A DNA stretch of 46,684 nt from a virus. The notes beneath the pieces were generated by a model. That model was not told where the DNA came from. It ran no database searches and saw only the letters and a program-made list of their open reading frames with translations. Location of the stretch: positions 1-46,684 of the IMG/VR virus record IMGVR_UViG_3300034159_000011. The stretch is one strand, 5' to 3'. Made by a program: the position numbers and the translations under genes. Shown piece after piece: positions 1 to 46,684 of this stretch; within the stretch, counting starts at the first letter, position 1, and every line of letters starts with the position of its first letter.

Positions 1-127
1 TCCTGCATCTGCGGCGTTCGGGCCTTCAAACAGAACGGTTCTTGATTAATAAGCTGAGTCATCGCCGCGAGCGCTGCGGCATCACGGAAAGCTAATTCTT
101 CAGGTGTACGCATTTCTCTTACCTCAT
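1..127. repeat. direct repeat, left copy (contig end overlap)
   Basis: Bases 1-127 are identical to bases 46558-46684. The copy contains the start and first 38 codons of the leftward gene whose complete copy lies at 46458-46670. The simplest reading is a circular assembly whose ends overlap by one 127-mer, so the unique genome is 46,557 bp. A true short terminal redundancy cannot be excluded from sequence alone, but its position inside a gene argues against it. Confidence 0.95.
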
Positions 128-141
128 TTGGGAATGGCGCC

Positions 142-171
142 ATCCTACAACACTTGCTCAAGCGCCTGCAA
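142..171 (-). promoter_or_regulatory. putative leftward promoter of the regulator/primase operon
   Basis: On the minus strand TTGCAG (171-166) and TAGGAT (147-142) are separated by 18 bases. The -10 box is directly preceded by TTG, with GCAAG a few bases further up, the same arrangement as in the rightward early promoters. It would fire into the gene starting at 113 (46670 in the other copy), then the Cro-like gene and the primase-helicase. It lies face to face with the rightward promoter at 154-182, so the two overlap and may compete. Confidence 0.5.
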
Positions 172-182
172 GCTTGTATAAA
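154..182 (+). promoter_or_regulatory. putative early rightward promoter P1
   Basis: TTGCTC (154-159), 17 bases, then TATAAA (177-182), preceded by TTG. The hexamers fit a host sigma70 promoter. The spacer contains CAAGCTTG, a small palindrome. It faces the leftward promoter and is the first of two tandem promoters before the gene at 315. Confidence 0.6.
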
Positions 183-246
183 GTTGCGAACCAGCCAGGG
201 GTCCGTCTGCTTTTTGGAGAAGCCCGACGAAAGGTGAAAATAGCAC

Positions 247-275
247 TAGACAATACAAGTGACTGCTTGTAATCT
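247..275 (+). promoter_or_regulatory. putative early rightward promoter P2 with ACAAG/CTTGT inverted repeat
   Basis: TAGACA (247-252), 17 bases, TAATCT (270-275), with TTG directly before the -10 box. The spacer carries the inverted repeat ACAAG-N6-CTTGT. The 13-mer AGACAATACAAGT (248-260) is repeated exactly at 8078-8090 in the promoter that follows the SSB gene. This points to a shared control site. Confidence 0.65.
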
Positions 276-314
276 ACCTACATCGAAACGCAAAACACAA
301 CGGAGTGACACGAG

Positions 315-527
315 ATGATCACCATCAACCAGAACGTAATCGCAGAGATCAAAGCAGAAGCTGAAGAGTTCGGTTTTGCCGCTACCGCCGAGAGCATCGC
401 CCGCGACTACTTCAACCGCATGAGCTACGAAGACAAGGCCGCAGTGTTCGCAATGGTAGAAGCCAAAGGCGTAACCGCTCTGAGCCGCGCCAGCATCGCC
501 AAGGTTGCCGAGTTGATCGCGGCGTGA
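315..527 (+). CDS. small hypothetical early protein
   Basis: 70-residue, Ala- and Glu-rich, probably all-helical protein; first gene of the rightward early operon. The ATG is preceded by GGAG at a spacing of about 9, and two putative promoters lie within 160 bases upstream. No family is recognised. Its position directly behind the strongest early promoters suggests an early host-takeover role, but that is inference. The stop overlaps the GTG of the next gene. Confidence 0.8.
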   Translation: MITINQNVIAEIKAEAEEFGFAATAESIARDYFNRMSYEDKAAVFAMVEAKGVTALSRASIAKVAELIAA

Positions 528-661
528 GGCGTCGCGTTGAGAAGTACAAGGGCACTGTTATCTGGTTCGACGGATCGCAGTACCGAGCTTTCCTGACCTG
601 CATTATCCGCGACAGCGTCGAGGAAGTGCGCGCAGCACTGGACGCAGGTCATTACGAATGA
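524..661 (+). CDS. small hypothetical protein (GTG start)
   Basis: 45 codons. It begins at a GTG overlapping the upstream stop (GTGA) and ends in a TGA overlapping the next ATG (ATGA). The N-terminus is basic (MRRRVEKYKG) and the middle has alternating hydrophobic residues (TVIWF, YRAFL) suggesting a beta hairpin, followed by a helix. No family is recognised. The tight coupling on both sides is the main evidence that it is real; without it a gap would interrupt a continuous operon. Confidence 0.65.
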   Translation: MRRRVEKYKGTVIWFDGSQYRAFLTCIIRDSVEEVRAALDAGHYE

Positions 662-864
662 CTAGTCAGCGTGAGACAGATCTACGTAAGGGCTTAGTTC
701 GTGAGCTCTGCACGCAGTTGAATAGAGTCTTCCGCCTTGAGCTCTGCGTAACGCGCCACCTGATGCAAAAAGGTATTAGCAAGGAGGAAATACGAGCTGC
801 ACTTAACGAAACCCGTCTCGGCAACCTGGATCCACTTACAGCACTACTGGAGCCCCAACCATGA
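658..864 (+). CDS. small hypothetical protein
   Basis: 68 residues, basic and helical, with a C-terminal LDPLTALLEP stretch. Start and stop overlap the neighbours (ATGA upstream, overlapping ATG of the lipoprotein gene downstream). No recognised domain. Confidence 0.7.
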   Translation: MTSQRETDLRKGLVRELCTQLNRVFRLELCVTRHLMQKGISKEEIRAALNETRLGNLDPLTALLEPQP

Positions 865-1232
865 AACGCCTTCTCGCAGCAATCTCAATCCTTACCCTTT
901 CCGGGTGCTCGACCATCATGAACGACCGTATGACCGACGTGCAGGTCACGTCCGAGCCATCAGGTCAGCACTTCAGCATTACCGACGAAGACGGTCAGCG
1001 CGTCGCTACAGGCGTCACGCCGGCTAAAGTTAACCTGGACGCCGCAGCGGGTTTCTTCGACGGGCAGACCTACCAGGTTGCGTACGACAAAGGCCCGACT
1101 GTGGAACTCGACTCGCGCGTCACTGGCTGGTACTGGGTCGGCTTTTGCATCAGCGTGGTGTCGGGCCTGATGGTCGACCCAGCAACCGGCGATATGTTTT
1201 CGCTTCCTGATAATGTGAACGGCAACTACTAA
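861..1232 (+). CDS. predicted phage lipoprotein with PEGA-like segment
   Basis: 123 residues. The N-terminus is a lipoprotein signal peptide: MKR, a hydrophobic stretch and the lipobox LSGC with Cys16 as the lipidated residue. Residues 26-60 (VQVTSEPSG, then GVTPAKVNL) look like a PEGA-type beta domain, as found in surface lipoproteins. A hydrophobic patch near residues 90-105 (WYWVGFCISVVSGL) may contact the membrane. Early phage lipoproteins elsewhere block superinfection by binding receptors from the periplasmic side; that role is possible here but unproven. The following gene encodes a membrane protein, so the two may act together at the envelope. Confidence 0.8.
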   Translation: MKRLLAAISILTLSGCSTIMNDRMTDVQVTSEPSGQHFSITDEDGQRVATGVTPAKVNLDAAAGFFDGQTYQVAYDKGPTVELDSRVTGWYWVGFCISVVSGLMVDPATGDMFSLPDNVNGNY

Positions 1233-1258
1233 CCACTCAAACCAAGGAGCAGCACCGA

Positions 1259-1669
1259 ATGAAAAAGATTTTGAAGAGCGCATTTTACTGGGTAGTGCTA
1301 CCAGGTCTGTTCGGCCTTTCGCTAGCAATCGGAGATCCTCAGCTTGCACTGGTCGGTGCCACATTGCTTTGGGCTGTCGCAACAATCCTCGGCCCGCTCG
1401 CTCTTCTGGCGCTTTGCATCATGCTCACGATGAAGCCCGGCGATGCGAAGTGGGAAACGAACAAAGCCGCGGTGTTGAAAGATCGCCCGGGAGTTATCCG
1501 GAGAACTCTTAGCTGGATCGCCTTAGCAGCAACTGTCGGGCTATGCGCCTACACCGGTTTCGTAGTGACGGCGGTGTTCTACCTGATTGGCTACCTGTGG
1601 GTGCGCTTGGCGTACTTCATGATGGTTCACCACTTCGAGAACGCTACGAATGAAAAAGCGCCCAGCTAA
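1259..1669 (+). CDS. multi-pass inner membrane protein
   Basis: 136 residues with about four hydrophobic segments (roughly 8-24, 28-57, 84-104 and 106-124) and a basic, polar loop between the second and third. A good ribosome site (AAGGAG, 1242-1247) precedes the ATG. It follows the lipoprotein gene by 26 bases. No family is recognised. Early expression together with a lipoprotein suggests superinfection exclusion or envelope modification, which is inference only. Confidence 0.75.
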   Translation: MKKILKSAFYWVVLPGLFGLSLAIGDPQLALVGATLLWAVATILGPLALLALCIMLTMKPGDAKWETNKAAVLKDRPGVIRRTLSWIALAATVGLCAYTGFVVTAVFYLIGYLWVRLAYFMMVHHFENATNEKAPS

Positions 1670-1775
1670 ACCCAAGATGTCAAAAGTCAACACCAGCGAC
1701 TGCGCCAAAGGTCAGATGCACCAGCCTGCGGCACAGCGATACGTGAAAACCATGCCGGGAGGGTTTATAACGTGA
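1650..1775 (+). CDS. small basic hypothetical protein
   Basis: 41 codons, beginning inside the end of the membrane protein gene and ending in a TGA that overlaps the GTG of the next gene. The product is strongly basic (MKKRPAKPKM) with no hydrophobic segment. It fills what would otherwise be a 100-base gap in the operon. No function can be assigned. Confidence 0.55.
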   Translation: MKKRPAKPKMSKVNTSDCAKGQMHQPAAQRYVKTMPGGFIT

Positions 1776-2149
1776 ACGAATTCAAAGGAACGCCAGGGCC
1801 GTGGAAAGTGGACTACTGGCTCGATGGCGAACCCTCTGTGATGTTCGACGGCCCTGCGCTGACACGGGTATGCCGAATGGAATACGTCGTTAAGGCCGGC
1901 GCAGTCCCTAACGACGAGATGGAAGCCAACGCAGAGCTAATCGCTGCGGCGCCGAATCTTTTCAAGGAACTACAATTGGTTCTCGATTACGAGGAGCAAA
2001 GCCAGTTCGAGCGATGGATGGAAATCGCCGATCCAAGCGGTGATTGCGAGTTCGTGCAGCGCCAGTGGTTAGAGAGCGCCGAATACGAAGACTTCCGCGA
2101 TTTGTGGTCCGGGCCTATTTCCGCGATAGCTAAGGCCCTCGGCGAATGA
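1772..2149 (+). CDS. hypothetical protein of the phage FxGTPGPW type
   Basis: 125 residues from a GTG start that overlaps the upstream stop. It begins FKGTPGPWK and contains EANAELIAAAPNL near residues 50-62. This pattern recurs in small accessory proteins of many phages of Gram-negative bacteria and has no known function. The C-terminal half is acidic. An alternative start is not evident. Confidence 0.8.
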   Translation: MNEFKGTPGPWKVDYWLDGEPSVMFDGPALTRVCRMEYVVKAGAVPNDEMEANAELIAAAPNLFKELQLVLDYEEQSQFERWMEIADPSGDCEFVQRQWLESAEYEDFRDLWSGPISAIAKALGE

Positions 2150-2304
2150 ACCTCCAATGCCCAAAGTGCGGTAACCCGGACCTGATACGCATGAGCAGCC
2201 TGCGCATTATCCACTGCCCGGATTGCCATACGGAATCACCCTGGCCGTTGAAGGACGGCCAGAAGCCTTTGATCAATACCAGTCGAGGAGATCGGAAGAA
2301 ATGA
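2146..2304 (+). CDS. zinc-ribbon small protein
   Basis: 52 residues, ATGA-coupled on both sides. CPKCG at residues 5-9 and CPDCH at 24-28 form a four-cysteine zinc ribbon, followed by SPWPLKDGQKPL. This architecture is common in early phage operons; the role is unknown. Confidence 0.7.
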   Translation: MNLQCPKCGNPDLIRMSSLRIIHCPDCHTESPWPLKDGQKPLINTSRGDRKK

Positions 2305-2507
2305 TTATTTTTGGATGGCTTTGCCTGTTAGGGATCGCGCTTTACTTGAGCACCGCAACACTCGTTATGGCCCGTCTGTCGCTTGGATTCGCTGGTAAAT
2401 TGGGTTGGGAGCCGATCATCTTTCTGCTCCTTTTTCTGCTCCTTGCCGTCGGCGCATGGTGGATCGTCTACGCGAACTTCCCTTTCGAGGTAGCGGTGAA
2501 ACCCTAA
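2301..2507 (+). CDS. small membrane protein
   Basis: 68 residues with two membrane segments, about 2-28 and 38-58. The chosen start is the ATG overlapping the upstream stop; it is preceded by GGAGATCGGAAGA. A longer version in the same frame from 2223 would overlap the zinc-ribbon gene and is unlikely. This is the last gene before the intergenic promoter at about 2525. Confidence 0.7.
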   Translation: MIIFGWLCLLGIALYLSTATLVMARLSLGFAGKLGWEPIIFLLLFLLLAVGAWWIVYANFPFEVAVKP

Positions 2508-2524
2508 CCGTTCGTCGGACTTAC

Positions 2525-2553
2525 AAGCAATCGCAAGTTTCGTGTTGTATAGT
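2525..2553 (+). promoter_or_regulatory. putative early promoter P3
   Basis: The gap 2508-2588 holds a strong -10 TATAGT (2548-2553) preceded by TTG. The matching -35 (AAGCAA, 2525-2530) is poor. GCAAG lies inside the spacer and TACAAGCAAT (2522-2531) recurs at 5484-5493 before another promoter. It may depend on an activator or on the TTG extension. Confidence 0.5.
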
Positions 2554-2588
2554 TGCATCACTGAAGCGAACAACACGGAGTAAAGAGC

Positions 2589-2816
2589 ATGAGCGTACAG
2601 GCAAACATCCAAGCAGTTGAGAAAGCGTTAACAGACGTTCAGCAGCATTGCATGTGCGCTCGTTTTGAAGATCTCGGCGGCGCTTACCGAGTCCTCTATG
2701 CTCCCGGCTTTCGTTTAGATGGTGTGCAGGCTGTGTACCAGCAATGCGGAAAGGTCGTTGCACTTGAAAGAATGCTCAACGCCATGGAGCGCCACTGGAA
2801 GGAGGATCTATTTTGA
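2589..2816 (+). CDS. small hypothetical protein
   Basis: 75 residues, first gene behind the putative promoter near 2525. The start has GGAG 10 bases upstream. The protein contains Cys20 and Cys22 and otherwise no recognisable motif. Its 3' end contains GGAGG (2801-2805), which serves the next gene. Confidence 0.75.
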   Translation: MSVQANIQAVEKALTDVQQHCMCARFEDLGGAYRVLYAPGFRLDGVQAVYQQCGKVVALERMLNAMERHWKEDLF

Positions 2817-2983
2817 ACCGCTTCAAACCCAATCAGACCGTCCGCATTAACGACACGCAGAGCGAGTACCACAAGTGCTTGGCGCGTGTCGTGAAGGTCG
2901 GCCAGAAGAGCTACGACGTAAGTGTAGGGCCTACCACCATGCGCGTCGTCCCCGAACAACTGCTAGGAGTACGCAAGCCGTGA
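2813..2983 (+). CDS. small hypothetical protein (TTG start)
   Basis: 56 residues. A TTG start overlaps the upstream stop as TTGA, with GGAGG eight bases before it. The protein looks like a small beta barrel: a basic, alternating pattern (FKPNQTVRI, KCLARVVKVG, SYDVSVG, MRVVPEQLL) resembling SH3-like or KOW-like folds. That fold is only a guess from the pattern. Confidence 0.65.
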   Translation: MNRFKPNQTVRINDTQSEYHKCLARVVKVGQKSYDVSVGPTTMRVVPEQLLGVRKP

Positions 2984-3150
2984 GTAGGCCTAGACTCAGA
3001 AAAGATCGATTCCAGCCTGATACTTGGATCTGTCGATCAGTTGAGAAAACCCGCTTTTGTGAGCTGAGTACGATCGGCACCGGCAGTACGCCGACAGAAG
3101 CGTACGAAGCATGGCGTAAAAGAATGCTGCAATGGGAGAACATGGAATGA
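2980..3150 (+). CDS. small hypothetical protein (GTG start)
   Basis: 56 residues from a GTG that overlaps the previous stop. It resembles short phage proteins with a TGSTPTEAYEAWRK-like helix near the end. Basic N-terminus. Its stop overlaps the next ATG. Confidence 0.65.
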   Translation: MSRPRLRKDRFQPDTWICRSVEKTRFCELSTIGTGSTPTEAYEAWRKRMLQWENME

Positions 3151-3347
3151 TCGCCCGCGCACAGGCTGAAGCGTTACTGACCCTGGCCGAGTCGCTGGAA
3201 GCGTGCGAGCGCTTAGGCGTAGATCTGATGCTAGATGAAGCCGGAGTAATCATCTCTACGCCGGGCGTATTCGAATACATCTCTGATCTAAAAGGGGTGC
3301 AAGTTCGGCTCGCTGTCAACGAGCTAACCCCAAAGCAGGAGATCTGA
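3147..3347 (+). CDS. small hypothetical protein
   Basis: 66 residues beginning MIARAQAEALL at the ATG that overlaps the upstream stop; a start 15 bases earlier is in frame but less likely. The protein is predicted to be a helix followed by beta strands. No family recognised. Confidence 0.7.
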   Translation: MIARAQAEALLTLAESLEACERLGVDLMLDEAGVIISTPGVFEYISDLKGVQVRLAVNELTPKQEI

Positions 3348-3348
3348 C

Positions 3349-3417
3349 ATGGAAGATGCCGACTTCATGTTCCTGACCATCGTTGCCTTGATCCTTCTCG
3401 GCTTCTATTTCGCATAA
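3349..3417 (+). CDS. 22-residue single-pass membrane peptide
   Basis: ATG at 3349 with AGGAG eight bases upstream. It encodes an acidic N-terminus (MEDAD) followed by one hydrophobic helix (FLTIVALILLGFYF). It fits exactly in the gap between its neighbours. The length and composition resemble small phage membrane peptides that modulate a membrane complex; the target is unknown. Confidence 0.55.
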   Translation: MEDADFMFLTIVALILLGFYFA

Positions 3418-3430
3418 AGGAGTAACCGCC

Positions 3431-3625
3431 ATGCTTCAGCCCCCAGTGTCAGACCTCACGCCATGGCGCCCAGGTCACTGGATCACGCAGACCGGGTATG
3501 CACTTGATGCTCAAGACGTCATAGCGAGTACTAAGGATTTACCGTTGAAAAGAGTGCAGATGCTTTTGGCGTCTGTGACTACGGATAAAATAATGGAAAA
3601 GGTGATGCGCAAATGGCAGGACTAA
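3431..3625 (+). CDS. small hypothetical protein
   Basis: 64 residues with AAGGAG upstream of the ATG. Contains LTPWRPGHWITQTGY in the first third. No family recognised. It overlaps the following CsrA-like gene by 13 bases. Confidence 0.7.
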   Translation: MLQPPVSDLTPWRPGHWITQTGYALDAQDVIASTKDLPLKRVQMLLASVTTDKIMEKVMRKWQD

Positions 3626-3903
3626 TGCTTTCCCGTAAGGCCGGCCAGTCCGTCCGCTTAGTGATCGACGGCAAAGCCGAGTACGTCGATATCCTCGAGG
3701 TGTCAGGCGGTTCGTGCAAAATGCGAATCCTCTCGAGCCTTCAAGTTGAACGGGTCCGCTTCAAAGATTCTCTGCAAATTGCAGAAGGCGTAACCGTCAC
3801 GGTTGTGGATCTCGCCAAAGGCTACGCCAAGCTGGGTTTCATCGCGCCCCGCGAAGTACAGATCCTGCGTACTGAACTGATAAAGGAGAAGGAAAGTGAT
3901 TGA
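3613..3903 (+). CDS. csrA-like: CsrA/RsmA-like RNA-binding protein with two CsrA-like halves
   Basis: 96 residues. Residues 4-16 (LMLSRKAGQSVRL) match the first strand of CsrA. Residues 60-89 match its second half: VTVTVVD, then GFIAPREVQILRTEL, with Arg86 at the position of the RNA-contacting Arg44 of CsrA. Host CsrA is about 60 residues, and the extra 45 here (about 14-58) look like a degraded second CsrA: VDILEVSGG, KMRIL, QVERVRFKDSL align with the beta-2 to beta-5 region, with Lys51 in place of the key Arg. The chain may thus act as a covalent pseudo-dimer. CsrA proteins bind GGA motifs near ribosome sites. The ATG at 3625 is an alternative start. Confidence 0.8.
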   Translation: MAGLMLSRKAGQSVRLVIDGKAEYVDILEVSGGSCKMRILSSLQVERVRFKDSLQIAEGVTVTVVDLAKGYAKLGFIAPREVQILRTELIKEKESD

Positions 3904-4225
3904 AGAATACAAAATGCTTTCGGATGAATTGCACAACGAGCATTACGATGCGGCTAACGGTGAACTTCTGAAGCGGGCTCAACAGGCTATCGATGTGCTC
4001 AACGCTCCGGGCATTAACGATTTCAACCACTACATGCACGCGCAAACCAAAAAGCGGTTGGCCCAAGCGAACCACGAGTCGGCTTCACTGGCGCTTGAAC
4101 TGGCCTCGCTGCGAGAGCGTTGTGCAGAACTAATGTCGCAGCATGAGCCATTGAACGGACTCGGCGTAGATCGCGAAGCAGTGCGTCAGGTTCTTCACTA
4201 TATGCAGTGTGGGAGGTTGAAATGA
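3896..4225 (+). CDS. hypothetical coiled-coil protein (GTG start)
   Basis: 109 residues from GTG 3896, with GGAG nine bases upstream; overlaps the csrA-like gene by 8 bases. Residues 50-85 (KKRLAQANHESASLALELASLRERCAEL) are heptad-rich and probably form a coiled coil. Function unknown. Confidence 0.7.
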   Translation: MIEEYKMLSDELHNEHYDAANGELLKRAQQAIDVLNAPGINDFNHYMHAQTKKRLAQANHESASLALELASLRERCAELMSQHEPLNGLGVDREAVRQVLHYMQCGRLK

Positions 4226-4500
4226 TTTCAGATAAAACGATTGACGAGGCGCTGATCGAGATCATGCGCACCAAGAAAGCCCTGGAAGCGTTGCGCAAGG
4301 CGCGTAAAGGCAAAACAACACGTTGCTGGAATTCGTCTTGTGATGCTTTCCAAAAAGATCAACCCCTAGCGGTACATAAGTGCCAGCTATGCGGCGAACT
4401 GGCCTATGAGCACGGTTCTGAAGCTGTAGCCCATGCCGCCGCCGAACGCGCCTCTATGGACTTGACGCGCAAACTTGCTGATCTGAGGGCCGGGCGATGA
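4222..4500 (+). CDS. hypothetical protein with four-Cys zinc site
   Basis: 92 residues from the ATG overlapping the upstream stop, with GGGAGG nine bases before. A long N-terminal helix (about 1-30) is followed by Cys34, Cys39 and a CQLC pair, which could bind zinc, then a second helix rich in Ala. Function unknown. Confidence 0.7.
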   Translation: MISDKTIDEALIEIMRTKKALEALRKARKGKTTRCWNSSCDAFQKDQPLAVHKCQLCGELAYEHGSEAVAHAAAERASMDLTRKLADLRAGR

Positions 4501-4817
4501 GCGATCTAATTTTTGTAGCAGGCGACGAACCCGAAGACGATGAATACGATAGCCCGAACGGTTCAAAGTGGATCGTGTCAGTCGACATGCAGGGCATCGT
4601 CAGCATTCTAGACAAGCCGAACATTCACTACTCGTTCTTCGACTGCGGCGAGGGTGCGGAGGAGATCGGTCTCCCGTTTGAAGTTCTCGACACGGTGCCG
4701 GGTGTTTACGAATGGACGTGCAACCTGCGGCAGACCTTCTGCCCGGAAACGAATTGTGCCGACGGCGCTGAGTTCGACGTAATCGAAGAGAAATGCCTTT
4801 GGGCAGTACCAGAGTGA
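4497..4817 (+). CDS. acidic hypothetical protein
   Basis: 106 residues, strongly acidic at the N-terminus (GDEPEDDEYDS) and rich in aromatic and Cys residues. ATGA overlap upstream and GTGA overlap downstream. Small acidic early proteins often mimic DNA or bind host enzymes; nothing specific can be claimed here. Confidence 0.75.
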   Translation: MSDLIFVAGDEPEDDEYDSPNGSKWIVSVDMQGIVSILDKPNIHYSFFDCGEGAEEIGLPFEVLDTVPGVYEWTCNLRQTFCPETNCADGAEFDVIEEKCLWAVPE

Positions 4818-5125
4818 ACCGTTTCCCGTGTCGCTGTCGGTCTTGCGACGGCCGCAGAACGCTTACGCAGCTACCCGAGAACATGCGCAATGGCTGCAAG
4901 TGCAAAGCATGCCGGGAAGCACGAGCAAAAGGTATAGAGCCGATCGTGCATTGTGACTGCGGCGGCACGTACCGGGTAGATCGCTACAGGATGCGCAAAG
5001 AACACAAAAGAATGGGGTGCCACTGCTCAGGTTTTCCCTGGGACAACGGCCCCCACCGCAAAGGCAGCGCCAGCCCATCGAACGGTTGGTACTGCATCCA
5101 CTGGAAAGGAGAAGGAAATGCTTAA
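4814..5125 (+). CDS. cysteine-rich zinc-binding protein
   Basis: 103 residues from the GTG overlapping the previous stop. It contains CRCRSC near residue 6, CKCKAC near 30, CDCGG near 48 and CHC near 70, in all about ten cysteines, consistent with two or three zinc sites. Basic residues lie between them, so nucleic acid binding is plausible. A longer in-frame start at 4793 would extend into the upstream gene. Confidence 0.7.
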   Translation: MNRFPCRCRSCDGRRTLTQLPENMRNGCKCKACREARAKGIEPIVHCDCGGTYRVDRYRMRKEHKRMGCHCSGFPWDNGPHRKGSASPSNGWYCIHWKGEGNA

Positions 5126-5483
5126 ACGATTGCTGGAATGGTTTCGAATCCATAAGCGCTTTGCCGACCTGCAAAAATCGAACGACGCGCGGCTGATGTT
5201 GAACCGTCGGTTGAGTCAGCAAAACGCTGACCTGAGAAGCGAACTCCAGCGACGCAAGAAGCCGAAAGGAGAGGCGGTGTCTAGCGCTGCCCAAAAGCAT
5301 ATCGCGAAGATGTCTGACAGCATTTCGCTGATAAAAGCTAAAAACCACGTAGAGATTACGCGCAGAGAGGTGGAGTTGAAAAAGATGGCCGCTCTTCTCC
5401 CATTTGATTCGGTAAACGCTATCCAACTCGAAGTTCGCGCGATGTCGGACGCAGAAGTCTTGGCGTGGCGTAAACCAAAATAG
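5118..5483 (+). CDS. basic coiled-coil protein
   Basis: 121 residues, ATG preceded by GGAGAAGG. The protein is almost entirely helical: residues 18-45 and 65-95 show heptads, with a basic KKPKG linker. It is the last gene before the promoter at 5509-5537. No family recognised. Confidence 0.7.
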   Translation: MLKRLLEWFRIHKRFADLQKSNDARLMLNRRLSQQNADLRSELQRRKKPKGEAVSSAAQKHIAKMSDSISLIKAKNHVEITRREVELKKMAALLPFDSVNAIQLEVRAMSDAEVLAWRKPK

Positions 5484-5508
5484 CTACAAGCAATAGCAAT
5501 TAAACTAC

Positions 5509-5537
5509 TTGACATACCTTGTGCCGCTCTCTACCAT
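5509..5537 (+). promoter_or_regulatory. strong sigma70-type promoter P4 for the nuclease/SSB genes
   Basis: A consensus TTGACA (5509-5514), 17 bases, then TACCAT (5532-5537). It lies in the 89-base gap before the start at 5573. TACAAGCAATAGCAA (5484-5498) just upstream resembles the sequence before the putative promoter near 2525. Confidence 0.75.
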
Positions 5538-5572
5538 CTGCGGCACATCTTAACCAAAAAGGAACTTGCAAC

Positions 5573-6013
5573 ATGTCGATCGAAGCCCTGATCCAAGCCC
5601 ATACCGAAGCGCTGCTCGCGAACACCGAAGCCGTTAAGCTACTGACCCTCTCCCTAGCCGGCCGTACGCCTACCGTGAAAGAAGCCAAAGCAGAAAAGGT
5701 TGTCGAAGCCGTCGTGAAGGAAATCACGAAAGAAGAACTGAAGCAGGAATTGGAAACCGGCGAAGCCGAGGGTAAAGGTGAAAAACTGACCGGCGAAATC
5801 AAAGAAGAATCGGCCGCCGTTCCTTACGAAACCGTCCGAGCATTGGTGCTCAAACTGGCCCCGACGCAGCGTGACGCGATCAAGGCGCTGAACGTGAAGC
5901 ACGGTATCGCCAACCTCAAAGTGCTATTGGACAAAGAAGACGACTTCAGCACCGTGAACGACCAGGCGAAGCTGGAAGCCGTGTACGCCGATCTTCAGGC
6001 GCTGGAGGCGTAA
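5573..6013 (+). CDS. hypothetical protein upstream of DUF2800 nuclease
   Basis: 146 residues starting MSIEALIQAH, with AAGGAA 12 bases upstream; a start at 5519 would lie inside the promoter. The N-terminal third is helical, residues 45-80 are charged and low-complexity (KEEL, EAEGKGEKL), and the C-terminal 65 residues form a conserved-looking helical domain (VRALVLKLA, IKALNVKHG, LKVLLDKEDD). The gene is three bases before the nuclease gene, so a role in DNA metabolism is likely. Confidence 0.75.
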   Translation: MSIEALIQAHTEALLANTEAVKLLTLSLAGRTPTVKEAKAEKVVEAVVKEITKEELKQELETGEAEGKGEKLTGEIKEESAAVPYETVRALVLKLAPTQRDAIKALNVKHGIANLKVLLDKEDDFSTVNDQAKLEAVYADLQALEA

Positions 6014-6016
6014 TCC

Positions 6017-7426
6017 ATGGCTCATGCATTCCTAAGCCCGAGCGGGGCGCCAGCGTGGTTGCGATGCCACGCAAAAGTTTGGCGCGAAAAGGATCTGCCA
6101 GATACTTCTAACGAAGCTGCAGATGAAGGCACTGCCGCCCACTTCCTACTAGAACAGTGCCTAGATAAGAATGTCGATGCAGATTTCTTCACAGGCCAGC
6201 GCATCAAAGTTGAAGGAGGAGAAACCGAGTTCCATACCCATGGCGCCTATGCAGTAGGCCCGGATATGACTCGCGAAATCCAGAAGGTCTTGGACGTTGC
6301 CAGAGACCACGCAGACGGCGCAACAATCTATGCAGAACAAGAGCTGCGCATTGAGCAGTTCACAGGCGAAGAAGGCGCTACCGGCACCAGCGACATGGTT
6401 ATCGTTAAGGGCTCCGAGATTTGCATTGACGATTTGAAGTACGGCCGGGGCATCCAGGTTTTCGCTGAAGAAAACGAACAGCTTTTGATTTACGGCGGTT
6501 CGGCGCTTGATGACTTTGACATGCTTGGAGATATGCAGACACTCCGTATGCGCATAAGCCAGCCGCGTCTGAACCACTTCGACGAATGGGTTATTCCGGT
6601 AAGCGAAGCACGAGAACGCCTGGCAGCGATCCGCGCTACTGCTGATCGCATCATAGCCGGCCCCGAAGGCTTGACCGCCACCCCAGGCGACAAGCAATGC
6701 CGCTTCTGCAAAGCGTCGGCGACCTGCAACGAGCGTATCGACTTCACCTTGCAGCTGATCACCGATACTTTCACGGATCTCGACAAAGGATTCATTAAGG
6801 TCGAAATGCCGCAGGCTGAAAAGCTGTTGGCGCAGTCGTTCGGTGTGAAGCCGGCGGCGATTACCTACCATCACGAATACTCCGAGGACCGAGCCGGAAC
6901 CTTGGCCGAATCGCCGCACTTCACCGTCAAGAAGCCAAACGTGCGCCCAAGTCTCGAAGCGGCGGAGGCCAGGTTGCCGGACGCATCGGATGAGCGCTTA
7001 GCTACGCTTATGGACGCGGCCAACATGATCGAAGGCTTCGCCAAAGCGGTACGCGCTGAAGTTGAGCGCCGCCTACTGGCCGGCAAGTTCACCGATGCCC
7101 GATACAAGCTGGTCGAAGGTCAGCAGGGTGCGCGTAGCTGGACCAGCGAGGAGGAAGCTGAAGCTGCGTTGAAAGCGATGCGGTTGAAGGTCGACCAAAT
7201 GTACGACTTCAAGCTTATCAGCCCCACAACGGCCGAGAAGGTCTTGAAGGAAGCAAACCCACGCAAGTGGACCAAGCTTCAGCCATTGATTGGCCGTAGC
7301 GATGGCAAGCCATCCGTAGCACCGGCCAGCGATAAGCGTCCCGCTTTGAGCATGGCGATTGCAGAACAGTTTGACGCTTTATCTGATGAACCGATCGCAG
7401 AAGATAACTTCGACGATCTTTGCTAA
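6017..7426 (+). CDS. PD-(D/E)XK nuclease, DUF2800 family (Cas4/RecB-like)
   Basis: 469 residues. The opening SPSGAPAWLRCHAK and the core Asp126 (GTSDMVIVKG) followed by DLK at 139-141 give the PD-(D/E)XK active site. CRFCKASATC near residue 230, together with the N-terminal Cys, matches the Fe-S cluster ligands of Cas4/AddB-type nucleases. DUF2800 proteins stand next to an SSB of the DUF2815/Enc34 type in many phages, exactly as here, and probably serve as recombination exonucleases. The C-terminal 200 residues are helical and less conserved. Confidence 0.88.
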   Translation: MAHAFLSPSGAPAWLRCHAKVWREKDLPDTSNEAADEGTAAHFLLEQCLDKNVDADFFTGQRIKVEGGETEFHTHGAYAVGPDMTREIQKVLDVARDHADGATIYAEQELRIEQFTGEEGATGTSDMVIVKGSEICIDDLKYGRGIQVFAEENEQLLIYGGSALDDFDMLGDMQTLRMRISQPRLNHFDEWVIPVSEARERLAAIRATADRIIAGPEGLTATPGDKQCRFCKASATCNERIDFTLQLITDTFTDLDKGFIKVEMPQAEKLLAQSFGVKPAAITYHHEYSEDRAGTLAESPHFTVKKPNVRPSLEAAEARLPDASDERLATLMDAANMIEGFAKAVRAEVERRLLAGKFTDARYKLVEGQQGARSWTSEEEAEAALKAMRLKVDQMYDFKLISPTTAEKVLKEANPRKWTKLQPLIGRSDGKPSVAPASDKRPALSMAIAEQFDALSDEPIAEDNFDDLC

Positions 7427-7472
7427 ACCAACCCGAAATAAAACCCTCTAAATCGAAATAGGAATTATCACC

Positions 7473-8009
7473 ATGAAACACACATTCGCAAACGCACGAA
7501 TTGCATTCCCGGACATCTTCGAAGCCAACAAAGACGGCAAGTTCGCTGCGGTGTTCATCTTTCCGACTGATCACCCGGGCATCGCCGCGCTGAAGGCAGT
7601 GATCGAAGAAGTCGGCAAAGCGAAATGGGGCGCCAAGTGGGCACAGATCGGTAAAGAGCTGAAGGCGGGCGACAACCTGCTGATCCATGATGGTGACAGC
7701 AAAGCGTCCTACGTCGGCTACGAAGGTAATCTGTTCTTCAATGCGAACAACACCGTTCGTCCAACCGTGGTTGATCGAGACCGTAGCCCACTGGTCGCCG
7801 CTGATGGCAAGCCATACTCGGGCTCCTACGTCAACGTGATCATCGACGTATGGGCACAGGACAACCAGTACGGCAAGAAAGTCAACGCCCAGTTGCAAGG
7901 CATCCAGTTCGTTAAGGACGGCGAAGCGTTCTCTGGTGGCGGTACCTCGGCAGACGCCAGCGACTTCGAAGAGATCGCAGACGGCGCAGACGCAGACGAC
8001 TTGGCGTAA
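7473..8009 (+). CDS. ssb: single-strand DNA binding protein, Enc34/DUF2815 family
   Basis: 178 residues. The N-terminal 140 residues have an OB-fold-like pattern: FANARIAFPDIFE, FAAVFIF, an internal helix, then NVIIDVWAQ and INAQL-like strands. The C-terminus is a very acidic tail (EEIADGADADDLA), as in other SSBs where it recruits replication partners. DUF2815 corresponds to the T7 gp2.5-like ssDNA-binding protein of phage Enc34. It is the last gene before a clear intrinsic terminator. Confidence 0.85.
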   Translation: MKHTFANARIAFPDIFEANKDGKFAAVFIFPTDHPGIAALKAVIEEVGKAKWGAKWAQIGKELKAGDNLLIHDGDSKASYVGYEGNLFFNANNTVRPTVVDRDRSPLVAADGKPYSGSYVNVIIDVWAQDNQYGKKVNAQLQGIQFVKDGEAFSGGGTSADASDFEEIADGADADDLA

Positions 8010-8027
8010 CGCTCAACCCTGATACGC

Positions 8028-8053
8028 AAAAAGCCTCTTGATTGAGGCTTTTT
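8028..8053 (+). terminator. intrinsic terminator after ssb
   Basis: AAAAAGCCTC, a six-base loop and GAGGCTTTTT form a perfect 10-bp stem that runs into a T tract, 18 bases after the ssb stop. The A tract on the other side makes it potentially bidirectional. Confidence 0.9.
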
Positions 8054-8076
8054 GTTGACCGCTCGTCGGGATACGC

Positions 8077-8105
8077 AAGACAATACAAGTAACACGTTGT
8101 ACAGT
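8077..8105 (+). promoter_or_regulatory. putative early promoter P5 with repeated operator-like motif
   Basis: AAGACA (8077-8082), 17 bases, TACAGT (8100-8105), directly preceded by TTG. AGACAATACAAGT (8078-8090) is an exact copy of 248-260, and a further downstream match (ATCGAAAC) is also shared. The conserved spacer rather than the hexamers suggests regulation by a protein that binds the CAAG/TTGTA arms. Confidence 0.65.
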
Positions 8106-8140
8106 TTGCCTATCGAAACCAAGCAGCAGGGAGAAGGGAA

Positions 8141-8302
8141 ATGCAATGCTACCAAACTCAGATCGTAGGTCGCACCGTGATCAACTTCATGCATCGCAAA
8201 CGCCTTGAGGGTTTTGAAGTAATTGAGTTTCATCGCGTTGCAATTTTCCCTAACCGCTACCGTGTAGTGTTTGGCAAACCGCAACAGGAGCAAGCGAAAT
8301 GA
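8141..8302 (+). CDS. small basic hypothetical protein
   Basis: 53 residues, first gene after the putative promoter at 8077. GGGAGAAGGGAA precedes the ATG. The protein alternates basic and hydrophobic residues (NRYRVVFGK) and is probably a small beta protein. Its stop overlaps the next ATG. Confidence 0.65.
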   Translation: MQCYQTQIVGRTVINFMHRKRLEGFEVIEFHRVAIFPNRYRVVFGKPQQEQAK

Positions 8303-8415
8303 ACATTACATTCAGCGTCCAGTGCTACAAGAAGCTCCGCGCCAAGGGGTACAAACCCGCTGTCGCGCTCTACGCAGCCAGGTTCTACAAATCACGTTAT
8401 CCGTTCAGCAAGTAG
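8299..8415 (+). CDS. 38-residue basic protein
   Basis: ATGA-coupled to the preceding gene. Rich in Lys, Tyr and Arg (CYKKLRAKGYKPAVALYAAR). It fills the space to the next ribosome site exactly. A nucleic-acid contact is possible; function unknown. Confidence 0.55.
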   Translation: MNITFSVQCYKKLRAKGYKPAVALYAARFYKSRYPFSK

Positions 8416-8426
8416 GGAGAAGCGAA

Positions 8427-8597
8427 ATGGCCGGATTACCTCCTAGTATCACGGCTCTCAAGGGAGAGGCTAGAGACCTTAAAAAAGCTTCGGGCAAACC
8501 GCACCATGAATGCCTAGAGCAGATTGCACGCAGCTACGGATTCCCTAATTATCATGGCGCCGTGTCTTTTTATAGTCGGCAGGAGCAAATCAAATGA
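8427..8597 (+). CDS. small helical hypothetical protein
   Basis: 56 residues beginning MAGLPPSITALKGEAR with GGGAGA eight bases upstream. The pattern LKGEARDLKKASG, then ECLEQIARSYGFPNY resembles the short helix-loop motif found in many phage and plasmid small proteins that ends in a GF(x)NW/Y segment. The molecular role is not known to me. Confidence 0.7.
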   Translation: MAGLPPSITALKGEARDLKKASGKPHHECLEQIARSYGFPNYHGAVSFYSRQEQIK

Positions 8598-8806
8598 TCA
8601 CTATCGCCCAAGAAATAGCAGCTCTGCCCGATCCTTACCAACACGCCGTTGCGAAGATGGAGTATCGCTTAAAGAACACCCTGGCCGGCACCGTCACGAT
8701 GTTCTTTGTAGACGGCAGCAGCATGACCTTCCGCATCAGCTATACGGTCGACTATGGATCGCTGACCCCGGCGCAGCAGTTAGCCTTTAATCGAGGTGAA
8801 CTGTGA
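8594..8806 (+). CDS. small hypothetical protein
   Basis: 70 residues, ATGA overlap upstream and GTGA overlap downstream. A helical start is followed by beta strands (TVTMFFVDGSSMTFRISY). No family recognised. Confidence 0.7.
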   Translation: MITIAQEIAALPDPYQHAVAKMEYRLKNTLAGTVTMFFVDGSSMTFRISYTVDYGSLTPAQQLAFNRGEL

Positions 8807-9285
8807 TCTACACGCGCCGTAGAGGCGGCGGGGAATACGAACTGATTGGGGTATCAGTAGGGGAAGGTCGGACCAATATGGAAACCCGTACTGTCTACCG
8901 CGATTTGGCGACAGGCAAAATACACCACCGGTTAGCATCTGACTTTGCGCTAAACATGGCGCCTGTTGGTTCTTTCTTACCGCGTAAAGAGCTACTGCAG
9001 GAAGCGTTACGGTTACGCGACGGTGGGAAAATCTCCTGGCGAGCCGTCGCGGAGCAGCTTGGGGTGAAGATCGGCTGGCTCCACCACAACCTGGATGTAG
9101 AAGGACTCGTTTCACGCGACAATCGCCGGCCAGTCAAAGCCACGCCAGAACTCACGCTGAAAGCTGTAAAGCTTCGTGAAGCGGGGGTTTGCTGGAAGCT
9201 TATAGAACGGCAGCTAGGAGTGAACCAGCATACCTTGCGGCGCGCTGTTATCGAAGGCCGGTATCGTGGGAACGCGTCCTGCTAA
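8803..9285 (+). CDS. putative regulator with DUF1653-like head and two repeated HTH units
   Basis: 160 residues from GTG 8803. Residues 1-48 resemble DUF1653-type beta proteins (YELIGVSVG, TVYRDLATGKIHHR). The rest holds two similar helix-turn-helix units: RKELLQEALRLRDGG with WRAVAEQLGVKIGWLHHNL, and PELTLKAVKLREAGV with WKLIERQLGVNQHTLRRAV. An internal duplication of a resolvase- or MerR-like HTH is the simplest reading. It may bind DNA in the early region; it stands just before the polymerase block. Confidence 0.75.
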   Translation: MIYTRRRGGGEYELIGVSVGEGRTNMETRTVYRDLATGKIHHRLASDFALNMAPVGSFLPRKELLQEALRLRDGGKISWRAVAEQLGVKIGWLHHNLDVEGLVSRDNRRPVKATPELTLKAVKLREAGVCWKLIERQLGVNQHTLRRAVIEGRYRGNASC

Positions 9286-9318
9286 CCATGGGCATCGCTT
9301 GAATTAGGAGAAAGGAAA

Positions 9319-9777
9319 ATGACTCATGAAGAATGCAAAGCGGCCATTTTGGCGCGTGAGCGGGAGAAAGGCGTTGTTAGCGAGGCCGAGCTTCGGCAAC
9401 AACTGGCCGACGTGTCGAATGAGCGGGATGGGTTTCGGGATTTGCTTCGCTCGATGACCTTCGGCTACAAGGCGGCGCTCAGCGCTGGTCATGAACGGAT
9501 TACCGCGCTTGGCGATGATTGCGACAGCGTGGAAAGAATGCTCTCGGATAATCCGGACTACGCCAAGGCCATTGTCGCGCTCGCCCAGTCCGTGCCGGCC
9601 ACCACCAACCAGTGCGACGGATGTCAAGCAGGCAAGCCACTGGAGAATGGCAACCGTCACCGCATGGGTCGCGAGGGCGGCTATCCGGACTTCATGAGCT
9701 GCACGGCGAAGCTGTATGTGCCAGCCACAGACGAACAGGGAGGCGGGGAAATGCTCCCGCCCGTGAAAACAAATTGA
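9319..9777 (+). CDS. hypothetical protein with Cys pair
   Basis: 152 residues. Residues 1-60 are a charged helix (AREREKGVVSEAELRQQLADVSNERD), the middle is helical, and the last third contains CDGCQAGKPL and a later Cys, perhaps a zinc site. The final codon and stop overlap the TTG start of the DNA polymerase N-terminal gene, so translation is coupled to it. Confidence 0.75.
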   Translation: MTHEECKAAILAREREKGVVSEAELRQQLADVSNERDGFRDLLRSMTFGYKAALSAGHERITALGDDCDSVERMLSDNPDYAKAIVALAQSVPATTNQCDGCQAGKPLENGNRHRMGREGGYPDFMSCTAKLYVPATDEQGGGEMLPPVKTN

Positions 9778-10844
9778 ACCTCGACAAATGCATTTTCCTC
9801 GACACGGAAACCTTCTGCGAAACGCCGATCAACAACGGTACGCACCGTTATGCAGAAGGCGCCGAGATCATCATGTGGCAGTGGGCGGTCGGCGATGGGC
9901 CTGTCGAGATTCGCGATGGGGATGAAGATATAAGCGACTTGCTCGCATTGCTTGAGGATGAAAATTATGAAGTGGTTATCCATAACTCCGCCTTTGACCG
10001 TACTGTTATGCGTCATTGCGGTATCGATCTTGCTGTTGATCGAGTTTTTGACACAATGGTCTGCGCTATGGCGCATTCGCTGCCGGGCGCGCTGGGAACC
10101 CTATGTGCAATCCTCGGCGTTTCCGCTGAAAAGGCCAAGGATAAAGAAGGGCGAACCTGGATCTCGCTATTCTGCAAACCTCAACCGAAGGGTCGCAAAA
10201 TACGCCGCGCGACAAAAGAAACGCACCCGGTAGAGTGGCAGCGCTTCCGCGACTATGGCGGCCTTGACATCGAGGCCATGCGCGAGATCTACAAGAAGTT
10301 GCCGCGCTGGAACTACCGCGGCGCAGAACTGGAACTGTGGCACCTCGACCAGAAGATCAATGAACGTGGTGTGCTGATGGACCTGGACCTGGCGCATGCG
10401 GCGATTCGCGCTTCGGATCGCGCTCAGAAGATCCACGCCGCCGATGCAGTGCGTTTGACCGATGGAGCCGTGACCAGTGCCAACCAGCGCGACAAGATGC
10501 TGGAGCACATCCTGGAAGCTTACGGCGTGGGGCTCCCGGATTTGCAGATCAGCACCTTGGAGCGTCGTATCGACGATCCGGATCTGCCTATCGAGCTACG
10601 CGAACTACTAGCGGTCCGGCTCCAAGCTTCAAAAACCAGTGTGTCCAAATACAAACGCGTTCTGAATGGGGTTAGCGCTGACGGCAGGTTGCGGGGGCTT
10701 CTTGCGTTTTGTGGCGCGTTGCGCACGGGACGGTGGGCAGGAAGGTTAATTCAGCCACAAAATTTATCTCGTGGAACACTTTCTCCAGAAGGCGTGGAAC
10801 ATGCAATTGAAGAGCTTCTGAATGACGCGGAGGACTTGCTTTGA
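9774..10844 (+). CDS. polA-N: DNA polymerase I family, N-terminal piece (3'-5' exonuclease and start of polymerase domain)
   Basis: 356 residues from TTG 9774, which overlaps the upstream stop as TTGA; longer in-frame starts from 9612 lie inside another gene. The DEDDy exonuclease is complete: Asp10-Thr-Glu12, HNSAFD with Asp75, and Tyr161-GGL-Asp165. The chain continues through the thumb (ASKTSVSKYKRVLNG) to RTGRWAGRLIQPQNL, the first conserved segment of the family A polymerase domain, and stops 20-25 residues later. Motifs A, B and C are missing here and lie in the separate gene at 11377. The stop overlaps the HNH start as TTGA. The two pieces probably assemble into one working enzyme. Confidence 0.88.
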   Translation: MNLDKCIFLDTETFCETPINNGTHRYAEGAEIIMWQWAVGDGPVEIRDGDEDISDLLALLEDENYEVVIHNSAFDRTVMRHCGIDLAVDRVFDTMVCAMAHSLPGALGTLCAILGVSAEKAKDKEGRTWISLFCKPQPKGRKIRRATKETHPVEWQRFRDYGGLDIEAMREIYKKLPRWNYRGAELELWHLDQKINERGVLMDLDLAHAAIRASDRAQKIHAADAVRLTDGAVTSANQRDKMLEHILEAYGVGLPDLQISTLERRIDDPDLPIELRELLAVRLQASKTSVSKYKRVLNGVSADGRLRGLLAFCGALRTGRWAGRLIQPQNLSRGTLSPEGVEHAIEELLNDAEDLL

Positions 10845-11380
10845 AAGATCCTATAAGCCATGAAAAGCTGCTTGAGCTTTTCGATTATGACGCTGAGACG
10901 GGGGAACTTGTCCGGCGTTGCAACGTTCGCGGTTTGGGACTCAACAGAAAAGGCGATCGCCCGCGCCACTTGGGGCCGAACGGTTATGCCGCGGTAGGCG
11001 CCGACGTTAAGAAGTACCTTTATCACCGCTTGGTTTGGTTTTGGCATCACAACGAATGGCCGGAGGTAATCGGCCACGTTGACGGCGACAAGCAGAACAA
11101 CCGCATAGAGAACCTGCGCGCCTGTACTCAGTCCCAAAACCTTTGCAACGCGCAGATCCCGAGCGACAACAAGTCAGGTTTCAAAGGTGTTAGCTGGCAC
11201 ACGCCTACAGGTAAGTGGCGAGCGCGGTGCGGCCTACATAAAGTGCAGCACAATCTAGGGATCTTTGACACTCCTGAGCAAGCCGCCGAAGCGGTTCGCG
11301 CGTTCCGGCAGAACCTTCACGGCACTTACACGAATCACGGAACACACTTGAAAGACCTAGCCCGGGAGCTAATCGGATGA
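10841..11380 (+). CDS. HNH homing endonuclease with AP2 domain, inserted in the DNA polymerase gene
   Basis: 179 residues from a TTG start. Residues 60-110 form an HNH_3-type site (YHRLVWFWHH, GHVDGDKQNNRIENLR) and residues 120-165 an AP2 DNA-binding domain (GFKGVSWHTPTGKWRAR, FDTPEQAAEAVRAF). Such proteins are free-standing or intron-borne homing endonucleases. The gene exactly fills the space between the two polymerase pieces and overlaps both by 4 bases. There is no non-coding space for an intron core outside this reading frame, and the two polymerase frames differ, so an intein is excluded. Confidence 0.88.
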   Translation: MKDPISHEKLLELFDYDAETGELVRRCNVRGLGLNRKGDRPRHLGPNGYAAVGADVKKYLYHRLVWFWHHNEWPEVIGHVDGDKQNNRIENLRACTQSQNLCNAQIPSDNKSGFKGVSWHTPTGKWRARCGLHKVQHNLGIFDTPEQAAEAVRAFRQNLHGTYTNHGTHLKDLARELIG

Positions 11381-12372
11381 GCGCTACAGTAATGGAAAAA
11401 TGCTCCAGCTCTATCCGTGGGGTATTCATCGCGCCGAAGGGAAAAAAGTTTGTGATCGCCGACTTGGCGGGTATCGAGAACCGGGTATTAGCATGGCTGG
11501 CCGGTGAAGCCTGGAAGCTTGAAGCCTTCCTCGACTTTGACTTACGCGACGGCCACGACATGTACAAGCTGGCCTACGCAAAGGCATTCGGTATCGACCC
11601 TGCCGACGTAGGCAAACACGAACGATCCATCGGGAAAGTTTTGGAACTCATGCTCGGCTACGCCGGAGGCGTAGGGGCGTACATCACAGGAGCCTTGACG
11701 TACCGCATCGACCTAGAAGACATGGCGGAGAAAGCGTGGGACGCGATCCCGGAGGATACGAGGCAAGAAGCGGCTGACTTCATGGAATGGCAGCTCGGCC
11801 AGGGGCGTACACAACACGGACTATCAGACCGTGCGTTCATAGTCTGCGAAAGCTTTAAGCGCCTGTGGAGAGGTTCGAACCCGGCAATTAGCAGTTGGTG
11901 GAAAGAGCTTGAAAACATCGTGAGATCGGCGATTAACAGTCCGGGGCAGACTTACACTTGCCGTATGCATAAGATCCGCCGCGATGGCGCATGGCTCCGT
12001 ATCATGCTGCCTTCCGGCCGATATCTCTGCTATCCGTCGCCACGGGTTGAGGGCGACGGCAAAATCACCTTTATGGGGGTGAACCAATACACCCGGAAGT
12101 GGGAGCGCCTTAACACATTTGGGGGCAAAATTTGTGAAAATATTTGCCAGGCAGTCGCCCGCGATGTCCTCGCATCTTCTATGCAGCCGATTGAATCCGC
12201 CGGTTACGAAATCGTTCTGACCGTCCACGATGAGATCATCAGCGAAGCGCCGGACACCGACGAGTACACGCACGAACACCTGGCCGAACTGATGTCAGCG
12301 GGTTGCGACTGGACAGAAGGCTTACCGCTCGCCGCTGCCGGCTTCGAAGCGTATCGCTACCGAAAAGGTTGA
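11377..12372 (+). CDS. polA-C: DNA polymerase I family, C-terminal piece (catalytic palm and fingers)
   Basis: 331 residues from ATG 11377, overlapping the HNH stop. It begins with a few new residues (MSAT) and then picks up the polymerase at MEKCSSSIRGVFIAPKG. Motif A is VIADLAGIENRVLAWLAG with catalytic Asp29. Motif B keeps the exact spacing Arg83-x3-Lys87-x7-Tyr95. Motif C is VHDE with Asp285. Lys87 and both metal-binding Asp residues are intact, so this piece should be active with its partner. Only about five residues of the usual continuous enzyme seem to be lost at the junction. Confidence 0.9.
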   Translation: MSATVMEKCSSSIRGVFIAPKGKKFVIADLAGIENRVLAWLAGEAWKLEAFLDFDLRDGHDMYKLAYAKAFGIDPADVGKHERSIGKVLELMLGYAGGVGAYITGALTYRIDLEDMAEKAWDAIPEDTRQEAADFMEWQLGQGRTQHGLSDRAFIVCESFKRLWRGSNPAISSWWKELENIVRSAINSPGQTYTCRMHKIRRDGAWLRIMLPSGRYLCYPSPRVEGDGKITFMGVNQYTRKWERLNTFGGKICENICQAVARDVLASSMQPIESAGYEIVLTVHDEIISEAPDTDEYTHEHLAELMSAGCDWTEGLPLAAAGFEAYRYRKG

Positions 12373-12397
12373 CTACAAGTCGAATCTTGCATAAGCT
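12369..12397 (+). promoter_or_regulatory. putative early promoter P6
   Basis: TTGACT (12369-12374), 17 bases, TAAGCT (12392-12397), starting in the last codon of the polymerase gene. The spacer begins ACAAGT and contains CTTG six bases later, matching the inverted repeat in the putative promoter at 247. It would drive the nuclease/helicase genes that follow. Confidence 0.6.
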
Positions 12398-12423
12398 TGC
12401 GTACAAATAGAGGAGGGTTCGTG

Positions 12424-12597
12424 ATGAACAGCAGAGAGCAGTTTGAAGCTTGGGTACTAGGTCGGCAGGTTTGCAAAAAGTACGGCGCGAAGCTGAATAA
12501 GGACAGCGCAGGCTCGTATCTCGACTACCGGATAAACGACCGTTGGCTAGCGTGGAAAGCCTCCCGCGACGTGATGAAGGAGAATAGCAATGCGTAA
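12424..12597 (+). CDS. small hypothetical protein
   Basis: 57 residues, beginning MNSREQFEAWVLGR, with AGGAGG ten bases upstream of the ATG. The pattern 'REQFEAW...W.AWKASRD' is the widespread phage EaA/EaD-like module found in lambdoid accessory proteins, here in its shortest form. Function unknown. Confidence 0.75.
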   Translation: MNSREQFEAWVLGRQVCKKYGAKLNKDSAGSYLDYRINDRWLAWKASRDVMKENSNA

Positions 12598-12832
12598 TAT
12601 AGAAACGCGAGAAGGTTACGACCTGTGGGACAAAGTCAATAAATTGCCCCGATTCAATTTCTGGCGCGGCGGTGACGATGAAAAGGGCAGCGTGATCCGC
12701 GTCCCGGAAAAGCACGGCAACTGGGTCAACTTCGAAGACCTGGCCATCTTGGCGGATGAGTACCAAGAAGAAATTAACAGCCTGCGCGAACGCTTAGCGC
12801 GCCTCGAACCGAAGGAACTGCTGCCATGCTAG
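12590..12832 (+). CDS. small hypothetical protein
   Basis: 80 residues; starts inside the previous gene's end with GGAG upstream. The C-terminal third is a coiled coil (YQEEINSLRERLARLE). No family recognised. Confidence 0.7.
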   Translation: MRNIETREGYDLWDKVNKLPRFNFWRGGDDEKGSVIRVPEKHGNWVNFEDLAILADEYQEEINSLRERLARLEPKELLPC

Positions 12833-13143
12833 AACGCGATATCGAAGCGTACCTCGTCAAGCGCTGCAAAGAGATTGGCGCACTGGCAGATAAATTTGTT
12901 TCACCGCAGAGACGTTCGGTGCCCGATCGGCTGATCACGTTCGGCGGGCGCGTGTTGTTTGTTGAGCTGAAAGCGACCGGCAAAAAGCCTACCGAAGCTC
13001 AGGTGCGCGACCACGAGCGTCGGCGTGCTGCGGGTGCTGAAGTGGTTTGGCTGGATAGCACAGCGCAAGTGGACAAAGTGATCGTTGCTTTGGAACGCGG
13101 CGGTTCAGTGTCTGCGAATCTCCAATATCAGGTGTACGGCTAA
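12826..13143 (+). CDS. VRR-NUC domain nuclease
   Basis: 105 residues forming a single VRR-NUC domain. The active site is Glu4 (LERDIEAYL), then VPDRLITFGGRVLFVELKATG, which supplies the Asp and the E-x-K of a PD-(D/E)XK fold, and Gln-rich KPTEAQVRDHERRRAAG. Small phage VRR-NUC proteins are thought to be structure-specific nucleases and often stand beside an SNF2-type helicase, as here. Its stop shares a base with the next ATG (TAATG). Confidence 0.88.
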   Translation: MLERDIEAYLVKRCKEIGALADKFVSPQRRSVPDRLITFGGRVLFVELKATGKKPTEAQVRDHERRRAAGAEVVWLDSTAQVDKVIVALERGGSVSANLQYQVYG

Positions 13144-13427
13144 TGAAAACAGAAATCGAAGTAGCATATGACGACGCTATGGAAGCGAGTAACGAATTTG
13201 GGTATGCCTGCATGACAGCGGGTGACGTTATCCGCCATCAAGCCGCTGAACTCGTAGCATTTCGGGAAGCGCTGGAAGAACCTTTCCAACTGGTATTCGA
13301 AGGGTACAGCCGCCCCGGTACAGACTTCGCCTCGGACGCCGCTTGGGCTACGTGGCAACACGCCCAGTTGACCAGAGCGTTCAGCCTCTTGCAAAAGATC
13401 CGCAAAGGGCCGGGTAATGGCAATTGA
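13143..13427 (+). CDS. hypothetical protein
   Basis: 94 residues between the VRR-NUC and helicase genes, overlapping both. Mostly helical with several Trp and Phe residues in the second half (AAWATWQHAQL). No family recognised. Confidence 0.7.
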   Translation: MKTEIEVAYDDAMEASNEFGYACMTAGDVIRHQAAELVAFREALEEPFQLVFEGYSRPGTDFASDAAWATWQHAQLTRAFSLLQKIRKGPGNGN

Positions 13428-14838
13428 TTTCATACCGCGCCGCTATCAGGAACTGATCGGCGGCTTCATCGTCGGCAATAAGCGTTGTGCTGTCTGGAGT
13501 TCTCCAGGGACAGGCAAGACAGGTGCCACTTTATCGGCGCTCGAAGACCTGACCTTCGTTGAAGACGTGTATCCCGCGCTTATAGTTGCGCCCCTGCGTG
13601 TGGCACGAACCACCTGGCCAAACGAGGTGCGCAAGTGGAACCACCTCAAGCACCTGCGCGTCGTTGTCGTCACCGGCAGCCTGAAGGAACGCCGCGCTGC
13701 GTTACGCATTCCAGCGGACATCTACACGACCAACTTCGAGCAATTACCGTGGTTGGTTGAAGAGTTAGGTGACCGCTGGCCCTTCAAGACCGTTGTAGCG
13801 GACGAGGCGACGAAGTTGAAGGGGTTTCGCCTGCGGCAGGGTACACAGCGCGCCAAGGCGCTCGCCCGGGTCGCGCACACGAAGATCAAGCGCATCATCC
13901 TGTTGACCGGTACGCCCAGTCCTAACGGCTTACAGGATCTGTGGGGGCAGATGTGGTTCGTAGACAAGGGCGATCGACTTGGCCGAACCTTTGACGCTTT
14001 CAAGCAGCGTTGGTTTCGCGCTTCGCATACCGGGTTCGGCGTAGAGGCGACCGACGAAGCGCAGGGCCAGATCCAAGCAGCGCTTAAAGACGTGTGCATC
14101 ACGATCGACGCGGCCGACTGGTTCGACCTTGAGGCGCCGATCATCAACCGGATCATGGTCGAACTACCGGCCAGTGTGAAGGTCATGTACAAGCAGATGG
14201 AGAAACAGTTCTTCATGGAACTGGAAAGCGGAGCACATATCGAGGCCATGAACGCCGCAGCCAAGTCGATGAAATTGATGCAAGTAGCCAACGGAGCCAT
14301 GTACCTAGAAGGCGGCGAAGCATGGGAGGTTGTGCATAACGAGAAGCTTGACGCGCTCGAAGAGATCGTCGAGGAAGCAGCCGGTATGCCGATCCTTTGC
14401 CTATATAACTTCAAAAGCGACCTGGCGCGACTCAAGAAGCGTTTCCCGGACGGCATCGACCTTGGTGACGGAAAAGGTGCGCGCGACGGGGTAGACGGTC
14501 TGTCAAGAGCTCAGCGCGGCGAGGGGCGCATCTGGTTTGGCCACCCAGCTTCCATGGGCCATGGCGTTGACGGGCTCCAATACCACACGAATATCATGGT
14601 GTTCTTCGGTTACTCGTGGTCCCTGGAGAACTACCTACAGGCTATCGAACGCATTGGGCCTACTCGCCAATTGCAGGCCGGGTTCAAGCGTCCCGTGTTT
14701 ATGCACATGATCATGGCGGCGGATACCGTGGACGAACTGGTACTGGAGCGCCTGCACAGTAAGCGCGAGGTGCAGGACATCTTGATGGAAGCGATGAAAG
14801 AACGCGGGTTCAAAACAATCGAAGAGGATGCAGCATGA
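13417..14838 (+). CDS. SNF2/DEAD-box family helicase
   Basis: 473 residues. Motif I is SSPGTGKTGAT near residue 28, motif II is DEAT (VVADEATKLKG) near 129 instead of DEAH, motif III is LLTGTPSPNGL near 165, and the second RecA lobe ends with LENYLQAIERIGPTRQ, the motif VI region. It is compact and lacks extra domains, as usual in phages that pair it with a VRR-NUC nuclease. It probably remodels forks or recombination intermediates. It starts within the preceding gene and is ATGA-coupled to the next. Confidence 0.88.
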   Translation: MAIDFIPRRYQELIGGFIVGNKRCAVWSSPGTGKTGATLSALEDLTFVEDVYPALIVAPLRVARTTWPNEVRKWNHLKHLRVVVVTGSLKERRAALRIPADIYTTNFEQLPWLVEELGDRWPFKTVVADEATKLKGFRLRQGTQRAKALARVAHTKIKRIILLTGTPSPNGLQDLWGQMWFVDKGDRLGRTFDAFKQRWFRASHTGFGVEATDEAQGQIQAALKDVCITIDAADWFDLEAPIINRIMVELPASVKVMYKQMEKQFFMELESGAHIEAMNAAAKSMKLMQVANGAMYLEGGEAWEVVHNEKLDALEEIVEEAAGMPILCLYNFKSDLARLKKRFPDGIDLGDGKGARDGVDGLSRAQRGEGRIWFGHPASMGHGVDGLQYHTNIMVFFGYSWSLENYLQAIERIGPTRQLQAGFKRPVFMHMIMAADTVDELVLERLHSKREVQDILMEAMKERGFKTIEEDAA

Positions 14839-15185
14839 GCGAGATCGGAAACTGGCACTGCGATAAGCATAATTTGGCTTTGCCGTATAACAAAGACTGC
14901 CCCGGTTGTGAAGCGGAACGCCGCGGCGCAACTATCCAACCGGATAAACCTTGGCCGCGCGAAGCTGAACCCAAAGCGTTAGACACCCAAGTCGGCGGCG
15001 GCCACTACAAAAACATGGCTATTCAGCCGATGGAATACTCGATGAAGAACGGCTTAGACGCCTGCCAGCACACAGCAATCAAGTACATCAGCCGCTTCCG
15101 TAACAAGGGCGGAATTGAGGACTTGCGCAAAGCCAAGCACGTCATCGACATGCTGATCCAGTTCGAAGAGGAGAAAACCCGATGA
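14835..15185 (+). CDS. DUF3310 protein with N-terminal zinc site
   Basis: 116 residues. Residues 8-28 have Cys-His-Cys-Cys spacing (WHCDKHN, CPGCEAERR). Residues 50-112 are a DUF3310 domain: VGGGHYKNMAIQPMEYSMKN, then ACQHTAIKYISRFRNKGGIEDLRKA. DUF3310 is related to T7 gp1.7, a nucleotide kinase involved in dideoxythymidine sensitivity, so a role in nucleotide metabolism is likely. The zinc-site fusion is less common. Confidence 0.85.
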   Translation: MSEIGNWHCDKHNLALPYNKDCPGCEAERRGATIQPDKPWPREAEPKALDTQVGGGHYKNMAIQPMEYSMKNGLDACQHTAIKYISRFRNKGGIEDLRKAKHVIDMLIQFEEEKTR

Positions 15186-15238
15186 GCAAATTCTTCGGCG
15201 CTCGCATGGTGCGGGCCGTGAAAAGGAGTGAGAGCTGA
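15182..15238 (+). CDS. 18-residue ORF linking DUF3310 and the next gene
   Basis: ATG at 15182 overlaps the DUF3310 stop and the ORF ends at a TGA that shares its A with the next ATG (TGATG). It encodes a basic peptide (MSKFFGARMVRAVKRSES). It may be a true small protein or only a translational bridge that keeps ribosomes on the message. The next gene also has its own AAGGAG. Confidence 0.4.
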   Translation: MSKFFGARMVRAVKRSES

Positions 15239-15480
15239 TGGGAGAGATGGCGGATTACTTCATCGAGCAACAACTAAGCATGGGCTGGAGTCCTGTCGGC
15301 ACACCTCGCAAAGGTAATCAGCACGACGTAACCTGTTCGCGTTGCGGCGCTAAGCGTCTGAAGTGGCGCATTGAAGGCGGAACGTGGCGATTGTTCGAAG
15401 ACAAGCGCGGCGACCATAACGAGAAGCTGCTACACCAATGCGGGGAAGCCTCTCCGGACGACTTTGAGGTGCTTCCATGA
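15238..15480 (+). CDS. small zinc-ribbon-like protein
   Basis: 80 residues. CSRCGAKRLKWR around 33-44 and the later HQCGE give a possible Cys3-His zinc site. AAGGAG precedes the ATG by 10 bases. Function unknown. Confidence 0.7.
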   Translation: MGEMADYFIEQQLSMGWSPVGTPRKGNQHDVTCSRCGAKRLKWRIEGGTWRLFEDKRGDHNEKLLHQCGEASPDDFEVLP

Positions 15481-15683
15481 AAATTGGCGTACCGGTGAAA
15501 TGTCAGAACGGGCACCGCGCCGTTTGGTTCTACAGCTTTCGCGGGCTTGACGTGATCAGCGAAGGGGTTCCGCACAAAGGGAAATGCGCCTGCCCTAAGC
15601 ACGAGATCGGCCAGGGCTATTTTGCTGACGGCGAACCGTTTGTCGTGGTCGGCAATCCGCCGCAATGGGAAGAAGGTCTATGA
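15477..15683 (+). CDS. small Cys/His-rich protein
   Basis: 68 residues, ATGA-coupled. VKCQNGHR near 8 and GKCACPKHE near 35 resemble two halves of a zinc site. Alternating aromatic residues follow. No family recognised. Confidence 0.65.
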   Translation: MKIGVPVKCQNGHRAVWFYSFRGLDVISEGVPHKGKCACPKHEIGQGYFADGEPFVVVGNPPQWEEGL

Positions 15684-15826
15684 AAATCCTAGCCATGCTC
15701 TACATGCTAACCGCAAACGGCCCGGCGCCAGTGGCCGCGTACTTCACGCAGGACGCCCTGGTTATCTGCCGGGCGACAGCCGCTGCGCAAAATGCAACTG
15801 AGGAAGAGGAGTACTATTGCCGATAG
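15680..15826 (+). CDS. 48-residue protein, last gene of the early operon
   Basis: ATG at 15680 overlaps the upstream stop. The N-terminus (MKILAMLYMLTANGPAPVAAYF) is moderately hydrophobic and could be a membrane anchor or a weak signal; the C-terminus is acidic (EEEEYYC). Its TAG directly abuts the stop of the convergent leftward gene. Confidence 0.6.
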   Translation: MKILAMLYMLTANGPAPVAAYFTQDALVICRATAAAQNATEEEEYYCR

Positions 15827-16657
15827 CTACTTAATTTTTCCGAGCTTCAGTGTAGCGGCGCCTGCCGCTACACTAATATTTCCCGTCGTAGCAATTGACC
15901 CCGCAGTAGGAGTCAACGTACCCGCTGTGCCAGCTGTCGTGATACGTCCGGTTACGCGTCCGAGCAGAACTCCTGTCGTTACGGACGAAGCCCCAAGCAC
16001 GCCGGTAACTGCTTCTGCTGAAGTTAGCAACGTTTTACGGGCCGGCTGTGCAGTGCCTGCTACGTTGGTGTTATAGATCACGCCTTCCAGTTGGCAGGTC
16101 GCCCCTGACGGCAAAGCGGCAAACCCTAACTTCAGCGCATTTGTAGTGATCGCGCTACTAAAAGTAACCTGGTAGTCAACGTCGTACACACTATTCGCTT
16201 CTAACTCTTGCGCAACACCTGGCACGGCGACCATGGTCGTAGCGTTACGGGTTAGAGCCGCGTTGCTGATCGTATAGGTGATAGGGAGTTCTGTGTGAAA
16301 TGTTATAAACAGGATTGGCACGCCATTATCATGCGCGCATTTGCACACTACAAAATCCCCACCGAACTGCGTGCGCTGCCTAGTAGCGTTGTTGTAATCC
16401 AAGCGCCCCTGTAGATCTAGAATAACGCGCCCTACGTTAGCCTGGTATACGTCCACGTGGAAGCCGTCCGGCAAAGCCTGGGGGAAAGACACCGTTATGT
16501 CCGAACCTAGATTGTAGATAAAGGACTTCCCACTGTCCGATAGGACGAATGTGTAGCTCGCGGTTAGAACAATAGGCGCATCAACCCTCGGCATCAGCGC
16601 CTTGAGGTCAGCCGCGATCTGAGAAAATATAGAGGACAACCGTGATACGAAACTCAC
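15827..16657 (-). CDS. putative virion/tail fibre-associated protein
   Basis: 276 residues. It begins with a short amphipathic motif (MSFVSRLSSIFSQIAADLKALM) nearly the same as that of the next upstream gene. The rest is rich in beta strands, Thr, Ala and Gly (TASYTFVLSDSGKSFIYN; VDYQVTFSSAITTNALKLGF; repeated TGVLG/TGRITTAGTAGTL), typical of phage fibre and adhesion domains. Being last in the late transcript, after lysis genes, it may be a late-added side fibre or decoration. Confidence 0.65.
   Translation of the reverse strand: MSFVSRLSSIFSQIAADLKALMPRVDAPIVLTASYTFVLSDSGKSFIYNLGSDITVSFPQALPDGFHVDVYQANVGRVILDLQGRLDYNNATRQRTQFGGDFVVCKCAHDNGVPILFITFHTELPITYTISNAALTRNATTMVAVPGVAQELEANSVYDVDYQVTFSSAITTNALKLGFAALPSGATCQLEGVIYNTNVAGTAQPARKTLLTSAEAVTGVLGASSVTTGVLLGRVTGRITTAGTAGTLTPTAGSIATTGNISVAAGAATLKLGKIK
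15849..15881 (+). terminator. hairpin terminator at the convergence of early and late transcripts
   Basis: AGTGTAGCGGC (15849-15859), a four-base loop and GCCGCTACACT (15864-15874) form a perfect 11-bp stem followed by AATATTT on the rightward strand. It lies within the 3' end of the leftward gene, where it encodes part of its C-terminus. It would stop early transcripts from running into the late genes. Confidence 0.7.
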
Positions 16658-16659
16658 GC

Positions 16660-17139
16660 TTAAGCCTTCGCCGCGTTATACGCACTAAGAAAGTCAGTGT
16701 CGGGGTCTCCGATACCTAGGTTGGTACACGCTTGGAGCATCTGTGCTGTAGATAACGTTTGGGTAGCGTCGTATCGAACACGGTTGTTAACCGCAGTAGC
16801 TAAAGCAACCGCAGTCGTTTCGTCAGATACCATGAGGTTCTGTAGCTCGACTAAGGTGTCATGCGCCGCGTCGGCACCCCCGAGGATATCAGCCTTTACT
16901 TGCGCGATAGCCGCCGTCGACTTCTGCGCGGACCACGTAGTCGTTGTGGATGTCGTGGAGGCATCGTTAATCGTAGCTCCAGCTGCCCCCGTGGCCGCCT
17001 TCACTTCATTTATCGCGCTCACCAAGCTAGTTTTAGAGGTAGTTGTCAGGGCTGATAGGCTCCCGATACTAGTAACAAGACCTTTGATATCTGCAGCTAA
17101 CTGGGCGAATATAGCGGATATTCTGGCAGTGAGTGTCAT
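16660..17139 (-). CDS. putative fibre-like virion protein
   Basis: 159 residues. MTLTARISAIFAQLAADIKG at the N-terminus closely matches the start of the following gene. Then comes LVSAINEVKA, a signature of phage tail fibres with coiled coils, and low-complexity Ala/Thr sequence. It ends with DTDFLSAYNAAKA. The pattern suggests a trimeric stalk or fibre segment. The stop lies two bases before the next ATG. Confidence 0.65.
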   Translation of the reverse strand: MTLTARISAIFAQLAADIKGLVTSIGSLSALTTTSKTSLVSAINEVKAATGAAGATINDASTTSTTTTWSAQKSTAAIAQVKADILGGADAAHDTLVELQNLMVSDETTAVALATAVNNRVRYDATQTLSTAQMLQACTNLGIGDPDTDFLSAYNAAKA

Positions 17140-17143
17140 GGGG

Positions 17144-17305
17144 TTATCCTCTCAAGAGTAGGTATTGCGCTAGGAAATCGACTTCAGGCTCAGTTGGCGT
17201 ATTACCCCCGACCAGTACAGGTATGAGGTTCGCAGGTATCTGGGCAGGCTCCGTAACAGTTACGGTAATCACGGGCTTACGTTGAGACAACGTGGCTTCG
17301 ATCAT
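17144..17305 (-). CDS. small hypothetical protein in the late operon
   Basis: 53 residues, ATG overlapping the preceding stop (ATGA). Sequence MIEATLSQRKPVITVTVTEP followed by a Pro-rich stretch and EPEVDFLAQYLLL at the end. It sits just before the fibre-like gene whose C-terminus ends in a similar DTDFLSAY. This resemblance suggests a short interaction peptide; that is weak evidence. Function unknown. Confidence 0.6.
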   Translation of the reverse strand: MIEATLSQRKPVITVTVTEPAQIPANLIPVLVGGNTPTEPEVDFLAQYLLLRG

Positions 17306-17610
17306 CTGAAGTCATCCTTCACAAGCTCCCAATTTACTGGTTCTTTTAACGTACGCACATAGCCATTCGGGCTAGTGAATTTTACATTCAGCGTAGCCAC
17401 CCCTGGGCGCCATGTCGAAGTATCAAGTTTCATCAGTGCCAGGGCTACCGGTACCGCCGGATCAATCCAAGCGCTGTCAATAGAAGCTATCAGAGCGCCC
17501 GAGAAGTCCCGTAGGTTACAGAGGGTTGTCCAGCCGACAAACTCCGTCAGTTCGACCCCCTCTAGGGAGAGCACGTAATCGAATGTTGAACCGCAGGAGT
17601 GTTTGTTCAT
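17302..17610 (-). CDS. hypothetical late protein
   Basis: 102 residues, ATGA overlap with the Rz stop. Beta-rich pattern: FDYVLSLEGVELTEFVGW, LRDFSGALIASIDSAWIDPA, LNVKFTSPNGYVRTL. It resembles small phage baseplate or fibre accessory proteins with an immunoglobulin-like pattern, as often seen encoded before fibre genes. No specific function can be stated. Confidence 0.65.
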   Translation of the reverse strand: MNKHSCGSTFDYVLSLEGVELTEFVGWTTLCNLRDFSGALIASIDSAWIDPAVPVALALMKLDTSTWRPGVATLNVKFTSPNGYVRTLKEPVNWELVKDDFR

Positions 17611-18074
17611 TTAGCTGACCTTTTCTTCAATTCCGACCGGCAGAACTGCAACTCGGCGTACTGCCGGTCGAGTCCTCTCCGCAAATCCCAATAAGCCGCT
17701 GAAGCGTCGGCTGTAAGTTCTGCGGTTCCGCTGACAGCTCCGCCGGAAACGGTTCCATCGGCGCGCACTGTTGGACAACTGGCTTTGACACGCAGCCGCT
17801 TAGAACCATCAGCAACAGCCCGCTCAAGAGCACTCGTCTCATTTTCTTTACCTGTCTTGTACTCTATGAACGTCGCCCGAATGGCTTCTGTCTGTACGCG
17901 TGACGCGATTAGCTGTTGGTTCACCGCGTCCACGTTCGCAGCTATGGCGGCATCTGTGTCGTGCTGAATGTCGGCCACGTTGTTGTCCCAACGCAACCCC
18001 TGGACGTACCACGCGCCGCCAGCGCCCACTAGGAGAGCCAGCGCGTAGCCATACACGGAGTTCACATCACCCAC
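17607..18074 (-). CDS. Rz: i-spanin, Rz-like
   Basis: 155 residues from a GTG start. Residues 7-26 are a single N-terminal membrane anchor (YGYALALLVGAGGAWYV). They are followed by a long coiled coil (ADIQHDTDAAIAANVDAV, and further heptads) and a C-terminal region that would reach the outer membrane partner. The o-spanin is encoded inside this gene in another frame, as in lambda Rz/Rz1. Together they fuse inner and outer membranes at the last step of lysis. Confidence 0.85.
   Translation of the reverse strand: MGDVNSVYGYALALLVGAGGAWYVQGLRWDNNVADIQHDTDAAIAANVDAVNQQLIASRVQTEAIRATFIEYKTGKENETSALERAVADGSKRLRVKASCPTVRADGTVSGGAVSGTAELTADASAAYWDLRRGLDRQYAELQFCRSELKKRSAK
17627..17842 (-). CDS. Rz1: o-spanin lipoprotein, Rz1-like, nested in Rz
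   Basis: 71 residues entirely inside the Rz gene in a different frame. The N-terminus is a lipoprotein signal (MRRVLLSGLLLMVLSGC) with a lipobox at Cys17, followed by a short Pro-rich periplasmic chain. AGGTAAAGAAA lies upstream of the ATG. The gene organisation and the lipobox make the assignment clear. Confidence 0.85.
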   Translation of the reverse strand: MRRVLLSGLLLMVLSGCVSKPVVQQCAPMEPFPAELSAEPQNLQPTLQRLIGICGEDSTGSTPSCSSAGRN

Positions 18075-18178
18075 CGTAGGATGGAACTTTTCAGGTGGTG
18101 CGGGGTAGGCCAGTCGTCCGGATTGAAAGCTACGGAGATCGCAAATGCCAGTTTGTTAATTTTCATATCCGTGCTCAT
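18062..18178 (-). CDS. 38-residue protein between endolysin and spanin
   Basis: ATG overlaps the endolysin stop (ATGA) and the end overlaps the Rz start by 13 bases. MSTDMKINKLAFAISVAFNP has one hydrophobic stretch, then DDWPTPHHLKSSILRWVM. Placement in the lysis cassette suggests a lysis-related or regulatory role, but no family is known to me. Confidence 0.55.
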   Translation of the reverse strand: MSTDMKINKLAFAISVAFNPDDWPTPHHLKSSILRWVM

Positions 18179-18651
18179 CTGACGCTCATGCTTAGCGCAA
18201 TCGATTCACGCCCGCTGAATCCTGCGAACAGCGCCGCTTCAGCCGCACGGCGACGGGTCAGCCCCTTCATAACCTGCCCGTCGTTCTTGTTCCACCGGGC
18301 GAACTCAGCTTTAGCACCTTCCATGTCTCCCGTGTTCAACTTCTTGAGCAGGGTAGAAGTGCTGAGCGATCCGGTGTTGTACTGAAACAGCACAAGGGCG
18401 TCGAACTGCTTCTGCGTAATAGGCGCCGTCACGAGCCGCGACACAGCCGCCTCGCGAACTGCCATATCCTTTTCAAGCTGCGCATCTGCCCGCGCTTGCG
18501 TCCACTTTAAGCCCTTCACGACTTCCGTTCCGGTATGCCCCCAGCCGATAGTCCACGGGGTACCGTCCTTGCTTCCTGGATCGGGATATGCCTCAAGCTT
18601 GCAGGACTCGAAGTAATGCGCAATAGCTAAGCCATCAATAGACAATTTCAT
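18175..18651 (-). CDS. lys: endolysin, GH24 lysozyme (muramidase)
   Basis: 158 residues. The T4/P22-type catalytic triad is present: Glu15 (HYFES), Asp24 (EAYPDPGS) and Thr34 in WTIGWGHTGTE. LVLFQYNTGSL and FARWNKNDGQVMKGLTRRRAAE are the other standard GH24 blocks. The N-terminus lacks a signal peptide or SAR helix, so release should depend on a holin. It follows the two holin candidates with one-base or short overlaps. Confidence 0.93.
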   Translation of the reverse strand: MKLSIDGLAIAHYFESCKLEAYPDPGSKDGTPWTIGWGHTGTEVVKGLKWTQARADAQLEKDMAVREAAVSRLVTAPITQKQFDALVLFQYNTGSLSTSTLLKKLNTGDMEGAKAEFARWNKNDGQVMKGLTRRRAAEAALFAGFSGRESIALSMSVR

Positions 18652-18956
18652 TATAGGAACATCCTCTTGTTGAGCGGCGGTATCATCTTCGCCACATTGC
18701 CTTTCGCCCGAACCAACAAACCTAACACGCAGCCGAACGCGATGATCATCAAGCCATGAACCATGGCCGGGCCGGGTTTAAGGATGTGGAAGAGGATAAG
18801 GGTGAAGAGCCCGATGTTCGCTGCGGCGATCCCTACGGCCAGCATGGAGACGCCCCAGCGTTGACGGGAACGGGAACCGTTGTATACGAAGAGAATCAGG
18901 AAGGTTGCGAAATGGATGACGCACTCTACCCAAAGCAGAATCACGTTAAGCTCCAT
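18651..18956 (-). CDS. holin candidate, three membrane segments
   Basis: 101 residues from the ATG at 18956 (MELNVILLWVECVI), with GGTGGA upstream; a longer in-frame start overlaps the neighbouring gene. Three hydrophobic segments (about 5-25, 38-60 and 64-85) and a basic C-terminus fit class I or family 3 holins. It lies directly before the endolysin and shares a base with it (TAATG). Confidence 0.75.
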   Translation of the reverse strand: MELNVILLWVECVIHFATFLILFVYNGSRSRQRWGVSMLAVGIAAANIGLFTLILFHILKPGPAMVHGLMIIAFGCVLGLLVRAKGNVAKMIPPLNKRMFL

Positions 18957-19329
18957 CGTTTCCACCCCGGCTTTTGAAAAAGGGAATGAGACCGATAATC
19001 GTCTTAATCCACTCTGGCACTGGGCCATCTTTCTCAACCATGTAGCCTAGAGCGGTAAACACGACCGCGATAAGCGCACCGATGGCCCCTGATACGAACA
19101 AAGCTTTCTCGTCGTACGGAGGGCCACCCCCATAAAAGTAAACACCGCCGCCGTACGCCATACCCCATGAGAACATGGTTAGCATAAAACGTTCCCGGAA
19201 CGAGGTAGCTTTCGGCGCGGCCAGGTAGAAGCAGCAGCCTATCGCAGCACCGGCAGCGGCGTAACCATTCATCCCGGCTAGCAAAGCACAAACCCAAATG
19301 TATGCGTAAGTCTCGCACTGATCCCGCAT
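18946..19329 (-). CDS. second holin/antiholin-like membrane protein
   Basis: 127 residues with three or four hydrophobic segments: about 10-35, 47-67, 80-98, and possibly 107-118. The C-terminus is basic (FFKSRGGNDGA). It is the first gene of the lysis cassette and overlaps the other holin candidate by 11 bases. Two adjacent holin-like genes usually act as holin and antiholin; which is which cannot be told from sequence. Confidence 0.7.
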   Translation of the reverse strand: MRDQCETYAYIWVCALLAGMNGYAAAGAAIGCCFYLAAPKATSFRERFMLTMFSWGMAYGGGVYFYGGGPPYDEKALFVSGAIGALIAVVFTALGYMVEKDGPVPEWIKTIIGLIPFFKSRGGNDGA

Positions 19330-19370
19330 GGAGTGCCCCTAATTAGTTTGCGATAGTGTATCACGCAGAA

Positions 19371-22079
19371 TTAGGTCGGCGGGAATGCGTCGTCATCCGC
19401 GTACATCCTTACGTCGTAATTTACGGCCTTCACGCTGCACGTGCGCGTGCCTTGCGGAGACACGTCAGTAATAAGCGCAGGGAAACACCACTTGGACTCG
19501 TGACCGAACTGGATAATGGGAGGGGTGTCAATCATGCCGCTTAGATCCGGCACGAAGTCCAGGGTCGGGATAGTGAACGCATAATCATCGATGCGCGTTG
19601 CGGTATACGGTCCCGACGCTGTGCCATCCTTGCGCCGCACCAGCACTTTATAAACGCCAGGCACGGACCAGTCTAGCGGCTCGGAGGACTCCAGGGCAAC
19701 TGGGGAGCCTGCGGTGTAGCCTACGACTTCGGCACTCTGTCCGTAGCCTGGAGTAGTAACGCCGAGAGCCACATAATCAAAGTACGCGCTGTTCAGTGCG
19801 TCCAGTTCCGTCTTGAATGAATACTCGCGTTGGCGATACAAGTGCGCGCGGCGCTTACGCATGCCCCACCGCCAGGCCTTATACCGAACGCCCACGCCAT
19901 CGAGTTTCAGCTTCTCGACTCGTTCGCCGGCGTCGCCCGGTAGGCGGCACTCTACCGTCTCTGTCTGCTTAGTAACGTGGTCGTAGTACTCAACGTCTAC
20001 CCCGTCAAAATCGTCCGGCTGATCCGGCATGGTGAAGTCGTAGGACAGCGGTTCAAGCATGATCTGTGGATTATAGACGTGGTCGAAAGAAGGCCCGCGC
20101 GGCTCATCCCGTACGGGGACAAGCAGTCCTCGATCAATAGTCAGCTCGGAGAATCCAGCTTGAAGGGCGTCTATTACATGTGATTTTACCGTACTGGAAT
20201 CGGCGATGATCCTGTCGTAGGTATCCCCGCGCGGCGTCCACCGGGTTGATTCCAAGCGGTTAAGTTCAACCAGGTCGATGTCCGCTGTATCTGAATACCC
20301 TACGCTGCGCAGGATATGCCCCACGGCTGCCGATATTTCCCTCGTAGGTTGGGGTGCCTGCCATGTCGTACCCCGCAGCACCGGCAAGATACGGGTACAC
20401 GCCAAGTTGATCAGGCTTTCGCTCTCAGACGACAGCCTATCGCCACCCCGGATATTGCAGGTCATAGTCGTTAACCCGGCATAACTCGTTGGGGATGAGC
20501 TAGCCATAAGACCTTTTAGCCGCTGCCACATGGACGTATCGTGGACTTCACTTGGGCGCAAACCACCTTGCTGGATAACGAGTTTCTTTACCTGAACTTC
20601 GGGGCGCATCGCGTAGGGCAGATTTATGCGGAAGGTCTTACCTACCGCGTCTAAAGAGTTAGACGACATCGAGTAGGTGCCCGCGGTCCATGCGCCGCCG
20701 ATTGCCATATCGCGATACTCGAAAGAGTGGTTCGCGTCGATGGTGAAGTACTCGCCTTTAGCGCCGAGGCCCACGATCCCGCTAGGATAAAACATATCCC
20801 ATTCTAGTGCGGTTATGACTTGGCCTTCAGGGCATGCCGGGAAGGGGCCTCGATACCCTCCAGTTAGATTTGAACTATCAAGCGTAACCTGCGCGGTATT
20901 CGAAGACAGACTAACCCAACCCGGCCATGCGGTATCGTCTGTGCCCCCGGACTTGATCCGCTTAACCTGGAGCGCCTGCGCTGAATAGCTCAAGACGCGA
21001 TATCGGATTCCGCGATAGGACATAACCATCACGACTGAGCCTATGACCAGGCCGGTGCCAGGGACACCACCATCGTAGTCGAGTTCCATAGTAGTCGGGG
21101 TAACCGCATGAACTACATAGAGCCCTGCGTTGTCCCCAAGGATCTGAATAGTGTCCCCCGCGATAAAGTTGTGCTGGGCGATAGGCCCGCTGATAACGTC
21201 GCGCCCGCCCGAACCTGTGCCATCCGCGACGGTGTAGCTATAAGGCGCCCCGGCGTTGATCAACGTGCCTACCGCCCAGTCTGAGGGGAAGGTGCCAGCG
21301 CCCGTTGGAATGCCTACCACGTCGCCGTTGAAGGTGAATACAGAGGCGGTTGCTGCTGATGTTAGCTCCGATTCGGCGGTAAGCTCCAAGCCATTGGCTC
21401 CAGTATTACTGGCGCCAACCTCGGGAGCCGTGTACCAGAAGTAGTGTGCCACGTCGGCCGACAAATCCGCACCAGGGCCATAGATCTCGAATACTGCATC
21501 GTCGCCCAATGTGGGAAGCGGGGTTTGTCCGGTCTTCACGTCTTGGGGCGAAATCAAGTACGACCCTTGGCCGACGCTAAGGCACATTTCGGTTCGAGGT
21601 TCGCGAGGGGCGGCGTAATAGGCGCGAGGCGGAATCAAGTAATCGGGGTAGCGTTGAGGGTTGTATCCGAACAATTCCGGCCGCACATCGTTGATCTTTA
21701 CCTTGTTGCCCTTGCTGCTTCCGGAGTCCAGCCCTTTACCATTCTGGCTGTTACTGGTCCCAACGCCTGGCATTTTTGGGATTAACATCCCGAGTATCGC
21801 TTTGGCACCGAACACTAAAGCAAACGTGATCGAGAATGGATCTGTGCCTTTGGGCTCTCGATAAATCTCAACTTTGTCCGTGGCAGTAAACTCAGTGTTT
21901 AACCACTGGTATGGTACTAAGCGTTCGCCGTTGAGGTATAGGCTAATCGCCAGCTTGCCTAGGTCAGTACGACGGGAAATACCGTGACGGTATAGCCACT
22001 CGGCCAGGGTTTGGCGCGAGCGCACCTTGTACGTCTCTTTGCCTTCGTCAGAGAGGCGACTGGCGTAAACCTCAATCAT
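19371..22079 (-). CDS. tail tip attachment protein, J-like central fibre/host specificity
   Basis: 902 residues from ATG 22079, which overlaps the NlpC/P60 stop (ATGA); a start 45 bases earlier also exists. Residues 1-100 have the early J-type pattern (RQTLAEWLYRHGI, GERLVPYQWLNTEF). The core follows (DVRPELFGYNPQRYPDYLIPP; DRLSSESESLINLACTRILP; VLVRRKDGTASG), as in tip proteins of lambdoid and Pseudomonas siphoviruses. It would form the trimeric hub below the tape measure and contact the receptor. It is last in the tail block. Confidence 0.85.
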   Translation of the reverse strand: MIEVYASRLSDEGKETYKVRSRQTLAEWLYRHGISRRTDLGKLAISLYLNGERLVPYQWLNTEFTATDKVEIYREPKGTDPFSITFALVFGAKAILGMLIPKMPGVGTSNSQNGKGLDSGSSKGNKVKINDVRPELFGYNPQRYPDYLIPPRAYYAAPREPRTEMCLSVGQGSYLISPQDVKTGQTPLPTLGDDAVFEIYGPGADLSADVAHYFWYTAPEVGASNTGANGLELTAESELTSAATASVFTFNGDVVGIPTGAGTFPSDWAVGTLINAGAPYSYTVADGTGSGGRDVISGPIAQHNFIAGDTIQILGDNAGLYVVHAVTPTTMELDYDGGVPGTGLVIGSVVMVMSYRGIRYRVLSYSAQALQVKRIKSGGTDDTAWPGWVSLSSNTAQVTLDSSNLTGGYRGPFPACPEGQVITALEWDMFYPSGIVGLGAKGEYFTIDANHSFEYRDMAIGGAWTAGTYSMSSNSLDAVGKTFRINLPYAMRPEVQVKKLVIQQGGLRPSEVHDTSMWQRLKGLMASSSPTSYAGLTTMTCNIRGGDRLSSESESLINLACTRILPVLRGTTWQAPQPTREISAAVGHILRSVGYSDTADIDLVELNRLESTRWTPRGDTYDRIIADSSTVKSHVIDALQAGFSELTIDRGLLVPVRDEPRGPSFDHVYNPQIMLEPLSYDFTMPDQPDDFDGVDVEYYDHVTKQTETVECRLPGDAGERVEKLKLDGVGVRYKAWRWGMRKRRAHLYRQREYSFKTELDALNSAYFDYVALGVTTPGYGQSAEVVGYTAGSPVALESSEPLDWSVPGVYKVLVRRKDGTASGPYTATRIDDYAFTIPTLDFVPDLSGMIDTPPIIQFGHESKWCFPALITDVSPQGTRTCSVKAVNYDVRMYADDDAFPPT

Positions 22080-22471
22080 GGGTGGTCTCGATGGAAAGTA
22101 ACGGTTGAGTGGTCGCGTAGCCACTTATGGAGAGGCAGGCATCGGGGGCCTCGAGTTGGATTGATCTCCAAGATGCGCAACCCTTCGGGAGAATCGATCA
22201 CCACGGCGACATGCGTACAAATACGGCCAATCAATACCGAAGCAATAGCACCTGGTTCCGGTTCGCACAACTCCATCACGGAGGATTCGGCTTCGTAAGC
22301 CTTAGTGAATTCGCGAGGATCGGTGTTGCGCAGAGTACCGTACTCAGCTAGTAGACGTTTACCCAGATCGGAGTGCCTTACGGCGCGGACAAGCCCCCAA
22401 CAGTCAAAGCGATCCGGCCCGCGTGCGCCGTCTTCATAGGCGCAGCTTAGATATTTGTTGACCCATTCCAT
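22076..22471 (-). CDS. NlpC/P60-type tail peptidase
   Basis: 131 residues from ATG 22471 (overlapping the upstream stop). RFDCWGLVRAV places the nucleophile at Cys24, and CTHVAVVI gives His87 as the general base, with a further polar residue downstream. Phage tail-tip NlpC/P60 proteins (lambda K-like) cut peptidoglycan peptides during DNA entry. It stands between a DUF1833-type protein and the J-like protein, as expected. Confidence 0.85.
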   Translation of the reverse strand: MEWVNKYLSCAYEDGARGPDRFDCWGLVRAVRHSDLGKRLLAEYGTLRNTDPREFTKAYEAESSVMELCEPEPGAIASVLIGRICTHVAVVIDSPEGLRILEINPTRGPRCLPLHKWLRDHSTVTFHRDHP

Positions 22472-22965
22472 CAGATATACCTGAGTGCTGGTGCAAAGTT
22501 GACAGTGTACAGCGCGCGGGGCCATGCAACACCGATCATGTTGAAGTACCCGGTCTGCAGCTGGGCTTCCTGCCCTTGGATCGATCCAGACAACAGCGTC
22601 AGCACGTACGGCTTCTCCGCCGGCGCGAGTAGATTACCGGATAGGTACGTCCGGTAAATCGCGGTTACGCGGGCGTTGGCTTCGATAGCCTGGTCGATAA
22701 GCTGCGAAGCTTCACCCGTGGTGTTATCCACCGCGAAGGCCAAGGTTTGATTACCCTTGCTGTTCTTGGCCGCCAAGGCGATATCAATGTTCGCCCCAAT
22801 GAACGTCACAGTTCTCCCGTCTTCGGTAACTGCCGTGATGTCTTCGAATCCGGTGCAGATGAACACCGGCACCGTCCAAGCGGCAGAGGTAAGTTCGAGC
22901 GTCCTGATAATCACATCAAGACGCTCGTTAGCCCCCGCGTTCACTTCCGTCAGGATTATACTCAT
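22471..22965 (-). CDS. minor tail protein, DUF1833 type
   Basis: 164 residues. FICTGFEDITAVTEDGRTVTF and the alternating strands that follow are characteristic of DUF1833 minor tail proteins, which take the place of lambda L in many siphoviruses. In the usual order it would follow directly after the tape measure and another minor tail protein. Here two receptor-binding genes are inserted before it. Confidence 0.8.
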   Translation of the reverse strand: MSIILTEVNAGANERLDVIIRTLELTSAAWTVPVFICTGFEDITAVTEDGRTVTFIGANIDIALAAKNSKGNQTLAFAVDNTTGEASQLIDQAIEANARVTAIYRTYLSGNLLAPAEKPYVLTLLSGSIQGQEAQLQTGYFNMIGVAWPRALYTVNFAPALRYI

Positions 22966-24926
22966 GCTATTTCATACGTTCCGCTAACCCAGCCCGTTAT
23001 CCCGGTGCCTCCTGCGTACGTACCGTCGTATTTATAGATCAGAATGTTAGCGCTGCTCGCATCCATGAAACCAGTAAGTGCGTACCGGCTACCGACGTCA
23101 ATACCGCTAGCCGACGATTGGTTTAGGCCTGACGAAAGGTAGGGCATAGAAACCGAGATCGCGCCAGTGCCAGCGCCATTTGCGGTGATCCCAAACTTAA
23201 CTCGGTAATGAACAGTTTTATCTACGCGCTTATAATAAACCGTAGCCGTCGCAGTGGTCAGGGCCCCTCCAGTGGTGGTAATCGACGCGGGGAACAGTTC
23301 CCAAGAATACGGGCCATTGTTCGCTGACATGAAGCCGCTAGGGTTCGCATTGGAGTACGGGCCGCCAACGTTGCCTGAACAATCGCAGTTGCGCACTGCG
23401 CCTGTACTGGTAGCGTCAACCCCGTAACCGTTGGAGACGTTGCCACCCGCAGCATCACCGCGTCCAAGGCCGCCGCCGTCCCACGTACAGTTAGCGCCAC
23501 CGGTAACCTGTAGACCGTTGCCGCCGTTGCCTGCAGCCTGGCAACCGTCGAACGTGATGTTTTGAGCCAAAGCACCATGAATATTCGCGCCGATTGTGCC
23601 GTTAGATACGAGGGTAGCGCCGAAGAAATGGAACCCGTTAACAGTGCCTGCTGCGCCGCTGATGTCGATACCGTCGCCTGAGTTAGCCCCGATCCAAGTA
23701 TTGCTAAGCATGCAGCGTAGAACCTGACCTCCTGCTGCGGGGTTGACGACCAAGCCGCGACCGCCAGTGTCGATATCGCTATCAGTGATTTTCACCAGCG
23801 CGCAAATCTGCCCACTGGCAGGGGCCATCTGAATGCCGTTCACGTTGTGGATAGTCAACACTCTGCTGATCGTAGCTACGTCGCAATAGTGCAGCAGGAT
23901 GCCGTTAGTAGGCTTCAGCGCGGCAGTGTTCACGTCGCTGGTAATGTTTCCGATATTAATGCCGCCGCAATACGCGGTCTTGCCGACACGCACGAGTGCA
24001 CCGCCGGAAGCTACCGAGTCAGGCGTACCGTCTACGGTATGCAGTGTCGTGATATCCACGCCGATACAGCTATCAACGTCGATACCGATGAACTGTTTGG
24101 TGAAACTAAGGTTGTCCGCTGCGCTATACCATGCGCCGCTGAACTTTAGGTACGCGCCAGAGGTCCGGTTAGCCGCAGAATCAAAACCCAAGTCGGCGGC
24201 ACCAGAACCTGAACCCGTAAAGGTGATAACGTCGCCTGTAGCAGATAGCGAGACTAGCGTGCATGCCTTCGGACCATCGCCCTCAAGACGAATTGCCTTT
24301 GTGAAGCTTACAGATCCTACGCCGCTTGAGCCGCGAGGGATTTTAATTACTCCGCCAGTGGTGGGGAGCGCCGCTTGGGCGAGCAGAAGAGCGCCGGAGT
24401 TATCGGTCGCGGGGTTAGCGATCATCCCGTAGTCAGCTGCGTAGACGATATCGCTTAGGCGGGTGTCCAAGGCACGGCGAATCGCAGCACCGAGGGGGTT
24501 GACGTACCCCACGAGACCGGCGCCTTGGCCCACGGTCCCTGCGATGTTTTGCAGATCTTGACGAATTACGTTGTCGGAGATGAGCTTAAAGTTAACCTGG
24601 TCAGTAGCCCAAACTCCAGTCGCCGTGTACGGCAGCGCAACGCTGTTAGCCAGTGCGTATTCCAATCCGCCATGGATAACGTATTGGTTACGCGCAGTGA
24701 TCGTTACGCCTGCCGCATAATCTGCCAGGAAGACATAGCCAGCAGACTGCAAGAAACTTTCGAAACGAGTTTCCATGCCTGACCATGTTTCTCGGCGCCG
24801 ACCGAAACGATCAGTAAAGCTTGGCGCTAAGCTATTAGATGCGTCGTCAAAATTAGACGCGTTATCGTAAAGATCTTTCGGCGCCGTGGAGCCTAGAGGA
24901 TTGCCGGTAAGATAGCGATTGGTCAT
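22962..24926 (-). CDS. tailspike with right-handed beta-helix
   Basis: 654 residues. Residues 1-60 (NPLGSTAPKDLYDNASNFDD; DRFGRRRETWSGME) are an attachment domain shared with the neighbouring fibre gene. Residues 150-200 (YGMIANPATDNSGALLLAQAA; GGVIKIPRGS) are the usual start of a pectate-lyase-like beta-helix. This is followed by many rungs (INIGNITSDVN; TISRVLTIHNVNGIQM; NITFDGCQAAGNGGNGLQV). A C-terminal beta domain ends the chain. It probably binds or cleaves a surface polysaccharide. Cleavage residues cannot be assigned. Confidence 0.88.
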   Translation of the reverse strand: MTNRYLTGNPLGSTAPKDLYDNASNFDDASNSLAPSFTDRFGRRRETWSGMETRFESFLQSAGYVFLADYAAGVTITARNQYVIHGGLEYALANSVALPYTATGVWATDQVNFKLISDNVIRQDLQNIAGTVGQGAGLVGYVNPLGAAIRRALDTRLSDIVYAADYGMIANPATDNSGALLLAQAALPTTGGVIKIPRGSSGVGSVSFTKAIRLEGDGPKACTLVSLSATGDVITFTGSGSGAADLGFDSAANRTSGAYLKFSGAWYSAADNLSFTKQFIGIDVDSCIGVDITTLHTVDGTPDSVASGGALVRVGKTAYCGGINIGNITSDVNTAALKPTNGILLHYCDVATISRVLTIHNVNGIQMAPASGQICALVKITDSDIDTGGRGLVVNPAAGGQVLRCMLSNTWIGANSGDGIDISGAAGTVNGFHFFGATLVSNGTIGANIHGALAQNITFDGCQAAGNGGNGLQVTGGANCTWDGGGLGRGDAAGGNVSNGYGVDATSTGAVRNCDCSGNVGGPYSNANPSGFMSANNGPYSWELFPASITTTGGALTTATATVYYKRVDKTVHYRVKFGITANGAGTGAISVSMPYLSSGLNQSSASGIDVGSRYALTGFMDASSANILIYKYDGTYAGGTGITGWVSGTYEIA

Positions 24927-24938
24927 AACTTGGCCCTT

Positions 24939-25946
24939 TTAGGCAACCGGATAGAAGCCCTGAATATGGATGACGCAACCGTCGGCTGTCGCCATGTTCG
25001 AGTTAGTGCTGGTGGTTACTTGGGCGATGTTGAGCGCCGACAGGATGATGGCGTTGCCACTCAACCCATTAACCATTTCTTCTCGGCAAGGGATGATGTG
25101 TCCGGCAGTTCCTGACAGCGCGGCAACCGGTAGGGTTACCTTCGGATCTGAACCAGTACCCTTTGTGGTAATGGTGATATTGATCTGAACAAAGCACAGG
25201 CCAAACATCACCATGTACTTCCCCGTGGCCGACGCCGAGGTGAACGTATTCACGTTTGCGGTCACTGTAGGGGTGTACGACGTCCAAGATCGTTTGTTGG
25301 CTATCTCCGCTTGAATCATCGCCGCAGTAGCAAGCTGCGTTGTGTTCGTGCCTACAGCAGCAGTAGGTGCGGCGGGTGTGCCCGTAAATGTTGGAGAAGC
25401 TAGTGGCGCCCTGGAAGTGTCGGTCGGATGGACGTGGTCGCCGCGAGCAAATCGCGTTGATGTACCTACCGCAGCCGAGCCGTCTCCTAGAGGCGTAGCA
25501 CTTGCGGCCTGAGCCAGTACAAAGGCAGTAGTGGCAAGCTGCGTGGTATTAGTATCCACTGCTGCGGTTGTGCCGGAAGGAGTGCCGGTAAACGAAGGTG
25601 AGGCTAAAGGCGCGGACCCAATGGTCGTACGCATAGCGGCCGCGTCAGCATCGTCCAGTAGCGTTCGTGCGAAAGCGCTAAGGTCAGTTACCGTACCAGC
25701 ACCACTTCCAGTGAAGTAGAACAGTTTGTTCGCGGCGCTAACGGCTGCGGCCAGGGCCGAAACGTTCGGGCTTACTAGCGCAGCTGCGTCAGCCTCCATT
25801 TGGCTCCACGTCTTTCGCTGGACCCCTAGGCGATCAGGAACGCTGGGGGAAGACGACTGAAGAAGGCTGTCGAAAACCGTAGCGTTATCGTCCAGGTCGC
25901 GAGGGTCCGTTGAGGGGACCGGGTTCATCGTATCATAATTACTCAT
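24939..25946 (-). CDS. tail fibre with collagen-like fibre repeats
   Basis: 335 residues. The N-terminal anchor (NPVPSTDPRDLDDNATVFDS; DRLGVQRKTWSQME) is homologous to that of the tailspike. Two copies of the phage fibre repeat follow (APLASPSFTGTPSG, then TTQLATTAFVLAQA; and APLASPTFTGTPAAP, then TTQLATAAMIQAEI), with FARGDHVHPTDTSR between them. The C-terminal 130 residues form a beta-rich tip. It is a second receptor-binding protein. Confidence 0.85.
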   Translation of the reverse strand: MSNYDTMNPVPSTDPRDLDDNATVFDSLLQSSSPSVPDRLGVQRKTWSQMEADAAALVSPNVSALAAAVSAANKLFYFTGSGAGTVTDLSAFARTLLDDADAAAMRTTIGSAPLASPSFTGTPSGTTAAVDTNTTQLATTAFVLAQAASATPLGDGSAAVGTSTRFARGDHVHPTDTSRAPLASPTFTGTPAAPTAAVGTNTTQLATAAMIQAEIANKRSWTSYTPTVTANVNTFTSASATGKYMVMFGLCFVQINITITTKGTGSDPKVTLPVAALSGTAGHIIPCREEMVNGLSGNAIILSALNIAQVTTSTNSNMATADGCVIHIQGFYPVA

Positions 25947-26458
25947 GGCTGCGGCCAGTCCTCGTTAATTGCGGTGTCCATGGCTTCGATGTAGACCTGC
26001 CACTGGTTCAAAGGCCATTCTCGATTCATCGCGTAATCGAAAATATCCGCCTCGAGAATATATTCCGGCAAGATATCCACCCATCCTGGCTCAAGCAAAG
26101 GTCTGTTCCTTAATTCACATGCGACTTTATATCGCCAAAGGAATTTCCCCGTAAGTTCTCCCCCTACCGGCGTTTCGGTAAACCTTACCTCCTGTTCCTC
26201 AAAACCCATGGGGGTCAGCAAGGGCATAGTAAACCAACCGGCCCCCACAACTTGCACCGTCCAGGCTTCAAATAATTGAGCCTGCATCTGTGTCATTACC
26301 CACTGCAGCGAAACTAGTGTCGGCGCGTTTAGAAACTCGATACGCTGCCTAGCCCTCCCGCTGTCCATCGCCGTACGCCGGATATTGTTTACTGGCGTGA
26401 ATGCGTAGTTATCCCGCAGAGGGCACGGAAGCCCCCGAGGGTAAGTAGGAATTGGCAT
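25943..26458 (-). CDS. minor tail protein
   Basis: 171 residues between the tape measure and fibre genes, sharing one base with the tape measure stop and overlapping the fibre start by 4. It begins MPIPTYPRGLPCPLRDNYAF, a start common in small tail proteins of Pseudomonas siphoviruses, and is rich in Trp and aromatic residues. It most likely forms part of the distal tail, like lambda M or HK97 counterparts. Confidence 0.75.
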   Translation of the reverse strand: MPIPTYPRGLPCPLRDNYAFTPVNNIRRTAMDSGRARQRIEFLNAPTLVSLQWVMTQMQAQLFEAWTVQVVGAGWFTMPLLTPMGFEEQEVRFTETPVGGELTGKFLWRYKVACELRNRPLLEPGWVDILPEYILEADIFDYAMNREWPLNQWQVYIEAMDTAINEDWPQP

Positions 26459-29400
26459 CAGCGGCCCGCCGTCTGCAAACCAAACTTACGGTTCATCGCG
26501 TCGGCAGTACGGCCATCGCCCAGCAAGTCCGCTACGAAAACATCGATCATCTTCTCCCCCTGGTCCCCGGTGCGCTGTTGCGTTTGCCCCGCTTTGGAGG
26601 CGTCTTCAATTAAGTTTACAGTAGTGTTGCCGGTTCCTGTTGGCGATTTGATGTCGTTAAGCGTTTGGTCCAGCTTGGCGCTAGTCTGCGCGGTAGCCGT
26701 GCGGGTAGTGCCGAGGGAGGTATCGCTTGGAAGAGTCACAAAGCCACCGGATGCGTATCCATTACGCGCGATAGCTTCTAGTTTGCCTCGGCCGATGGCT
26801 GCTGTCTGCGCCTTAGTGAACACGTATTCACCTTTGTGGACGATCCCCGCGGGTTCGCTAGACCCGCCATCGCCCGTATAGCCGCCGGTCTCGAAGCCCT
26901 TGATCAAGGTGAAGGCGGCTAGTAGCGCCGCGCCGCCTACGACAGCAGCAGCGCCAAAGGAACCGATGGAGGCTACCAGGGCCGCAGGAAGCCAAGCGGC
27001 TAGGGTTGTGCCCGCAGCGGCAGTTTGCACAGCGGTCGTAGTGGCCGTGGCCGCCACGGCAGCGCCTGTAGTCACCGTGGTCGTAGTCAACATCGCCGCA
27101 GTTTTAGCACCCTCCGCTGCGACGGTAGCAATGGTTTTAGTCGCCTCCGCAGTAGTCGTAGCAGCAGTTATGGCGCCAATACCCAAAAGCTGCAGTGTTT
27201 CAGTAACGATCCACTTAGCTGCGATCTGCTCAAGCGCGCCGAGAATGGCAGACGCCATGCTGACGCCGAGGTTCGCGAACGCTTCGCCTACCGTCTCCGT
27301 GCCTTTAATGATTCCGTCGAGACCGGAGGCAACCGAAGAAGTGGCATCGTTGAGCACAGACGTAGTGGCTTCAGCAGCTTGCGAACTGTAATCCGCTGCC
27401 TCGGTCGCGTAATTTGCCCATGCTTCGGAAGCTCCTAGGAAAAAGCTGCTAGAGGCTTCGTCGACTTGGTTGTAGTAATCCTGCTGTTGGACCAGTCGGG
27501 TGGCTAGGGCCTCTTTCAGAACGTCAGTTTCATCCTGATAAAGTTTATCGCTGATCTGTCCTTTATTGTGTTGGGCTTCAATCTTATCCAATTCGGACTG
27601 GTAGTCCTTACGGATCGCGAGATCTTCTTTAAGACGTTCGCGGCCCTTCTCGCCCATGCCGAGGCCGGTTAGCTGAGAGTTAAGACCCTCTTGCGCGGTG
27701 TTCAGCTTAGACGTTTGATTCTCTTGAAACGCGGCGAGCTTGGAGGCTTCCTCCGCCGCTTGCTTGCGCACCGCGACCTCTTGCTCCAAAGCGACGTTGC
27801 GTTTTAGCTGGGCGGTGATTAGGGCCTCACTGGCGAGCAATGACTTCTGGTCGGCGGTCTGAATGTCCTTCGACTTGATGTCAGCGATTTGTTGCTGGAA
27901 CTTCGCCAGGGCTTGCGCCTGTACGCCTAGCTTCTCTCCCGTATCAGATTGCAGTTGAAGAGCGGCGGCTTGCTGGCGCAAGTTGTCGAGCATCTTTTGC
28001 CCGGCGTCTTCCTGATAAGCTTTGGCAGCGGGAGCCTTCGCGGCTTTATATTTCTCAGCTTCCGCTGCCTTCAATTGGGCGATCTGCTCGGCGCTGTACT
28101 GCACACCGCGGGCCGCTGCGGCGGCGACTTGCTTATCTATCTTCGCGTAAGCTTGGGAGAGCTTTTCCTGCTTGGAAGCAGAGTCGTCAAGACCTTTATT
28201 CAACGCTTCAACAGCAGCGATGCCCCGCTTATCTTTAGCGGCTGCGTCCGCTTGCGCGGCGATACGGCGGCGGGATTCTTCCTGCTGCACGAGCAAGTCG
28301 GTGATCTGCTTCTCGATCTGCGTAGAGCCCTGCCCGCCGCCGCCTCTCGAGCCTGAACCCAAACGAGCGGCATTTTGCAAAGCTTCTTGCAGGTTCGACA
28401 TTTTCTCATCAAACGTGGCTTCTCGACCGACGTCAAGAATCGCATCCCATGCGCCCTTGGCTACGTTCTTCACCGACAACCAAGCGGACTCAACGTAGCC
28501 GAGATCCTCTTTGATCTTTTCAGCACGGCGGGTTAACGCTTCAGCGTAAGACTGTTCGGCCAGGGTTGCCGCACCCTGTGTGTCGCCTTGGCGCTGCAGC
28601 GCTTCGATTTGGGCGTAAGTCGAAGTCGTTAGATAATTCAGAGAGTCGTTAAGCTCCTTGGATGCCTTGACCGGATCTTTCGCCAACTTCTCAAAGTTCT
28701 TGACGGTTTCCTCTGCCGCTACCCCGGTTGCTTCCTGCATCTTGAGCGCCGCGATGGCGATCATATCGAAGGACGAGGCCGGAATGCTGCCGGAGGCAGC
28801 GAGCTGCGTTAGGACTGCGGCAGCAGCGCCAACTGTGCCGACGGATTGGCTAACGCTTTGAGCAAGTGATGAGAGTTGTCCGGAGCTAGTACCGGCAGCG
28901 TTACCACTGAGCACTAAGGCTGAAGTGAAAGCCGTCGCCTCATCGCTTCCCTGCTTGTAAGCCAGGGCCAATACCGCAGCGGCAGCGGCAGCGACTGTAA
29001 AGGGGTTGATAAGCCCCGCGACGTAACCGCCGAGCGCTTTTGCTGCGGGACCGATGCCGCCGAACATATCCTTGAGTTGGCCGCCTTGCTGCAGGAACAC
29101 AGTTAGAGGGTTTTGCCCTGCAGCAATCGAGGTTGCGATGTCCGTGAATTGCGCGGGAACGCCGCGAAGCGCTGCTGCTGTTGCCTTCGCAGACATCCCG
29201 GCTTTAACCAGTGCGCCATCGTTCTGACTCAAGGAGGCTCGGGTCGCGTCCAGTTGCGCCTTGTAGGTTTTGTAATCCTCTGTTGGCAGACGCCCGGCTT
29301 TACGATGCGCGTCAAGCTGCTGCTCCATCTTATCGAGACGGGAGTATGCGGCGACCGTAGGATCAATTTGCCCGATCAAGCGGTCCAACTGGTCGCCTTG

Positions 29401-29520
29401 GTACTTGGCTTCCTTCGTGGTCCGCTTTAAAGCGCGTTCGGCGCGATCCATGCCTGCTTCGAAGCCGGCCGTATTCGCAACGAGGTCAACAGTAGCTTGG
29501 CCTAGGCTGGCAATGGTCAA
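26458..29520 (-). CDS. tail tape measure protein
   Basis: 1020 residues, the longest gene. The N-terminus (LGQATVDLVANTAGFEAGMDRAERALKR) is that of lambda-type tape measures. GVPAQFTDIATSIAAGQNPLTV, near residue 125, is another standard block. A hydrophobic segment lies near 170-190, a long coiled coil near 380-660, and a hydrophobic Ala-rich region near 780-910 that ends in ETGGYTGDGGSSEPAGIVHKGEY, a signature of the C-terminal part. At about 1.5 angstrom per residue it predicts a tail near 150 nm. Confidence 0.95.
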   Translation of the reverse strand: MTIASLGQATVDLVANTAGFEAGMDRAERALKRTTKEAKYQGDQLDRLIGQIDPTVAAYSRLDKMEQQLDAHRKAGRLPTEDYKTYKAQLDATRASLSQNDGALVKAGMSAKATAAALRGVPAQFTDIATSIAAGQNPLTVFLQQGGQLKDMFGGIGPAAKALGGYVAGLINPFTVAAAAAAVLALAYKQGSDEATAFTSALVLSGNAAGTSSGQLSSLAQSVSQSVGTVGAAAAVLTQLAASGSIPASSFDMIAIAALKMQEATGVAAEETVKNFEKLAKDPVKASKELNDSLNYLTTSTYAQIEALQRQGDTQGAATLAEQSYAEALTRRAEKIKEDLGYVESAWLSVKNVAKGAWDAILDVGREATFDEKMSNLQEALQNAARLGSGSRGGGGQGSTQIEKQITDLLVQQEESRRRIAAQADAAAKDKRGIAAVEALNKGLDDSASKQEKLSQAYAKIDKQVAAAAARGVQYSAEQIAQLKAAEAEKYKAAKAPAAKAYQEDAGQKMLDNLRQQAAALQLQSDTGEKLGVQAQALAKFQQQIADIKSKDIQTADQKSLLASEALITAQLKRNVALEQEVAVRKQAAEEASKLAAFQENQTSKLNTAQEGLNSQLTGLGMGEKGRERLKEDLAIRKDYQSELDKIEAQHNKGQISDKLYQDETDVLKEALATRLVQQQDYYNQVDEASSSFFLGASEAWANYATEAADYSSQAAEATTSVLNDATSSVASGLDGIIKGTETVGEAFANLGVSMASAILGALEQIAAKWIVTETLQLLGIGAITAATTTAEATKTIATVAAEGAKTAAMLTTTTVTTGAAVAATATTTAVQTAAAGTTLAAWLPAALVASIGSFGAAAVVGGAALLAAFTLIKGFETGGYTGDGGSSEPAGIVHKGEYVFTKAQTAAIGRGKLEAIARNGYASGGFVTLPSDTSLGTTRTATAQTSAKLDQTLNDIKSPTGTGNTTVNLIEDASKAGQTQQRTGDQGEKMIDVFVADLLGDGRTADAMNRKFGLQTAGR

Positions 29521-29522
29521 TT

Positions 29523-30196
29523 CTACGCCCTCTTCGAAGCTTGCAGCACGCGCAGGAAATCTTGCGGCGTAGCTAATTTCAGTTCGTCGTCGGATTCCCG
29601 GTTAGGGATAAAGTCCGCGACTTTTGATTTCTTGTTGCCCATCAGTTGCGCAGCCGTTGTACAGATCAGCGCGGCGGATTGCTCGACGCGTTCAGCGATG
29701 TTCAAGCCCCCGTGGCGCTGAATGTACTTGGCCCATTGTCGCGCCTCGACTAAGGTTAGATTCTGTTGGGCCTCGGCGATCGTTCGACCGCCTACGCCGT
29801 TCAGAACTAGTTCGAACCAGTAGTCTTCTGGGGGCTCTTCTTTTTTTCGTCGGGCGCCAAGCCATTGACTTCGTTCACCGCGCTAATCAACATCAGGAAT
29901 AGCATGTCGCAGATAGGACCGCGATCCGGGTCTGCTGTGCCGAGCACATCCGCCGTCGTAAACACTGGAGCGCCGTCAGCATCACAGATCATCGTAGCCA
30001 AGCGAGCGGCCAAGTGTTCCTGGTTGCCCTCCGCAGCTTTCCATGTCTGCGTGATTGTGTGATACGACGCCTTACGAACCCATACCGTCATGGTAATTGG
30101 TTTGCCATTGGTGTTGATCCACGTCACTTCGCGTTCAACGATTGGCTCCTGAACAAAAGCACCGGAAGCCATCAGGTCTTTAAGGTTCAAGGCCAT
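29523..30196 (-). CDS. GT: tail assembly chaperone, -1 frameshift form (gpGT-like)
   Basis: A -1 slip on A AAA AAG joins the first 119 codons of G to a 105-codon extension, about 224 residues in all. Directly after the slip the new frame reads EEPPEDYWFELVLNGVGG, continues without a stop through TLVEARQWAKYIQRHGG, and joins the 60-residue reading frame at 29523-29705, which looks like a free gene but has no ribosome site. EARQW-x-Y is typical of T domains. I see the open frame directly; slippage itself is inferred from lambda and related phages. Confidence 0.85.
29807..30196 (-). CDS. G: tail assembly chaperone, short form (gpG-like)
   Basis: 129 residues. It starts MALNLKDLMASGAFVQEPIV and ends after a Lys-rich stretch DEKKKSPQ. 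It lies between tail tube and tape measure genes, the place of lambda G. The last codons contain a run of seven A residues on the minus strand that forms the slippery heptamer for the GT form. The chaperone coats the tape measure during tail assembly and is not part of the virion. Confidence 0.9.
   Translation of the reverse strand: MALNLKDLMASGAFVQEPIVEREVTWINTNGKPITMTVWVRKASYHTITQTWKAAEGNQEHLAARLATMICDADGAPVFTTADVLGTADPDRGPICDMLFLMLISAVNEVNGLAPDEKKKSPQKTTGSN
29840..29846 (-). promoter_or_regulatory. programmed -1 ribosomal frameshift site
   Basis: On the minus strand the seven bases A AAA AAG are in the right phase (codons GAA AAA AAG). This is the strongest bacterial -1 slippery heptamer, the one used by dnaX. 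It is followed by AAGAGCCCCC; no obvious stable stem was traced by eye. Confidence 0.85.
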
Positions 30197-30199
30197 GGG

Positions 30200-30682
30200 T
30201 TAGCTCGACGACTTAGGCAGAAGGATTGGCTCGCCGGATACCTGAATACCGACGGTCGAGGTAACCATGGTGTTTAAGCCGAAGGTAAACGGATAGCTGT
30301 TCATATAGCCGTCAAAGGTCAACCAGCTACGGGTCGCAGGCAAAATGAAAACATCGTCCCCGGAGCTATCGGTGCCAACGGTTGGGTTCACTACGCCATC
30401 CGAGAAACCGATAACCCAATGCAGGGTAGCGCCAGAAGTCTTCAACTGATGTAAGCGGATATGCGCAGGGTCGGCGGGGTCGAACATCAGGCCGAAGGTA
30501 GCTGCGCCCGGAGTGGCTAGACCTGCTTCGTAAGTACGCGACAGGTCGTTCAGGCAAGTCGTTTCGATCTGGTCGATCGCAGTATCGATGCCGTCGATAG
30601 AAGTGATGCAGCCCACATCCAAGAGGGTGTGGGTAGAAGGATCAATGCAAAACAGATCACTTCCTTGGCTTTTGATGGTCAT
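30200..30682 (-). CDS. major tail tube protein
   Basis: 160 residues from ATG 30682 (MTIKSQGSDLFCID), with GAGG about ten bases upstream; an 18-residue longer frame starts inside the leader. The protein contains VGCITSIDGIDTAIDQIETTCLND, a standard tube-protein block, and ends with beta strands and SGEPILLP. It sits three bases before gene G and behind its own putative promoter at 30719-30746, which suits a product needed in many copies. Confidence 0.88.
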   Translation of the reverse strand: MTIKSQGSDLFCIDPSTHTLLDVGCITSIDGIDTAIDQIETTCLNDLSRTYEAGLATPGAATFGLMFDPADPAHIRLHQLKTSGATLHWVIGFSDGVVNPTVGTDSSGDDVFILPATRSWLTFDGYMNSYPFTFGLNTMVTSTVGIQVSGEPILLPKSSS

Positions 30683-30718
30683 GGATGTAGCCTCGTGGAA
30701 TTGGGTACGGTGGGCGAA

Positions 30719-30746
30719 AGCATACCACGGAACCACGGGTAGGCAA
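30719..30746 (-). promoter_or_regulatory. putative promoter of the tail tube gene
   Basis: On the minus strand TTGCCT (30746-30741), 16 bases and TATGCT (30724-30719) lie in the 74-base gap before the tail tube gene. One mismatch-tolerant sigma70 fit; it would give extra tail tube transcript. Confidence 0.45.
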
Positions 30747-30756
30747 ATGAGGGAGT

Positions 30757-31125
30757 TTAGGCCCGTTCGACTAGCCAGTCTAAGTCGAAGCTGGTCCGGT
30801 AGAGCTTGGTTTCTTCGTCGCGCATATCGCCACGATAACTCGTGACGTAGCTTTGCATTTCCACGGCGTAACGGATCGCTTTCGCCACTGCGGTTGTCGA
30901 CTGCGTACTGAGCCCGTACACGTCAACTTGCAGGCTGGCGCGATCTGCATCCGGTCGGCAATTAAGCAAGTTGAAGGGCGCGCCTCCGATCCACTGGTAG
31001 ACGACGTATGGTTTAGCGACATCTTGGGGAGCGGTCCCCCATGGGTATATCCGGGGCAATGTTCCGCCGAGCAAAGATCGCACGGTGGAATCGGCTTTGC
31101 ACACAGTGAAGAAAGGCACGTCCAT
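30757..31125 (-). CDS. tail terminator / tail completion protein, DUF3168 type
   Basis: 122 residues. The pattern VPFFTVCKADSTVRSLLGG, PRIYPWGTAPQDVAKPYVVYQ and LQVDVYGLSTQST is that of the gpU-like DUF3168 family, which caps the tail tube and joins it to the head. It directly precedes the tail tube gene and follows the gp10-like gene with a TAATG overlap. Confidence 0.85.
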   Translation of the reverse strand: MDVPFFTVCKADSTVRSLLGGTLPRIYPWGTAPQDVAKPYVVYQWIGGAPFNLLNCRPDADRASLQVDVYGLSTQSTTAVAKAIRYAVEMQSYVTSYRGDMRDEETKLYRTSFDLDWLVERA

Positions 31126-31562
31126 TAGTTTACACCTTGCTTGATCAATTCGTATTTTGCGACGGAGAGGAACTCGCTAAACATAGCCTGAAGATTCTGG
31201 CTCAGCGCCGGACGCATAAAGGGCTGTGCGCGAGCGTTTACGGTGCCGAGTTCCTGATAGTACCAATACCACGTTTTCCCACCGGGGCCTCGTTTCTTGC
31301 GCACGCCTACGGATACCTTTACAGCGCCCGTCTCATCGTAGAACGCTTTGTCTTCTGCCATGCGGATGTTGAGAGAAATGTTAGCGGGGGTTCGCGGGTC
31401 ATCGATACGCTGCGCGCGGTTGATCGCATCGTCGCGCACGATCTCCATGGCAGCCTTGGCAGCGGGCAAAGCGATATAACGCTGCGCGCTAGCCGATAAG
31501 GCGCGAAACTTCGCCACCAGTTCGTCAGCGCCTTTGAGCGTTAAGGTACTCGTCTTCGCCAT
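31125..31562 (-). CDS. HK97 gp10-like tail completion protein
   Basis: 145 residues from ATG 31562 (MAKTSTLTLKGADELVAKFRAL), with GAGG about ten bases upstream. An upstream in-frame extension to 31682 runs through a terminator and is unlikely. The central KTWYWYYQELGTVNARAQPFMRPAL is the signature of HK97 gp10 / minor tail protein Z-like proteins at the head-tail interface. It is the first gene after the glycan cassette. Confidence 0.88.
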   Translation of the reverse strand: MAKTSTLTLKGADELVAKFRALSASAQRYIALPAAKAAMEIVRDDAINRAQRIDDPRTPANISLNIRMAEDKAFYDETGAVKVSVGVRKKRGPGGKTWYWYYQELGTVNARAQPFMRPALSQNLQAMFSEFLSVAKYELIKQGVN

Positions 31563-31603
31563 GCTTCTGCCCTCTATTTGGCGAGAGTTTATCACAGGCA
31601 AGA

Positions 31604-31634
31604 AAAAGCCCTGAGTTTTTAGGTCAGGGCTTTT
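31604..31634 (-). terminator. bidirectional terminator downstream of the glycan cassette
   Basis: AAAAGCCCTGA and TCAGGGCTTTT form an 11-bp perfect stem with a nine-base loop, with T runs on both strands. It lies between the methyltransferase gene and the gp10-like gene, so it separates the inserted cassette from the tail genes. Confidence 0.88.
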
Positions 31635-31742
31635 AGGAGGGCCGGTGCTGGTCTCCGGCACGACTCGTTCAGACTGCGCCATCCCGAGTTAGTATATTTT
31701 AGAGGCGTATCAGCCTACGCATTCCTCCGAAAACAAATCCTA

Positions 31743-32360
31743 CTACGCCACACGCTTGAACGCAAACGACGTAATGCCTTCGCGGCCGAGTTCCGTTTCC
31801 GCGTGGTTCACTTCGCGCAGTTCGAAACCTTGCTTTTCGCACCACTCCACGAAGCCTTTGAGTGTCCAGTAGTGCAAATGCTCTCCGGGTTTGTAGTGCT
31901 TAGACTGCAGCACGTCGGCCATGTTGTCGTAAATCGGCATGGAGACGAAGAGCCAATCATGGATATTTGCCAATAGCTTTTCGGGCTCCGGGATGTGCTC
32001 AATGCTATCCCAGCAAGTAGCGGATTTGACCCCTCCGTCGTATGGGTCGAGATAGGCGCCTTCGGAATGCAGCCAGGTTATAGCATCTTCGCAAACGTCA
32101 TAGCCGCAGCCCTGCGACTCTTGGACGTAACGCCCACCGCCGATGCCGATGTCTGTAGTAAGGCGAGGCTCCGTGAACTTAGATACCAGTTCCAAGCGGG
32201 CTTGGGTCAGCAAACCACCCATGTGGGTCGCGTCGAGCTTCTGGTAGTGCGCGAAATACTGACCTTCGTAACGCATAGCAGGCCGAGTGTGAAACCCTTG
32301 GCCCTTCTCTTCAGACCACAGCAAGGTGTCGGTCAGCCCACTGGGCAAGCTTTGAGTCAT
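31743..32360 (-). CDS. SAM-dependent methyltransferase, class I
   Basis: 205 residues from ATG 32360, with AGAGGA upstream; a longer frame to 32429 lies inside the neighbouring gene. Motif I is TDIGIGGGRYV, followed by GYDV (motif II). CWDSIEHIPEPEKLLA is the post-II block of Methyltransf_23/11 enzymes, and KPGEHLHYWT is usual near the end of those acting on sugars or lipids. The family cannot give the substrate. Genes next to it suggest a glycan, perhaps on the virion or the cell surface. It overlaps the glycosyltransferase by 50 bases. Confidence 0.82.
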   Translation of the reverse strand: MTQSLPSGLTDTLLWSEEKGQGFHTRPAMRYEGQYFAHYQKLDATHMGGLLTQARLELVSKFTEPRLTTDIGIGGGRYVQESQGCGYDVCEDAITWLHSEGAYLDPYDGGVKSATCWDSIEHIPEPEKLLANIHDWLFVSMPIYDNMADVLQSKHYKPGEHLHYWTLKGFVEWCEKQGFELREVNHAETELGREGITSFAFKRVA

Positions 32361-33141
32361 AATCAGAGATCCTCTTGTCGCAGCTATGGTCCCGAAGACG
32401 ACAGCGGCAGAAATTGTTAGGTACAGCAAAAGTTATCACATCGTTGGCTGGCGCGATTAGTTCCGGAGCATTAAAACCCCCTTGGCCCCCGCAGACAATC
32501 CAAGCTTTTTTCCCCATGGCGAGTGCAGCCGGCACGATCCAACCTATACCGCCGATCATAGCACTTGCACCTTCTGCTGCTCCCAGGAGTTCAGTTACGC
32601 TGAGTTCACCGTGCAGATAATTTATATCCGCCTTAGGCAATTCTCCTACCGCCCATTCTTTACCATCCTCCAGGTCGGCCACGAGTACTGTTAAATACCC
32701 TCGCTGCTTCGCTGCTTCGCATGCGGAGAAAAGGTAAGCCGGGTTAGGGTTCCTAGCGTCGGCTCGCCATTCCAATCTAACGGTGGCGGGGCGGATAAGT
32801 ACGTAAGGTTTTTCCGTAGGACGCCAAGGGAAACTTGGAACTTTAAAAGCCCCGAAAGGTTTACCGAATCGCCGCGACATCCCTTGTGGTATGCCCTCGC
32901 CCGCGTAAGAGATCTGTATAGCTGGAAGTCCGCGCGGAGGTTGCTCCCAGTTTTGCAGGCGATCCACGTTTTTCTTTTGTGTCCGCAGCTTCGTATCGGG
33001 ACGCACGAAATGAATATCCGCGATCTCCGAATACAGCTGCGGCCATGGAGTGTTTATGTAGATGGGGCGATCGAGCTGGTCTACAAAAGCTAATTGATAA
33101 AGGTTATCACCTAACCCCGCCATCGAGTTAACTAGAGGCAT
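32311..33141 (-). CDS. GT9-like (heptosyltransferase-like) glycosyltransferase
   Basis: 276 residues. MAGLGDNLYQLAFVDQL near the N-terminus matches the GxGD motif of family 9 glycosyltransferases. LSVTELLGAAEGASAMIGGIGWIVPAALAMGKKAWIV matches their C-terminal donor-binding half (usually LARADLVVGxDTGxxHLA). The Asp of that site is replaced by Gly (IGGIGW), so activity is uncertain. CRCRLRDHSCDKRIS near the end is a Cys cluster common in heptosyltransferase-like proteins. GT9 enzymes usually transfer sugars in lipopolysaccharide. Its first codons overlap the HNH gene by 14 bases. Confidence 0.72.
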   Translation of the reverse strand: MPLVNSMAGLGDNLYQLAFVDQLDRPIYINTPWPQLYSEIADIHFVRPDTKLRTQKKNVDRLQNWEQPPRGLPAIQISYAGEGIPQGMSRRFGKPFGAFKVPSFPWRPTEKPYVLIRPATVRLEWRADARNPNPAYLFSACEAAKQRGYLTVLVADLEDGKEWAVGELPKADINYLHGELSVTELLGAAEGASAMIGGIGWIVPAALAMGKKAWIVCGGQGGFNAPELIAPANDVITFAVPNNFCRCRLRDHSCDKRISDYDSKLAQWADRHLAVV

Positions 33142-33835
33142 GGTTCCCCTCCCAGTATTTATTTTTACGAATGTTGTCTATAGCCCATAGCGGCTGGAGG
33201 TTAGCCAAAGCCCAACATTCTTTTATCACCGCGTCGGTGTTAACGGTAAAATCGAAAGAGGATACTGGGCGAACGTGGTCGATATGCCAAGCACCATAAT
33301 TCTCCCACGTCATCCCCTCGGTGAACAGGGACGCAAGATGCGTTCTCAGATCCTCCATGGAATAATCTAGGAAATGGTTCCAGCTTTTACTATTTTTATA
33401 TCGCTTAAGCGCCGCATACAGCCGGTTGCCCATGTTTTTACTGATCTTGAAATTTACGTCCGTTTTCCTGCGATGGCAAAGATTGGCACTTACCGACTCT
33501 TTGCTTTTCAAAAAGCTCTGATAGCGCTCAGCCTTGAGAACATCGGGTTCAGTTATTTTCCTGCGTTCTCTACGGGCTTTGGCGGTGGCTAAATTCTTCA
33601 GTCTAGTAGCTTCCATCTCTTCCCCGAAGATTTCCGGATTTGCCAGTTTGAAATCCCGTCTAGCTTTTTGGCGAATATTAATCTTTTCCTTATTTTCTAA
33701 GGCCCACACCGAACCGCGCGCAGCGTTACAGCGCTTGCATTGGGGCGTTACCCCATACGTCGTATATTTGCTTTTGGAAAATTCGGTAAGCGCCTTCTCA
33801 GTTTGGCACTTATGGCAAAATCGTGTCTCTTTCAT
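33128..33835 (-). CDS. HNH endonuclease with N-terminal zinc finger
   Basis: 235 residues. CHKCQTEKALTEFSKSK and CKRCNAARG give a four-Cys finger, followed by a long basic helical region, and then an HNH-like site WENYGAWHIDHVRPVSSFDF with NLQPLWAIDNIRKN. This is the layout of the zinc-finger HNH proteins found as mobile genes in phages. The gene is visibly more A+T-rich than its neighbours, suggesting recent transfer. It sits inside the glycan cassette and may have carried it. Confidence 0.85.
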   Translation of the reverse strand: MKETRFCHKCQTEKALTEFSKSKYTTYGVTPQCKRCNAARGSVWALENKEKINIRQKARRDFKLANPEIFGEEMEATRLKNLATAKARRERRKITEPDVLKAERYQSFLKSKESVSANLCHRRKTDVNFKISKNMGNRLYAALKRYKNSKSWNHFLDYSMEDLRTHLASLFTEGMTWENYGAWHIDHVRPVSSFDFTVNTDAVIKECWALANLQPLWAIDNIRKNKYWEGNHASS

Positions 33836-33880
33836 TCTGATGCTCTCGGGTCAAGGAGGCCTATAGTCGTCATCCGGGGT

Positions 33881-33915
33881 AAAAAGAAAAGCGGAAACCA
33901 GTGACTAGCCGGCTT
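33881..33915 (-). terminator. putative terminator before the HNH gene
   Basis: On the minus strand AAGCCGG and CCGCTT can pair with one bulge across a 14-base loop, followed by TTTTCTTTTT. It lies after the DUF115-like gene and 46 bases before the HNH start. The stem is short; the T run is the stronger signal. Confidence 0.45.
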
Positions 33916-33938
33916 ATCGGGTGCCCCCTATCCGCGCT

Positions 33939-34493
33939 TCAAAGCTTAGGTTCAGTGCCGACCTTTTGCAACTCTTTTTCCAACATGCCTAAACGGTACG
34001 CTGTCAGCGCTGTATCACGCGAGCAATTCACAACGTCAGCCTTCCGCACCAACCTGGCGTGCTGCCAATCCCACCTATCACAGTCTTCTTCAGTTGGGTT
34101 TTTCGTGTCGCTGTGGTCGCCGTGCCAATGCGTACCTCCCTGCACCGTGCAATCGTACCCGAGAAGCAGGACGCGTTCTGCGCCTAGCTGGAAGGCCAGT
34201 TCGATCGCTCTCAAGCCAGAATTATATTCACCATACGCCTTATGCAGGTTCAAAGCGTACTTTGCAGACGCCTGGCGGGTACACGTCCATCGCTTAGGGC
34301 CTTCCGGCACTTCAGCGATCTGAGCATCCCACCACGCGAGATCACCTGCGTAAAGGTGATCGCACCACGGGGCTAGCTGCCAGGAGTTGTTCACAGCGAT
34401 TGTAGAAAGGCCGGCGGCGCGAACCAATTCGCAGTCGTGCGCGTTGAGGCTTGGGCCGGAGGCTATGCAGACGAAGGTATTAGTGGCGCACAA
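33939..34493 (-). CDS. DUF115/MptE-like or sialyltransferase-like protein (norphogenetic protein)
   Basis: 184 residues. VCIASGPSLNAHDCELVRAAGLSTIAVNNSW has the (G/S)GPSL motif and following Asn-Ser that mark DUF115 proteins, including the flagellin glycosylation protein Maf, and phage proteins annotated as norphogenetic protein. LLLGYDCTVQGGTHWHGDHS is the second conserved block. Maf-like proteins transfer nonulosonic acids to proteins. The gene precedes a glycosyltransferase and a methyltransferase, which supports a glycan-related role. Start ATG overlaps the upstream gene by 14. Confidence 0.72.
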   Translation of the reverse strand: MCATNTFVCIASGPSLNAHDCELVRAAGLSTIAVNNSWQLAPWCDHLYAGDLAWWDAQIAEVPEGPKRWTCTRQASAKYALNLHKAYGEYNSGLRAIELAFQLGAERVLLLGYDCTVQGGTHWHGDHSDTKNPTEEDCDRWDWQHARLVRKADVVNCSRDTALTAYRLGMLEKELQKVGTEPKL

Positions 34494-34668
34494 ATTCTAC
34501 TTTCTCGCCGGTAACCACTTCTGTTACTACTTCACCGTTTTCAATGCGAGTAGGGTGCACCATTTTGATGACTTCACGCTTATCCGTATCTACCGAAAGC
34601 ACGAATTTAATCTCCGTACCATCTACGAATACATCGCCCCGATCGCCGTTTTCTGCGCTATAGATCAT
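34480..34668 (-). CDS. small hypothetical protein
   Basis: 62 residues, beta-rich (EIKFVLSVDTDKREVIKMV; VVTEVVTGEKVEF). TAGGAA precedes the ATG. It lies between the head-tail adaptor and the DUF115-like gene. Function unknown. Confidence 0.65.
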   Translation of the reverse strand: MIYSAENGDRGDVFVDGTEIKFVLSVDTDKREVIKMVHPTRIENGEVVTEVVTGEKVEFVRH

Positions 34669-34671
34669 TTC

Positions 34672-35010
34672 CTAACCCTCATTGACGCCCCTACTTACCG
34701 GAGCAGAAATATAGTCACGCCCGCTTTCCTGATCCGGCAACCACGCATGGACGTTGTAAATGTCGCCATTGTGCAAAATGCGTTGCTTGGCATTCAGGCC
34801 GGGGCGCTGACGGATCACAATGCGCGCGATGATCTCGGACTGAATAGCCGCAGCGGCCAGGAATTCGCGCCCGCTGGCCGGAGCAATGCGCGCCGGGACA
34901 TTGGCGAAGATGGTCACCCAAGCTTCGGTGAAGCCCCCCGTCTCTTCGTCGCGGACTGCTGTCCAGTCCTGGATGTCCACCCGATGGCGGTACTGGCCGG
35001 CGCGGCTCAT
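34672..35010 (-). CDS. head-tail adaptor / head closure protein
   Basis: 112 residues. The pattern AGQYRHRVDIQDWTAVRDEETGGFTEAWVTIFANVPARI and REFLAAAAIQSEIIARIVIRQRPGL is that of phage head-tail joining proteins (SPP1 gp16/HK97 gp7-like; bacterial DUF family 'head_tail_adaptor'). It seals the connector ring. ATGA overlap with the preceding membrane protein gene. Confidence 0.88.
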   Translation of the reverse strand: MSRAGQYRHRVDIQDWTAVRDEETGGFTEAWVTIFANVPARIAPASGREFLAAAAIQSEIIARIVIRQRPGLNAKQRILHNGDIYNVHAWLPDQESGRDYISAPVSRGVNEG

Positions 35011-35201
35011 TCTTCCGGCCTCGGGGGAATGTCGTTGGTGTCGAAACTACTGTCCTCGATCTTCGTGCAGTGGAAGGTCTTCGGGCCTACATAAAAGCTT
35101 CCTAGCCTTTCGCATTCCGTTGCTACAGTTTTATGCGCGGCCCCCCATCCCCAAGCGAAGCCAAAGAGCAACGAAACAATAATCGCTAATGCTATCGACA
35201 T
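35007..35201 (-). CDS. small single-pass membrane protein among the head genes
   Basis: 64 residues. A hydrophobic segment, about 2-22 (SIALAIIVSLLFGFAWGWGA), is followed by a polar tail rich in acidic residues and prolines. It is unusual among virion connector genes and could be exported or membrane bound. It overlaps both neighbours. Function unknown. Confidence 0.6.
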   Translation of the reverse strand: MSIALAIIVSLLFGFAWGWGAAHKTVATECERLGSFYVGPKTFHCTKIEDSSFDTNDIPPRPEE

Positions 35202-35566
35202 GCCGGGTCCCTCAACGCATAAAGCAAAGCTGTGACCGGCTTCGGCAAAAACCCCATGTCGTAGGCGTTGCTCGCGTTCTCATCGCGGTCTTTGTATAAG
35301 AAGCCAAGCTGTAGCAACGTGGCCGCTTGGACAGCGTACTTAACCTGCTTGTCGCCAGAGCTGTCGACCACGTAGGTCGGGTCGCCAGAACTATCGAGAA
35401 TCGGATCGTCGTTGCTATCGCGCTCTACCTCATAAGGCGAAGCGTTCTTGAGGTAGTTCTTGACTGCCTCAGAAGCCGCGCCGATGTACGCCGTGATTAA
35501 CGTGTCGTCTTGGTCGTGGTCCATGTTCAGGTGCTGCTTACCGCGCTCCAGAGTGACGTACATCAT
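35192..35566 (-). CDS. head-tail connector protein (HK97 gp6-like)
   Basis: 124 residues. VTLERGKQHLNMDHDQDDTLITAYIGAASEAVKNYL is the typical start of gp6-like connector proteins, and VQAATLLQLGFLYKDRD and LPKPVTALLYALRDP complete the pattern. It should form the ring below the portal. Between the two blocks it has an extra acidic, DSSGD-rich loop. Confidence 0.9.
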   Translation of the reverse strand: MMYVTLERGKQHLNMDHDQDDTLITAYIGAASEAVKNYLKNASPYEVERDSNDDPILDSSGDPTYVVDSSGDKQVKYAVQAATLLQLGFLYKDRDENASNAYDMGFLPKPVTALLYALRDPACR

Positions 35567-36396
35567 TTGATCGACACTCCTTTAGCTAGGTCCGCGGTGC
35601 TTGCGTTTTCGCGAAGGTCTTTACCGTCACGACCTTTCTTCACAGCGCAGCGCCAATCGGTCTCACCGCTACCCGGTACGCCTTTAGGCGCGTCGCATTT
35701 GGCGATCCAGAAACTGCCGCCGTAGGACACGCCATCGCCCTTCTCGTAGGTTCCGTCGTGCTTGAAGGTTTCGCGATCGATCACGGCGGCAATCTTCACC
35801 GACTTCTCAATAATAGTTTCGCCAGCCTGCATCTTCATAGTGACGGTGCGGCCGTCGTCGGACAGGGCGAGATCAAAGTCTTCCAAGTTCAGCGCGTCGC
35901 GGCCGTCTTTTGGTTTCGGCATACGATCGGCGGCTTTCTCGAAGGTGTCGCGCGCTTGGCGTTCCCACGCGAGAGTCAAATCAGAGAAGCGGCGCTCGAA
36001 TGTTCCCGCGATCTCTTCAACCGAAGGAACTGGCGGAGGCGCAGCAGGCTGGATACCTTTTACCAGTTCACCAACGTGAGCCCGCAGAGCTTCCATGTCC
36101 GCGTCTTTACCCTTCTCGGCGACGGGGAGCGCGGCGACAGCTTTAGAGACGAGATCGTCGACCAGGGGGCGCACGTCCTCTACCGTCACCGAAGTTCCAT
36201 TCTCGGCTTTCGGGACGATCGTGGCCGCGGACTTAGCCAAGGTTTCCAGGTCAATCAAGGCCGCAGCATCCGCAGCCGACGGCACGTTGATAGCGCCTAG
36301 CTGCTTTTCCAACTGGTCGATTCGGAGCAACAGCGGCGCTGTCGCTTCCTTCACGATGGCGCCCATCGCTTTGCCGAACTCTTCAGGATCAATCAT
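35563..36396 (-). CDS. virion protein with coiled coil and C-terminal carbohydrate-binding-like domain
   Basis: 277 residues. Residues 1-120 are helical (IVKEATAPLLLRIDQLEKQL; LVDDLVSKAVAALP). Residues 165-210 are beta rich (LALSDDGRTVTMKM), and residues 215-260 (YEKGDGVSYGGSFWIAKC, then GETDWRCAVKKG) resemble CBM5/12-type chitin-binding modules. Similar proteins occur next to the portal gene in many siphoviruses and may decorate the head. ATGA overlap on both sides. Confidence 0.7.
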   Translation of the reverse strand: MIDPEEFGKAMGAIVKEATAPLLLRIDQLEKQLGAINVPSAADAAALIDLETLAKSAATIVPKAENGTSVTVEDVRPLVDDLVSKAVAALPVAEKGKDADMEALRAHVGELVKGIQPAAPPPVPSVEEIAGTFERRFSDLTLAWERQARDTFEKAADRMPKPKDGRDALNLEDFDLALSDDGRTVTMKMQAGETIIEKSVKIAAVIDRETFKHDGTYEKGDGVSYGGSFWIAKCDAPKGVPGSGETDWRCAVKKGRDGKDLRENASTADLAKGVSIK

Positions 36397-37775
36397 TGCA
36401 TAACCTCAGTTCGTGCGGCCTGAACTGCTTTAAGCAGGAACAGTTCGGCGAGAGCCTTTTGTGTTTGGGGATCGACTACCGGAACAGGGGCAACGGGAGC
36501 CGTGACGACGGGTTGCACGGCTGGAGTGTTGCTTGGCAGCCTGTTATTGCGAACCTCGTTAAGAGGGAAATCCTGCTGCTGCATGTAAACTGTATCGCCG
36601 CCTTGGAGCGGCTTCAAGTTGAACTCGATGCGCGCGTCGTTAATCGTTTCGATGCTACCGTCCACCAAGTCGCGGTGATACGCGGCTTTCTTGCCGGAGT
36701 CCATGCGCATAAGCACGCTCTCGTCGAGATCGATCTTGTAGGGGGCGGCGTTAAGCCCTTCGGTTAACAGCGTCTCCATAGCCTGCATAGGCGCCTGTAG
36801 AGCGTCGTCGAAATAGAGCTGGTTGATTGCGTCGACACCCAGGCCGGAGGGGATAGTGCCCAGTCCGATCTTGAAGGGCGGAATGCCGAACGGTTGGCAG
36901 ATCTGCTCGTCGGAGTAGCGTAGTTGCTCGACCATTTGAGAATCGACCGACTTCGACGCCAGAGTGACAAACTGAAGGCCGTCGCCGACTACAGCGACTT
37001 TTCCTGAGTTTTCCCCTGTGAAATTTGTGTTCCAGTGTTCCGACAAACGCTTAGCCGATTCATCGCTGATCGCACCCGGCGCGGAGAGAATACCGGAAGG
37101 CTGTGCGTTATTCCCAAAGAACTCGGATGAAGATCGCAAAATACGCATGTTCTTTAGTGCAGGCAGATATGCGGCCGCAATTGGCGGCAGACCGATCAGC
37201 GGATGATATGGGCAGATGCAGCGGTCATGGATGATCTCGGAGGCGGGGACTATGGTTCCGTCGTACTCTTCCGGGACCATGTTCAAATAGTCATTATTGA
37301 GCTGGTAGAAAACCTCTCCACTCTCGGAAACGAGCGGCATAACGCGGTAAGGGTCGAGAACGTACAAAGCTACTACGACGCCGCGCTGATCACGTTCTTT
37401 CAGGACGTAGGTGTTTCCTTGAGTGATACGCGACAGAGCCCACCGCTCGCGGAATTGCTGGGCGGTCTGATAATGGTTTGGCTTGCGCAGCACGGGCGAG
37501 AAAGCAGGGCTTTCCGTTTCCGACCAAACGCCGTTGGCGTCCTTCTGCTTCAGGGAAAAAGGGATTTTCCCGATGTCAGTAGCGATACGGGAAATGCACG
37601 CGTAGAGAGCTGGGTAATTCAGCAAACTCTCTAGCTTTTCTTCCTTATTGCGCTGCCAAGCTCCAGTAAAAGATTCACGCACGATCGGCCACCAACCTTG
37701 GCCGACAGGCACGTTCGATAGCGTCTTCTCTACCGTAGGCGCCTTACGACTAATGTCAAAGCCGAGGATTCTCAT
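36393..37775 (-). CDS. portal protein, HK97 family
   Basis: 460 residues. LLNYPALYACISRIATDIGKIPF, RKPNHYQTAQQFRERW, GNTYVLKERDQRG and YHPLIGLPPIAAA are the standard blocks of HK97-type portals; FGIPPFKIGLG and the later KAAYHRDLVDGSIETINDARIEFNLKP complete them. The C-terminal 60 residues are Pro/Val-rich and variable. The portal forms the dodecameric DNA gate. Here it follows the capsid gene, not the large terminase as usual, so the head genes are rearranged. Confidence 0.95.
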   Translation of the reverse strand: MRILGFDISRKAPTVEKTLSNVPVGQGWWPIVRESFTGAWQRNKEEKLESLLNYPALYACISRIATDIGKIPFSLKQKDANGVWSETESPAFSPVLRKPNHYQTAQQFRERWALSRITQGNTYVLKERDQRGVVVALYVLDPYRVMPLVSESGEVFYQLNNDYLNMVPEEYDGTIVPASEIIHDRCICPYHPLIGLPPIAAAYLPALKNMRILRSSSEFFGNNAQPSGILSAPGAISDESAKRLSEHWNTNFTGENSGKVAVVGDGLQFVTLASKSVDSQMVEQLRYSDEQICQPFGIPPFKIGLGTIPSGLGVDAINQLYFDDALQAPMQAMETLLTEGLNAAPYKIDLDESVLMRMDSGKKAAYHRDLVDGSIETINDARIEFNLKPLQGGDTVYMQQQDFPLNEVRNNRLPSNTPAVQPVVTAPVAPVPVVDPQTQKALAELFLLKAVQAARTEVMQ

Positions 37776-38053
37776 TAGACAAGATCCCGCGAGGCGATAA
37801 CGGCTTCCACGTCAGACTTCTTGATACGGCCATCTTTACCCGTGCCGACAATGGTAGCCAGGTCGACTTTGAATTCTTCTGCGAACGCAGCGATCTCTTT
37901 GGAAACCAAGGGGCCTTCGTCTTCAGCTTTTAAGGGGGTGGCAGCTTCTGCAGAATAGTCGCCGTGACCGAGCTTACGAAGAGTTTCCGCGTATCGACGA
38001 GCCATCGGGACTTTTTTCCCGCCTTTGACATAGATGAATTCTACTTTTGACAT
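37775..38053 (-). CDS. protein with E3-binding (peripheral subunit-binding) domain
   Basis: 92 residues. The C-terminal 45 residues (AFAEEFKVDLATIVGTGKDGRIKKSDVEAVI) match the peripheral subunit-binding domain of 2-oxoacid dehydrogenase E2 chains, including the VxGTGxxGRI core. The N-terminus (VEFIYVKGGKKVPMARRYAETLRKLG) is a beta-helix element. In E2 enzymes the domain docks E1 or E3 subunits. Its use by a phage head-region protein is unclear; it may dock a host enzyme or another virion protein. Confidence 0.78.
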   Translation of the reverse strand: MSKVEFIYVKGGKKVPMARRYAETLRKLGHGDYSAEAATPLKAEDEGPLVSKEIAAFAEEFKVDLATIVGTGKDGRIKKSDVEAVIASRDLV

Positions 38054-38108
38054 GTGGAAACCCTCAAATTTAGCTGAGTATACGGGCGACTTCGAATTTC
38101 GGCTAGTT

Positions 38109-38234
38109 TTACAGCCAGGTTGCGCCGGAATCCCAACTGATACCGTTGTCCCACATAGCCCCAGAAACGGAAATCGGCGTACAGGACTCGCCGATAAACT
38201 TCGCCTTACAGACTTCGCCTATAAACCTAAGCAT
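38109..38234 (-). CDS. 41-residue hypothetical protein
   Basis: ATG 38234 is preceded by AGGAG at a spacing of eight, eleven bases after the stop of the preceding gene. The peptide contains two near repeats, RFIGEVC and KFIGESC, then a Trp-rich end (MWDNGISWDSGATWL). It looks like a small beta protein, possibly a virion accessory. It was found by reading the gap between the two longer genes. Confidence 0.6.
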   Translation of the reverse strand: MLRFIGEVCKAKFIGESCTPISVSGAMWDNGISWDSGATWL

Positions 38235-38244
38235 TCTGCTACTC

Positions 38245-38667
38245 CTACGCCAGAGATACCGGCGCCCAGTCATTCAGGCCGACGTTTTGGATAGTGAACT
38301 GGAAAGATCTTTGAATAGCGGAACCGGTCCCGGTAATGGTGGACGGGCTAACCATATCAAAGCTGTAAACCTGTTTCGTAGTGAACACTTGGATGGTCTG
38401 CCCGATCCATTGTGTAGAAGCGTCAGGCAACTTTAGGTTTATTTGCGCGATGAAAGCTGGGGCGTCTACGACTACCGTAGCGTTTGTAGCGACCTTCGAT
38501 AGGTCTACTTCTTGGTTCTCTACCGGGTTGTTAACGCGAAACACTTGGGTCTCGGTACGGCGTGAAGCAGCGGCGAGTTTTAGCAGGAGGGCATTCGTTA
38601 GAGCGCGGCTTGGGTTGCCGTTGACGGGTACTGCGGCAGCTATTTGTTCATCCGTTGGTGTAAGCAT
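38245..38667 (-). CDS. putative head decoration or accessory protein
   Basis: 140 residues directly after the capsid gene. TPTDEQIAAAVPVNGNPSRALTNALLLKL is helical; the remainder is beta rich (QVYSFDMVSPSTITGTG, FQFTIQNVGLNDWAPVSL). Its place after the capsid gene is where decoration proteins usually stand. AGGAGAAA precedes the ATG. No confident family match. Confidence 0.6.
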   Translation of the reverse strand: MLTPTDEQIAAAVPVNGNPSRALTNALLLKLAAASRRTETQVFRVNNPVENQEVDLSKVATNATVVVDAPAFIAQINLKLPDASTQWIGQTIQVFTTKQVYSFDMVSPSTITGTGSAIQRSFQFTIQNVGLNDWAPVSLA

Positions 38668-38684
38668 TTATTTTCTCCTAAAGA

Positions 38685-38704
38685 AATGGCCCCGTAGGGC
38701 CATT
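38685..38704 (-). terminator. UACG-loop hairpin after the capsid gene
   Basis: On the minus strand AATGGCCC-TACG-GGGCCATT is an 8-bp stem closed by a UACG tetraloop, the most stable kind, followed by TCTTT. It lies 25 bases after the capsid stop. It may act as a partial terminator or protect the capsid transcript's 3' end. Confidence 0.65.
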
Positions 38705-38728
38705 CCGATTTCACTCAGTTACTAGCGC

Positions 38729-40126
38729 TTACGCGCCCCAGCTTACGCCGGACAGGTAGGCGACCGCCGACGTGCGACGACGCGCCCAGTTGATGGTGCG
38801 TTCTGCGCGGAAGCCGACCAAGTTGCGCTGCCACAAGGACACGAGGACGGTAGACGCAGTCGATGGGTTATCCGGTGCGCTATCCATCTGCAGGGATGCT
38901 TCGGTCGACATCGACAAGTCGATACCGCCTTCGTCTGCCTCGTAGATATCGCTCGCGTTTACCAAGGCGACCAGGGAACCGCTCGAATCGGTTGGGATGT
39001 ATTGCGACACAATCACCGGCAGGCCGAAGAAAGTACCGCCGTTCATACCGATGCCCGGGAACTCGGTCTGACCCAGTGGGTTCATCATCAGGCTGAGTGC
39101 CAGTGCAGTTACCGAAGACATCAGCCAAACGCCCGAAGTCGGAGCGTTGTTAGCCTGGATGAAAGCGGTGAACAGTGCTTTAACATCAGTACGAACATCG
39201 TCCGCAGTGCTGCCGCTGGATGGGATGCTGGATACACCGTTCAGGATCGAAGCAGGCGAGATACCCGATACCGCGGCCTTGAGAGGGTTGATGAAGTCGA
39301 TATCGAGACGTTCGCGCAGCGCAGCGGCTAGGGTGTCTCGGATCAGGCCATCAGCGGCAGGGTTGGAGTCACGGATCAGTTCCATAGTGGCAACGGCGAT
39401 GTTCGCAACTTTCAGCGGTTCGATGGTGGTGCGGCTGAAGTCCATTTTGGTCAGAGGTTTAGCCTGACCTTCACCTACCCAGTAACCGTCGCCGCCAGAG
39501 GTTTGGCCAATCAGTGCGGTGCGGAAAGGCACACGGCGCAGAGCAGGCACGCCAGCTTGACCGAAACGGCCGAGGATGGTTTGTGGGCGCAAAAAGGCAA
39601 CGAAGTCAGCGAAAACGCTGGTTTCTTCACCGACCAGGGGGGCCGCCCACGTGGTTTGGCTGGTAGTGCCCGGTGCTACGGCAGCTTTAGTCACGAGACG
39701 TTGTGTGGCCTCGATAACGCCTTCTTGGCCGTCGTACATAGCTTTGGCAATGCTGATAGCGTCGCGGTGTTCCAGGTGGCCCAGTGCGAGGCACTTGGCA
39801 GCACGGGCGAAAGCGATACCCGGTTCCAGTTTCTGGGTGTTCTTCACGCGTACCGACAGGCCGGTGTTTTCCACGGTGCGAATGCGGTTTTCGCTGCCGT
39901 CAACTGGCTTGGCCGATTGCGCTTGCGCTTTCTGCATGCCTTTCAGACGGGCAATGTGCTTGTTCACCGCGCCTACTTCAGCTTCCAAGGTATCGAAAGC
40001 TTCGGACTGTTCAGCGTCCAGGGTAGTGCCGTCTTCGGACGCTTTGTCCATGATGCTCGACATCTCGGCCGACTTGGAAACGAGGGTAGCCTCGAATTCC
40101 TGAATTTGTTGTGCGATGGTTTTCAT
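38729..40126 (-). CDS. major capsid protein from an internal start
   Basis: Met197 of the fused frame (ATG at 40126) is preceded by GGAGG at a spacing of five, one of the best ribosome sites in the window. It begins MKTIAQQIQEFEATLVSK, exactly at the delta domain where separate capsid genes normally start. The product would be 465 residues. So one gene probably makes a little protease-capsid fusion and a large amount of capsid protein. Internal initiation is inferred from sequence. Confidence 0.8.
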   Translation of the reverse strand: MKTIAQQIQEFEATLVSKSAEMSSIMDKASEDGTTLDAEQSEAFDTLEAEVGAVNKHIARLKGMQKAQAQSAKPVDGSENRIRTVENTGLSVRVKNTQKLEPGIAFARAAKCLALGHLEHRDAISIAKAMYDGQEGVIEATQRLVTKAAVAPGTTSQTTWAAPLVGEETSVFADFVAFLRPQTILGRFGQAGVPALRRVPFRTALIGQTSGGDGYWVGEGQAKPLTKMDFSRTTIEPLKVANIAVATMELIRDSNPAADGLIRDTLAAALRERLDIDFINPLKAAVSGISPASILNGVSSIPSSGSTADDVRTDVKALFTAFIQANNAPTSGVWLMSSVTALALSLMMNPLGQTEFPGIGMNGGTFFGLPVIVSQYIPTDSSGSLVALVNASDIYEADEGGIDLSMSTEASLQMDSAPDNPSTASTVLVSLWQRNLVGFRAERTINWARRRTSAVAYLSGVSWGA

Positions 40127-40714
40127 GTTGCCCTCCAGGGGCTTCGGAACTTTAGGGGTTTGTTTCACAACGGGTGCCGAAGCGCCGGCGGGTTTACCAA
40201 GTCGTACCACTGTATGCGCCGATTTGCCGGACGCGGCCGGAGCACCGTGGTCGAAGGACTTGATAGTTTGAATCGTGGCATCAGTGTTGCATGGAATTGT
40301 CACAAGCGACAGCTCGAATACTTCCGTTTGGAGGTAGCGAGTACCCCAAGTTCCCGCGATGTTCTCGGATTCAATAGCGCGGAAACCAATGGACACGGCG
40401 CGAATTAGGCCGGCTTTTACAGACTGCCAGGCCTCTTCAATACGGTCCTTTAGTTCTCCGTCTTCCATAATCATCGGGAAATTCGCGGTGAAAGGAACAC
40501 CCTTTGCGGTTGGCTTCCCAAACTCTGCCAAACCTACTGGCTCGTCGTGTTCGTGGTGCATGAGCAACGGCATAGGATTTTTGAACTGTACGCCGAGGGG
40601 TTCTACCACGTCGCCAACACGATCCGTCTGAGGGCTCGTGGCGATGCCTGTAATGGTCCGGGTTTCCCCTTCCGTTACGGCCTTAATCTCGAAGGTGCTA
40701 TAGGCTCTGTTCAT
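38729..40714 (-). CDS. fused prohead protease - major capsid protein
   Basis: 661 residues in one frame. Residues 1-165 are an HK97-type (U35) prohead protease: GIATSPQTDRVGDVVEPLG, catalytic His in LLMHHEHDE, catalytic Ser in GLIRAVSIGFRA, and FELSLVTIPCN. A Pro-rich linker follows. From Met197 the chain is an HK97-type capsid protein: a helical delta domain (MKTIAQQIQEFEA, coiled coil), then the fold itself from about 330 on (TSQTTWAAPLVGEETSVFADFVAFL; LLRERLDIDFI-like helix; GIGMNGGTFFGLPVI). The fusion would place one protease with each long-form subunit. A strong internal start gives free capsid (separate entry). Confidence 0.92.
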   Translation of the reverse strand: MNRAYSTFEIKAVTEGETRTITGIATSPQTDRVGDVVEPLGVQFKNPMPLLMHHEHDEPVGLAEFGKPTAKGVPFTANFPMIMEDGELKDRIEEAWQSVKAGLIRAVSIGFRAIESENIAGTWGTRYLQTEVFELSLVTIPCNTDATIQTIKSFDHGAPAASGKSAHTVVRLGKPAGASAPVVKQTPKVPKPLEGNMKTIAQQIQEFEATLVSKSAEMSSIMDKASEDGTTLDAEQSEAFDTLEAEVGAVNKHIARLKGMQKAQAQSAKPVDGSENRIRTVENTGLSVRVKNTQKLEPGIAFARAAKCLALGHLEHRDAISIAKAMYDGQEGVIEATQRLVTKAAVAPGTTSQTTWAAPLVGEETSVFADFVAFLRPQTILGRFGQAGVPALRRVPFRTALIGQTSGGDGYWVGEGQAKPLTKMDFSRTTIEPLKVANIAVATMELIRDSNPAADGLIRDTLAAALRERLDIDFINPLKAAVSGISPASILNGVSSIPSSGSTADDVRTDVKALFTAFIQANNAPTSGVWLMSSVTALALSLMMNPLGQTEFPGIGMNGGTFFGLPVIVSQYIPTDSSGSLVALVNASDIYEADEGGIDLSMSTEASLQMDSAPDNPSTASTVLVSLWQRNLVGFRAERTINWARRRTSAVAYLSGVSWGA

Positions 40715-40755
40715 GTATACAGCTCCGGTAAATTACGCGCACTTTAACCCACCTA

Positions 40756-42426
40756 CTAGCCCAAGACAAACATTTGGTGTTTCTTGTGCGCTGCTGCAGG
40801 GTTGAGCGCCATAAGTGACACGGCATTGAATAGCGCCATAACCGGGTCGATCTTAGCCGAGCCAGAAGCCTGCTTCGTGATCAAAATAGAGTTTGCCCGG
40901 GGCTCTACGCGGCAGTTGGAAACGCACCACGCCATTAGCGGTTGTTCGGCGTGCTTGAGCTTCCCTTCGGCTAGGCGTCGCTCTGTGGTCTTGATAGCGC
41001 CGCCGAGTTTCCAACCCTGGCTGATACCGACGATCTTGTCTTCTGGGATATCCCGTGCGACCAGCTCGTCGAAGATCGCGCCGATACCCACCGGGTCGAC
41101 GCCGATTTTGTCCAGTAGTCCTGAGTCGTAAACACGTTCTACGATGTCGCAAACTTCCGTCACGTCGTCGCCGATGCGTTTAACGATCACCAAGTCGCCG
41201 TGCCGTGCAAAGTCCTCAAACCTGGCCGCTTCCTGCAGGTTGCGCTTCAGCGCGGAAGGATGCGCCCATGCCCGCACCCACGCCAGCCAATCGCCGGTAT
41301 CCTTGTCGCGTCCGACCAGGGCGAGCCCTAGCAAGTCGTCCAGGCCGCCGCCGTCAATCCCTACATCGATCACCTCAGCCTGGGTAAGGATCGACTCCAG
41401 CGTCACCAGTGTGCAGCTCTGCTCCTGCCAGTAGTCGGCGCCGGCCCATCGGTCGGTGCGCAGCGCGAGTCCGATTTCCACGTTCAGGTACTTCGCCAAG
41501 ACGTTCAACGTCTCCGGCTCGCCGGTCTCCTGCGCTTGCTTCAACTTCCTGGCGATGTACTCAACGCTGGTCGATCGACCGAGGTTAGGGTTGGAGATAT
41601 AGAAATTTTCCGGGTTCAGATAATCCTTGTTCTCGATCATCGCCGCCGGGTATTCGTAGAGCACTGGTAGGAATTGCGGGTCGACAATCTCGCCGTCACG
41701 TACCTTACGGGCATACATCAGCTTCGAACGGAATACGCCGGCCGGAGGATCATCGGACTGCGTTGTCAGGTACAGGATGAAACCCTCGGGACGTGACGCT
41801 AGACCGCCGGTCGCTTCAAGCAGCATTTTCTCTGCGTTCGGGTTTTTGCCGAACAGGTGAATCTCATCGATCAGCACAACAGCCGCTTTCTTGCCGCCCA
41901 CGGTATTCGTGTCCGCAGCTACTACCTTCAGCGTGGCGCCCGTACCGAGGTGCGTGATAGTTCGTAAGTGATCCTGGACCTGCATCATCGCTTCGAGTTC
42001 AGGATCGGCCTTCACCATGTCGCGCGCGGGGGCAAAGGCGTTATCGGCCACTTCCTTGGTCGGAGCCAAGATGATGAACTCGGCCGACTGCCGCCAGTTC
42101 TGGATCAATACCGTCAGCATGATTGCCGCAGCAAAGGTCGACTTTGAGTTCTTCTTGGCGATGAGCAAGAAAAACTCCTTTATCATCTGCACGCCGTTGT
42201 CAGGGTTGTACGCGCCGAAAATCGCTCCAGCCAAGTCATCCGTCCAGGGTTCGCAGGACTCGCCTATAGTCGGGCTTCCGGGGGCGTCGACGATCCGGAG
42301 CAAATGCAGGACCTGCAGCGCGGCGGCGGCTGAGTCTGGAAACAGCGGTGTGAACGGGATCAGGCTGTCGCCTTTGATGATCCGGTCTTCCCAGTCTTCA
42401 CAGCGTGTTGTCCATATAGGGATCAT
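40756..42426 (-). CDS. terL: terminase large subunit, HK97 type (Terminase_1)
   Basis: 556 residues. The ATPase has an adenine/Walker A region FFLLIAKKNSKSTFAAA and Walker B AAVVLIDEIHLFG, then coupling motif YLTTQSD. The nuclease half has IDVGIDGGGLDDLLGLALVG with the first Asp pair and IGVDPVGIGAIFDEL with another. It translocates DNA into proheads and cuts it. ATGA overlap with terS. Confidence 0.96.
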   Translation of the reverse strand: MIPIWTTRCEDWEDRIIKGDSLIPFTPLFPDSAAAALQVLHLLRIVDAPGSPTIGESCEPWTDDLAGAIFGAYNPDNGVQMIKEFFLLIAKKNSKSTFAAAIMLTVLIQNWRQSAEFIILAPTKEVADNAFAPARDMVKADPELEAMMQVQDHLRTITHLGTGATLKVVAADTNTVGGKKAAVVLIDEIHLFGKNPNAEKMLLEATGGLASRPEGFILYLTTQSDDPPAGVFRSKLMYARKVRDGEIVDPQFLPVLYEYPAAMIENKDYLNPENFYISNPNLGRSTSVEYIARKLKQAQETGEPETLNVLAKYLNVEIGLALRTDRWAGADYWQEQSCTLVTLESILTQAEVIDVGIDGGGLDDLLGLALVGRDKDTGDWLAWVRAWAHPSALKRNLQEAARFEDFARHGDLVIVKRIGDDVTEVCDIVERVYDSGLLDKIGVDPVGIGAIFDELVARDIPEDKIVGISQGWKLGGAIKTTERRLAEGKLKHAEQPLMAWCVSNCRVEPRANSILITKQASGSAKIDPVMALFNAVSLMALNPAAAHKKHQMFVLG

Positions 42427-42911
42427 TTAGGCACCGCGCGCAATGGCGCTGCACGGGCCCCGAACTTGTTGCCTTCTGCCGCCGCAGCCGCGGCGCCTTC
42501 TGCCTTGGTCGCTTTCTTTCCCTTTTCCCCGATCTTCGAATGTTCGAAAGGGAGCAAAGCTTTAGCCGCTTCCAACCTGGCTTTGACACCGGCCTTCGGG
42601 CAGTTCATCAGCGCGGTTAAAAAAACCTTCGGATCTTCCGTTTCGACGATATCAACCGTCGCCAAATCCACTTCTATCGGCTCTTCAGACGATCCGGGTT
42701 TAGATGGCTTTACCCCGGCGGTCGAGATACCGACAGCGGCCAGGGCAGCCACGATTGCGGGGTGTTTACGCATACGAAAGCCGGAGGGCTTCGGCGACTT
42801 CAAACCCGCTGATATAGCGGCCTGCTCGGGCTTTTCGCCGCGCAGCGTGGCCTGGAAGAACAACTCTTGGGAGGGTGTAAGCATGGGGATTGCTACCTGC
42901 GTGATACTCAT
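42423..42911 (-). CDS. terS: terminase small subunit
   Basis: 162 residues. An N-terminal HTH-like region (LTPSQELFFQATLRGEKPEQAAISAGLKS) is the DNA-recognition part. The segment DPKVFLTALMNCPKAGVKARLEAAKALLPFEHSKIGEKGKKA is a known small-terminase pattern of HK97-like phages. The C-terminus is Ala-rich. It sits just after the presumed cos region and before terL. Confidence 0.9.
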   Translation of the reverse strand: MSITQVAIPMLTPSQELFFQATLRGEKPEQAAISAGLKSPKPSGFRMRKHPAIVAALAAVGISTAGVKPSKPGSSEEPIEVDLATVDIVETEDPKVFLTALMNCPKAGVKARLEAAKALLPFEHSKIGEKGKKATKAEGAAAAAAEGNKFGARAAPLRAVPK

Positions 42912-43160
42912 GTTTCTACGGTATCACGGGTCGCAAAGCCCTAGGGCAAAAATAATCTGTAAAAGGGGTCGGCGCGATCAGGGCCGGAAAGAGTGGCACG
43001 CCACTGCCCCACCCCCCGGATGCCCCGAAATGGTGCAGAAACCATGCGAATCGTTCTCATTTGCGTGGAAAATGACGAAATTCGTGCGAAATGCACGATG
43101 CAATCACGAATGAGTTTCATTTGAGGGGTGGGCCTAACCCGAACGCGCAACCATTACGGA
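42912..43160. other. probable cos region between HNH and terS genes
   Basis: 249 bases without a convincing gene. It contains the hyphenated palindrome AGTGGC-AC-GCCACT (42992-43005) flanked by GC-rich runs (ccccaccccccgg). Two related blocks follow: gaatcgttctcatttg (43049-43064) and gaatgagtttcatttg (43108-43123), possible terminase binding sites. In HK97-like cos phages the HNH protein and terS flank cos, in this order. The exact nick sites cannot be read from sequence. Confidence 0.55.
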
Positions 43161-43508
43161 TCATCCTCTACGAGCAGCGCCTACTCCTTCGGCTGCCGTC
43201 TTGATCCCGTGACAGGGCTTGCACAAGGCCTGATGGTTGGCTCGATCCCAGAACAGCGCCTGGTTGCCTCTGTGGTCAACGATGTGGTCAACGACCGTGG
43301 CCTCAACCACCTTGCCCTGCGCATGGCACATGACGCACAGCACGTTCCTCTCGAGGAACTTCAGCCTGTAGCGTTGCCACTTCCCACCATACCCACGCTG
43401 CGCAGTGGTCAGCCCTTCGCGCCATGCGTCAGGGTTCAGCATCTGCACCGACTGCGTGCTGATCTCCTTGGCGCGTGTGGGCTGCATGGTGACGCGTGAC
43501 TTAGCCAC
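43161..43508 (-). CDS. HNH protein of the packaging type
   Basis: 115 residues from GTG 43508, which overlaps the preceding stop; ATG 43487 (MQPTRAKEIS) is an alternative. FLERNVLCVMCHAQGKVVEATVVDHIVDHRGN gives the two-Cys and DH part of the HNH site, and FWDRANHQALCKPCHGIKT the second Cys pair and final His. Its size and place beside terS match HK97 gp74-type HNH proteins that help the terminase cut cos. Confidence 0.9.
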   Translation of the reverse strand: MAKSRVTMQPTRAKEISTQSVQMLNPDAWREGLTTAQRGYGGKWQRYRLKFLERNVLCVMCHAQGKVVEATVVDHIVDHRGNQALFWDRANHQALCKPCHGIKTAAEGVGAARRG

Positions 43509-43839
43509 GGGTATTGAGTCCGCCGATCTGGCCCGATCTATCGGCAGGATGTGATGCCCTAGCGTTGAGCGCCTGTGGCGCGATCTCATCCACGTTCACC
43601 TCTGGTATGCGTCCTTGGGCGGCTATCTCCTCTAGCGCCACGCATACGCGCTCCAGCAAAGCGTCGCGGCCATTCTCAATGCGGATATCGGCGCCACCAT
43701 CCAGGACCATGGGCTCTAGTCCTAGCTGATCAGCGATCGGAGTGATGTGGTCGGTCAGTATCTGAACCGTCTCTTTCCCGAGTACCTGGGGAATCCGCAG
43801 TACCAGTAATCCGTTGCTTGAGTTCTTCGAATCGTTCAT
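43501..43839 (-). CDS. hypothetical protein
   Basis: 112 residues. The pattern LLVLRIPQVLGKETVQILTDHITPIADQLGLEPMVLDGGADIRI appears to be one alpha/beta domain. It overlaps the small MSCAG gene by 110 bases in another frame and the HNH gene by 8. Function unknown. Confidence 0.7.
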   Translation of the reverse strand: MNDSKNSSNGLLVLRIPQVLGKETVQILTDHITPIADQLGLEPMVLDGGADIRIENGRDALLERVCVALEEIAAQGRIPEVNVDEIAPQALNARASHPADRSGQIGGLNTRG

Positions 43840-43900
43840 TGGCTAAATCCATAAGTCGTTTGAGTTTGGCTCGTCGCCGAGCGCATCCGGCACATGACAT
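43730..43900 (-). CDS. small MSCAGC protein
   Basis: 56 residues beginning MSCAGCARRRAKLKRLMD, with GGAG eight bases before the ATG; a longer frame to 43993 extends into the iteron region. Short proteins with this exact type of start (MSCAGCxxRR) occur near HNH or packaging genes in many phages. The Cys pair may bind metal. It overlaps the next gene by 110 bases, an unusually long overlap. Confidence 0.7.
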   Translation of the reverse strand: MSCAGCARRRAKLKRLMDLANERFEELKQRITGTADSPGTRERDGSDTDRPHHSDR

Positions 43901-43989
43901 TTCATTTCTCCGCTGATGTGCGATCAGCGTACCTGAGAACCGCGACCAGTGAACAGCGTCTCGGCCAGGGGTCGTTATCTGCATTACGC

Positions 43990-44154
43990 GCAATTCTTGC
44001 GGGTTTATCTAATCTGCAATTCTTGCGTCTTCAGTGTTGCGTTGCTCGAAAACAGGGTTGCACGTTGCACACCCCTAAAGGGGAGTGTGTGCAATGCAAC
44101 CTTAACCGAGTTGCAAATAAGCAATTTGCAACCCTGTTTGCAATGCAACCTTAA
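43990..44154. other. iteron-like repeat region (candidate origin or control region)
   Basis: GCAATTCTTGCG occurs at 43990-44001 and 44016-44027, 26 bases apart. TGCAATGCAACCTTAA occurs at 44090-44105 and 44139-44154. Further TTGCA/TGCAA elements lie between, including a long interrupted palindrome with arms TTGCACA (44065-44071) and TGTGCAA (44088-44094) around CCCC-TAAA-GGGG. It follows the primase-helicase stop directly. Such dense repeats are typical of origins bound by an initiator, though a terminator or operator role is possible. Confidence 0.6.
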
Positions 44155-46125
44155 TCATTCTGCATTTTCTGCGGATATGAAAAGGCTCCCATTTTCCTCG
44201 AAAATAGCGCCTTTCTCCAAAAGCGTTTCCATTGCGCGTTTAAAAGCCTGATTTTTGTAGCTCTGCCGCTTGCTCGGATCGAACTGCACGCAGAATTCCG
44301 CTTGAACCCTGGCCGTTTCGACCCCTGATTTCTCGTCAGAGAGGCCAAAAACATTATGAAGGGCGCCCAGAAAAGCCAGTTCGTTAGCACCCGTCTTCTT
44401 TTTAGCCTCGGGTTTAGCCTGTCCGGCGCCCTTGAATTCGACGATGCAGCTAGTGATATCGTCGCCGTCTTCGTCCTGAGACAGCACTACAGTGTGTAGC
44501 TTGAACAGGTAGCCGATACCCTCAACGCCATCCTTCATCTTGCTGGTAGTGATGCTGCGAGTATCGTTGCTGCGCTCTACCTTGATCTCCACATCGCAAG
44601 CCGCCTTGATGCTGGAGTGACCTCGAGAGCCCTTCGATGCGTCCTTACCGCTGTGGTGGACGAGAAGGACCATAGCGCCGCAACGATTAGCGATGCGCTT
44701 GCATTGGGCCAAGGCGTTACCCACGTCCAGGCCGTTGTTCTCGTCGGCGCCGGCCATAACTTGGGCAAAGGTATCCATGACGATAAGGTCGTAGGACTCA
44801 CGTTGACGGATCTCGCTAATAAGGTCTGTGATCTGTGCCACGTTAGTTAGGTTCGGGGTGATGTCATAGATGACGTCCATGCCGATGCGAGGGATCGCCT
44901 GTTGATGGCAGTAGGCCTTGATCCGTTGACGGAAGCCCGACACACCTTCAGCGACGACGTAGAGAACACGACCCTTCGATACCCGATGGCCGTTCCAGAA
45001 TTCCAGGCCGCGGCAGATAGCGGCACTCAGATCCAACATGGCGAAGGACTTACCCGAACCGGATTCGCCGAACAGAACGCCGAGGTTGGCTTTAGGAAGG
45101 AAGCCCTTTACCAGCCACTTCAGGTTCGACTCCTGGGCCGCGAAGTCGTCGTCGGAGGTGATCTTGAACTTCCCACCAACAGGCATCGGGAGGACTTCGA
45201 ACTCATCAGGCGAAGCGGTCTCTAAGCCCGTCTCGCCGCCAGCGTCACGGATCATCTTTAAGACGGTGCCCATGGTCGTGTATTCGGCGGAGGTATTTAT
45301 CCCGAAAGAGTCCCAACGCGCCTTGCCAAACTCCATGCCGCCGTACTTAGGCGAATTGGCTGACCAGTCGTCCCACAGGTCGAAGCCGTCGCCGTAAGTC
45401 TGGTGGTGGACCGCCATACCAATATTGCGCCAGTCCTCATATCCGAGATCATCCGGCAGCTTATGCAGCAACTCAGTTACCTGCTCCGGGGAAAGCGGCA
45501 GAGGCGGTTTACCATCGCCTTCATACTTATCGCGAAGCTCCTTTACCCGCAGGAAACGCTTAAGGCTATAGGCGCGGTGGATCTCGCTAACTGGCGCCAG
45601 GGTGTTCTGATCACCCATTAGCTCTGTTAGGTCGGTGACATTGCCCGTGAAAGTTACGAAGCCCTTCGAGTGGAAAACCTCATACCCGAATTTATCGTCC
45701 GGATTGCGCGCCGGGCTGTCCTTGTCGTCGGGTATCACTCCGGAGAAGAAAGCACGAATGCCGTTACCCGATGGGCTGAACTCGGCATACGAACCGTCGG
45801 TCAGCTCCAGGACTAATGGGTCGATCTGCCCGTTGACTACGCAGTCGTCGAAGTCGAGAGCGGTTATCTCGAACTCCGGCATCATGGCAAACCCAACACC
45901 AGCGAAGTCATGTTTCTCTGCGGCTGCTTTAGCCTCTTCAAAGGTGACGAGCAAAGCCCGGTCTTCATCGGAGCAATGGGTATACTTTCGGACTAGCCCT
46001 GTAACGTAATAAGGCATTTTGGCGGCCTTTGGACGGCCAGGTTTGCGAACCCACCTCCAGACAAGCCAGCCTTTCAAATCCCGCATGGCGTCGGGCGCCT
46101 GCAGGTTCTCAAATTTCTTTGCCAT
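44155..46125 (-). CDS. primase-helicase (PrimPol-like domain plus RepA/RecA-type ATPase)
   Basis: 656 residues from ATG 46125; a GTG at 46140 is an alternative. Residues 1-180 resemble the bifunctional primase/polymerase: KGWLVWRWV, FAGVGFAM, ITALDFDDCVV with acidic residues for metal binding, and FSPSGNGIRAFF. Residues 205-290 are a linking PriCT-like domain (LHKLPDDLGYEDWRNIGMAVHH). Near 350 stands Walker A GESGSGKS, near 445 Walker B LIVMDTFAQ, with VLLVHHSGKDASKG following, as in RepA-type hexameric helicases. It probably opens the origin and primes replication for the split polymerase. Confidence 0.88.
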   Translation of the reverse strand: MAKKFENLQAPDAMRDLKGWLVWRWVRKPGRPKAAKMPYYVTGLVRKYTHCSDEDRALLVTFEEAKAAAEKHDFAGVGFAMMPEFEITALDFDDCVVNGQIDPLVLELTDGSYAEFSPSGNGIRAFFSGVIPDDKDSPARNPDDKFGYEVFHSKGFVTFTGNVTDLTELMGDQNTLAPVSEIHRAYSLKRFLRVKELRDKYEGDGKPPLPLSPEQVTELLHKLPDDLGYEDWRNIGMAVHHQTYGDGFDLWDDWSANSPKYGGMEFGKARWDSFGINTSAEYTTMGTVLKMIRDAGGETGLETASPDEFEVLPMPVGGKFKITSDDDFAAQESNLKWLVKGFLPKANLGVLFGESGSGKSFAMLDLSAAICRGLEFWNGHRVSKGRVLYVVAEGVSGFRQRIKAYCHQQAIPRIGMDVIYDITPNLTNVAQITDLISEIRQRESYDLIVMDTFAQVMAGADENNGLDVGNALAQCKRIANRCGAMVLLVHHSGKDASKGSRGHSSIKAACDVEIKVERSNDTRSITTSKMKDGVEGIGYLFKLHTVVLSQDEDGDDITSCIVEFKGAGQAKPEAKKKTGANELAFLGALHNVFGLSDEKSGVETARVQAEFCVQFDPSKRQSYKNQAFKRAMETLLEKGAIFEENGSLFISAENAE

Positions 46126-46143
46126 CTTCGAGGCACCCACGGC

Positions 46144-46458
46144 TTATACGTCTGACGGGAAGCTAGGATCGGCCAGGGCAGCGGCGTACTTCGGATTCAT
46201 AAGCTCAGTTCGGGGCACGCCGTAGAGCGCTTCAATCTCGGTAACCCTGGTCAGCGGCACATAACCCTGGCTGGACCACTGCTGCACCGCCTGGTAGGAG
46301 ACCCCGATCTCACGGGCCATCTGGGAGAATCCGCCAGCCTTAACTACGGCGTGCAGCACGCCGCTGTACTTCTTGGTGCCCATAACAGCGTTGAGGAGGC
46401 TAGAGGAAACGCCATCCTTGATCATTTGTTCGGTAAGTGCTTTGAGACGCTTGTCCAT
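46144..46458 (-). CDS. Cro/YdaS-like transcriptional regulator
   Basis: 104 residues from ATG 46458, which lies in TGATG with GGAG eight bases before. GFSQMAREIGVSYQAVQQWSSQGYVPLTRVTEIEALYGVPRTEL is a clear HTH of the Cro/YdaS family, with a recognition helix around SYQAVQQW. It precedes the primase gene and follows a small gene that begins in the divergent control region. It is the best candidate for a repressor of the early promoters, possibly binding the CAAG/CTTG repeats. Confidence 0.85.
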   Translation of the reverse strand: MDKRLKALTEQMIKDGVSSSLLNAVMGTKKYSGVLHAVVKAGGFSQMAREIGVSYQAVQQWSSQGYVPLTRVTEIEALYGVPRTELMNPKYAAALADPSFPSDV

Positions 46459-46670
46459 CAGTTCTTCTCCTGTGATTTGCAAAAATCTTCTTTACGAGCC
46501 CAAAGCATCCCTTCTGACACGCGGAAGGCAGCGGAGGCGAGCGCCATGTAAACCACGTCCTGCATCTGCGGCGTTCGGGCCTTCAAACAGAACGGTTCTT
46601 GATTAATAAGCTGAGTCATCGCCGCGAGCGCTGCGGCATCACGGAAAGCTAATTCTTCAGGTGTACGCAT
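46458..46670 (-). CDS. small hypothetical protein, first gene of the leftward early operon
   Basis: 70 residues (MRTPEELAFRDAAALAAMTQL). In the circular map it starts 30 bases after the leftward promoter. A second copy of its start lies at 1-113 because of the contig end overlap. It has two Cys and is helical. Its last codons hold the ribosome site of the Cro-like gene. Function unknown. Confidence 0.75.
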   Translation of the reverse strand: MRTPEELAFRDAAALAAMTQLINQEPFCLKARTPQMQDVVYMALASAAFRVSEGMLWARKEDFCKSQEKN

Positions 46671-46684
46671 TTCTCTTACCTCAT
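46558..46684. repeat. direct repeat, right copy (contig end overlap)
   Basis: Exact second copy of bases 1-127. Joining the two copies places the leftward gene 46458-46670 directly next to the divergent control region at 114-314, which gives that gene a promoter and a leader. This supports a closed molecule. Confidence 0.95.

Follow-up and report, generated by a model that had tools for sequence, protein, structure and literature searches.

A family A DNA polymerase encoded by two genes, with exchangeable genes at their junction, in a clade of phages related to BPP-1

When a free-standing endonuclease gene is found between the two parts of an essential gene, it must be asked whether the endonuclease divided the gene or entered a gene that was already divided, and whether the two parts still make up one enzyme. 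This question is raised by the window analyzed here (an IMG/VR record, 46,684 bases at its full length), in which three overlapping genes at 9774-12372 encode the first part of a DNA polymerase (N), an HNH endonuclease, and the second part of the polymerase (C).

The divided polymerase gene of the window

The N protein, whose TTG start (MNLDKC...) is kept in relatives, contains the 3'-5' exonuclease domain and the thumb-side region, continues through the QPQNL motif and the next helix, and ends in ...NDAEDLL, whereas motifs A, B, and C of family A polymerases are all located on the C protein. Pfam analysis detected DNA_pol_A_exo1 in N (1.1e-7) and DNA_pol_A in C (6e-13). The middle gene is an ORF of its own for an HNH nuclease with an AP2 DNA-binding domain (HNH_3, 3.5e-12; AP2, 2.3e-7, which is just under the AP2 cut-off), and it matched PHROG 99 at 6.6e-63. 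Each junction is a 4-base overlap, and the start positions modulo 3 are 0, 2, and 1, so that the three ORFs lie in three different frames (Table 1).

On the profile of PHROG 17 (DNA polymerase), N covered positions 670-989 and C covered positions 993-1232, and these nearly contiguous matches indicate that no polymerase residues are missing. Consistent with this, the halves span the whole of the intact polymerases of BPP-1 (Bbp42) and BcepC6B, with only about 7 residues replaced at the junction; N was 60-61% identical to both polymerases and C was 60.7% identical to that of BPP-1. The window polymerase is a BPP-1-like family A DNA polymerase encoded in two ORFs, the gap between which is filled by an HNH_3/AP2 gene. 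A preliminary description of this DNA had already placed the polymerase on two proteins with the HNH gene exactly filling the gap, with TTGA and ATGA overlaps, differing outer frames, motifs A to C on the C protein, and intact catalytic residues in both parts, and the ORFs, the Pfam and PHROG matches, and direct reading bear this out. The alignment to an intact relative that it had proposed for locating missing residues revealed the replacement at the junction and nothing lost.

By megablast among sequenced phages, no near relative of the window was detected. A segment outside the polymerase genes (12590-12813) showed 80% DNA identity to Pseudomonas phage phiAH14a, which is a weak hint of a Pseudomonas-like host.

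Table 1. Features of the polymerase locus in the window
Feature	Coordinates	Strand	Evidence
Polymerase subunit N, 356 aa (TTG start; TGA stop at 10842-10844)	9774..10844	+	Pfam PF01612, PHROG 17
GGAGGA, Shine-Dalgarno-like, 6 nt 5' of the HNH TTG start	10829..10834	+	Direct reading; conserved in relatives
Junction 1, TTGA start/stop overlap, N to HNH	10841..10844	+	Sequence
Free-standing HNH_3 + AP2 endonuclease, 179 aa, slot cargo (TTG start; TGA stop at 11378-11380)	10841..11380	+	Pfam, PHROG
GGGAG, Shine-Dalgarno-like, 8 nt 5' of the subunit C ATG	11364..11368	+	Direct reading
Junction 2, ATGA start/stop overlap, HNH to C	11377..11380	+	Sequence
Polymerase subunit C, 331 aa (ATG start)	11377..12372	+	Pfam PF00476, PHROG 7766/10285/17
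Co-conversion-like tract around the HNH gene, window vs L149	10690..11590	.	DNA identity

Distribution of the split and turnover of the inserted genes

Relatives were collected from IMG/VR by scans with the N and C halves and with alignments of the halves. The 37 records in which both halves were readable, all of them metagenome contigs and denoted here by L numbers, form together with the window a clade set of 38. The polymerase gene was split at the same point in 36 of the 38, the remaining two being fused alleles. No insert was present between the halves in 10 records, and an insert, usually overlapping at both ends, was present in 26. In the empty alleles, the N stop and the C start overlap as ATGA (L157, L158, L160, L163, L166, L169, L041, and L137), TGATG (L151), or TAATG (L181). 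More distant relatives carry an intact polymerase (45 IMG/VR loci together with BPP-1, APSE-1, and Caulobacter RW), inteins and a frameshift in locus L095 aside. As judged from the aligned loci, the division of the polymerase in this clade is ancient and has been maintained whether or not an insert is present.

Two candidates for further cases were rejected, namely the outgroup locus L095, in which a single-base frameshift lies inside C, and Escherichia phage CR01, in which the ORFs of three annotated 'DNA polymerase I' pieces neither overlap nor couple. Scans of GTDB genomes found no prophage relatives. The gene pair is more alike between phages at its outer ends, where the initial ~190 nt of N (9774-9970 in the window) and the final ~180 nt of C (12190-12372) were mostly 80-97% identical, compared with only 60-85% in the polymerase interiors and unalignable outer flanks in the pair checked (L149); these border segments were read as conserved handles.

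The HNH gene family of the window occupies the slot in five records only (the window, L149, L154, L155, and L148), where the coding sequence is interrupted by the free-standing endonuclease gene and its parts are retained. Its close homologues in IMG/VR (4 records, 85-98% identical) were every one in the same slot. A different NUMOD4-HNH gene was found there in L156 and L161, DNA methyltransferases of PHROG families 67, 363, or 757 in 15 records, and PHROG 12600 or 839 proteins or a tiny ORF in the rest, with DUF7220 alongside the methyltransferase in two records. Across the records, no fewer than six gene families besides the HNH gene of the window occupy the slot, most of the cases being DNA methyltransferases. 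At least 22 changes of cargo class were counted on the tree, against a mean of 26 with shuffled labels, and this near equality suggests that genes in the slot are replaced frequently. At the same loci, families related to the cargo were located on either side of the polymerase as well, at distances from a few hundred to a few thousand bases, which suggests that the junction is one of several slots served by a shared pool of accessory genes. Methyltransferase cargo families flanking the polymerase elsewhere were located at +54 (L142), +55 (L137), +1236 (L144), and -241 (L147) relative to it.

Between the window and L149, DNA identity was 92-100% over the HNH gene and about 150-200 bases on each side, and 78-88% beyond; in this one pair, the raised-identity tract centered on the HNH gene is as would be expected of co-conversion. 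The HNH gene probably arrived by homing or recombination. The junction was rejected as a special recombination breakpoint, as identity correlations were 0.67 across it and 0.65-0.68 inside the halves, and mosaicism is no greater there than within them.

The subset of relatives with a second junction comprises nine records (L196, L041, L207, L197, L198, L145, L137, L221, and L238). Here the C half closes with ..MPRIEAWRP, or RIETWRP in the case of L137; preceded by GAGGAT, a third ORF (61-65 codons) begins inside this end in the -1 frame. The overlap was exactly 13 nt in all eight of the nine records that were closely read. The resulting protein of 61-65 aa bears motif C (VHDE) and is conserved at the protein level, with dN of about 0.01 against dS of 0.4-0.9 in most pairs. 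No other family A polymerase match was detected in L197, L137, and L207. The window has the unsplit form at this site (about 12190-12230).

In-frame intein-like inserts were observed in the C half at ENC/TQA or after MELA in L199 (L026), L207 (L039), L137 (L057), and L145; the same DNA contains an HNH-like ORF in another frame (read in L026, L039, and L057). Comparable inserts are present in APSE-1 P45/P46 (L002; the HNH-like ORF is annotated P46) and Caulobacter RW (L003).

Order of events and relation between the pieces

The split records and the two fused ones formed one clade in both trees (support 100/98 for C and 100/100 for N), which are affected by recombination and give differing histories for N and C. 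One explanation of the locus, the one put forward in the preliminary description, is that a polymerase gene until then intact was broken by insertion of the HNH homing endonuclease gene; nrdA of Aeh1 was split by mobE in this way. The HNH gene does sit exactly between the halves, its close homologues are confined to this slot, and HNH homing genes are known gene splitters according to a review (PMC2988022). However, 10 relatives are split with no insert and 21 carry other genes, most of these unrelated, so that the HNH-free relatives, among which intact alleles were to be sought, are themselves still split. The HNH gene is also absent from the deepest branches, L181 (empty), L126 (tiny ORF), and L135 (PHROG 12600), being confined to derived subclades. 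Since these branches lack it, the HNH gene of the window was most likely inserted into a gene split beforehand, and we consider it unlikely that this gene made the break, although some older, since-lost endonuclease could have made the original split. The notion that the pieces reflect assembly errors or pseudogenes in decay, for which the metagenomic origin of the contigs and the plain frameshift in L095 might be cited, is scarcely credible: the same junctions recur in dozens of contigs from different metagenomes with overlaps constant at 4 nt and 13 nt, the third-piece pairs mostly show the low dN given above, and the median dN/dS is 0.093 for N and 0.085 for C (0.065-0.093 for HNH), indicating purifying selection.

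It could further be supposed that the halves stay apart, with N a 3'-5' exonuclease working independently and C a polymerase in its own right or a minimal one, since the break roughly parts the exonuclease and thumb from the palm-fingers and each half has its own motifs. This is a shade less likely again than the preceding idea of a break made by the HNH gene. N also holds the thumb-side region and the QPQNL motif of the polymerase domain, a motif C piece of 61-65 aa cannot work alone, and, as the same review recounts, the split products gp43A and gp43B of Aeromonas phage 25 purify together and have activity. Moreover, the polymerase has become a single chain again at the same place in L150 and L153. 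The split relatives that surround these fused alleles on the tree share 94.5-98% identity with them and are empty or carry an HNH gene, a methyltransferase, or PHROG 839. Where intact outgroups have linkers of four residues, the fused alleles have a longer and dissimilar one (EDL-IGGPT-VM). A clade of all split rows that excludes the two fused alleles was rejected by the AU test for C (p = 1e-35), with a borderline result for N (p = 0.06). L150 and L153 are best read as re-fusions of a split gene, which argues for the halves being parts of a single enzyme. Finally, one full-length polymerase might still be made by intron or intein splicing, programmed frameshifting, or stop readthrough, inteins and introns being known in related phage polymerases (APSE-1, Caulobacter RW, L199, L207, and L137). 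This we regard as very improbable. An Rfam search of 9000-13500 at E up to 5 found no intron; clean excision of the cargo yields the empty allele, whose halves remain in different frames; and the N end (..EDLL/V and stop) and C start (M-x-x-V-M) have no intein motifs. An X XXY YYZ heptamer is absent from the overlap window in nine of ten empty alleles, the tenth (L181) having one about 88 nt upstream; a frameshift could not span cargo of 0.3-1.2 kb; and the N frame of the window meets a further stop 9 bases beyond its TGA.

Expression from separate ORFs is instead very probably coupled through Shine-Dalgarno sequences and stop/start overlaps. The overlapping C start is preceded by GAGGA or GGAAGA in the empty alleles, the strength of the signal varying as GGAAGA replaces GAGGA in some, and a comparable purine tract precedes C in nearly all relatives. 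The TTGA and ATGA overlaps of the window agree with the earlier proposal that translation is coupled through all three genes.

The reading of N and C as parts of one enzyme is consistent with residue conservation and structure prediction. The exonuclease residues D10, E12, D75, Y161, and D165, as well as D29/E34 of motif A, R83, K87, and Y95 of motif B, and H284-D285-E286 of motif C, were invariant across the aligned clade members. Modeled with AlphaFold2 (pLDDT 84, pTM 0.79), the naturally fused L150 protein has a Klenow fold and matches Bst, Taq, and Klenow fragments with Z of about 20-22. Both breaks map to loops of this model, the first at residues 351-361 between two helices and the second near residue 631, where helix 606-631 gives way to the motif C strand (635-640). 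The protein thus has motifs A-C, the catalytic residues, and the Klenow-like fold of family A polymerases, and differs in not being encoded as a single polypeptide, a feature that is customary in the family without defining it. A search of 16 records, the window among them, revealed no second family A polymerase, although these records may be incomplete. From the conservation, the re-fusion, and the loop position, we infer that N and C reassemble into one active enzyme. The preliminary description had likewise suggested a natural two-part polymerase split in a loop between QPQNL and motif A, and the L150 model and the failure to find a second intact polymerase agree with it.

Comparison with known split genes and meaning

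The nearest precedent is gene 43 of Aeromonas phages 25 and 44RR, which is split into gp43A and gp43B with seg43 or IC-UTS between them, as described in the review (PMC2988022), according to which the gene may have been split before the endonuclease invaded it. As in the window, two genes separated by a homing endonuclease gene or other DNA encode a phage replicative polymerase; unlike it, the polymerase belongs to family B, the phages are T4-like, and the insert is a GIY-YIG seg gene or an untranslated spacer. A pool of methyltransferase cargo, a third piece, and re-fused alleles are not reported for phage 25/44RR in that account. The preliminary description had cited mobE as splitting a DNA polymerase, but on the same account mobE splits nrdA in Aeh1, and the polymerase precedent is seg43 in gene 43 of Aeromonas phage 25. 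The Aeh1 case (Friedrich et al. 2007, as summarized in PMC2988022 and PMC10448857), in which both parts are retained and active, resembles the present one in having a free-standing HNH endonuclease gene inside an essential gene; it differs in that the gene encodes ribonucleotide reductase and the split is attributed to the endonuclease insertion, whereas here the split exists without the HNH gene.

In Methylophilales (OM43) phages MEP401 and MEP402, a small ORF separates the two ORFs that encode a family A polymerase, a split present in most group I genomes for which the authors left splicing open (PMC10580990; OP830906). Reading of the MEP401 sequence placed the break between the LQN motif and motif A (the first ORF ends in ..NLQNFDGEIKTLFLSRYGE and the second begins with MILNADAKALEW), about 20 residues further downstream than in the window. 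Its insert is a 77-aa ORF separated from the halves by 1-base gaps instead of overlaps, and the polymerase is only distantly related; the MEP401 split is apparently an independent case. Among named homologues, BPP-1 Bbp42 and BcepC6B gp32 are the closest (about 51-61% identical over both halves) but are single uninterrupted genes. The polymerases of APSE-1 (P45, with overlapping HNH gene P46) and Caulobacter phage RW are of the same kind and have also been invaded by mobile elements; unlike in the window, their inserts are in frame near motif C (intein-like, ENC/TQA) and the gene is not split. No literature combining methyltransferase cargo with a split polymerase was found, nor was a description of a split maintained throughout a clade together with exchangeable cargo of methyltransferases and endonucleases, re-fusion in nature, and a very small protein bearing motif C.

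In summary, the locus is likely to represent an ancient multi-subunit family A polymerase whose coupled junction serves as a slot for mobile accessory genes, with the pieces predicted to reassemble. In a clade of uncultured phages akin to Bordetella phage BPP-1 in their replication genes, the polymerase would be obligately multi-subunit. Adjacent genes encode an exonuclease/thumb half and a catalytic palm-fingers half as separate polypeptides; their translation would be coupled through a Shine-Dalgarno sequence and a 4-base ATGA (or TGATG/TAATG) overlap, and the halves would fold together as one polymerase, the break lying in the loop between two helices, between QPQNL and motif A. The coupled junction would be a permissive slot, in which accessory genes with like overlaps at both ends keep the coupling unbroken, and these genes, mostly DNA methyltransferases and HNH endonucleases, turn over fast. 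The HNH-AP2 endonuclease gene of the window probably entered the already split gene by homing or recombination, and in a subset of relatives a second junction with a 13-nt overlap divides the catalytic half once more, leaving motif C on a protein of 61-65 aa. On balance, we favor the fuller view that these are obligate two- and, in the subset, three-subunit polymerases, that the junction is a place of exchange from which methyltransferases and endonucleases are cycled into the replication operon, and that re-fusion can undo the split.

These results keep apart two things that are usually conflated, the splitting of a gene and the presence of an endonuclease in the split. A replicative enzyme has stayed split through the diversification of a clade, with or without an insert and with swappable cargo at the junction, while being re-fused in two records and divided a second time just before a catalytic motif. 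How and why essential enzymes become divided, and whether a coupled junction acts as a safe harbor for methyltransferase genes, can be tested in this clade, and its natural two- and three-piece polymerases may provide material for protein engineering.
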